Below, piece after piece: positions 1-34,139 of a stretch of DNA of 34,139 bases; the stretch's first letter is position 1; the number at the start of each line of letters is the position of its first letter. This stretch comes from Minisyncoccota bacterium (GTDB lineage: Bacteria; Patescibacteriota; Minisyncoccia; Phycocordibacterales; UBA2100): positions 1-34,139 of the forward strand of contig JAGOVW010000007.1 of NCBI GenBank assembly GCA_018060545.1, written 5' to 3'. The notes under the pieces were generated by a model, which was not told the DNA's origin, searched no databases, and saw only the letters and a program-made list of their open reading frames with translations. Made by a program: the position numbers and the translations under genes.

Positions 1-16
1 GATTGCAGGCAAGATT

Positions 17-52
17 GCCCACACAGGTACCCGAAGGGATACCTGTGTGGGC
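17..52. other. Strong hairpin near window edge
   Basis: Thirteen perfectly paired bases (17-29 with 40-52) continue after a one-base bulge into three G-C pairs closing a GAA loop at 33-35. An outer arm, 5-9 with 56-60, could extend it. There is no T-run on either side, so it is either a U-tract-less terminator for a gene left of the window or a structured RNA element. Seen directly; the role is inference. Confidence 0.5.
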
Positions 53-128
53 TGTCCTGCAGACAACAGTCTTAAGCAAGTCTGCACACACAGTACCAAT
101 GCTACGCACCGGTAATGTGCACAAACAC

Positions 129-160
129 AAAAAGCTCCCCTTTCGGGGAGCTTTTTGTTT
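129..160 (-). terminator. Bidirectional rho-independent terminator
   Basis: A 12-bp stem (129-140 with 145-156) with a TTTC loop is flanked by A-rich and T-rich runs on both sides, so it can terminate on either strand. It lies just downstream of the stop codon of the S-layer-like gene and probably ends that transcript. It may also serve a plus-strand gene left of the window. Confidence 0.85.
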
Positions 161-192
161 ATCCATTACTGGATATCACACTCGTACTAACC

Positions 193-3100
193 TTAGTTAG
201 AGCGAGTCTGGATGAGGCCAGATGAAGGCAAGCCTTCAATGCTGTAACCGTTTGTCCAGTCAGCATCGCCAGTGAGGTTCGACGTTGAAGTCGAGTTACC
301 CGACCATGCAAAGCTGTGTGTAGTCGTAGCAGTGACTGCCTGTGTGATTGCCTGAGCGGTTGAATCGCCGTTCAGAGTCGTCACTACAGATGAACCAGTA
401 GTTGCACCTGATACTGAGCCACGGAGCTCGAAGTAGTAGGTCTGTCCTGCTGGAACCTGTACTGCATTCGTCGTAGGAACAATCTTGTTCTCTGCGCCGA
501 ATGTCCAGGTTGCAATCGTGCTGCCAATCTGACCACTCGTTCCTTGACCAGAGATCGCAGAAGAGTAGGTAGAGTTGGTGTAGCCGTAAAGCGCGACGTT
601 AGTCACGTTGACTGTGGTTGTAGAGATCGAGAAGCCGAGGCCTGCGATTCCTACTGGACCCTTTGCGTCAGCGGTGACCTTGAAGCGGATGAGGCGACCG
701 TCAGCAATACCTGTCGAACCAAGAGCTTGTGAGCCTGACTCAAGAGCAAGGGTTGGGAACGACTTGTACATACCGAAGCCAGCAACACCAATTTCAGCGA
801 TGTCGTACAGAGTTGAGCCTGATGCAAGACCAGATCCTTCTGCGTAGCTTGGGTCAACCTTAACCGTTACACCTGGAAGACCTGATTCAGAAGATCCGAT
901 ACCAGCAAGGTTTGCCTTGAGGGTAAGAGTCTTATCGTTGTCTTTAGGAAGCGTAACAGCTGTTGTCAGAGTTGATGTAGCGTAAGTACCCGAAGTGAAG
1001 TACGCGGTACCAACTTTCGTTGCACCGTCGTAGATATCCACTGAAAGCACGTCGCCCTCATCACCAGAAGTAAGGTGCAAGCCAAGTTTCGTGAGAGATA
1101 CGTCTTCGTTAGAAGCGCGGAGCTTCACTACGCCAGCGTTAACACCTGTTGAACCTGCTGCTACCACCATGAATGATGGAGAAGAGGAGTCAACCGATAC
1201 TGCGTAAGTTCCAGTACCAATTGTCATTACACCTGATGTTGACGAAGCCACGGTAGCTGAAAGTGAGTTACCTGAGATTGAGCCTGTTCCTGAGATTGAG
1301 GCTCCACCTGCGATACCAAACACAGCTGATCCTGAAGCACTAGTACCGAGGTTACACTTCACCGCGAGAGTCTTCACTGTTCCCTTAGGGATGGTGAGAG
1401 AGTTGTCGAGTGAGAATGTCGAGCTCGTGTTGTTTGTTACCGAGTTTACTACGCGGCCACCAGTGTTGAGAGGTGTGACACCATCCCAGAGCTGACAACC
1501 AGAGAACGAGCTAGCAGGTGTGCCAGACAAGTTTGCGTAGTACACGGGAATTGACGTCACGCGCACGTCTTCACCTGACTGCGAAGCATCCAATTGGACG
1601 TTTGCAAAGGTGAAGCCCTGTACACCAGCCACAATGCTCTGTGATGAAGGCTGTGTTGAAGCAGAAACCGCGAGGGTTACGCCCTTAACAGTCATCGCAT
1701 TCATGTTGAATGCTGAAGTACCGATGGTGATTGAGTTACCCGAGGTCTGACCAGTTGGGTTTGTCCAACCAGAAGGCGTCGTCGCAACAATAATCACTGC
1801 ACCTGAAGTTGCGCTTGAAGATACGCGACCCTTGAGGGTGTATACCATCTTGCCAACTGGGAAGGTTACAGTATCAGTGAATGTAAGAGTCTGAGACGCA
1901 CCGTTTGTTGGGTTCGTCGCATCAACAGGCCCTGCAACAACTACACCGTTCTGATCAACAACAGAGACGTTCGTGAGAAGGCCGCCGATGTTTGCAGAAG
2001 ATGTAGACACAGTGAAGGTCATACCCTGTACGGATACAGCCTCACCTGCGAAGTTGGTCTCGAAACCACCGAGAGGTTGGTTTTGCACGTTTACTGCAAT
2101 GTTTTGTGCAGCAACTGTGTTTGCCTTACCAATCGTTGTTACGGTACCTGGGTTGATTGTTGCGGTGTAACCAGTGAACCAAGGCTGTGAGTTCGGGTAG
2201 CCCGGAGACACGCCGTAGCCGTAGGTCTGACCGATGAAGTACACATCCGTTGCGCGATCGAGGTCGAAGCGAACAGTGCGGCTTGCTGAGTTTGAACCAG
2301 TCAAGTCACCCTGTACGTAGACATCAACCGAGTTACCCTTCTGGATCAAAAGACCGCCAGGGAACGAAGTTGTGTAGTACTTGCCAGAAGAATCAGCTGT
2401 AACAGGGTACTGTACCCCGTCTACTACCGTTACGAGGTTCGAAAGGTCGACTGCGCTTGCAGTACCAACCTGGCGCCAACGAATCGAGTAGAAGCGGATG
2501 TCCTCAGCAGAACCAGCTGTGAAGCGAAGTCCTGTGAAGCGTACTGCTGTGTCGCCAATGTTCTTGCTTGAAGCTGCACCTGGATCAAACGAAGACGTCG
2601 AAGTTGACACTGAGCCAACTGAGAGTGATGCGTTGATCGTGTGCTGAGCACCAGTGATTGGAAGTGAGCCAGCAACTGTTGCAGTTGTGTTCACGCCTAC
2701 TACTGATACTGCAACTACCTGACCTGCGAAAGCAGTAAGGCTTGAAGCCATGTTACCTGCAATCGTCAAGCTCTTTGTCTCGCCTGGGTTCATGGTGAAT
2801 GGTTCACCTACTACTGCCTGGTGGTTCGAGTTAAGAGTCTTCGATGTGCCGATCTGGGTGTTTGAGCCGTTGTCTACAAGAACGAGGCCTGAGAAGACCG
2901 AGTCCTGTGCAAGACCAGTGCGCTCAACAACGATGCCGTTCACTGTTACCGCTACACCAGAATTGTTGGTGAGAGTGAAGGTAGTGAATGGAACGCGTGA
3001 TACGCCCTGTGGTGCGAGCGAGTTAGCAGGCTGAGCTGCTGCTGAAACAGTAAGACCAGTTCCTGTTGGGGTTGTGCCCGTTCCAGTTCCTGTGCCTGTA

Positions 3101-3579
3101 CCCGTACAGCTTGAGCCCATCATGTTCGCCTTTGCGCGAGATGCTGCACCCCAGAAGCCTGTACCGGTGGTAAGGCCTACTGGTGTAAGAACATCCGCTG
3201 CGTGAGCGTTCTGGAACTTGATGACTGCAGCCTTGGTCGCTGGACCGAAGTATGAAGTCTCGTTTCCTTTTGAACCTGCTCCTGAAGCTGCGACCGTGAA
3301 GCCGTTAGCGTTCAAGAACTGTTGAATCCACATAATCTCCCCGCCAGTCTCACCTGCCTTATGGTTGCGAGTGAAAGTCTGACCTGGAGTACAGCTACCG
3401 CCAGTGGTTGTACCACCAGAGATAGTTGCGATTTGTGCAAGCAGCGCCTGGATCTGAGCCTGGAGGTCAGAAACGACATCTGCCTTTGCTGGTGTAGCAA
3501 AAGCAAACGCGAAACCAACTACCATCGCGAGTCCGGCGAGCACTGCTGCAACTTTTGGTGTTGCTAATGCATTACTCAT
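193..3579 (-). CDS. S-layer-like secreted protein with peptidoglycan-binding domain
   Basis: Large exported surface protein of 1128 residues. I start it at the ATG at 3579, not the upstream GTG at 3615, because residues 1-33 then form a clean signal peptide: a short N-region, a hydrophobic core at about 10-28, and cleavage after Ala-Lys-Ala at 33. Next come a short heptad-like stretch (34-55), then a PG_binding_1-like domain at about 76-155 containing WIQQFLNANGF and YFGPATKAAVIKFQ. Two cysteines (63 and 158) bracket this domain. A Gly-Thr linker (159-175) leads into about 950 residues of Ser/Thr/Gly-rich beta-sandwich-like repeats with almost no cysteine. This layout is common in large Parcubacteria surface proteins; an S-layer role is inference. 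There is no clear Shine-Dalgarno. It is followed by a strong terminator and preceded by an unusually long leader. Confidence 0.8.
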   Translation of the reverse strand: MSNALATPKVAAVLAGLAMVVGFAFAFATPAKADVVSDLQAQIQALLAQIATISGGTTTGGSCTPGQTFTRNHKAGETGGEIMWIQQFLNANGFTVAASGAGSKGNETSYFGPATKAAVIKFQNAHAADVLTPVGLTTGTGFWGAASRAKANMMGSSCTGTGTGTGTGTTPTGTGLTVSAAAQPANSLAPQGVSRVPFTTFTLTNNSGVAVTVNGIVVERTGLAQDSVFSGLVLVDNGSNTQIGTSKTLNSNHQAVVGEPFTMNPGETKSLTIAGNMASSLTAFAGQVVAVSVVGVNTTATVAGSLPITGAQHTINASLSVGSVSTSTSSFDPGAASSKNIGDTAVRFTGLRFTAGSAEDIRFYSIRWRQVGTASAVDLSNLVTVVDGVQYPVTADSSGKYYTTSFPGGLLIQKGNSVDVYVQGDLTGSNSASRTVRFDLDRATDVYFIGQTYGYGVSPGYPNSQPWFTGYTATINPGTVTTIGKANTVAAQNIAVNVQNQPLGGFETNFAGEAVSVQGMTFTVSTSSANIGGLLTNVSVVDQNGVVVAGPVDATNPTNGASQTLTFTDTVTFPVGKMVYTLKGRVSSSATSGAVIIVATTPSGWTNPTGQTSGNSITIGTSAFNMNAMTVKGVTLAVSASTQPSSQSIVAGVQGFTFANVQLDASQSGEDVRVTSIPVYYANLSGTPASSFSGCQLWDGVTPLNTGGRVVNSVTNNTSSTFSLDNSLTIPKGTVKTLAVKCNLGTSASGSAVFGIAGGASISGTGSISGNSLSATVASSTSGVMTIGTGTYAVSVDSSSPSFMVVAAGSTGVNAGVVKLRASNEDVSLTKLGLHLTSGDEGDVLSVDIYDGATKVGTAYFTSGTYATSTLTTAVTLPKDNDKTLTLKANLAGIGSSESGLPGVTVKVDPSYAEGSGLASGSTLYDIAEIGVAGFGMYKSFPTLALESGSQALGSTGIADGRLIRFKVTADAKGPVGIAGLGFSISTTTVNVTNVALYGYTNSTYSSAISGQGTSGQIGSTIATWTFGAENKIVPTTNAVQVPAGQTYYFELRGSVSGATTGSSVVTTLNGDSTAQAITQAVTATTTHSFAWSGNSTSTSNLTGDADWTNGYSIEGLPSSGLIQTRSN

Positions 3580-3844
3580 AGTTATTTGTTTTTTTGACCT
3601 TGTAACTGTCCGCACACAATTAACTGCGTACGGAAAGTACGTACCGACGCTTGTTCGACCAAGGCATCGATGCGATTTTGAGTGTCTTGCGACACAACAC
3701 TGATAAACAATGTTATTGCTATCCCTAACACCTCATTTATTTCGACTCTGAAGTGCTAAGGGTTAGCAGCGGTTGTAGGGGTCATTCAGTCATACTTCCG
3801 TTACTGGACGTTGCAGCCGATTCGGTAAGAGTTTTACAGAGATA

Positions 3845-3878
3845 TATGCGATGCGCTTCATATGAAGCGCGGTGCATA
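3845..3878. repeat. Perfect 18-bp palindrome inside a longer stem
   Basis: Bases 3853-3870 (GCGCTTCATATGAAGCGC) are a perfect palindrome. After a 3x3 internal loop the pairing continues as TATGC (3845-3849) with GCATA (3874-3878). It may be an RNA cruciform in the S-layer leader or a protein-binding operator. Twenty-odd bases further on is a second hairpin, GCGTGCA/TGCACGC at 3892-3908. Confidence 0.6.
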
Positions 3879-4184
3879 CGCATTGAACACTGCGTGCATG
3901 TTGCACGCGATTTATTTTCCCTTATGTGTCGTGTCAAAGAGCAATGCTGTCTTGGCCTTCTTTGCATCATCGCGCAATGCGAGGACACAGTCAGAACCAC
4001 GATAGCGCAGTACACGACGCGGTGGACCGCATCGCGCACCTCAATAGTATAGTCCGCTCTGCCCAAGGCGACTCACGAGCCACCCTGTGCAAATGTGGAT
4101 AACCAAGGGTCACCACCGCACCCATTCACCAGAGGTTAGATTACTCTTTCCCCCTCGAGGGCTCAGATAGATAAACCCCGCGCA

Positions 4185-4213
4185 ATACTAGCTTTTACTG
4201 ACCCCTGAGTCAA
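4185..4213 (-). promoter_or_regulatory. Sigma70-like promoter
   Basis: Reading the minus strand, TTGACT (4208-4213) and TAGTAT (4185-4190) are separated by exactly 17 bases, giving 5/6 and 4/6 matches to consensus. The same hexamer pair occurs at the Nudix gene promoter (25825-25854). Transcription would start near 4178 and run towards the S-layer-like gene. Confidence 0.6.
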
Positions 4214-4273
4214 CGCAGAAAGCCCTCTGTCCCCCCAGTCATGTGAGACGCTGTTCCAGAGGCATACTTACAC

Positions 4274-5098
4274 CTACAAAACGTGATACTTGCTCCACCG
4301 CTTCTCACCTTCTTTCCTCAGAGAACCTGACGCAACCAACGCTGCAAGCGCTCGCTGGACCGTCTTTTCGCCGCAGTCAGGCATATGAACCGCCACATCC
4401 TTTATGCCCAAAGGGCCGTACTTTCTCAGAACAGCAAGGATGGTTGCTTCGCGCGAACCTCCCGCGACGCCAGTGGAAATGGGCGATTTTGTTCCCGAGA
4501 CGCCCTCTGAAGCGGTAACGCCTGCTGAACCTTTGCCAACCCCCTGAGAGAGACGCGCACGCTCTATTGATATGTGCGGCTTTACCGCAGCTACCGGAGA
4601 ATTGGCCGCGCGACGCAGGATAGGCTGTTCAGGAACCAAATCATCACGCGTAATGACCACGTCTTCCGCAAGCACTGAGTCTTGTAACCCAACCGCAAGT
4701 GACAGAGCTTCTTCTATCGCCCGTACCACAAGCTCAACATTTGCCCGTGAGACGAACTTCCCCGCTGCCAGAAGACGCACGACGGTCGTCAGTTCGATGC
4801 AGGTACTTTCAAGATCAATAATGGACAAATTTTTTCCATCACGAAACCCTTCACCCAACCTTGCTGTAAAGGACACACAGCGCAACGCGAGCGTTCTTAT
4901 TTCTGCGCGAAGCACCTCCGTGTGAGGCATGCGATTGCTCAATATGTATATAACCGCGGCAATTCTTTCGAATCTTTTGTACACCTGCACATACGCCTTG
5001 TCCGGATATATGGATGTCTTTGAGTTGCCCGAGAACATGTCTGATACCCCAGTATTTGAGGTTAGGCTGTCCTTTTTATATGTCTCATTTTGCTGCAT
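4274..5098 (-). CDS. Winged-helix DNA-binding protein, uncharacterised
   Basis: Protein of 274 residues that I do not recognise by name. After a polar N-terminus, residues ~33-150 look helical (YKRFERIAAVIYILSNRMP onwards), faintly like the four-helix-bundle S23 family. A flexible, Ser/Gly-rich linker follows (about 165-212). The C-terminus (about 215-274) looks like a winged helix: an ILAVLRKYGPLGIKDVA helix, a probable recognition helix around GEKTVQRALAALVASG, and a basic wing ending in KRWSKYHVL. This suggests a transcriptional regulator, possibly autoregulatory, since an imperfect palindrome overlaps its own -10 and start region. The gene is divergent from ftsK across about 120 bases. 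The minus-strand start is ATG at 5098, 8 bases after a TATATA hexamer. The function is inference. Confidence 0.7.
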   Translation of the reverse strand: MQQNETYKKDSLTSNTGVSDMFSGNSKTSIYPDKAYVQVYKRFERIAAVIYILSNRMPHTEVLRAEIRTLALRCVSFTARLGEGFRDGKNLSIIDLESTCIELTTVVRLLAAGKFVSRANVELVVRAIEEALSLAVGLQDSVLAEDVVITRDDLVPEQPILRRAANSPVAAVKPHISIERARLSQGVGKGSAGVTASEGVSGTKSPISTGVAGGSREATILAVLRKYGPLGIKDVAVHMPDCGEKTVQRALAALVASGSLRKEGEKRWSKYHVL

Positions 5099-5100
5099 AG

Positions 5101-5117
5101 GTGTCCTATATAGACAC
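5101..5117 (-). promoter_or_regulatory. Operator-like palindrome over the -10 of the winged-helix gene
   Basis: GTGT, one unpaired C, the palindrome CTATATAG and ACAC form an imperfect inverted repeat. On the minus strand it contains TATATA, a 5/6 match to a -10 hexamer, ending 8 bases before the ATG at 5098. A repressor bound here would block that promoter. No good -35 is visible. Confidence 0.4.
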
Positions 5118-5151
5118 TACTGTCTTAATGCGAGTGTATACCCATTCAAAG

Positions 5152-5175
5152 ACCTGTTCAAGTCCTTGAGCAGGT
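5152..5175 (+). other. Hairpin in the ftsK leader
   Basis: ACCTGTTCAAG (5152-5162) pairs with CTTGAGCAGGT (5165-5175) over up to 11 positions including one G-T wobble, leaving a very tight loop. No T-run follows, so it is not an obvious terminator. It sits 44 bases before the ftsK start. Confidence 0.4.
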
Positions 5176-5219
5176 GCGTCGCGCCTCCCGTGTGGTGCGG
5201 CGGTAAAACCTAGGAAATC

Positions 5220-7478
5220 ATGCGTGGTATCATGTGCGCCATGGCGAAGAAGCGCGCAAAGCATGAAGACGATGATGTCTTTCCTATCTCACTGAGCACC
5301 GACGCGGTGCGCGCGGTGATCGGAGTGTTCCTTACCGCAATCGCTCTGTTTCTGATGCTTTCCGGATTTGGCGTGGGTGGTGTGGCCGGCGCGTTTGCAT
5401 ACGAATGGCTCTCACTCTTTCTTGGCGTGGGGTACGCATTACTACCCCTTTCCTTTCTCATCAGCGCGGTAATTTTTTTCCGTTCATTTGATGGACAGCA
5501 ACTGAACGTCATCCGTTTGGTAAGCACCGGCGTATTCCTGATTGCCGCCCTTGGCCTCATTGAGATCGCTGCCCCAACAAAAGCGGGCGTGATGGGTTCA
5601 CTGGTTGCATCCCCACTCGTTGCTGCGTTCGACACTATTGCCAGTGTCATCTTTCTTCTGGCGTTCATCAGTGCAACCCTCATCATCGCTTTTGAAGTGC
5701 ATCCAATTGGACTGTTCAATCGCCTGAAGGAAATGATTTCACCAGAGTGGGATGAGCTCGACGAAGCTAAGGATCTTCCGATTGATGTGCCCGTAACTGC
5801 AAACATGAGCGACGATACCCCAGAGGAGGAAGAAGTGGAGGCACCCGAGGTTGCTGAACCAACAGAAGATCCGAAGAAAGAAAAAGCCCCACGCGGCTTC
5901 TGGAAAGGTGGCAAGGAAGAAGACGCGGAGATCCCAATCATTTCTGCGTCAGGCGTTGTCTATGCACCACCACCAATATCCCTACTCAGCAAGAATAAAG
6001 GAAAGCCAGAAGTGGGTGACGTAAAGGCCAATGCGAACATCATTAAAAGGACTCTTCAGAACTTTGGCATCGAGGTTGAAATGGACGAAGTGTCCATAGG
6101 TCCAACCGTTACACGTTATGCTATGAAGCCAGCCGAGGGTGTCCGTTTGGCCAAAATTGTAACGTTACAAAGCAATCTTGAACTAGCTCTTGCAGCCTCA
6201 CCTGTCCGTATAGAGGCACCTATCCCTGGCAAGTCTCTTGTGGGTATTGAAGTCCCTAACACATCAAGGACAACCCTCGGTCTTGCCCCTATGATGTCCG
6301 ATCCAGACTTTACCGAGTCCGATAAGCCACTCTTGATGGCTCTCGGACGTGGTATTGCCGGGCAAGCCCTTTACGCTGACATGGCGCGCATGCCACACAT
6401 GCTCATCGCAGGAGCAACGGGTGCAGGTAAATCAGTAACCATCCACGACCTCGTGATATCACTTCTCTACCGCTGCGGACCAGAGCAAATGCGCTTCGTC
6501 ATGATTGACCCTAAGCGCGTAGAACTCACGCTCTATAATTCCATCCCGCACCTTTTGACCCCCGTTATCACGGACCCAAAAAAGGCCATCCTCGCACTCA
6601 AGTGGCTCGCTAAAGAAATGGACAGGCGCTACAACGTCCTTGAGGCAGAGAAGGTGCGCGACATATCGTCGTACCACGAGAACGTACTGAAACCCGCGCT
6701 GGCACGCGAACAGTTGGAGGAAGGAGAAACGATGCCTGAACCAATGCCCTACATCGTCGTCATCATCGACGAGTTGGCGGACATCATGCAAACCTATCCA
6801 CGTGAGCTCGAGGCAGGTATTGTCCGCCTTGCGCAAATGAGCCGCGCCGTCGGTATCCACCTCGTCTTGAGTACACAGCGACCATCAGTAAAAGTCATCA
6901 CCGGTCTTATCAAAGCAAACATCCCTGCACGCATCGCACTCCAGGTGGCTTCACAAATTGATTCACGCACCATCTTGGATATGGGTGGCGCAGAAAAGTT
7001 GCTCGGTGCGGGTGACATGCTCTTCCTATCCGGAGAAATGTCGAAACCGAAACGCGTACAAGCACCGTACATCCCAGAAAGTGAAGTGAAGGCGGTCGTG
7101 CAGTGGATTGCAAAAAATTACGAACACCAACTCCCCGACGAAATTGATTTTGCTGAACATGCGAATTCGGACATTATTTTCTCAGGTACCATTGATGGCG
7201 GCGGCGATGACGGAGACGACGATGAGCTATACGAGGAAGCACGTAACGCTGTTTTGGAAGCTAAGAAAGCATCGACTTCGTACCTGCAACGAAAACTGAA
7301 AGTAGGATACTCACGCGCAGCACGACTGATGGACATGCTTGAAGAGCGCGGTGTCATTGGCCCGCAAGATGGTGCCAAACCTCGTGACATCATCGGCGGA
7401 TCCAACAGCAGCGCACACGACAGTGGGCTCGAAGCGGCGGCGGATCAGCTGCTGTCTGAGCACGACGAAACGCGCTAA
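5220..7478 (+). CDS. ftsK: DNA translocase FtsK/SpoIIIE
   Basis: Membrane-anchored, ATP-driven DNA pump that moves chromosome termini through the closing septum. The 752-residue protein has about four N-terminal membrane segments (roughly residues 22-160), an acidic linker (about 175-235), an alpha-type domain (about 260-370), then the motor: Walker A GATGAGKS at 398-405, Walker B IVVIIDELAD near 510, and the FtsK signature stretch RAVGIHLVLSTQRPS. A C-terminal gamma-like winged helix (STSYLQRKLKVGYSRAARLM) would read orienting DNA sites. AGGA at 5212-5215 is only 4 bases from the chosen ATG, so the ATG at 5232 or 5241 is also possible. It heads a tight run with the Ig-like protein and recA. 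The linker is shorter than in E. coli FtsK, closer to the SpoIIIE layout. Confidence 0.95.
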   Translation: MRGIMCAMAKKRAKHEDDDVFPISLSTDAVRAVIGVFLTAIALFLMLSGFGVGGVAGAFAYEWLSLFLGVGYALLPLSFLISAVIFFRSFDGQQLNVIRLVSTGVFLIAALGLIEIAAPTKAGVMGSLVASPLVAAFDTIASVIFLLAFISATLIIAFEVHPIGLFNRLKEMISPEWDELDEAKDLPIDVPVTANMSDDTPEEEEVEAPEVAEPTEDPKKEKAPRGFWKGGKEEDAEIPIISASGVVYAPPPISLLSKNKGKPEVGDVKANANIIKRTLQNFGIEVEMDEVSIGPTVTRYAMKPAEGVRLAKIVTLQSNLELALAASPVRIEAPIPGKSLVGIEVPNTSRTTLGLAPMMSDPDFTESDKPLLMALGRGIAGQALYADMARMPHMLIAGATGAGKSVTIHDLVISLLYRCGPEQMRFVMIDPKRVELTLYNSIPHLLTPVITDPKKAILALKWLAKEMDRRYNVLEAEKVRDISSYHENVLKPALAREQLEEGETMPEPMPYIVVIIDELADIMQTYPRELEAGIVRLAQMSRAVGIHLVLSTQRPSVKVITGLIKANIPARIALQVASQIDSRTILDMGGAEKLLGAGDMLFLSGEMSKPKRVQAPYIPESEVKAVVQWIAKNYEHQLPDEIDFAEHANSDIIFSGTIDGGGDDGDDDELYEEARNAVLEAKKASTSYLQRKLKVGYSRAARLMDMLEERGVIGPQDGAKPRDIIGGSNSSAHDSGLEAAADQLLSEHDETR

Positions 7479-7480
7479 CC

Positions 7481-7882
7481 ATGCTCCCCTACCGCTACAA
7501 TAAATTGACCATTGGCCTTGTGGGACTCTTGTTTGCTGCAGCGCTCGGGTACTCGTACTTCGAAGGGCGCCATCTTCTCCAGGGTCCGGTTATCGCGCTT
7601 GATATACCCGGCACAATGACTGTCACTGAACCGTATCTGCGCATCGCAGGCACTGCCGAGCGGATTGTTGAGCTCCAGCTTAATGGGCGGCCAGTATCCG
7701 TTACCGAGGCCGGAGCATTTACGGAAGATATTGTGCTCATGCCAGGGTATAATCGAGTGAGCTTTACTGCACGCGACAGAACAGGGCGAGCTACGGTCAA
7801 AGACTTGGAGGTACTCTACCAAGCAACAACCACCTCCCCTGTCGCTGATCAATTACCAATACCATTAACACCAACACCATGA
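7481..7882 (+). CDS. Membrane-anchored Ig-like (glucodextranase_B-type) domain protein
   Basis: A 133-residue protein with a single N-terminal membrane segment (about 9-26). One Ig-like domain follows (about 40-115), with the pattern [19 protein letters not shown], then [20 protein letters not shown], typical of the glucodextranase_B / Big family. The tail is Thr/Pro-rich. It should face the cell exterior, tethered to the membrane. It starts 2 bases after the ftsK stop and its TGA overlaps the recA ATG (ATGA at 7879-7882), so the three are probably co-translated. A cell-surface protein locked between two DNA-processing genes is unusual. Specific function unknown. Confidence 0.8.
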
Positions 7883-8988
7883 GTTTAAAGAAGAAAGAAA
7901 AGAAAGTACCCAAGGCTGAAGTTCCTGCCCAGGAAGGAGGCGATGATGCCGCTATCGCACCACGCGAAGCGCACTCTAAAGAGATCGAACGCGCACTTGC
8001 CGACATCCGCACCAAATTCGGAGATGAGTCGATAATGATGCTTGGGCAGAAGCCAAAGGTAGATGTAGGCGCCATATCAACAGGATCCGTCGGTGTTGAC
8101 TGGGCACTCGGTATCGGCGGCATGCCTCGTGGCCGCATTATCGAAATTTATGGACCAGAATCCTCCGGAAAAACGACCCTTGCCCTGCACACCGTGGCGG
8201 AGGCACAGAAACTCGGTGGCGTGTGCGCGTACATTGATGCCGAACATGCAATGGACCCTGAATATGCTCAGAAGCTAGGCGTACGAACGGAAGACCTCCT
8301 CATATCCCAGCCAGATACTGGCGAGCAAGCACTGGAGATTGTGGAATCACTCGTTCGATCAGGTAAAATCGACGTGATTGTTGTAGACTCTGTGGCTGCA
8401 CTTACCCCAAAAGACGAAATTGAGGGCGATATGGGAGCCATGCACGTCGGTAAACAGGCACGCCTCATGTCCCAGGCCCTGCGCAAGCTGACCGCCATCA
8501 CCGCAAAATCCAAGACGGTGGTTATCTTCATTAACCAGATTCGCATGCAAATCGGTGTCATGTTTGGTAATCCAGAGACTACCCCAGGAGGAAAGGCTCT
8601 TAAGTTTTATACATCGGTACGCATCGATATCCGTCGCATTGCCCAGATAAAGAAGGGTGAGGAGGTTATGGGTGGCAGACATCGCGTGAAGATCGTCAAA
8701 AATAAGGTGGCTGCTCCCTTCCGCCAGACTGAGTTCGACATGATGTATGGTGAAGGTATCTCCCGTGAAGGTGAAATTCTCGCTCTCGGCGAGAAGATGG
8801 GTATCGTCACGAAAAGCGGATCATCATACCGATTCGGAGAGCTCGCTTTGGGCCGTGGCTATGACGCCTCTCGCACCTTCCTGCGCGAGAACAAGAAAGT
8901 TGGCAACGAGATTCTGAAAGCGATTCGTACACGCCTCGAGAGCGGTGAATCGGCGCTGGTGAAAGGTGTACGCGGATCAGACGAGTAG
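7879..8988 (+). CDS. recA: Recombinase RecA
   Basis: ATP-dependent strand-exchange protein for homologous recombination and repair. The 369 residues contain Walker A GPESSGKT (92-99), Walker [11 protein letters not shown], the L1-region stretch [20 protein letters not shown] and the L2-region stretch [20 protein letters not shown]. The N-terminus carries about 30 extra residues, Lys-rich then acidic, ahead of the usual [10 protein letters not shown] helix. The start is supported by the 4-base overlap with the preceding stop; there is no Shine-Dalgarno, which fits translational coupling. The C-terminal tail is short. No SOS-type operator was recognised. Confidence 0.98.
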
Positions 8989-9006
8989 TCGTAACGCTCC
9001 AGCGCC

Positions 9007-9034
9007 TGGACTTTCCCTCTTTTCTGCATACAAT
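9007..9034 (+). promoter_or_regulatory. Promoter of efp, apparently leaderless
   Basis: TGGACT (9007-9012) and TACAAT (9029-9034) are spaced 16 bases apart. The -10 ends 8 bases before the efp ATG, so transcription would begin at or 1-2 bases before the start codon. No Shine-Dalgarno is present. Confidence 0.55.
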
Positions 9035-9042
9035 AGCCCTGT

Positions 9043-9612
9043 ATGTTGAACTATAACGATGTAAAACCAGGAAAAATTGTCGTCATCGACGGCGAGCCCT
9101 ACGTCTGCACATGGAATAACATCATGCAGAAGCAGCAGCGCCGCCCCGTGAATCAGACAAAAATGCGACACCTTATCAAAGGAAACGTAATGGAGTACTC
9201 CTTCCAACAGTCTGACCGTCTGGAAGAAGCGGATATTGGTTCGCGCGAGCTAAAGTATCTCTACACGAATCGTGGCGAGTCATGGTTTACCGACCCAAAG
9301 AATCCCGCAGACCGCTTCAAGTTCTCTGAAGACTTCGTTGCACACGCGCTCCCCTACATCCGATCGAACGATATTGTGATTGGCGTTACCTTCGAAGACG
9401 AGGTGGTGTCCATCAAAGTGCCTGTAAAAGTCGATTTGAAAGTGACGGAAGCACCACCGGATGTACGCGGCAACACTGCCCAGGGCGGCAACAAGGTAGT
9501 CACCCTTGAGACTGGTGCCACACTCCAGGTACCTATGTTCATCCACGCTGGTGATGTCATTCGCATCAACACTGAGGCAAACGAGTACGTAGAGCGCGTC
9601 TCAAAAGCATAG
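9043..9612 (+). CDS. efp: Elongation factor P
   Basis: Translation factor that binds the ribosome between P and E sites and relieves stalling at polyproline. The 189 residues cover the usual three domains: the KOW-like N-domain (1-65), the OB domain (FVAHALPYIRSNDIVIGVTFEDE) and the C-terminal OB domain with ETGATLQVPMFIHAGDVIRI. The loop that in E. coli carries the modified lysine (PGKGxAF) is replaced by QKQQRRPVNQTKMR around residues 29-42, a form I recall from other Parcubacteria. No EF-P modification enzyme is visible in the window. A -10 hexamer 8 bases upstream and no Shine-Dalgarno suggest leaderless translation. Confidence 0.95.
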   Translation: MLNYNDVKPGKIVVIDGEPYVCTWNNIMQKQQRRPVNQTKMRHLIKGNVMEYSFQQSDRLEEADIGSRELKYLYTNRGESWFTDPKNPADRFKFSEDFVAHALPYIRSNDIVIGVTFEDEVVSIKVPVKVDLKVTEAPPDVRGNTAQGGNKVVTLETGATLQVPMFIHAGDVIRINTEANEYVERVSKA

Positions 9613-9640
9613 CCTCACCTTCCCCTAGGAGCCCATTAAA

Positions 9641-9672
9641 TTGAGGCCGACCCTTTCAAAGGTCGGCCTCAA
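9641..9672. terminator. Hairpin between efp and the small peptide gene
   Basis: A perfect 12-bp stem (9641-9652 with 9661-9672) with an 8-base loop. It lies downstream of efp on the plus strand and downstream of the 24-codon ORF on the minus strand, where it is followed by a weak TTTAAT tract. A shared terminator is likely, although neither side has a proper U-run. Confidence 0.6.
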
Positions 9673-9686
9673 TGCGTTGCGTCTCT

Positions 9687-9761
9687 TTACAGCAGACCAA
9701 ACACAATGGCTGCCAGAAAACCGAAGGCTAGCAAGGCACACAGCGCATTCACGCTACTCAT
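9687..9761 (-). CDS. Putative 24-residue single-pass membrane peptide
   Basis: A very short ORF, ATG at 9759-9761 and TAA at 9687-9689, encoding a peptide that begins MSSVNALCALLAFGF and ends FGLL. From about residue 6 it is almost entirely hydrophobic, long enough for one membrane helix. It has AGGAG at 9771-9775 with a 9-base spacer, one of the better Shine-Dalgarno sites in the window. It is framed by two hairpins (9641-9672 and 9801-9832), so it looks like a small independent transcription unit. A CATAAT hexamer lies just upstream, next to the second hairpin. It could be a toxin-like or regulatory membrane peptide, but the function is unknown and chance remains possible. Confidence 0.5.
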   Translation of the reverse strand: MSSVNALCALLAFGFLAAIVFGLL

Positions 9762-9800
9762 CGTACGATACTCCTACAGCCCGGCGACTTCCATTATGAC

Positions 9801-9832
9801 ACAAAAGCCGCTTCACGTGAAGCGGCTTTTGT
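9801..9832 (-). terminator. Terminator after rpsR
   Basis: ACAAAAGCCGCTTCA (9801-9815) pairs with 9818-9832 over 15 bp around a CG centre. A-rich and T-rich flanks make it usable in both directions. It sits just past the rpsR stop on the minus strand. A second small stem, GGTCCA/TGGACC (9833-9847), adjoins it. Confidence 0.85.
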
Positions 9833-9849
9833 GGTCCATTGTGGACCGC

Positions 9850-10047
9850 TTATTTTTGTACGTACGGTATCAAACCCATATAGCGGGCTCGCTTTACCGC
9901 TGCATCAAGGGCGCGCTGTTGCTTTGCTGTGATCCCCGTGCGTGATCGAGGCATAATGCGCCCGTGAGGGTTCAAGAACTGCTTGAGCACATCTACGTCT
10001 TTGTAGTCTACGTGCTTGATATCGTGCTGAAGAAGGAAATTTTTCAT
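9850..10047 (-). CDS. rpsR: 30S ribosomal protein S18
   Basis: Small-subunit ribosomal protein of 65 residues that pairs with S6 on the 16S rRNA platform. The family core [19 protein letters not shown], the stretch [20 protein letters not shown] and the terminal LIPY are all intact. It is the last gene of rpsF-ssb-rpsR, 18 bases after ssb, with no Shine-Dalgarno, so it is presumably read through from ssb. In most bacteria an L9 gene follows here; none does, and a terminator comes instead. Confidence 0.95.
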
Positions 10048-10065
10048 ACGGTTGTTTATAAATGT

Positions 10066-10515
10066 TTAAAATGGAATATCGTCAGGATTAATCTCTTCTG
10101 CCGGGTAGTCTATGCCCGCTGGTGGGTTCGGCTGCTCATCTGCCGCTCCTCCTCGTGGTGCCCCTGCTGAGCCTCCAGAAGGTGCCCCCGAGCCCTTAGG
10201 GCCGAACTGCACACGGTCAGCGACAATCTCGGTGCGGTACTTCTTTTGCCCCTCTTGCTCCCAGCTGCGTGTCTGCATCCTCCCTTCCACAAAAGCGGTG
10301 TTCCCTTTCTTGAGGTACTGAGACACCGTTTCTGCCTGGCGCCCGAATACCACAATGTTGTGGAATTCTGCCTGCTCCTGCTTCTTGCCGTCTCGATCTT
10401 TGAAGACACGGTTCGTTGCAAGACTGAACGTCGCCACCTGCATGCCGCTTGGGAGCGACTTGAGCTCGGGATCACGGGTAAGGTTACCGTACACAATAGC
10501 CTTGTTGATATACAT
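10066..10515 (-). CDS. ssb: Single-stranded DNA-binding protein
   Basis: Coats single-stranded DNA during replication and repair and recruits partner proteins. The 149 residues comprise an OB fold (1-105: NKAIVYGNLTRDPELK, FHNIVVFGRQAETVSQYLKKG, VEGRMQTRSW), a disordered Gly/Pro/Ala linker (about 106-138), and an acidic tip ending DDIPF, the conserved docking tail for partners. It lies 15 bases after rpsF, has no clear Shine-Dalgarno, and is the middle gene of the classic S6-SSB-S18 operon. Confidence 0.97.
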   Translation of the reverse strand: MYINKAIVYGNLTRDPELKSLPSGMQVATFSLATNRVFKDRDGKKQEQAEFHNIVVFGRQAETVSQYLKKGNTAFVEGRMQTRSWEQEGQKKYRTEIVADRVQFGPKGSGAPSGGSAGAPRGGAADEQPNPPAGIDYPAEEINPDDIPF

Positions 10516-10530
10516 AGGTTCAGTGTAGCA

Positions 10531-11028
10531 CTAGTTGGCAGCAGTGAGACCCTCAATCGCTTCGTCGAGCTTCTCCTCTGAAACCTCTCCTACTACTTCT
10601 TTTTCAGGGCGCGTCTGTACTTTGAGCGTGTCTGAGCGTTTTACCTCACGCAATGCACCAATCTTTACGCTTGCACGTGTCTCCTCTTTTACTGTCCTGA
10701 AAACAATTGAGCGGAGGATCTTCTTGTTGAGTTTCAATGACTCTTCGAGAGCTGCAATTTTTTCTGCAGGAAGCTCAAACTTTATCCAGCCAAAGTGAGC
10801 ACGGTCGTACGACGTATTCTTTCCTTCGTTATTGATATACATCGTGTACGCAAGGTGCATGTCCTGAGGAGTTCCTTCAGCAATCAAGCTGCCGCCCATC
10901 TCAGCAATCATTTCGCGCACGCCCTGTACGACTTTTTCAATCGCCTCGCCTTCTACATTTGGGAGGATATGATACCCAACTTCGTAGACACGAGCTGCAT
11001 TAACTTCTGCTTCTTTTTTGGTTGCCAT
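10531..11028 (-). CDS. rpsF: 30S ribosomal protein S6
   Basis: Small-subunit protein that binds next to S18. The 165 residues are longer than the usual 95-135. The ferredoxin-like core runs from about 14 to 112 (YEVGYHILPNVEGEAIEKVV, LAYTMYINNEGKNTSYDRAHFGWIKFEL), and the extra C-terminal ~45 residues are charged and end in an acidic helix. The gene heads its operon behind its own promoter (11038-11066), with the -10 ending 9 bases before the ATG, so the message is probably leaderless or nearly so. Confidence 0.93.
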   Translation of the reverse strand: MATKKEAEVNAARVYEVGYHILPNVEGEAIEKVVQGVREMIAEMGGSLIAEGTPQDMHLAYTMYINNEGKNTSYDRAHFGWIKFELPAEKIAALEESLKLNKKILRSIVFRTVKEETRASVKIGALREVKRSDTLKVQTRPEKEVVGEVSEEKLDEAIEGLTAAN

Positions 11029-11037
11029 AACGCACTG

Positions 11038-11066
11038 AAAGTATCACGATTCTGAGTCACTGACAA
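11038..11066 (-). promoter_or_regulatory. Promoter of the rpsF-ssb-rpsR operon
   Basis: On the minus strand TTGTCA (11061-11066, 5/6) and TACTTT (11038-11043) are 17 bases apart. The predicted transcription start falls within about 3 bases of the rpsF ATG. It lies between tatD and rpsF, so the ribosomal genes can be transcribed independently of metG-tatD. Confidence 0.55.
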
Positions 11067-11068
11067 GT

Positions 11069-11869
11069 CTAGACAACTCCGAAAATACGTTGTGCATTCT
11101 TGAGCAGCTGCTCTTGTGTACGTTCTATCTCCTCTCCACGTACTTCAGCAATCTTTTTTACCACTTCCACCACAAATGCAGGCTCATTACGCTGCCCGCG
11201 ATGCGGTACAGGAGCCGCATACGGGGCATCCGTTTCAGAGAGTATGAGGTGCGCTGGTGCTAAACGCACCACCTCTTCGCATTCTTTGGCAAAAGTGATG
11301 ACCCCAGGAAATGACGTGGCGAACCCTCTGTTCCAATATTCGCGCGCTACCGCCAATGAGGCAGTAAAGAAATGCGAGGTGCCGCGCACTTTTTCACCAT
11401 GCGCCTTTTGGTAAGCATCAAGAATCGCCAAGGCATCTTGGTGCGCATCATCGGTACCTTTACTCGAGCGCACGTGCAGCATGAGCGGCAAATCATGCGC
11501 AAGGGCAAACTCAATCTGCGCCTGAAACACTTCCTTCTGCTTTGTTTTTTCTTGGTCAGTGGCCCCGCGGTAGTAGTCGATGCCACATTCCCCAACACCA
11601 CACACCGTTCCACGGATGTTCGAAGACAGTAACCCCTCGAACGCCACAGCATCAAACCCTTCTGCCGCAGCGTTGGGGTGCACCCCTATAGTTGCAGCTA
11701 GGACTACATCTGGCGTGTCCTGAGCAGCCTGCAGTGCTTGCGTGCTCGTCTTGAGACTGGTACCAACCACAATCGTTCGCACCGTATTCGCGCGCATGTG
11801 TTCATATACCGCATCACGATCCGTATCGAATTGTGGAAAATAAACATGTGAGTGCGTGTCTATGTACAT
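11069..11869 (-). CDS. tatD: TatD family metal-dependent deoxyribonuclease
   Basis: TIM-barrel hydrolase of the TatD/YcfH family, a 3'-5' exonuclease on DNA and possibly RNA. The 266 residues carry the expected metal ligands: IDTHSH at 3-8, the glutamate in GVGECGIDYY, the histidine in LMLHVRSS, the second histidine in SHFF, and the aspartate in LSETDAPY. It begins 18 bases after metG, the same TatD-after-metG order seen in many bacteria. No Shine-Dalgarno; likely co-transcribed with metG. Confidence 0.93.
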   Translation of the reverse strand: MYIDTHSHVYFPQFDTDRDAVYEHMRANTVRTIVVGTSLKTSTQALQAAQDTPDVVLAATIGVHPNAAAEGFDAVAFEGLLSSNIRGTVCGVGECGIDYYRGATDQEKTKQKEVFQAQIEFALAHDLPLMLHVRSSKGTDDAHQDALAILDAYQKAHGEKVRGTSHFFTASLAVAREYWNRGFATSFPGVITFAKECEEVVRLAPAHLILSETDAPYAAPVPHRGQRNEPAFVVEVVKKIAEVRGEEIERTQEQLLKNAQRIFGVV

Positions 11870-11887
11870 GGTGGCGAACTGCAGCTG

Positions 11888-13432
11888 CTACGCGAGACGT
11901 GGAAACAAATTCTCTGGCTTCTTGTTAAGTACCAATGCGTCAGTAATCGCCTTGGATGTGTTAGGCATAAATGGTTCGAGCGAAAACGCAATATCTCGTA
12001 AATGCAAGAGGGCCCTCATTAAGTTTTCTTCTCGGTCGGGAGACTCTTTCCTATACACTTCTGTTTTGGCAATGAAGTCATCAAGAAGCTTTGCGCGAAT
12101 CGAAACGTCGAAGAGAGAGTCTTGGAATTGCCATTCCTTCAACTTGGCGCTGAAAATAAATTGATGATCCCCTGAATAATGAAGGTAGCAAGGAGGCATG
12201 TCGTTAACATACGCGACACCGCCACCTCCCTCAGAGTTATAGTGGACCCAGGCCTTCCCTTGTTGGCGTAGAGTAAAAAGTTTGCCCCACTCCATCTCAG
12301 CCATCTCCAGACTTATTCCCGCTTTTTCGGTCATCGCGAGAATGCGACTTGTTAAGTTCCCAAATCCATTTACTAGGTCAGCCGTGTACCATTCGTCCAT
12401 ACGGTCCCAGGTAATATCAGTGTCCTCGGTGGGGTGCACATGCCGCAGGAGCATGTACCGCGTTGCTTCGGTTCCATACTTCTCTACCATATCAAACGGT
12501 GAGATGACATTTCCAAGTGACTTGCTCATCTTTTGGCCACCACTGTTTATGAAGCCGTGATAGAACACAGTGTCGGTCGTTTTCACATTTGCCGACATAA
12601 GCATGGCTTGCCACATGATTGATTGAAAACGTACTTGGTCTTTTCCTGCCATTTGCAGGGTTGTACCCTGCTCCCAGAATATGGCAAACGCACCTTTTTC
12701 ATCGGTAGGCCAACCCAAGGTAGAGATATAGTTGGTCAGTGCATCAAACCACACGTACATCACCTGTGATTCATCTCCAGGAACAGGAATCCCCCACGGC
12801 ATGCGCGACTTCTCGCGTGAAATACTGAAATCTTCCAGCCCGTCGGCAACGAACCGGCGAGCTTCTTCGCGCTTAACTTCCGGGACTACTGAGCTATCTT
12901 TGGATAGGTAGTCCAGAAGCCCACGCTGGTACTTTGAAAGTGCGAAAAAATAATTCTCCTCCTCCACCTCTTGCGGCTCCTGATTCGTATGGAGCGGACA
13001 TTTCCCTTCTACCAAATCCTTTTCAGTGAGGAACTTCTCGCACCCTACACAATACAGACCTTTGTACTTCTTTTTATAAATATCGCCTTGTGCAAGGCAG
13101 CGCTTCCACAGCTCCTGAGCCGCCGCCTCGTGATGAGGCGCTGTCGTACGGATAAACGCGTCATAGGAGAGATTCAGGCTTTCGCGCAACCGTTCGAATG
13201 AAGCCGCATAGCGATCAACATACGCCTGCACGTCTTCCCCTTGCTCTTTCGCCTTCTCAAAAATCTTTTGCCCGTGCTCGTCAGTTCCTGTCGAAAAGAA
13301 CACGTTGTGCCCCATCAGGCGGTAGTATCGCGCCAAAGCGTCTGCCTGAATGATTTCAAGAGCAAACCCAATGTGCGGGTCTGCGTTTACATACGGAAGC
13401 GTCGTTGTTATGTACCGAGATGATTTCTCCAT
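11888..13432 (-). CDS. metG: Methionyl-tRNA synthetase
   Basis: Charges tRNA-Met. The 514-residue class I enzyme has the HIGH-type motif HIGF (20-23), a partial zinc knuckle (CVGCEKFL with CPLH), WFDALTNYI and the KMSKS loop near 302. The anticodon-binding domain follows with VNGFGNLTSR. Between the start of that domain and its core there is an insert of roughly 40-50 residues (about 380-437), including GKAWVHYNSEGGGG and MPPCYLHYSGDHQFIF, that fits poorly with the helical bundle and is described separately. There is no C-terminal tRNA-binding appendage. It has a weak promoter (13439-13467) with its -10 six bases before the ATG and no Shine-Dalgarno. The neighbour tatD follows. Confidence 0.95.
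   Translation of the reverse strand: MEKSSRYITTTLPYVNADPHIGFALEIIQADALARYYRLMGHNVFFSTGTDEHGQKIFEKAKEQGEDVQAYVDRYAASFERLRESLNLSYDAFIRTTAPHHEAAAQELWKRCLAQGDIYKKKYKGLYCVGCEKFLTEKDLVEGKCPLHTNQEPQEVEEENYFFALSKYQRGLLDYLSKDSSVVPEVKREEARRFVADGLEDFSISREKSRMPWGIPVPGDESQVMYVWFDALTNYISTLGWPTDEKGAFAIFWEQGTTLQMAGKDQVRFQSIMWQAMLMSANVKTTDTVFYHGFINSGGQKMSKSLGNVISPFDMVEKYGTEATRYMLLRHVHPTEDTDITWDRMDEWYTADLVNGFGNLTSRILAMTEKAGISLEMAEMEWGKLFTLRQQGKAWVHYNSEGGGGVAYVNDMPPCYLHYSGDHQFIFSAKLKEWQFQDSLFDVSIRAKLLDDFIAKTEVYRKESPDREENLMRALLHLRDIAFSLEPFMPNTSKAITDALVLNKKPENLFPRLA
12125..12300 (-). other. Probable in-frame insertion in metG
   Basis: This stretch encodes a Gly-, aromatic- and His-rich segment in the helical anticodon-binding domain of MetRS, where family members usually have a short connection. 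It keeps the frame. Its centre contains an imperfect palindrome: GGAGG (12192-12196) with CCTCC (12225-12229), and TGTCG (12199-12203) with CGACA (12214-12218). That is reminiscent of palindromic coding insertions such as the Rickettsia RPE class, but the boundaries are my estimate. Confidence 0.4.
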
Positions 13433-13438
13433 AGCGAC

Positions 13439-13467
13439 AGACTACGGCAATGCACCCACTTGAGCAA
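13439..13467 (-). promoter_or_regulatory. Possible metG promoter
   Basis: TTGCTC (13462-13467) and TAGTCT (13439-13444) on the minus strand are 17 bases apart. The hexamers are weak (3/6 each), but the -10 ends six bases before the metG ATG, the same geometry as at neighbouring genes. Confidence 0.35.
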
Positions 13468-13475
13468 CTAGGAGA

Positions 13476-14531
13476 CTAGCGGTCGCCACGCGCAATTGCC
13501 GCGCGGCGCTGGTCAAAGTCTTGCACCACTTCCTGCACGACGGCAGCAATGGGCGCAGATAGCAGTATTCCAAGAAAGCCTGCGAGCTTGCCTCCTATCA
13601 GGAGAGCAAGGATAACCAACAGTGGCGGCACACCAACTACTTTGGTAACCACTAAGGGATAGATCAGGTGATTTTCAAATTGCTGGATAATGATGTACAC
13701 GCCTGCAACTACCAGCCCCATGAATGGGCCTGCACTCACAAACGCAATGATGACCGCAGGAATGGCTGACAGCGTCGGCCCAAAGACAGGAATAAGCTCC
13801 AGGAACCCAGCAAGGACGGCGAGCACGAATGCGTGCGGGATATTGAGAATGGTGAGTATTAAAAACACCAGCACTCCCACAATCACTCCGAGCAGAAGCT
13901 GCCCTTGCAGCCACAGCCCAATCTTATGCTGCGAACGCTTCCACAAATCGAGCACGTACTCCTCATGCTTTACCGGCGTGACAATGCGCAGGAAATCCTC
14001 GATACCGCGCTCTTGCACAGCAAAGTAGAAGGAAAAGACCAGAATGAGGATGGAACTGAGCGCACCTCCAAAAAAGGCGCTGGCGGTCGCAAATGAATTC
14101 CCCGTAAACTCCTGCACCACAGACTGCATGGTGGCAACCATGTCTGAAACCGATGCTACTGGATCAGCACCTGCGGCGGCCAAAATCGGCGAGTAATCGC
14201 CAGGAAGATGATTCAAAAACTCGAAGTACTTTGGGAGCGCAGCCACGAACGCTGCTGCTTGTACCAAGAAAATAGGAACAACTACGTAGAGCAATGCAAA
14301 CAGCGAGCTCAGAAAGAGAAGATACACAATGAGAATAGCCATGACCCGGGGCACTTTGCGCTGCATAAACCACTTGGCAGCCGGCTCGATACCCGAGGCA
14401 ATCACGATAGCAGTGAGAATGACCAGCGCGAGATCGAACAGCTGGTAGATGAACCACGCCCCCGCCAAGATCAACAGTATCCTCACCACCGCACCAGTGG
14501 TGATTGAAATGGTGATGGGCTGATCAGACAT
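13476..14531 (-). CDS. AI-2E family transporter (PF01594-type permease)
   Basis: Polytopic inner-membrane protein of 351 residues. It has the family pattern: paired N-terminal membrane segments (about 10-85), a loop domain (about 100-150), and a C-terminal block of segments with the conserved stretches LELIPVFGPTLSAIPA and FENHLIYPLVVTKVVGVPPL. Members export or exchange small molecules or ions; autoinducer-2 export is shown for only a few, so the substrate cannot be predicted. TATACT at 14538-14543 ends six bases before the ATG and no Shine-Dalgarno is present. Confidence 0.9.
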   Translation of the reverse strand: MSDQPITISITTGAVVRILLILAGAWFIYQLFDLALVILTAIVIASGIEPAAKWFMQRKVPRVMAILIVYLLFLSSLFALLYVVVPIFLVQAAAFVAALPKYFEFLNHLPGDYSPILAAAGADPVASVSDMVATMQSVVQEFTGNSFATASAFFGGALSSILILVFSFYFAVQERGIEDFLRIVTPVKHEEYVLDLWKRSQHKIGLWLQGQLLLGVIVGVLVFLILTILNIPHAFVLAVLAGFLELIPVFGPTLSAIPAVIIAFVSAGPFMGLVVAGVYIIIQQFENHLIYPLVVTKVVGVPPLLVILALLIGGKLAGFLGILLSAPIAAVVQEVVQDFDQRRAAIARGDR

Positions 14532-14537
14532 GGTGAC

Positions 14538-14543
14538 AGTATA
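14538..14543 (-). promoter_or_regulatory. -10 hexamer of the AI-2E gene
   Basis: TATACT on the minus strand, 5/6 to consensus, six bases before the ATG at 14531. No convincing -35. Suggests a leaderless mRNA. Confidence 0.4.
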
Positions 14544-14596
14544 TAGCCGTGCGGACCCAGCGCATAGGGACAGCGCTCATGTGACGCACCAGAACC

Positions 14597-15979
14597 CTAC
14601 TGAGAGATATGTGCGGCGAGCTCGTGTATCGCGACTCGTTCCTGTGCCCCTGTATCGCGGTTGCGCACAGTGACGGTGTCTTTAGTTGCATCACCTCCCT
14701 CGCCCAAGGTGTCGAAATCAATCGTGATGCAGTACGGCGTACCTATTTCGTCTTGGCGACGGTACCGTTTCCCCACGTTACCGTTGTCATCCCATGCAAT
14801 ACGCGGTTCAGACTTTTTTAGAAGGGCGAATACAGCCCGTGCCTTTTCTACGAGCAGTGGCTTGTTCTTAAGGAGCGGAAATACCGCCGCCTTTACTGGG
14901 GCTACATTCGGCGAGAATTTGAGGTAGCTACGCACCTCGCCATTCATCTCATCTTCACGATACGCATCAGCTAATACAGCGAGAAGTAATCGCCCCACAC
15001 CGAATGTTGGTTCGATACAGTGAGGCGTGTAGCGCTCTTTTCGTTCTTCATCCTGGTAGGAAAGATCCACTTTGCTCGCATCTGAGTGGGCTTTGAGGTC
15101 GTAGTCGGTACGGTACGCGAGCCCCAAGAGCTCTTTTTGCCCCATGGGGAAATCAAATTCCGTATCAACACTGTGCTTGCTGTAGTGAGCACGATCCGCT
15201 TCCGGAATGTCGATTTGGTGGATTTTTTCGCGAGAAAGACCCAGATCGTCCACCAGAAATGTTACCTGTTCTTTTTGGAATGCTTCAAACACCTCTTGCC
15301 ATTGTGAGGGGTGTACGAAGTATTCAATTTCCATCTGCTCTAATTCGCGCACACGGAAAATAAAGTCGCGCGGTGCAATTTCGTTGCGAAACGCTTTTCC
15401 AATCTGTGCCATACCGAATGGCATTTTTGGGTGGAACGAGTCGACAATATTTTTGAAGTTCACAAACATGCCCTGTGCCGTTTCTGGGCGCAGGTACGAC
15501 ACCGCAGATTCATCTTCGGTAGCGCCAACATGTGTCTTGAACATCATGTTGAACTGCCGAACATCACCGAGTGGGTTTTTATCGGGACTCTTGATGCCCT
15601 TTTCTTTGATGAGCGCGTCCATTTCAGCAAGGGTCATTCCCTTAGGGTCAACACCTTGCTCTTCGAGAAGGTGATCTGCGCGATAGCGCTTCTTAGTCTT
15701 TATATCCTCGACGAGCGGGTCAGAAAATCCTCCCACGTGCCCGGAGGCCTTCCACACGTTTTGATTCATGAGAATTGCCGCATCCATGCCGTACATGTCT
15801 TCGCGCTCCAGCACAAAGCGTTTCCACCACAGCTGTTCAATGTTGCGCTTGAGCGCGACACCGAGTGGGCCATAGTCCCAGGTGCCGGCAAGCCCACCGT
15901 ATATTTCAGACCCTTGGTATATAAAGCCGCGTCGCTTGCACAGTGAAATAATTTTTTCCATCGAGGTATCGGTGGCCAT
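14597..15979 (-). CDS. glyQS: Glycyl-tRNA synthetase, single-chain dimeric type
   Basis: Class II synthetase charging tRNA-Gly, of the alpha2 (eukaryote/archaea/Gram-positive) type, not the GlyQ/GlyS tetramer. In 460 residues it has the N-terminal signature KRRGFIYQGSEIYGGLAGTW, YLRPETAQGMFVNF, motif 2 FRNEIAPRDFIFRVRELEQ, motif 3 EPTFGVGRLLLAVL, and a C-terminal anticodon-binding domain (about 350-455). A TATAGT hexamer ends 8 bases before the ATG at 15979, which supports that start over the downstream Met7. It follows the DUF11-like gene by 44 bases on the same strand. Confidence 0.95.
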   Translation of the reverse strand: MATDTSMEKIISLCKRRGFIYQGSEIYGGLAGTWDYGPLGVALKRNIEQLWWKRFVLEREDMYGMDAAILMNQNVWKASGHVGGFSDPLVEDIKTKKRYRADHLLEEQGVDPKGMTLAEMDALIKEKGIKSPDKNPLGDVRQFNMMFKTHVGATEDESAVSYLRPETAQGMFVNFKNIVDSFHPKMPFGMAQIGKAFRNEIAPRDFIFRVRELEQMEIEYFVHPSQWQEVFEAFQKEQVTFLVDDLGLSREKIHQIDIPEADRAHYSKHSVDTEFDFPMGQKELLGLAYRTDYDLKAHSDASKVDLSYQDEERKERYTPHCIEPTFGVGRLLLAVLADAYREDEMNGEVRSYLKFSPNVAPVKAAVFPLLKNKPLLVEKARAVFALLKKSEPRIAWDDNGNVGKRYRRQDEIGTPYCITIDFDTLGEGGDATKDTVTVRNRDTGAQERVAIHELAAHISQ

Positions 15980-15987
15980 AGATTCCC

Positions 15988-15993
15988 ACTATA
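15988..15993 (-). promoter_or_regulatory. -10 hexamer of glyQS
   Basis: TATAGT on the minus strand, 5/6 to consensus, 8 bases before the ATG. No Shine-Dalgarno lies between it and the start. Confidence 0.4.
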
Positions 15994-16023
15994 CAAGATA
16001 CAGAAAAAAGAGGTAGGTCTGCC

Positions 16024-17997
16024 CTATTCCACGACGGCCGCATCAGTAGAAGAGAATCCTGGATCATCAAAGAGGTTGGTGGTGACGGATGGGGTCGGCA
16101 AACTGACGCCACGCCCCGTAAACGCATCGGTTCCCGTGAGCACAATCTCGCGCAACAATTCAGGCTCTTCTCCGAGCTGGCTTGCGGACGGTGTGAACCC
16201 GACGGCAAAGGCAACCTGCTTGTATGGAGCACCCCCTTCAGTGCCAGTACCTGACGGCACGTTGCCTAGATTCCAGGTAACGGTACCTTCGGCCGCGCTA
16301 AAGCGTAGGCGCTCTTGTGCGGGCGAATAGACGCCAACCCAGCGTACATATGGAGGCAACTGCGCAGTTACTTCCACGTCGTCGAGGCCATTGGAACTGT
16401 TAGCGACGGTCAAGACCAGTGCGTATGTTGTTTCTTGGTCTACTTTTGGCGGTAACGGTCCAACGCTGCCAAACGGGTTTTGGTAGTAGAACCCTTGCCC
16501 AATCAAACGTACATCAGTGGCCACTTTTACTGATCGTGCCGCGGTTGATTGGAGCGTCTCAGGTACGTTAGCTTCGCCCAAACGTTTCCCAGCAGCATGC
16601 ACGGTAATATCGAGCATAGCTTCTTTTATCTTCGCCAGTGTCTGCGTATCAGGCATCGTAAAACTGAAACTCACGCTCCCTGATGCACCGGGCGCGAGCT
16701 CTGCAAGCGCCCCACGCGTTGTGGAGCGATCAAATAAAATAGTATTGTCTGCCGAGCGATAAAATCCATCAGGAGATTTAATGCCGGTTCCTGGGATGCC
16801 TACCCCTGAGAGTCTCGCCACCAAGACCGCGTTTGCTATAGGCGTAGAGAGATTATTTTTCCAGAGAATATTTACAGTGACACCTTCGCCAGCGCTCACC
16901 GTGGCCGCCTCCTCACCTGCTTCTTTGTTTATAGCAACCGTAAGCCCGATGAATGGGCGCGCTACCGCTACGTGATGAACTGTTTCTGAAAGTTCAGCGT
17001 CAATACCCAAACTCGTTTTGACCTTGCGTGTACCGGCGTGCATGCGGAACACACGCTCATCACCCTCCTGCCCTTCCATAGTGCCACGCATCACAATCGT
17101 GCGTACGTCGCCAGGCCGCAGATCGCCAAGCTCCCACACATCTTTGCGCGTCATTTCGGGTGCCACCGAATCCAAGGTAAACCCAAATGGGAAATCGGCA
17201 GTGATGAGGACGTCGCGCAGCGGCGAAGGACCTTCAGCACGAATGGTGGCAGTGAGGGTAACGCGTTGCCCAGATACGGTTTCTTTGTTCCCCTCAATGG
17301 CTATTGAAATAGGCGCATTTCCGTAGCTCAGCCCGTAGTCTGCCTTGCTCACAAAGATGGCATTGGAATTTTGCACGCGATATTCAAGTTCCACCTCTAC
17401 GTTCCCGCGCGCTGCCTCCTTGCCCATAAACACAGCTGACACCGTCCCTTGCCGCTGCCCGCCCGGCTCGATTGAACCCAAGGATATGCGCTGCTCCGGT
17501 AAATCTGTAAGAAAATCTGCTGGGGAGCGCGTTCCTTCTGGGTAGCGAATAATGAGATCAGCAAGTTCAAGAATTGCCTGGTTGCGATTGGTGACCACAA
17601 TCTGGAGCTGTGACGGTTCTCCACTCACAACCGTGAGCGGCCCACGTACGGCGATATCAATATTTTCAGGTGCAGCCGTGACACTTCCCGCGCCAAAAAC
17701 GAAATAGTAAGTAAAAGCTCCTGCCGCAGCGAGGAAGAATAGAAGTGAGGCCACCAAGAACCAGCGCGTGAATGTGCGCGCAGCACCTATAGTGCGCGGG
17801 GCCACCATGCTCCCCGGAAGCCCTTCTCTTTCTTCAACGAAGTCTGTAGGTACGCCGTAATCAATTTCATCGAGCGCATGTCTGTCGCGGGGGTGAATTT
17901 TTTCAGAGAGAGATCGAGAATACATCGCCTGACGTAACTTGGCGATGCGCTCGCTATGCGACATTTCTTTTCTCTCTATATCATCCGGGGAAGCCAT
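16024..17997 (-). CDS. Single-pass membrane protein with DUF11-like extracellular repeats
   Basis: Protein of 657 residues. The first ~75 are charged and presumably cytoplasmic, with no signal peptide; one membrane segment lies at about 79-101 (WFLVASLLFFLAAAGAFTYY). The remaining ~550 residues should be outside the cell and fold into several Ig/DUF11-like beta-sandwich domains, recognised by phrases such as LRDVLITADFPFGFTLDSV, WELGDLRPGDVRTIVMRG, DDVEVTAQLPPYVRWVGV and VTWNLGNVPSGTG. This is a common Parcubacteria surface-protein plan; an adhesive or scaffold role is inference. A consensus TATAAT ends six bases before the ATG. Confidence 0.85.
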   Translation of the reverse strand: MASPDDIERKEMSHSERIAKLRQAMYSRSLSEKIHPRDRHALDEIDYGVPTDFVEEREGLPGSMVAPRTIGAARTFTRWFLVASLLFFLAAAGAFTYYFVFGAGSVTAAPENIDIAVRGPLTVVSGEPSQLQIVVTNRNQAILELADLIIRYPEGTRSPADFLTDLPEQRISLGSIEPGGQRQGTVSAVFMGKEAARGNVEVELEYRVQNSNAIFVSKADYGLSYGNAPISIAIEGNKETVSGQRVTLTATIRAEGPSPLRDVLITADFPFGFTLDSVAPEMTRKDVWELGDLRPGDVRTIVMRGTMEGQEGDERVFRMHAGTRKVKTSLGIDAELSETVHHVAVARPFIGLTVAINKEAGEEAATVSAGEGVTVNILWKNNLSTPIANAVLVARLSGVGIPGTGIKSPDGFYRSADNTILFDRSTTRGALAELAPGASGSVSFSFTMPDTQTLAKIKEAMLDITVHAAGKRLGEANVPETLQSTAARSVKVATDVRLIGQGFYYQNPFGSVGPLPPKVDQETTYALVLTVANSSNGLDDVEVTAQLPPYVRWVGVYSPAQERLRFSAAEGTVTWNLGNVPSGTGTEGGAPYKQVAFAVGFTPSASQLGEEPELLREIVLTGTDAFTGRGVSLPTPSVTTNLFDDPGFSSTDAAVVE

Positions 17998-18003
17998 ACA
18001 AGG

Positions 18004-18009
18004 ATTATA
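18004..18009 (-). promoter_or_regulatory. Consensus -10 (TATAAT) of the DUF11-like gene
   Basis: A perfect TATAAT on the minus strand ends six bases before the ATG at 17997, which places the usual transcription start on the start codon itself. This is the clearest leaderless arrangement in the window. No recognisable -35 at 16-18 bases. Confidence 0.6.
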
Positions 18010-18083
18010 CCTCGCAACAAGGATAATAAATCCGTAAAGAGTGACTAATTATTCTTTTCTGCACAAAGGCCAGTGCCTAGAAA

Positions 18084-18653
18084 CTACAGTTGCGATGCTG
18101 CAATCGCCGCATTTACTGCGCCCAAAAGCGCGATGCGCGCCTTCTCGGTTTCCGCAGCCATCTCCGGCGTGTAGGCTGTCTGCACAAACAGCGCAGACCC
18201 AACCGCTTCAGGTGCTATGTATCCAAGCGAATGTAGTACGCGCGCCACTGCCAACAATTCTATTGACGGCAGTGCTTTAGCTTCTGCGCACAACAGTGCT
18301 TCGTGTGCGGCGCGCACGGTTTCAAACAAATGCTCGCTTTCTTCTTCACCGTGCACCAAGCGAGAAATCAAACGCGACATACGAGCAAACACGTGAAGTG
18401 ATGCGGGTGGAAGCCCGCTCGAAACTGATGATGCCCCCGCAACGCGCCATTCACGCTTACCGCGCACTAGAGATATGCGTGAAGCACTTCCTGTTACGAG
18501 CGCGTAGCGCATGAGTGATGACTCTTTGCGTGCCCCGATAGCGCGCGCGAACAACAACCCAAAATCTTTCGTTAAGAGAATAATGGTCTTGTCGGCTTCC
18601 CCGCGTTCGCGTGTCCCGAGCACAATGGCGTCTGTGGTGTACTTCTGGTACAT
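18084..18653 (-). CDS. recO: DNA repair protein RecO
   Basis: Recombination mediator that helps RecR load RecA onto SSB-coated DNA. The 189 residues begin with the RecO OB fold (YTTDAIVLGTRERGEADK, ILLTKDFGLLFARAIGARK), followed by a helical domain ending around HSLGYIAPEAVG. The family is usually about 230-250 residues with a zinc-binding cysteine cluster in the C-terminal half. Here there is a single cysteine, so the zinc finger is absent. TATTCT ends seven bases before the ATG. It follows ileS on the same strand. Confidence 0.85.
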   Translation of the reverse strand: MYQKYTTDAIVLGTRERGEADKTIILLTKDFGLLFARAIGARKESSLMRYALVTGSASRISLVRGKREWRVAGASSVSSGLPPASLHVFARMSRLISRLVHGEEESEHLFETVRAAHEALLCAEAKALPSIELLAVARVLHSLGYIAPEAVGSALFVQTAYTPEMAAETEKARIALLGAVNAAIAASQL

Positions 18654-18660
18654 GCCGAAA

Positions 18661-18666
18661 AGAATA
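18661..18666 (-). promoter_or_regulatory. -10-like hexamer of recO
   Basis: TATTCT on the minus strand, 4/6, seven bases before the ATG at 18653, with no Shine-Dalgarno. Read-through from ileS is an alternative. Confidence 0.3.
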
Positions 18667-18686
18667 CCAGACGGTACCGATTGATA

Positions 18687-21653
18687 TCAGGTGCGGAGGG
18701 TGAAGGTGGCTACGAGTGCGCCTTCAGTCTCAAGCTTCCCCACCTGTCCCGCATCGCCCAGCTCTTCAAAGAGGGTCTCTTGCACGTTTGCTACACGCAG
18801 CAGCTCTGCCTGAGCCTCGGCAACAATAGCTTTTCCTGCATCTTCTGCAGACACCACGAGTGCTACCTTTTGCCCAGGTGTCAGATTCATGTCCTTACGC
18901 AGACCCTGGACCGCACGCAACAAATCGCGAATAACACCTTCACGAAGTAGTTCTGGGGTAAGTGCAGTGTCTAGCTCAACGGAAAGCACGGCGTAGGTTA
19001 GGCTTCCTGCATCAGGATTTTTTTCTGGCTCATGGGCAAATGCCACCTCCTTCACATTCAGCTCATCTTTAATGAGCTCGCCAAATTCGTCGGCAAGCGC
19101 GGGAATATCTGTACCTACCGTTATCTTCGCCAAGGGCTGTCGCACCTTTATGTTTGCTTTGGAGCGCTTTTCAAGACCGGCAGAAACGATGCTGCGAGTA
19201 AGATGCATATACTGCATCAACCGTGCCACTTCTTCTTGAGGCATCGAAGTATCGAGCGCACTCCACGCTGCCAAGTGCACACTCTCCGCATCCCCTTCCC
19301 GTTTCATTTCCTGCCAGAGCCACTCTGATAGGAACGGCGTGAATGGAGCGCTCATCTTGGCGTACTCCCGCAAGACATATGAAAGCGTAGAGAGTGCAGC
19401 AGAAACATCAGCAGCATTATCGGATTTGAAACGATCGCGAGAACGGCGAACATACCAAGTAGAGAGGTCATCCATGAAATCAATGAGTGGCCGCGACGCA
19501 CGATCAAGCTCGTAGCGTTCCATCGCTTCTGTCACCTCGGCGTGAGTCTTCCGCAGGAGTGCAACAATCCATCGGTCGAGCACGTGCTCGCTGGTGTCTG
19601 CGGGCACATGCGTCTGCGCGTCTTTAAAGAGCGAGTAGAACTGGTAGGTGTTCACCACACGATCCACGACTTTGCGTGCAATCTCGTGTACCCCCTCTTC
19701 AGAAAAGTTGAGGTTCTCCGCGCGCACAACGGGCGAGCTCATCAAGTAGAGGCGCAAAGCATCCGCTCCATACTTCTCTACCACGAGCATCGGGTCGGGA
19801 TAGTTTTGCAATTTCTTGCTCATCTTTTTACCATCCTCGGCAAGCACAATGCCGTTTACAATCACATTTTGGAATGCGTTTTTCTCAAAGACGGCACCGG
19901 CGAGTACGTGCAAGTAGTAGAACCACGCGCGCGTTTGGTCCTGCCCTTCGGCAATGAATTGCGCGGGGTATGTTTTCTCGAATCGAGCCTTGTCTTCGAA
20001 CGGGTAGTGTTTTTCACCATACGGCATCGAGCCGGAATCAAACCAGGTATCGAGTACGTCGGGGATGCGCTTCATCACGCCACCACACACGCAAGGATAG
20101 GTCACTTCATCGACGACGTGCTTGTGCAGGTCTTTTACCTCTACCCCACTTTTCTCCTTAAGCTCTGCGACAGAACCAAAAACCTCGTCCTTGCCACAGC
20201 TCCCACAGCGCCACAGCGGAATGACGCTCGCCCAGAAACGCTGACGAGAAATTGACCAGTCACGTGCACCTTCGAGCCATTTACCAAAGCGCCCTTCCTT
20301 CACGTGCGCCGGCGACCAGTTTACGTTTTCTGCAGTACTCAGAAGTGTTGGTTTGATTCCCTCCACTTTCACAAACCACGACGAAGTGGCGTAGTTGATG
20401 AGCGGTGTATCGCAGCGCCAGCAGTGCGGATAGCTGTGTTCGTATTTTTCTTTTGCAAACAGGAGCCCTTTTCCTGCGAGATATTTCACCACTTCCACGT
20501 CGGTTGCCTGTGGGTCGTTGATTGGCTTTACGGAGAGCCCTGCGAGCTCTTTTACTTCCGGCGCAATAGTGCCATCCATAGCCACGTGCGAAATCAACGG
20601 CAGCCCAACTTCTTGCGCCAACACCATGTCTTCGGCACCAAACGCTGGTGCTTCGTGTGCAATGCCTGTTCCGGTGTCGGTCGTGATGAAATCCGCATGG
20701 TATATCTTCCACGCATTTTCTATATTTTTAACCTTTGCGTTTTGGTAGGAGTCGAATGGGGGCAAGTACTTTTTCCCAAGGAGATCATTACCAGAAAGGG
20801 TCTCGCCAAGTACGTACTCGTTGCCTTCAAAATTGAACAAGTGTGCAGCGCGCTCTTTTGCAACGATAAAGACGTTGCCCGAATGAGCGTGTTGCACCTT
20901 CACGTATTGCGTATCTTTATGCACCGCAAGAGCCACGTTCCCTGGGAGTGTCCACGGCGTCGTGGTCCATGCCAATACAAAAGTATTGGGTTCATCCAGA
21001 AGTGGAAACTTCACCGTCACGGCCAAGTCTTTAATCATCTTGTAGCCTTCAGCAACCTCCCCTTGCGAAAGGGTTGTCTCGCATCGTGGGCAGATGTGCA
21101 TCGAGCGGTAGTCTTCGTACACCAGCTTTTTGTCGTACAACTGCTTAAATACCCACCACACACTCTCCATGAATTCCGGAGACATGGTGAAGTACGGATT
21201 TTCCATATCTGCCCAGCGTCCGATGCGCGGAATGATCTTCTTCCAATCGTCGGCATACGTCATCACCTTTGAGCGACACAGCTCGTTAAACTTGGCGATA
21301 CCTACCTGCTCGATGATGTCTTTTTTGCGCTTGGTACCCAATTCTTTTTCTACGATGTTTTCGATCGGCAACCCGTGGCAGTCCCACCCCCAGCGCCGTG
21401 GCACGCTGTAGCCTTGCATGGTGAAGTAGCGCGGCACGACGTCTTTGATGACCGACGCCACAATGTGCCCATAGTGCGGGAGCCCTGTAGCAAACGGCGG
21501 CCCGTCATAAAACACGTACTCGCCTTTGGGTGCGTCTTTGGTGACTGATTTTTCAAAAATGCCCCGCTCATTCCAAAATGACAGCATCGCCTCTTCGCGC
21601 TGTGAGGTTTCTGTTTTTCCTTCAGTGGGAGTTTTCTTTTCGGATGCGTCCAT
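18687..21653 (-). CDS. ileS: Isoleucyl-tRNA synthetase
   Basis: Class I synthetase charging tRNA-Ile, 988 residues. The HIGH motif reads HYGH (60-63), followed by GWDCHGLPIE; the CP1 editing domain contains LAWTTTPWTLPGN; and the KMSKS loop is KMSKK near residue 610. Two cysteine pairs are visible: CPRC in the CP1 region, and CGSC with CVCGG before the KMSKS loop. The C-terminal anticodon-binding region carries NIKVRQPLAKI. It looks like the eukaryote/archaea-like IleRS type. TACGAT ends seven bases before the ATG. The terminator of the upstream 70-residue gene lies immediately before it. Confidence 0.96.
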   Translation of the reverse strand: MDASEKKTPTEGKTETSQREEAMLSFWNERGIFEKSVTKDAPKGEYVFYDGPPFATGLPHYGHIVASVIKDVVPRYFTMQGYSVPRRWGWDCHGLPIENIVEKELGTKRKKDIIEQVGIAKFNELCRSKVMTYADDWKKIIPRIGRWADMENPYFTMSPEFMESVWWVFKQLYDKKLVYEDYRSMHICPRCETTLSQGEVAEGYKMIKDLAVTVKFPLLDEPNTFVLAWTTTPWTLPGNVALAVHKDTQYVKVQHAHSGNVFIVAKERAAHLFNFEGNEYVLGETLSGNDLLGKKYLPPFDSYQNAKVKNIENAWKIYHADFITTDTGTGIAHEAPAFGAEDMVLAQEVGLPLISHVAMDGTIAPEVKELAGLSVKPINDPQATDVEVVKYLAGKGLLFAKEKYEHSYPHCWRCDTPLINYATSSWFVKVEGIKPTLLSTAENVNWSPAHVKEGRFGKWLEGARDWSISRQRFWASVIPLWRCGSCGKDEVFGSVAELKEKSGVEVKDLHKHVVDEVTYPCVCGGVMKRIPDVLDTWFDSGSMPYGEKHYPFEDKARFEKTYPAQFIAEGQDQTRAWFYYLHVLAGAVFEKNAFQNVIVNGIVLAEDGKKMSKKLQNYPDPMLVVEKYGADALRLYLMSSPVVRAENLNFSEEGVHEIARKVVDRVVNTYQFYSLFKDAQTHVPADTSEHVLDRWIVALLRKTHAEVTEAMERYELDRASRPLIDFMDDLSTWYVRRSRDRFKSDNAADVSAALSTLSYVLREYAKMSAPFTPFLSEWLWQEMKREGDAESVHLAAWSALDTSMPQEEVARLMQYMHLTRSIVSAGLEKRSKANIKVRQPLAKITVGTDIPALADEFGELIKDELNVKEVAFAHEPEKNPDAGSLTYAVLSVELDTALTPELLREGVIRDLLRAVQGLRKDMNLTPGQKVALVVSAEDAGKAIVAEAQAELLRVANVQETLFEELGDAGQVGKLETEGALVATFTLRT

Positions 21654-21660
21654 GCGTCGT

Positions 21661-21666
21661 ATCGTA
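21661..21666 (-). promoter_or_regulatory. -10-like hexamer of ileS
   Basis: TACGAT on the minus strand, 4/6, seven bases before the ATG at 21653. It directly follows the T-tract of the upstream terminator, so a -35 would have to overlap the terminator hairpin. Confidence 0.35.
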
Positions 21667-21675
21667 GCAAAACAA

Positions 21676-21703
21676 GGCCGCCTGCACCATTGTGCAGGCG
21701 GCC
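21676..21703 (-). terminator. Terminator of the 70-residue orphan gene
   Basis: A perfect 12-bp GC-rich stem (21676-21687 with 21692-21703) with a 4-base loop, followed on the minus strand by TTGTTTTG. Confidence 0.85.
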
Positions 21704-21727
21704 AGGAGGCACGCTATCGTTTCTGCG

Positions 21728-21940
21728 CTATCTGCTGCGCCAGCGCACCTCGACTTTCCGCGAGAGCAATGCTTCGATTTCTCGCCGAATGTGCCCGAGC
21801 GCATGCGCTGTCGGCGCACACCATTTGGACGATCCTGCGTAGAACCAAAGTGGCAACGCTTCTTGGCCTAAGAGCTGCTCGAGGTCAGCGACGGTCGTGA
21901 GCGGGTTTGGTAGTGCGGTAGCCGTGTTGCATTCTGTCAT
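21728..21940 (-). CDS. Small orphan protein, 70 residues
   Basis: I do not recognise this protein. The ATG at 21940 is chosen because AGGAG (21947-21951) precedes it by 6 bases; a longer frame starting at 22036 lacks such a site. The peptide begins MTECNTATALPN, has a helical centre (TVADLEQLLGQEALPLWFY), two cysteines (residues 4 and 37) and a basic C-terminus ending RWRSR. It is soluble by appearance. The gene has its own Shine-Dalgarno, a strong terminator (21676-21703) and two palindromes upstream, so it looks like a regulated single-gene unit, divergent from the AlkA-like glycosylase gene. Confidence 0.6.
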   Translation of the reverse strand: MTECNTATALPNPLTTVADLEQLLGQEALPLWFYAGSSKWCAPTAHALGHIRREIEALLSRKVEVRWRSR

Positions 21941-21972
21941 AACCTTCTCCTGGGGCCCTCGCAAGGGCAGGT

Positions 21973-22008
21973 CAGCACGGTGCTGCCTTTCTTGTACGCA
22001 GTACTGCG
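21973..22008. promoter_or_regulatory. Two palindromes upstream of the 70-residue gene
   Basis: CAGCAC-G-GTGCTG (21973-21985) and the perfect 12-bp palindrome CGCAGTACTGCG (21997-22008) lie in the divergent region between the small gene and the AlkA-like gene. They could be operators. On the minus strand a weak promoter, TTGAGT-17-TAGGCT, lies further upstream. Confidence 0.35.
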
Positions 22009-22045
22009 GCGAGCCTATCACGCAGATAGCCCACACTCAACACAC

Positions 22046-22051
22046 TATGAT
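22046..22051 (+). promoter_or_regulatory. -10 hexamer of the AlkA-like gene
   Basis: TATGAT, 5/6 to consensus, 11 bases before the ATG at 22063. No Shine-Dalgarno is present in the short leader. Confidence 0.4.
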
Positions 22052-22062
22052 AGATTGCGCTC

Positions 22063-22683
22063 ATGTCTAAGAAAGCGCTCAACCATTTCAGGAAAGTCGA
22101 CCCCGCACTCCACCAGGCTGCCGTTAAACATAAGGACGCCCTGACACCAAGCGAGCGTCGCCCTAAAGATCCCTTTGTGTCGCTCTGCCGTTCCATCGTG
22201 GGCCAGCAGCTTTCCGGCAAAGCGGCGCGCGCTATTTGGACCCGCTTCATAGCACTCTTCCCCAAAGAAACGCCAACGCCTCGAAAAATTATGGCTATGA
22301 ACGACATGCAGCTGCGCGCATCAGGCCTTTCGTTTGGAAAAATTAAAGCCCTGCGCGCACTTTCGGAAACCGCACTAAAAAAGAAAAAGCTGTTTGCGAA
22401 TGTACACACATTACCTGACGACACTATTCGCGAGGAGCTGGTGCAGATTCACGGCGTCGGTCCATGGACCGTGGAAATGTTTTTGATGTTCACGCTCTTG
22501 CGTGAAGATGTATTCTCGCCAGGTGACTTGGGATTGCGTAAAGGTATTGCGCGACTCGACAAGCTTGAAAAAACCCCGACACAAAAAGAGGCTGCCGAGC
22601 GCGCAGAGCGCTGGCAGCCTCATCGAACCGCAGCATCGCTCATTCTCTGGGCGATTACCGATGATGCGGATTGGTTTGCATAA
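22063..22683 (+). CDS. DNA-3-methyladenine glycosylase II, AlkA-like
   Basis: Base-excision repair glycosylase that removes alkylated purines. The 206 residues have the HhH-GPD fold: an N-terminal helical part with FVSLCRSIVGQQLSGKAARAIW, the helix-hairpin-helix LVQIHGVGPWTVEMFLMF, and the probable catalytic aspartate in VFSPGDLGLRKG. There is no iron-sulfur cluster motif at the C-terminus, which argues against an EndoIII/MutY assignment. It lacks the N-terminal beta domain of E. coli AlkA, as in shorter bacterial homologues. It converges on the lipoprotein gene with only 8 bases between stops and no obvious terminator. Confidence 0.9.
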   Translation: MSKKALNHFRKVDPALHQAAVKHKDALTPSERRPKDPFVSLCRSIVGQQLSGKAARAIWTRFIALFPKETPTPRKIMAMNDMQLRASGLSFGKIKALRALSETALKKKKLFANVHTLPDDTIREELVQIHGVGPWTVEMFLMFTLLREDVFSPGDLGLRKGIARLDKLEKTPTQKEAAERAERWQPHRTAASLILWAITDDADWFA

Positions 22684-22691
22684 TGAACGTG

Positions 22692-23327
22692 TCACTTAGT
22701 GGCCGGTACTTCAACCTTACTGCATACTGAATCAGGTTTCAGAAGGTCGCTTGCAGCGAGTGCGTCTATGAAGCGACGCTCATCCTCTTTCGAGCCATTT
22801 AAGGTTAGCCCAAACACGCCCACCTCCAGCCGCTCTTTGCTGCTCTCAACACCGTGCGCTTCTGCGAGTTGCCGAACCTTTTCAACATGTGCGAGGCCAA
22901 GTGGCACAATGGTGCGATCGGTAATGCTCACTAACCCCACCACAAAGCCAGGGCCGGCACTTTTAAATGCTGGCGTCACTGCTGCTGTGTAGGCAAAAAC
23001 ATTATGGGCAACTGGGTGGAATGCATAGACGGTCGCGACCGTTGGATCAGACAGCTGAGCAACCAAATACCGAACACTTCCGGATGTCTCAATTTTTTGA
23101 ATAGTGAGACGCCCACGAAATGCCTGCGCATGCATCACGAGTGAATAGAGGTGCCCAGGAGCCCCTTCTAGGTCATTGCCTTTTTCTTTTGAGCAGGTGT
23201 ACGTGCCGTCCGCCAGATACACGTCGATACCTTTTCTGACGTCGAAGTGCTCGTATTGGCTCACGAGGCAGCCGCCCAAAAGGATAGCAACACCACATAT
23301 CGCCGTACGTAGCGCTACACGAATCAT
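22692..23327 (-). CDS. Putative lipoprotein
   Basis: A 211-residue lipoprotein: a short N-region with two Arg, a hydrophobic stretch and the lipobox LLGGC with the lipidated cysteine at residue 20. The start is ATG 23327, because GGAGG (23333-23337) lies five bases before it; the in-frame ATG at 23339 would overlap that site. The mature part (21-211) is a mixed alpha/beta domain with TYTCSKEKG near the front and a cysteine near the end (DSVCSKVEV), possibly forming a disulfide. I recognise no family. It follows argS on the same strand by 74 bases. Confidence 0.75.
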   Translation of the reverse strand: MIRVALRTAICGVAILLGGCLVSQYEHFDVRKGIDVYLADGTYTCSKEKGNDLEGAPGHLYSLVMHAQAFRGRLTIQKIETSGSVRYLVAQLSDPTVATVYAFHPVAHNVFAYTAAVTPAFKSAGPGFVVGLVSITDRTIVPLGLAHVEKVRQLAEAHGVESSKERLEVGVFGLTLNGSKEDERRFIDALAASDLLKPDSVCSKVEVPATK

Positions 23328-23401
23328 CTCAACCTCCATGTCTACCGCACCCCATGTGCAGTCCGCGTGGACAATGCCACAGCCGGAGGGGGCAGTAAAG
23401 A

Positions 23402-25069
23402 CTACATCTTTTCAGGAGCTTGAATACCCAGAAGCGCGAGTCCATTTTGTAGAGTGAACTTCACTGCTTCTACCAGCGCAATGCGCGCAGGCGCCGCCTC
23501 ACTTCCATCCAAGAATTGTTCGCGTGCGTACCAAGAGTTGAACGCCCCTGCAATCTGCATGAGGTATGTCGCAACATGGTGTGCTGCGCGTTCTTCAGCA
23601 GCGCGTTCTGCTACCTGCGGAAAGCGCACGAGCATGCGTACGATCTCTTGCGGAACTTGTGTAGCATCTGCTTTTCCTTTTACCCCTGCCTCTTTCGCCT
23701 TTTCGAGTATTGATGCACAGCGAGCGTGCGCGTACTGCAAGTACGGACCAGAATCTCCTTCCAATGACAGTGCGCGTTCTTCTTCAAACACGGCGTCCTT
23801 TCCCGCCGCTTGGCGCAGGATTTGAAATTTGATTGCAGCCACCGCTACCTGTTGGGCCAAGAGATCCGCATCTTCCGCTCGGCTCTGCTTTGCGCGTTCG
23901 CGCGCCTTATCAACGAGTGCAATCAGGAGAGACTCCCCCGTTACCACCTCCCCGGTGCGCGATGACATTTTGCCGGTAGGAAGGAGCATCATGCCGTGAC
24001 TAATATGTGAGAGCTTCGCGGCGAGCGTGGGATTGATAACTTCAAGTGCTTTTTTAATGATGAGAAACACGCCCTTCTGCTCGACTGCTGTAGTGATAAT
24101 AAATTCATCACATTCGGGATACTCTTGAGCCTTGAGCGTCTCAAGACCAAGCTCTTTTGCTTCGTACGTAGGCAATCCTTTGGACGTAAGGAACACACGA
24201 GTATGAAGACCATACTCTTCGCCTTTAAACACACGTGCGCCTTCGGAGAGCGGAAACACGTCAGGATGTGCCTCTACTACTTTTTGCCCTATACCTGCTG
24301 TTTCACTTTCGAAATAGAAACGGTCGAATGATGAGCCGAGCACTGAGTACAATTCGTCGAATCTTTTCAGGCTGGCTTCGCGCCCTGCATCATACAGCTC
24401 GTTCACCACGCCATCTGTTTTTTCATACACCTTCACATTAAGGGCATCGATTTCCGCTTTTACGCGCTCGTCCTTTTCATAGAGCTGCGCGCCATGCGCA
24501 TATGCTTTACCAATTGCCTCTACATCTTTCGGATCGGTAGCGAGTGCCTGCATCCCCCAAATTGCCTTAGCAATGTGAAGCCCGACATCTCCTTGATAGT
24601 TGGCGCGCACCACTCGCGCCTGCTGGTTTTCCAAAAGACGGACGAGCGATTCACCAATGGTGTTGCTCATGAGATGCCCGATGTGAAATGGTTTAAATGG
24701 ATTTGGCTGGCTATGCTCCACCATGATCGTGGTGCCCTGCAAATCCTCACCCTCGCCCCATTGCCCACCTTTTGTGTGGGCTTCGTGGACCACAGACGTA
24801 AGCACATCAGCCGTGTAGGTAAAGTTAATGAACCCAGGGCCGGCAATCGATACAAGCTCAATACCAGGGATCTGTGGCAGATTCCCGACAATCTTCTCTG
24901 CGAGGACGCGGGGTGCATCCCCTGTTTCCTTTGCGTGGACTAACGCGAGGTTGGTAGTGAGGTCGCCATGGGCTAAATCAGAGGGGAAATCAAAAACTAC
25001 CCGCGGCGTAGCAACGCCCGCTTTGACGGCAGCATCCGTGAGCGCTTCGAGTAGTGCTTCTGTATCCAT
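23402..25069 (-). CDS. argS: Arginyl-tRNA synthetase
   Basis: Class I synthetase charging tRNA-Arg, 555 residues. It contains the N-terminal Add1-type domain (about 1-90), EHSQPNPFKPFHIGHLMSN with a canonical HIGH, the ArgRS-typical NYQGDVGLHIAKAIWGM, GKMSSRTGEVV in place of KMSKS, and a DALR-type C-terminal anticodon-binding domain (GPYLQYAHAR onwards). TAGAAT ends six bases before the ATG at 25069. The lipoprotein gene follows. Confidence 0.96.
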   Translation of the reverse strand: MDTEALLEALTDAAVKAGVATPRVVFDFPSDLAHGDLTTNLALVHAKETGDAPRVLAEKIVGNLPQIPGIELVSIAGPGFINFTYTADVLTSVVHEAHTKGGQWGEGEDLQGTTIMVEHSQPNPFKPFHIGHLMSNTIGESLVRLLENQQARVVRANYQGDVGLHIAKAIWGMQALATDPKDVEAIGKAYAHGAQLYEKDERVKAEIDALNVKVYEKTDGVVNELYDAGREASLKRFDELYSVLGSSFDRFYFESETAGIGQKVVEAHPDVFPLSEGARVFKGEEYGLHTRVFLTSKGLPTYEAKELGLETLKAQEYPECDEFIITTAVEQKGVFLIIKKALEVINPTLAAKLSHISHGMMLLPTGKMSSRTGEVVTGESLLIALVDKARERAKQSRAEDADLLAQQVAVAAIKFQILRQAAGKDAVFEEERALSLEGDSGPYLQYAHARCASILEKAKEAGVKGKADATQVPQEIVRMLVRFPQVAERAAEERAAHHVATYLMQIAGAFNSWYAREQFLDGSEAAPARIALVEAVKFTLQNGLALLGIQAPEKM

Positions 25070-25075
25070 CCCCGC

Positions 25076-25081
25076 ATTCTA
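25076..25081 (-). promoter_or_regulatory. -10 hexamer of argS
   Basis: TAGAAT on the minus strand, 5/6, six bases before the ATG; it lies right after the T-rich tail of the tmk terminator. No good -35. Confidence 0.4.
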
Positions 25082-25089
25082 AATGAAAA

Positions 25090-25116
25090 GCCCGCCGCAG
25101 GACAGCTGCGGCGGGC
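25090..25116 (-). terminator. Terminator after tmk
   Basis: An 11-bp GC-only-closed stem (25090-25100 with 25106-25116), 5-base loop, followed on the minus strand by TTTTCATTT. It separates tmk from argS. Confidence 0.85.
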
Positions 25117-25134
25117 CATACACCCTAAGAGAGG

Positions 25135-25749
25135 TCAATGCGCTTCGATAAAGGCGACTACCTCGGCAAACACGTGGTCTTGCGTTTTGGTGGCATCAAC
25201 TACCGCCTGACGCTGCGTGGTGCGCGGATCATGCACGAATTCCAGGAACCCTGCCCGCACGCGACGATGGAAATCCATCTCTGCCAAATCGAAGTGGGTT
25301 ATCTCTCCTCCACGCGACTTTGCCCGAGCAACGCCGATTTCAGGCGGTACATCAAGTACGATGTACATGTCGGGGGCACAGTCCTTCAGGTAGTGCGCCC
25401 GAACGGCCCAGAACAAATCTGCCAACTGAGATTGCTTCTGTCCTCGAATCTGGTACGCCCATGTCGAGGAATCGAAACGATCTGTAAATACCATCAGGCC
25501 TTGCTTGCGAGCCGGCATGATGATTTCGCGCATGTGGTCACGCCGGGCTGCCCAAAACGCAGCAAACATGGTCTCGGCATCGTATGCTGCCGCATCAGGC
25601 CTCAGGATAAGCCCGCGCAGCTCCTCCCCCAGACGTGAACCTCCTGGTTCACGCGTGCGGATACTCTTCGGGAAATGTGCGTGGAGCCGATGCGAAAGCG
25701 TCGTCGTGCCACTGCCTTCGCCACCGTCTACTACTGCAAACACACTCAT
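25135..25749 (-). CDS. tmk: Thymidylate kinase-like protein with altered Walker A
   Basis: dTMP kinase family, dTMP + ATP to dTDP. The start ATG 25749 is set by AGGAGG (25758-25763) 8 bases upstream, not by the longer frame. In 204 residues it has the P-loop region VVDGGEGSGTTTLSHRL, the dTMP-site signature TREPGGSRLGEELRGLIL, TDRFDSSTWAYQ and the LID-like RAKSRGG. The P-loop is odd: at position 15 the invariant Walker A lysine is threonine (G-T-T instead of G-K-T/S), one base from a lysine codon. Either activity is changed, a base error exists in the assembly, or it acts on another substrate. It is the first gene of the dTMP-supply module. Confidence 0.85.
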   Translation of the reverse strand: MSVFAVVDGGEGSGTTTLSHRLHAHFPKSIRTREPGGSRLGEELRGLILRPDAAAYDAETMFAAFWAARRDHMREIIMPARKQGLMVFTDRFDSSTWAYQIRGQKQSQLADLFWAVRAHYLKDCAPDMYIVLDVPPEIGVARAKSRGGEITHFDLAEMDFHRRVRAGFLEFVHDPRTTQRQAVVDATKTQDHVFAEVVAFIEAH

Positions 25750-25824
25750 GGATATGTCCTCCTTGCTGTCTCCCGCGAGTGTAACGACTAAGAGCACAAC
25801 TGCAAGGAATATGGTCGAGACGAC

Positions 25825-25854
25825 TTGACTCAAAAATTTCCCCGCGCATAGTAT
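25825..25854 (+). promoter_or_regulatory. Promoter of the Nudix gene
   Basis: TTGACT (25825-25830) and TAGTAT (25849-25854) with an 18-base spacer; the -10 ends nine bases before the ATG at 25864. The hexamers are identical to those at 4185-4213. No Shine-Dalgarno. Confidence 0.6.
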
Positions 25855-25863
25855 CCTCACTTT

Positions 25864-26541
25864 ATGGAAATGCACCTCATTCAGAAACATGTACTCAAGG
25901 CGTTGAGCCGCACCAAACGGCTTCGCTATAGCGATCTAAAACCTCCACGCATCGAAGGTAACCAGTTTAGCTACCACCTAAAAACACTAGTGCGCCATGG
26001 GTATATCAAACACAGCAACGGGCAATATGTACTCACCACCAAAGGGGTGCACTTCACCACCGGCGTAAACTTTGAACACTTCTTCGTGCGTGCCCAACCA
26101 AAAATTGTCACTCTTGCCGTGTGCGAAAACGATCAGCATGAGTTTCTTTTATATACCCGCGGCAAGCAGCCGTTCTTAGGACAGGTCGGATTCCCGTATG
26201 GAAAAACACACCTTGGTGAGAGCGTGCAGGCATCGGCCGAGCGCGAGCTCCAAGAGAAAACGGGATTCAAGGCAACACTCACTCAAAAAGGAATTGTGTA
26301 TGTACTCGTTACCGATGCACAGGATGAAATTGTTGTGCACATGCTCTGTCACGTGTTTTATGGCAATCGTATACACACAGCAAAAGACGCGGCACCCACG
26401 CTTGAGAAAGTGCAGTGGCTGTCTAAAAAAGAAATTGCCGATACGAACTGTATGCCTGGCGTAGAAGATATTTTGCGTGTTGCGCTCTCTGAAAAGAAAG
26501 GCGGATTGCTGTTTGAGGAGCTGTCATTTCAGCAAGTATAG
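25864..26541 (+). CDS. Winged-helix-Nudix hydrolase fusion
   Basis: A 225-residue protein with an N-terminal winged helix (about 5-70: KRLRYSDLKPPRIEGNQFSY, LVRHGYIKHSNGQYVLT) joined to a Nudix domain (about 78-215). The Nudix box at 113-135 fits G-x5-E-x7-REUxEExGU except that the second glutamate of the EE pair is lysine (RELQEKTGF, Lys132). That position binds metal in MutT, so activity may be reduced or the domain may serve as a ligand sensor. The fusion resembles Nudix-related transcription regulators, though those usually have the winged helix C-terminal. It is divergent from tmk; substrate unknown. Confidence 0.8.
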   Translation: MEMHLIQKHVLKALSRTKRLRYSDLKPPRIEGNQFSYHLKTLVRHGYIKHSNGQYVLTTKGVHFTTGVNFEHFFVRAQPKIVTLAVCENDQHEFLLYTRGKQPFLGQVGFPYGKTHLGESVQASAERELQEKTGFKATLTQKGIVYVLVTDAQDEIVVHMLCHVFYGNRIHTAKDAAPTLEKVQWLSKKEIADTNCMPGVEDILRVALSEKKGGLLFEELSFQQV

Positions 26542-26544
26542 AGA

Positions 26545-26573
26545 GTACCCCGCGCACATTGTGCGCGGGGTAC
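26545..26573. terminator. Hairpin between convergent Nudix and dut genes
   Basis: A perfect 13-bp stem (26545-26557 with 26561-26573) with a 3-base ATT loop. Neither strand has a U-run after it. Its position between two converging genes suggests a bidirectional terminator or mRNA 3'-end stabiliser. Confidence 0.6.
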
Positions 26574-26578
26574 ACCGT

Positions 26579-27004
26579 TCACACCCCAGTACTGCCGAAA
26601 CCACCTGTGCTTCGGGCGCCCAGAGGTAGCTCAGCCACCTCAACGAACGAACACAGTTCGACCCGCTGGATGAGAACCTGGGCAACTCGATCACCTGGCG
26701 CAATAGTGAAAGGCACCTGCTCCGTATTAAGCAGGACCACCTTCCACTCACCGCGATACGAGGCGTCTATGACTCCGGCCAGAACGGAAATACCGTGACG
26801 GTGTGCAAGCCCACTGCGGCCCCATACCAGCCCGGCATACCCACGCGGCAATGCAACAGCAATCCCCGTACCGACGACAGCTCTCCCTTGTGGTGGGATA
26901 CTCTGCGCTACATACGCGAACAGATCGAGTCCTGCGTCCATTTCGTGCGACCGCACCGGTATTCTCGCCTCAGGAACCAGCTTTACCACTTCTACATTCT
27001 TCAT
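26579..27004 (-). CDS. dut: Deoxyuridine triphosphate nucleotidohydrolase
   Basis: Trimeric dUTPase: dUTP to dUMP and pyrophosphate, keeping uracil out of DNA and supplying dUMP to ThyA. All five motifs are present in 141 residues: HEMDAGLDLFA, GRSGLA, GVIDASYRGEW, GDRVAQVLIQR, and the C-terminal ARSTGGFGSTG. AGGAGG (27012-27017) lies seven bases before the ATG, and the ATG overlaps the stop of the dCMP deaminase gene (ATGA), so the two are translationally coupled. Confidence 0.96.
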   Translation of the reverse strand: MKNVEVVKLVPEARIPVRSHEMDAGLDLFAYVAQSIPPQGRAVVGTGIAVALPRGYAGLVWGRSGLAHRHGISVLAGVIDASYRGEWKVVLLNTEQVPFTIAPGDRVAQVLIQRVELCSFVEVAELPLGARSTGGFGSTGV

Positions 27005-27621
27005 TGAGCACCCTCCTCTACGCTCTGTTTTTGTCGTGCCCCGATGGGATGGTAGTCGTTTCGTTCAATCCATTCATCGAGTAGCGGGCTTCCGTACTTT
27101 TCCACCCGAACACCCAAACGACGCAGGTAATTAGTCGCATGTTCTTCACGACCGTATTCCCACAGATAGTGAACGAACTTGATACCTTTGTTCACTATCT
27201 GCTTCGCACAGGTGTTGCATGGGTGAAGCGTTACCATCATCTGCAAGTTCTGCAGACTCTGAGTGCCCGCTGAAAGATTCCCGATCGCGTTCAGTTCGGC
27301 ATGCGAGCCACGGCAGAGACCCTGACCTTCCATGAGTTTGCCGTCTACCACGCGAGCACAACCGGCCTCCCGAGGGTCTACATCGCCGCGAGCTGCGCCG
27401 TTGTAACCGAGCGACAAGATGATATCGCCGTGAAAGATGATGGCGCCCACTTCGTACCACAGACACGTAGAACGTTTCGACACCACAATTGCTTGCTGTG
27501 CAATTACATCAAGCATGGTGGGTCGTGCATAGCTCATCTTGAGCTTGTCCGGAAACATACGTTTCAAGACTGCAGGATCAGTGCTTTTAACCCACGAAAG
27601 TGACTTACTGTTTTTAGCCAT
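27001..27621 (-). CDS. dCMP/deoxycytidylate deaminase family
   Basis: Zinc deaminase of the ComEB/dCMP deaminase group, converting dCMP to dUMP for ThyA. The start ATG 27621 follows AGGAG (27631-27635) with a 9-base spacer; the upstream in-frame extension runs into the divergent folA promoter and is rejected. The 206 residues carry RSTCLWYEVGAIIF, SLGYNGAARGD, the zinc/catalytic HAE in GSHAELNAIG, and HPCNTCAKQI as PCxxC. The ~30-residue N-terminal extension and C-terminal tail make it a little longer than typical. Coupled to dut by a 4-base overlap; divergent from folA. Confidence 0.92.
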   Translation of the reverse strand: MAKNSKSLSWVKSTDPAVLKRMFPDKLKMSYARPTMLDVIAQQAIVVSKRSTCLWYEVGAIIFHGDIILSLGYNGAARGDVDPREAGCARVVDGKLMEGQGLCRGSHAELNAIGNLSAGTQSLQNLQMMVTLHPCNTCAKQIVNKGIKFVHYLWEYGREEHATNYLRRLGVRVEKYGSPLLDEWIERNDYHPIGARQKQSVEEGAQ

Positions 27622-27746
27622 GTCGGCGCTCTCCTTGCTAAAGTACGACTTGCTACAGCATGCCTGAGAGTGCCGTCTTCCAACAAGGTCAAAACGATTG
27701 TACTCACCTGAGCTCTTAATGCCGCACGCCGCTCCGCTGTGCGAGC

Positions 27747-27775
27747 TTGCCGTTTTTTGCGAAGATGCGTACAGT
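27747..27775 (+). promoter_or_regulatory. Promoter of folA
   Basis: TTGCCG (27747-27752) and TACAGT (27770-27775) are exactly 17 bases apart (4/6 each). Transcription would start near 27782, leaving a short leader that holds AGGAGG at 27788-27793. Confidence 0.5.
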
Positions 27776-27798
27776 GGCCCCAGAAACAGGAGGATCGC

Positions 27799-28293
27799 AT
27801 GCTGAGCATAATTGTCGCCATGAGCGACTGTGGTGTCATCGGAAACAAGGACGCACTCCCGTGGCGCATCCCCAGCGATTTGAAGCGTTTTCGGCAGTAC
27901 ACCCTGGGCAAGTCCGTCGTTATGGGCAGACGCACCTACCACTCTCTCCCAGGCCCTTTGGTAGGGCGCCACGTTATCGTTGTGGGAAAGACTGGAGGAA
28001 TCAACTCTGCCGACGTCACGTTCGTTCGTTCACCCGAAGAGGCACTCACCGTACAACACCGCGACACAGAACTCATGATCGCTGGCGGATCGGCTATATT
28101 CGCGTGGTTTTTTGAGCACATGGCAATTGACCGCATGTATGTGACGCGGGTCTTTGCTGACATCCGAGGCGACGCTCACTTCCCTGCCATCGCGTGGGAT
28201 GCATGGCATCGTGAACACCGATCAGACATCTCGCAATGCGCAGGTGATGATCATCCTACTCAATTTGAAGTGTGGCGACGCAGTGCGTCGTAA
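27799..28293 (+). CDS. folA: Dihydrofolate reductase
   Basis: NADPH-dependent reduction of dihydrofolate, which ThyA produces. The start ATG 27799 has AGGAGG five bases upstream; an in-frame upstream start at 27739 has none. The 164 residues show SDCGVIGNKDALPWRIPSDLKRF (given here as a motif region at about 9-31) with the catalytic Asp in PSDL, then GKSVVMGRRTYHSL, GRHVIVV and MIAGGSAIF. This is the chromosomal-type single-domain DHFR. It converges with the aGPT-Pplase2-like gene across a hairpin (28297-28323). Confidence 0.95.
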   Translation: MLSIIVAMSDCGVIGNKDALPWRIPSDLKRFRQYTLGKSVVMGRRTYHSLPGPLVGRHVIVVGKTGGINSADVTFVRSPEEALTVQHRDTELMIAGGSAIFAWFFEHMAIDRMYVTRVFADIRGDAHFPAIAWDAWHREHRSDISQCAGDDHPTQFEVWRRSAS

Positions 28294-28296
28294 TAG

Positions 28297-28323
28297 TGCG
28301 GCCGAACTTTTGGTTCGGCCGCA
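28297..28323. terminator. Hairpin between folA and the following convergent gene
   Basis: A perfect 11-bp stem (28297-28307 with 28313-28323) with a TTTTG loop. It immediately follows the folA stop and precedes, by four bases, the stop of the convergent gene. No clear U-run on either side. Confidence 0.65.
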
Positions 28324-28327
28324 TCGC

Positions 28328-29242
28328 TTATCGATATAGTCTTTTCCGCCCCTTCCCTAACTTAAGGTTGGTGTACTTTCGAAACTCGCATCCAATACCT
28401 TCCCAGTTCTCTGCGGAGAGTCTCACCGGCACGTCCTCGTACGTAAGGCCATGCGGCACAGCCACTTTCGCGAGACGGGTCACTAGCAGTGCCGGATCCT
28501 CATGCGCATCAATGCGCCGCAGTGTTGGCAATGAACCAGGACCAATGGGAAACCGTGCAAACAAATCTACCCGCTCGGGAAACTGGTATGCCACATCTAT
28601 CAACACTTCCGTCCACAAGAAGGTCAGGTTGATGCCGAAAAGCGGCAGCACGCGTACCACCCCATCGTGCACACTCACGCGTTCCCACGACTCAATCTCT
28701 TGCGCAATACGATACATCTTTCGTGGCAGATAGTACGCGAGGAATGCTTCTCGTGTCGGAGTGTCGCTCTTGAGTATGGTACTCACCGGAAACACGTACG
28801 GCGTACCGAAACGCGGACGACCCGTAGCCATGAGTCGCTTATAGAAGTCTTTGTTTTCTGCCTCATCAAAGGAAAGCAGGCCAACCGTGTGCACCGTTTC
28901 TGTGCGCGCGACAAGTCGGCAGTAGAACATGTTCAAAAGCCACAGTGGAAAATGGCCACGCATGGGCTGCAATGTCTGGTGAAAAAAGATGGTTTGTCGG
29001 TCGAGTTCTCGAAAAATGTTACAGAAACGGTACGTGGTAAGTATAGGGTCTTCAGAATATGGCGGTACGTCTCCACGCGATTTCTTTGCCCACACGCTCA
29101 TGCGCTCTGAAATAAAATAGGTAAGCCCCTGCCACAGCGCCATATCAGCACACACCTCGTGTGGAGACAGCGTCTGCGCCCCGATATCCAGGTGCTGTGG
29201 CCAGTGGCGGTAGAGCTTCTTTACATCTATCGGTAGTTCCAT
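28328..29242 (-). CDS. Protein resembling 5-hmdU DNA kinase helical domain (aGPT-Pplase2-like)
   Basis: Protein of 304 residues, mostly helical. The stretch DPILTTYRFCNIFRELDRQ, at about residues 64-82, matches my recollection of the HMUDK_hel / alpha-glutamyl-putrescinyl-thymine pyrophosphorylase clade 2 family, which has a DP-(I/V)-L-x-x-YRFCN-x-x-RE-x-DR core. No P-loop is visible, so it would be the helical domain alone. Phage relatives act on 5-hydroxymethyl-deoxyuridine in DNA; the bacterial members are uncharacterised. I start it at ATG 29242; a GTG at 29260 would overlap the thyA terminator's T-tract. No Shine-Dalgarno is seen. It lies immediately downstream of thyA, between folA and thyA. 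The family call needs a profile search. Confidence 0.5.
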   Translation of the reverse strand: MELPIDVKKLYRHWPQHLDIGAQTLSPHEVCADMALWQGLTYFISERMSVWAKKSRGDVPPYSEDPILTTYRFCNIFRELDRQTIFFHQTLQPMRGHFPLWLLNMFYCRLVARTETVHTVGLLSFDEAENKDFYKRLMATGRPRFGTPYVFPVSTILKSDTPTREAFLAYYLPRKMYRIAQEIESWERVSVHDGVVRVLPLFGINLTFLWTEVLIDVAYQFPERVDLFARFPIGPGSLPTLRRIDAHEDPALLVTRLAKVAVPHGLTYEDVPVRLSAENWEGIGCEFRKYTNLKLGKGRKRLYR

Positions 29243-29260
29243 GCAGAAATTTTTTCTCAC

Positions 29261-29296
29261 AAAACGAATGCGAGCAAGTCACTGACTTGCTCGCAT
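29261..29296 (-). terminator. Terminator after thyA
   Basis: A 13-bp perfect stem (29268-29280 with 29284-29296) with a 3-base loop, followed on the minus strand by TTCGTTTTG. It ends thyA and isolates the following gene. Confidence 0.85.
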
Positions 29297-29299
29297 GAA

Positions 29300-30133
29300 T
29301 CACTTCGCAATCAACGCTTTGATTGCGGGATGCGGATCGTACCCTTCCAGCGTGAAGTGCTCGAAGCGAAATGCGTCGATATGCTTCACCTCCGGATTGA
29401 TGTGCATCATCGGAAGCGACAATGGTTCACGAGACAACTGGAGATCAACCTGATCAAGGTGGTTGAGGTACAAGTGCGTGTCGCCACCCGTCCAGATGAA
29501 TTCTCCGAGCTTCAAGTCACACACCTGAGCAACCATCATAGTCAAGAGCGCATAGCTCGCGATATTGAACGGTACACCCAGGAACACATCGGCGGACCGC
29601 TGGTAGAGCTGGCAGCTGAGCTTCCCGTCGGCAACATAGAACTGAAACAGGCAGTGGCAGGTGGCAAGCGCCATCTTCCCCTGTGCTGCATTTACTTCAG
29701 GTGCGAGCGACTCGTTCGGCATATCTGCCGGATTCCATGCCGTAATGATATGCCGGCGCGAATGTGGCTTACTCCTGATTTGTGCAATCACTTCTGCGAT
29801 CTGATCAATGGTGCGCTGGTCGGGTGTTGACCATGCACGCCACTGCTTGCCGTACACTGGCCCCAAATCACCCTCAGGCGTAGCCCATTCATCCCAAATC
29901 GAGACACCATGCTGTTTCAGATAGCCGATGTTGGTGTCCCCTTTTAGAAACCACAGAAGCTCGTGAATGACCCCTTTCAGAAATACGCGCTTTGTGGTGA
30001 GGAGCGGAAAACCTTCGGCCAAATCAAACCGCATTTGGTAGCCAAACACACTGATTGTGCCGACGCCTGTTCTGTCTTCTTTCCGCACGCCCTTTTCGCG
30101 GATGTGCCGCAACAATTCGAGATATTGCTTCAC
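29300..30133 (-). CDS. thyA: Thymidylate synthase ThyA
   Basis: Methylates dUMP to dTMP using methylene-tetrahydrofolate, producing dihydrofolate for FolA. A GTG start at 30133 is chosen because GGAG (30141-30144) precedes it by seven bases and the protein then begins at the normal [14 protein letters not shown]. The 277 residues carry [29 protein letters not shown], the catalytic cysteine in [37 protein letters not shown] and GDTHLYLNH. The asparagine in PFNIASY that selects dUMP is kept, so this is a true thymidylate synthase and not a dCMP hydroxymethylase. The proline usual before the catalytic cysteine is threonine here. Confidence 0.96.
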
Positions 30134-30194
30134 GATGTTTCTCCATGCCAAAGAACGCCAAACTTCAGCATGCCATAGACAGCACAACCACGCA

Positions 30195-30224
30195 CCCATA
30201 TCTACCCTGTGCACATTGAGTCAA
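30195..30224 (-). promoter_or_regulatory. Probable thyA promoter
   Basis: On the minus strand, TTGACT (30219-30224) and TATGGG (30195-30200) with an 18-base spacer. The -10 is weak. Its -35 sits four bases from the -35 of the divergent promoter. Confidence 0.35.
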
Positions 30225-30228
30225 TTTC

Positions 30229-30256
30229 TTGACCACTCCCATACGACTGTTATGGT
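30229..30256 (+). promoter_or_regulatory. Promoter of the HicB-like gene
   Basis: TTGACC (30229-30234, 5/6) and TATGGT (30251-30256, 4/6), 16 bases apart; start of transcription near 30263, with GGAG at 30275-30278 in the leader. Confidence 0.5.
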
Positions 30257-30286
30257 GCACAGAGGAACCCAGATGGAGCATCGTCA

Positions 30287-30700
30287 ATGCACAAAAACAT
30301 TAGACTTGAACTCGAGCTGATTCCTTCGCACAATCCTGCGAAAGAATGTTACTTCCTGACCAGTCCAGATCTCCCTTTCCTCTGCCTGGCCTACGATGAT
30401 GTGGAGATGCTCTACGCCGCGGTTGAACCTGTGGTGCAAACCATACTGTGGAAGAATGCTCGAATCGCCACCATTCCTGACGTGTGGCGTTTTGAAGAAC
30501 TTCTTGCAGAACGGCGGGTCACCGTCGCCTTCCGATTTCAAGAGGGAGAGATGCGTGCCCCAGATATCGCTCCGCACCTTGGTAACTGGTGGAGCTCACC
30601 GCGTGGCATTCATTTCTTTGTGCCGTTCATCAACAAAGAAAGGAGCGTCCACCCACGGTTTCTGGAGCACATCAAACGCCTCACACCAGGCGCATCGTAA
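30287..30700 (+). CDS. Small uncharacterised protein, weakly HicB/DUF1902-like
   Basis: A 137-residue protein starting at ATG 30287, with GGAG eight bases upstream. The first half (about 5-55: LELELIPSH, then YFLTSPDLPFLCLAYDD) is shaped like the HicB/DUF1902 partial RNase H fold, which has a strand-loop with an SxDLPG-like motif. The second half, around NWWSSPRGIHFFVPFINK, I cannot place. No HicA-type toxin neighbour is seen, so a toxin-antitoxin role is not supported. It is divergent from thyA and convergent with rplK. Confidence 0.55.
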   Translation: MHKNIRLELELIPSHNPAKECYFLTSPDLPFLCLAYDDVEMLYAAVEPVVQTILWKNARIATIPDVWRFEELLAERRVTVAFRFQEGEMRAPDIAPHLGNWWSSPRGIHFFVPFINKERSVHPRFLEHIKRLTPGAS

Positions 30701-30706
30701 AAACAC

Positions 30707-30732
30707 CGAGACCGGGCAGAAGCCCGGTCTCG
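30707..30732 (-). terminator. Terminator after rplK
   Basis: An 11-bp stem (30707-30717 with 30722-30732), loop AGAA/TTCT, followed on the minus strand by GTGTTTTTAC. It also lies just past the convergent HicB-like gene. Confidence 0.85.
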
Positions 30733-30755
30733 TCTCGTATCCTTCTTATACGAAC

Positions 30756-31184
30756 TTAATCAATGACATCAATACCCATTGAACGCGCGGTGCCGGCGAA
30801 GATACGCATTGCTGCTTCAAGTGAACCAGCGTTCAGATCTTCCATCTTTTCCTTAGCCACCTCTTCCAGCTGCTTCTTGGTGATTTTACCCACCTTCTCA
30901 GCAGGAGTCTTACCAGAACCCTTCGGCTTGCCGATTGCCTTCAAGAGCAATCGAGAAGCAGGAGACTTCTTCATAATAAACGTGTAGCTGCGGTCGTTGT
31001 ATACCGTCATCAACACAGGAATGATCTGCCCTGCTTTGTCGCGTGTCTGATCATTGAACTCCTTGCAGAACGCTGCAATGTTCACGCCAGCCGGACCGAG
31101 CGCTGTTCCAATCGGCGGAGCAGGGTTTGCCTTGCCTCCTTCGATCTGGAGCTTAATCATCTTTGTTATTTCTTTTTTTGCCAT
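30756..31184 (-). CDS. rplK: 50S ribosomal protein L11
   Basis: Large-subunit stalk-base protein contacting the GTPase centre. The 142 residues are full length, with the [20 protein letters not shown] signature and the C-terminal rRNA-binding domain. It begins nine bases after nusG on the same strand. In most bacteria rplA (L1) follows directly; here a terminator does. Confidence 0.97.
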
Positions 31185-31193
31185 AAATGTATA

Positions 31194-31739
31194 TTAGATT
31201 CGTTGCACCTGATCTGCTTCCAGCTCTACCGGGGTCTCTCGGCCGAACATGGGGACCATCACCTTAACCTTTCCACGCTCTTCGTCAATCTCTCCCACCT
31301 TCCCTTCCAAATCCTTGAACGGGCCGTCAATAATCAACACCGCATCATCAACTCCCAAGTCAATCGTATGCTTCACGTGGTCATCGCTCATACGTGAGAA
31401 GATGCCGGCAACCTCCTCCTTCGTAAGAGGTACAGCTTGGTTCGCCGTCCCTACAAATCCTGTCACCTGGGGAGTGTTGCGCACCACTGACCATGCGTCG
31501 TCGGTTGGAATCATGTCCACCAAGACATAGCCCGAGAGAATTTTTTCGCGTACTTCAGTCTTGCGACCTCCTTTGATACGCACCTTTTTCTCTGCAGGGA
31601 CTACCACATCAAAGATATTCTCTTTCATGCCGAGCGACTCCACGCGCTGCTTCAAGTTGCGTGCAACTGCGTCCTCGTAACCCGAATAGGTATGCACTGC
31701 ATACCAACCGCGTTCTGCTGAGTGAATTTGTTTTGCCAT
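31194..31739 (-). CDS. nusG: Transcription termination/antitermination factor NusG
   Basis: RNA polymerase-associated elongation factor. In 181 residues, the NGN domain (about 10-115: GWYAVHTYSGYEDAVARNL, SGYVLVDM, VRNTPQVTGFVG) is followed by a KOW domain (about 128-180: DGPFKDLEGKVGEIDEERGK). It lies between secE and rplK, the classical secE-nusG-rplK order, 24 bases after secE. No strong Shine-Dalgarno. Confidence 0.97.
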   Translation of the reverse strand: MAKQIHSAERGWYAVHTYSGYEDAVARNLKQRVESLGMKENIFDVVVPAEKKVRIKGGRKTEVREKILSGYVLVDMIPTDDAWSVVRNTPQVTGFVGTANQAVPLTKEEVAGIFSRMSDDHVKHTIDLGVDDAVLIIDGPFKDLEGKVGEIDEERGKVKVMVPMFGRETPVELEADQVQRI

Positions 31740-31763
31740 ACGAAATAAATAACCACTAGTAAA

Positions 31764-32096
31764 TTATTCTGTAACTGGTGCATCAGGGGTTGCCTGTACA
31801 TCAATAGGAACCACAGTTCCGCCCGCACCTTCTACGCCGATATCGAAGTTAAGATCTGGGGTTGTTGGCACTGTTGTGGTCGATATTTCAAGTGGTGCAG
31901 TAGGGGTGACCGGGCGCTGTTCTACCAATACCTCCAAACCACGAGTGAGAAGAAAATCGAAAAACCCTACGTACAGAGATACGATGATAGACACCAACAC
32001 AACAAGTGCGGTGTAGACGATGGTCTGCGTTTGCGTTGGCCATGCAACGTGGCGCATTTCTGCTTGAGTATCCTTGAAATATTGCATGAGTCCCAT
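31764..32096 (-). CDS. secE: Preprotein translocase subunit SecE with C-terminal extension
   Basis: Small essential subunit of the SecYEG protein channel. Residues 5-25 (QYFKDTQAEMRHVAWPTQTQ) form the amphipathic helix that packs on SecY, and a single membrane segment spans about 28-50. The remaining ~55 residues are a Pro/Thr/Val-rich acidic tail on the outer face that most SecE lack (usually about 60-65 residues in all). The start could be Met1 or Met4; neither has a Shine-Dalgarno. First gene of secE-nusG-rplK. Confidence 0.9.
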   Translation of the reverse strand: MGLMQYFKDTQAEMRHVAWPTQTQTIVYTALVVLVSIIVSLYVGFFDFLLTRGLEVLVEQRPVTPTAPLEISTTTVPTTPDLNFDIGVEGAGGTVVPIDVQATPDAPVTE

Positions 32097-32126
32097 AGTG
32101 TTCAGATAGTCGTTCGGTTTTCCTCT

Positions 32127-32148
32127 TAAAAAACGCCCCTGCGGGCGT
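32127..32148 (-). terminator. Terminator between the tlpA-like gene and secE
   Basis: On the minus strand a 6-bp stem (ACGCCC with GGGCGT, 32133-32148) is followed by TTTTTT at 32127-32133. It ends the tlpA-like transcript, yet lies downstream of the apparent secE promoter (32159-32187). Confidence 0.7.
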
Positions 32149-32158
32149 CGTACAGCAA

Positions 32159-32187
32159 AGAGTACTCTAGGAAACCAGAAGCGTCAA
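32159..32187 (-). promoter_or_regulatory. Probable promoter of secE-nusG-rplK
   Basis: TTGACG (32182-32187, 5/6) and TACTCT (32159-32164, weak) are exactly 17 bases apart on the minus strand. Transcription would start near 32152, so the hairpin and T-run at 32127-32148 would lie in the first ~25 nt of the mRNA. Confidence 0.45.
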
Positions 32188-32222
32188 GTGGGCGCCACCA
32201 TCCACAGATCCTGCAGGAAGCC

Positions 32223-32867
32223 TCAAAAAACACACTGTTCCCCGTCCCGACACCCTACTACGTGATCACCGGGCACAGGCTCCGCCCCAAGAGGGGCCAC
32301 GGGTTCCCCCGCAATCAGCAGACGCGTATGGTGCCGCAACACATCGAGAGAAAGCGGACCGCGCTGGTGTTTCGCCATGCGCCCATCAGCGTACAGGAAG
32401 ACCGTCTCTGGCATCACATACCCCCCAATAGTCTGGTACAGGGAATCAATGGGATCATATAAATACACCAATCCTTCGGATGCCCCGAGCGAGGCAAGGT
32501 ACTTTTCGGCCTGCTCTTGATCTTCATGCCGATTCACCGCAACAACCACGACCGCATCACCAAATTCTTCCTGTACAGAAATAAGGTCCGGCAATTCTGT
32601 TGTACAGAATGGACACCATGATGCCCATGCATTGATGATTGCTGGCCGCCCCTGAGTAACGGACTCAAGCGTGACCTTCTCTCCTGCTCTAGTCATCAAA
32701 AGCACTCCTCCCAGATCTGGTTCGTAGGCAGGAGCAGTGGATGCTGAGGGAAGTGATGTAATCAGAATGCCCAGCGCTACAACAATGACGGCTGTGCCCA
32801 CCACGTATCCACGCGGGGCATGCCTTATCCATGTACGAACGCGGTGTGATAGAGCATCCATGGTCAT
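32223..32867 (-). CDS. Membrane-anchored TlpA/ResA-type thioredoxin
   Basis: Extracytoplasmic thiol-disulfide protein of 214 residues. The start is ATG 32867, overlapping the arsR stop (ATGA), not the longer frame that reads back through arsR. A membrane anchor lies at about 20-40 (GYVVGTAVIVVALGILITSL). The thioredoxin fold follows with the active site ASWCPFCTTELPDL near residue 85-98 and the cis-Pro region YVMPETVFLYADGR. Two further cysteines (VVGCRDGEQCVF) close the C-terminus and might form a disulfide. Probably reduces or oxidises surface proteins. Co-translated with the ArsR regulator. The terminator 32127-32148 ends it. Confidence 0.88.
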   Translation of the reverse strand: MTMDALSHRVRTWIRHAPRGYVVGTAVIVVALGILITSLPSASTAPAYEPDLGGVLLMTRAGEKVTLESVTQGRPAIINAWASWCPFCTTELPDLISVQEEFGDAVVVVAVNRHEDQEQAEKYLASLGASEGLVYLYDPIDSLYQTIGGYVMPETVFLYADGRMAKHQRGPLSLDVLRHHTRLLIAGEPVAPLGAEPVPGDHVVGCRDGEQCVF

Positions 32868-33157
32868 AGTGCACGCAACGCCTTTAGAAGACTGACCACC
32901 TGGGCTGTCTGCGGTGCTTTCGTCAGCGAATAGATAACACTCTGTCCGTCTCGGGTACCCGACACCATCTTGAGTCGCTCGAGCTTTGCCAATTGGTGAC
33001 ACATAGCGGAGTGACTCACACCTACCTTCGTAGCCAAATCTTGCACACACAGCCCTTTCTTATTCTTGGCGAGTATGATCAATACATATGCCCGTGTCTC
33101 GTCACTGATGAGTATGGCGGGTTGGAGCAGTTTTTTTAGTGAGAGCGGGATTGCCAT
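32864..33157 (-). CDS. ArsR-family transcriptional regulator
   Basis: A 97-residue winged-helix repressor of the ArsR/SmtB type (LLQPAILISDETRAYVLIIL, then DLATKVGVSHSAMCHQLAKL as the helix-turn-helix, and SGTRDGQSVIYSL as the wing). I start it at ATG 33157; a GTG at 33175 would fall inside the operator-like repeat and 2 bases from the -10 hexamer. Two cysteines are well placed for sensing: one in GLCVQDL, the position of the ELCVxDL metal or thiol site, and one in the recognition helix (SAMCHQL). It probably represses its own operon, arsR-tlpA-like, in response to metal or redox state. Confidence 0.85.
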   Translation of the reverse strand: MAIPLSLKKLLQPAILISDETRAYVLIILAKNKKGLCVQDLATKVGVSHSAMCHQLAKLERLKMVSGTRDGQSVIYSLTKAPQTAQVVSLLKALRAL

Positions 33158-33165
33158 ATATGCAT

Positions 33166-33181
33166 GTATGTTCACATACTA
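33166..33181 (-). promoter_or_regulatory. Operator-like inverted repeat over the arsR -10
   Basis: GTATGT-TC-ACATAC (33166-33179) is a perfect 6-2-6 inverted repeat. It overlaps TAGTAT (minus strand, 33176-33181), the probable -10, with the transcription start near 33169 and ATG at 33157. A bound ArsR dimer here would block transcription. Confidence 0.5.
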
Positions 33182-33183
33182 AC

Positions 33184-33212
33184 AGAAAGCGGCACCGCAG
33201 GTGCCGCTTTCT
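33184..33212 (-). terminator. Terminator after the SIMPL gene
   Basis: A 13-bp perfect stem (33184-33196 with 33200-33212), 3-base GCA/TGC loop, followed on the minus strand by GTTAGTATG. The T-rich half of the stem may serve as the U-tract. It is adjacent to the arsR promoter. Confidence 0.75.
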
Positions 33213-33228
33213 CCACACACAGGCTTCC

Positions 33229-34044
33229 CTACTGAATTTCGTAGGTAATCGAAACGCTCGATGAGATCTTGTTCTCTCCTACTGGAAGCTCTGGCGCAGG
33301 TGCGCTCGAGGCAACCGCATCCATAGCCATGGCTTCACGCTTAAAGTACATCGGGGTGTACCCACCGCTGTTCTCTGAGAACCCAACGATACGGACAACA
33401 CTGACGCCCAATTGCGCTGCCAACTCCTCTGCCTTTGCTTCGGCATCCGCAATAGCCTCAGCGCGCGCATCTGCCTGAAGTTTATCCTCGTCATCAATAG
33501 TGAATGACAAGCCACTTACATTGCTGGCACCCAAGGAACCGACGCTCGCAAGGATTTCACCCGCAGCATCAGTATCGCGCACTTTTACTTCCACCGACTG
33601 TGACACGGTGTATCCGTCCAGCTTCTGCTCCCCTGGAGGGCAGTAGCCACGTGATGTGCATGGTTCCTGTAGCCACTGGTAATTAGGGTACACGTTGTAC
33701 GCTGTCGTCTTTATGTCTTTATCAGCAATACCCTTCGCACGCAGTGCCGCGAGTATGGCATTCGTCTTCTCTGTGGCAACTTTCTGAGCATCCTTCACTT
33801 CCGTTGCTTTCTCTTCCACACTTACTGAGAATGTAGCCAGGTCGGGCACCGCGAATACTTCACCTTCACCCGAAACGGTGATGGTGTTTGTTGCTGTAGT
33901 ACCTGAGCCAACAAACCGAAACTCTTTGAGCGTTGTCATAAACTCTGCCGCGCCCCAAAGTGCGAGTGCAACCAGCGCTGCTGCCGCTGCCTTTACCATG
34001 ATGCTCGGTGGCACAATGTGAATCTCTTGTTTTTGCGTATCCAT
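33229..34044 (-). CDS. SIMPL (DUF541) domain envelope protein
   Basis: A 271-residue protein with one N-terminal membrane anchor (about 15-38) and an extracytoplasmic SIMPL domain (about 50-271) with TITVSGEGEVFAVPDLATFS, KGIADKDIKTTAYNVYPNYQW, GYTVSQSVEVKVRD, and ADARAEAIADAEAKAEELA typical of the family. The cysteine pair in EPCTSRGYCPPGE may form a disulfide. The family is found in many bacterial envelopes and is linked to stress responses; its molecular function is not settled. It runs into the terminator 33184-33212 and lies upstream of arsR-tlpA on the same strand. Confidence 0.9.
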   Translation of the reverse strand: MDTQKQEIHIVPPSIMVKAAAAALVALALWGAAEFMTTLKEFRFVGSGTTATNTITVSGEGEVFAVPDLATFSVSVEEKATEVKDAQKVATEKTNAILAALRAKGIADKDIKTTAYNVYPNYQWLQEPCTSRGYCPPGEQKLDGYTVSQSVEVKVRDTDAAGEILASVGSLGASNVSGLSFTIDDEDKLQADARAEAIADAEAKAEELAAQLGVSVVRIVGFSENSGGYTPMYFKREAMAMDAVASSAPAPELPVGENKISSSVSITYEIQ

Positions 34045-34103
34045 AATCTATATGAACGTAATAAGTAAGTACTAGTAGTCTAGCACCAGAGCAGACGACC
34101 CTC

Positions 34104-34129
34104 TTGTGCATCTCTTACACCTTGCACAA
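34104..34129. repeat. Short inverted repeat upstream of the SIMPL gene
   Basis: TTGTGCA (34104-34110) and TGCACAA (34123-34129) with a 12-base spacer. It could be a half-site pair for a regulator of the SIMPL gene, but may be chance. Nothing else is recognised in 34045-34139. Confidence 0.3.
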
Positions 34130-34139
34130 TAGGTACAGG

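Follow-up and report, generated by a model that had tools for sequence, protein, structure and literature searches.

The window, by which we mean the entire stretch of 34,139 nucleotides analysed, belongs to a draft genome (G000) of 1.08 Mb in 71 contigs that was 93% complete. On the minus strand it contains a thymidylate kinase (TMK) gene, tmk, in the same window as the complete thyA, folA, dut and dCMP deaminase set of this genome (Table 1). As these four genes are present, the cell should make dTMP and need a dTMP kinase, unless dTTP is imported. A neighbour of tmk looks, from its sequence, like an arginyl-tRNA synthetase gene, and a gene divergent from tmk encodes a fusion of a winged-helix and a Nudix domain, which may act as a nucleotide-sensing regulator or as a hydrolase. 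The dCMP deaminase/folA pair is separated from thyA by a gene for a protein with a 5-hmdU DNA kinase helical domain (PF18723), which is related to the uncharacterised phage family phrog_2396. A link to hypermodified DNA through this protein was considered and discarded, because the domain is not conserved together with the threonine trait described below.

Table 1. Features of the window around tmk
Feature	Position	Strand	Evidence
Putative arginyl-tRNA synthetase, neighbour of tmk	23402..25069		appearance of the sequence
tmk ORF, 204-aa dTMP kinase with Thr-type P-loop	25135..25749	-	TIGR00041 116 bits (curated cutoff 83.25); PF02223 101 bits (cutoff 27)
LID basic residues Arg142, Lys144, Arg146	25312..25326	-	profile alignment to 4tmk; conservation
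DRFD motif, residues 90-93, conserved throughout the relatives	25471..25482	-	invariant columns, alignment A2
P-loop GGEGSGTTT, residues 9-17	25699..25725	-	translation; alignment to the TMK motif GxxGxGKT
Thr15 codon ACG at the Walker A lysine position	25705..25707	-	direct reading; Thr conserved in 7 genomes
Ribosome-binding site AGGAGG, perfect, 8 nt before ATG	25758..25763	-	direct reading
Winged-helix/Nudix fusion, 225 aa	25864..26541	+	
dUTPase (dut), supplies dUMP	26579..27004	-	PF00692 106.6 bits; TIGR00576 146 bits
dCMP deaminase-like ORF, upstream start uncertain	27001..27972	-	PF00383 51.6 bits; ComEB-like 77 bits
Dihydrofolate reductase (folA)	27739..28293	+	PF00186 146 bits
5-hmdU DNA kinase helical domain protein	28328..29260	-	PF18723 57.5 bits
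Thymidylate synthase (thyA), source of the substrate dTMP	29300..30214	-	PF00303 401 bits; TIGR03284 417 bits

By direct reading, the coding span of tmk covers positions 25138-25749 with the ATG at 25747-25749, and the translation starts MSVFAVVDGGEGSGTTTLSHRL... The product scored above the cutoffs of both thymidylate kinase profiles, which places it in the family. It did not match the Walker A pattern GxxxxGK[ST], as it reads GGEGSGTT with Thr for Lys; this lysine is a general P-loop feature, and the family assignment comes from profile and fold. The dTMP-binding motifs REPGG, AAR and DRFD(S) were present in the alignments, and R33, R45, R69, DRFDSS, Q100 and R142 were retained in the protein and its relatives. 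Two traits of type II enzymes were also found: E11-G12 in the P-loop, where Gly rather than Arg follows the acidic residue, and a LID arginine, Arg146, aligned with Arg153 of E. coli. The protein thus has its fold, the REPGG, AAR and DRFD(S/T) motifs, the lack of the type I arginine and the Arg153 equivalent in common with type II bacterial TMKs (E. coli 4tmk, P. aeruginosa 4edh, TIGR00041), but those enzymes have the Walker A lysine and LID Arg158 where it has Thr and His. We therefore regard it as a member of the TMK family whose probable function is that of a dTMP kinase. The first-pass annotation had described a threonine in place of an otherwise invariant lysine within an intact family signature. 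Its coordinates and residue numbering proved correct, the other core residues were conserved, and lysine was found in all Lys-type homologues and in five aligned PDB chains.

The tmk gene was the sole dTMP kinase candidate. When a second canonical TMK was sought elsewhere in G000, one adenylate kinase was the only other PF02223 match. Five of the six other genomes with a threonine form had the Thr gene only, plus at most adenylate-kinase-like matches, and the sixth (G001) had an additional P-loop protein without TMK motifs; all genomes are drafts, and some gene absences may be gaps.

Thr15-type TMKs occurred in seven genomes from four genera of one Patescibacteria/Kaiserbacteria family and were 45-49% identical. 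Besides G000, these were G001, G005, G008, G016, G019 and G021, and the genes matched those in public MAGs of different projects, classed as Kaiserbacteria or simply as Patescibacteria (L047, L048, L049, L053, L057 and L064). A residue that recurs in six further genomes is no chance finding. A first scan of the genome contigs with a single protein as query had given no match. The first-pass annotation had raised the possibility of a base error, ACG being one base away from AAG. Because independent MAGs carry Thr through either ACG or ACC, and the sequence nearby differs between them, an assembly or base-calling error at this single position has a practically negligible probability. Recoding was likewise dismissed, since the Thr codons vary, the guanylate kinase (GMK) of G000 has Glu at this position, and adk, cmk, miaA, RecA and FtsK of G000 keep lysine. 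A degenerate DNA pattern (G-E/D-G-S/T-G-T-T) run over 380 genomes of the phylum matched no TMK outside the family, so that in this sample the trait is confined to one family; elsewhere in the phylum, the ORFs that matched GSGTT were unrelated. A phage origin or phage relatives were rejected, as no relative with a T-type alignment was found among viral contigs.

In a tree of 50 sequences the Thr forms fell into one group, but this group also encloses a Lys clade of four members (L050, L051, L054 and L056), and the distribution requires two changes. It is best explained, in the simplest reading of the tree, by one change from Lys to Thr and one return to Lys. After removal of the P-loop columns support was weaker and the basal order less certain, and in the tree without these columns a single clade of all Thr forms was not quite rejected (AU p = 0.0625). 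Lysine in close relatives had been named at the outset as an observation that would speak against a genuine substitution. The sister clade does have lysine, but its position within the Thr group is best read as a reversion.

The sister Lys forms are about 45-50% identical to the Thr forms. Nonsynonymous divergence was 0.13-0.20 per site, while synonymous sites were at or near saturation in both the Thr and the Lys groups; where it could be computed, dN/dS was about 0.06. Judged from these sequence comparisons, tmk is under strongly purifying selection, and the low nonsynonymous change argues against relaxed selection. Position 146 was Arg in all seven Thr forms, in all four sister Lys forms and in L034, L065 and L063, and Gln or Asn in eight outer Lys forms. 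Given this distribution, Arg146 probably predates the loss of the lysine.

The AlphaFold model of the protein had a mean pLDDT of 95.3, with about 96-97 in the P-loop blocks and 87 in the LID block (141-150). Its best PDB match was P. aeruginosa TMK 4edh (TM 0.88), and the 50 best PDB matches listed were all TMKs; by this prediction the protein has an ordinary TMK fold. In the profile alignment with 4tmk, in which residues were numbered by hand count, Arg142 corresponded to Arg149, Lys144 to Arg151 and Arg146 to Arg153, and His152 took the place of E. coli LID Arg158. A comparison of alignment columns revealed no compensating new lysine in the Thr forms. The catalytic arginine of type II TMKs is a LID residue, which in the E. 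coli enzyme is Arg153 (PMC3169407). We propose that ATP would be held in the P-loop by backbone amides, the dipole of helix alpha-1 and Mg2+ on Thr16, and that the charge which the lysine presents to the beta- and gamma-phosphates would be replaced by the LID arginines, chiefly Arg146. Thr15 would contribute one hydrogen bond at most. The alignment suggests such compensation by Arg146, although the residue is not exclusive to Thr forms, which counts against this reading, as do His152 and the absence of an extra lysine.

A precedent comes from mycobacterial CoaE, a LID-bearing P-loop kinase, in which the exchange of Lys14 for Ala cost only 19% of kcat (about 81% was kept) and LID Arg140 was proposed as the compensating residue (PMC3019153); that protein is a laboratory mutant of a different enzyme and carries Ala, not Thr. 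Among profiles of NMP kinases, that of the archaeal-type (d)CMP kinase (TIGR02173) accepted Thr with hardly any loss relative to Lys (62.6 against 63.5 bits), while Thr cost about 4-5 bits in TIGR00017 and adk. TIGR00041 gave 116.0 bits for Thr, 115.8 for Ala and 121.3 for Lys at the Walker A position. In all these comparisons scoring probes were typed in rather than natural sequences used, and the likeness to the (d)CMP kinase, which belongs to another family with another substrate, is one of profile. As Thr scored about like Ala in TIGR00041 and 5 bits under Lys, it is no known alternative in TMKs.

Lysine-free NMP kinases of a second kind were found in the same genomes. The sole guanylate kinase found in G000 (contig C50, 12922-13467, minus strand; L111) reads AGPTASGEST, with Glu for the Walker A lysine; it reached 136 bits against TIGR03263, under the curated 160, so that its substrate assignment is putative. 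Such Glu-type GMKs (L101-L122) are conserved in the lineage like the Thr TMK, but concern a different enzyme, a change from Lys to Glu and two separate origins. Type A (GEST/GETT) was present in seven genomes, all of the Thr-TMK family, and type B (GEDS/GEDT) in six genomes of the family that were sampled for the tree and in G192 (L172) from another family. According to the tree, the GMKs of the family acquired Glu in two separate clades. Nearly all other sampled GMKs of the phylum had Lys and a few had Arg at this position. As adk and cmk of these genomes retain the lysine, its loss in TMK and GMK is no general P-loop or genetic-code effect. Tandem GMK pairs were observed in six relatives (L101/L117, L103/L122, L106/L119, L107/L118, L109/L121 and L110/L120), the first gene being of Glu type (GEST/GETT) and the second of Lys or Glu (GEDS) type; in some genomes they lie directly before adk.

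We consider it fairly probable that the gene encodes a real, functional type II dTMP kinase in which Lys was replaced by Thr once and regained later in one sub-lineage. The dTMP kinase activity of the Thr form we infer from sequence. The first-pass annotation had allowed for lost or changed phosphate binding. A change is likely, but loss is not favoured, because G000 makes dTMP and has no other candidate for a dTMP kinase, and because the protein retains its other catalytic residues and evolves under purifying selection. The same observations bear on the view that the gene is a pseudokinase or decaying, with host-dependent cells importing dNTPs and the protein drifting or kept for another role. 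Many P-loop enzymes require the Walker A lysine for activity, and the tandem GMK-like genes, one with Glu, suggest that non-catalytic paralogues can persist. Such a fate is nevertheless improbable here: all other catalytic residues are conserved across about 45-50% identity, selection is strong, a full dTMP-making pathway adjoins tmk, and the likely return to Lys would be hard to derive from a dead enzyme.

A catalytic protein that now uses a different substrate or phosphate donor (a dNMP other than dTMP, an NTP other than ATP or a donor supplied by the host), with the lysine dropped as part of the shift, also seems improbable, and to the same degree. The substitution is located in the donor site, the PF18723 protein hints at modified pyrimidines, and certain members of the same order have no TMK or no GMK at all; but PF18723 was absent from all 18 relatives tested, including every other Thr genome, the motifs of the dTMP site are the same as in Lys-type relatives, and thyA is by profile an ordinary thymidylate synthase. 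It is very unlikely that the Thr-TMK depends on or acts with the type A GMK paralogue. Type A was indeed found in six of the seven genomes with a Thr-TMK, and all ten Lys-TMK genomes tested lacked it, among them the sister clade that would have reverted to Lys. Yet G008 has a Thr-TMK without type A, in G012 type A occurs with no TMK detected, the two genes lie on separate contigs in G000, and shared ancestry alone may explain the overlap.

Taking the probably functional Thr-type dTMP kinase together with the GMKs, we tentatively suggest, at somewhat below even confidence, that nucleotide kinases of the family lost the Walker A lysine more than once and have stably done without it (Thr once in TMK, Glu in two GMK clades), and that these would be working enzymes holding ATP otherwise, for example by LID arginines or a metal ion near Glu or Thr. 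No report of a TMK or GMK without this lysine was found in open PMC papers. To our knowledge, the lysine is regarded as near-universal and essential in P-loop kinases, and its loss is routinely taken as inactivity. A conserved sole dTMP kinase and lysine-free GMKs amount to a natural experiment, for which the sister Lys forms can serve as controls, and the Thr-type TMK makes a basic rule on ATP-binding enzymes testable. If working kinases did lose the lysine repeatedly, the mechanism of P-loop kinases would not depend on it, and other elements could take over its role. Neither annotations nor metabolic models should list such genes as pseudokinases.

Two minor observations concern other members of the collection. 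A Lys-type tmk in G031 (C3, 219789-220356; L029 and L031) is split across two frames by a frameshift that is either real or due to assembly. Arg-type guanylate kinase-like genes occur elsewhere in the phylum (L166, L174 and L178 in G124, G237 and G230).
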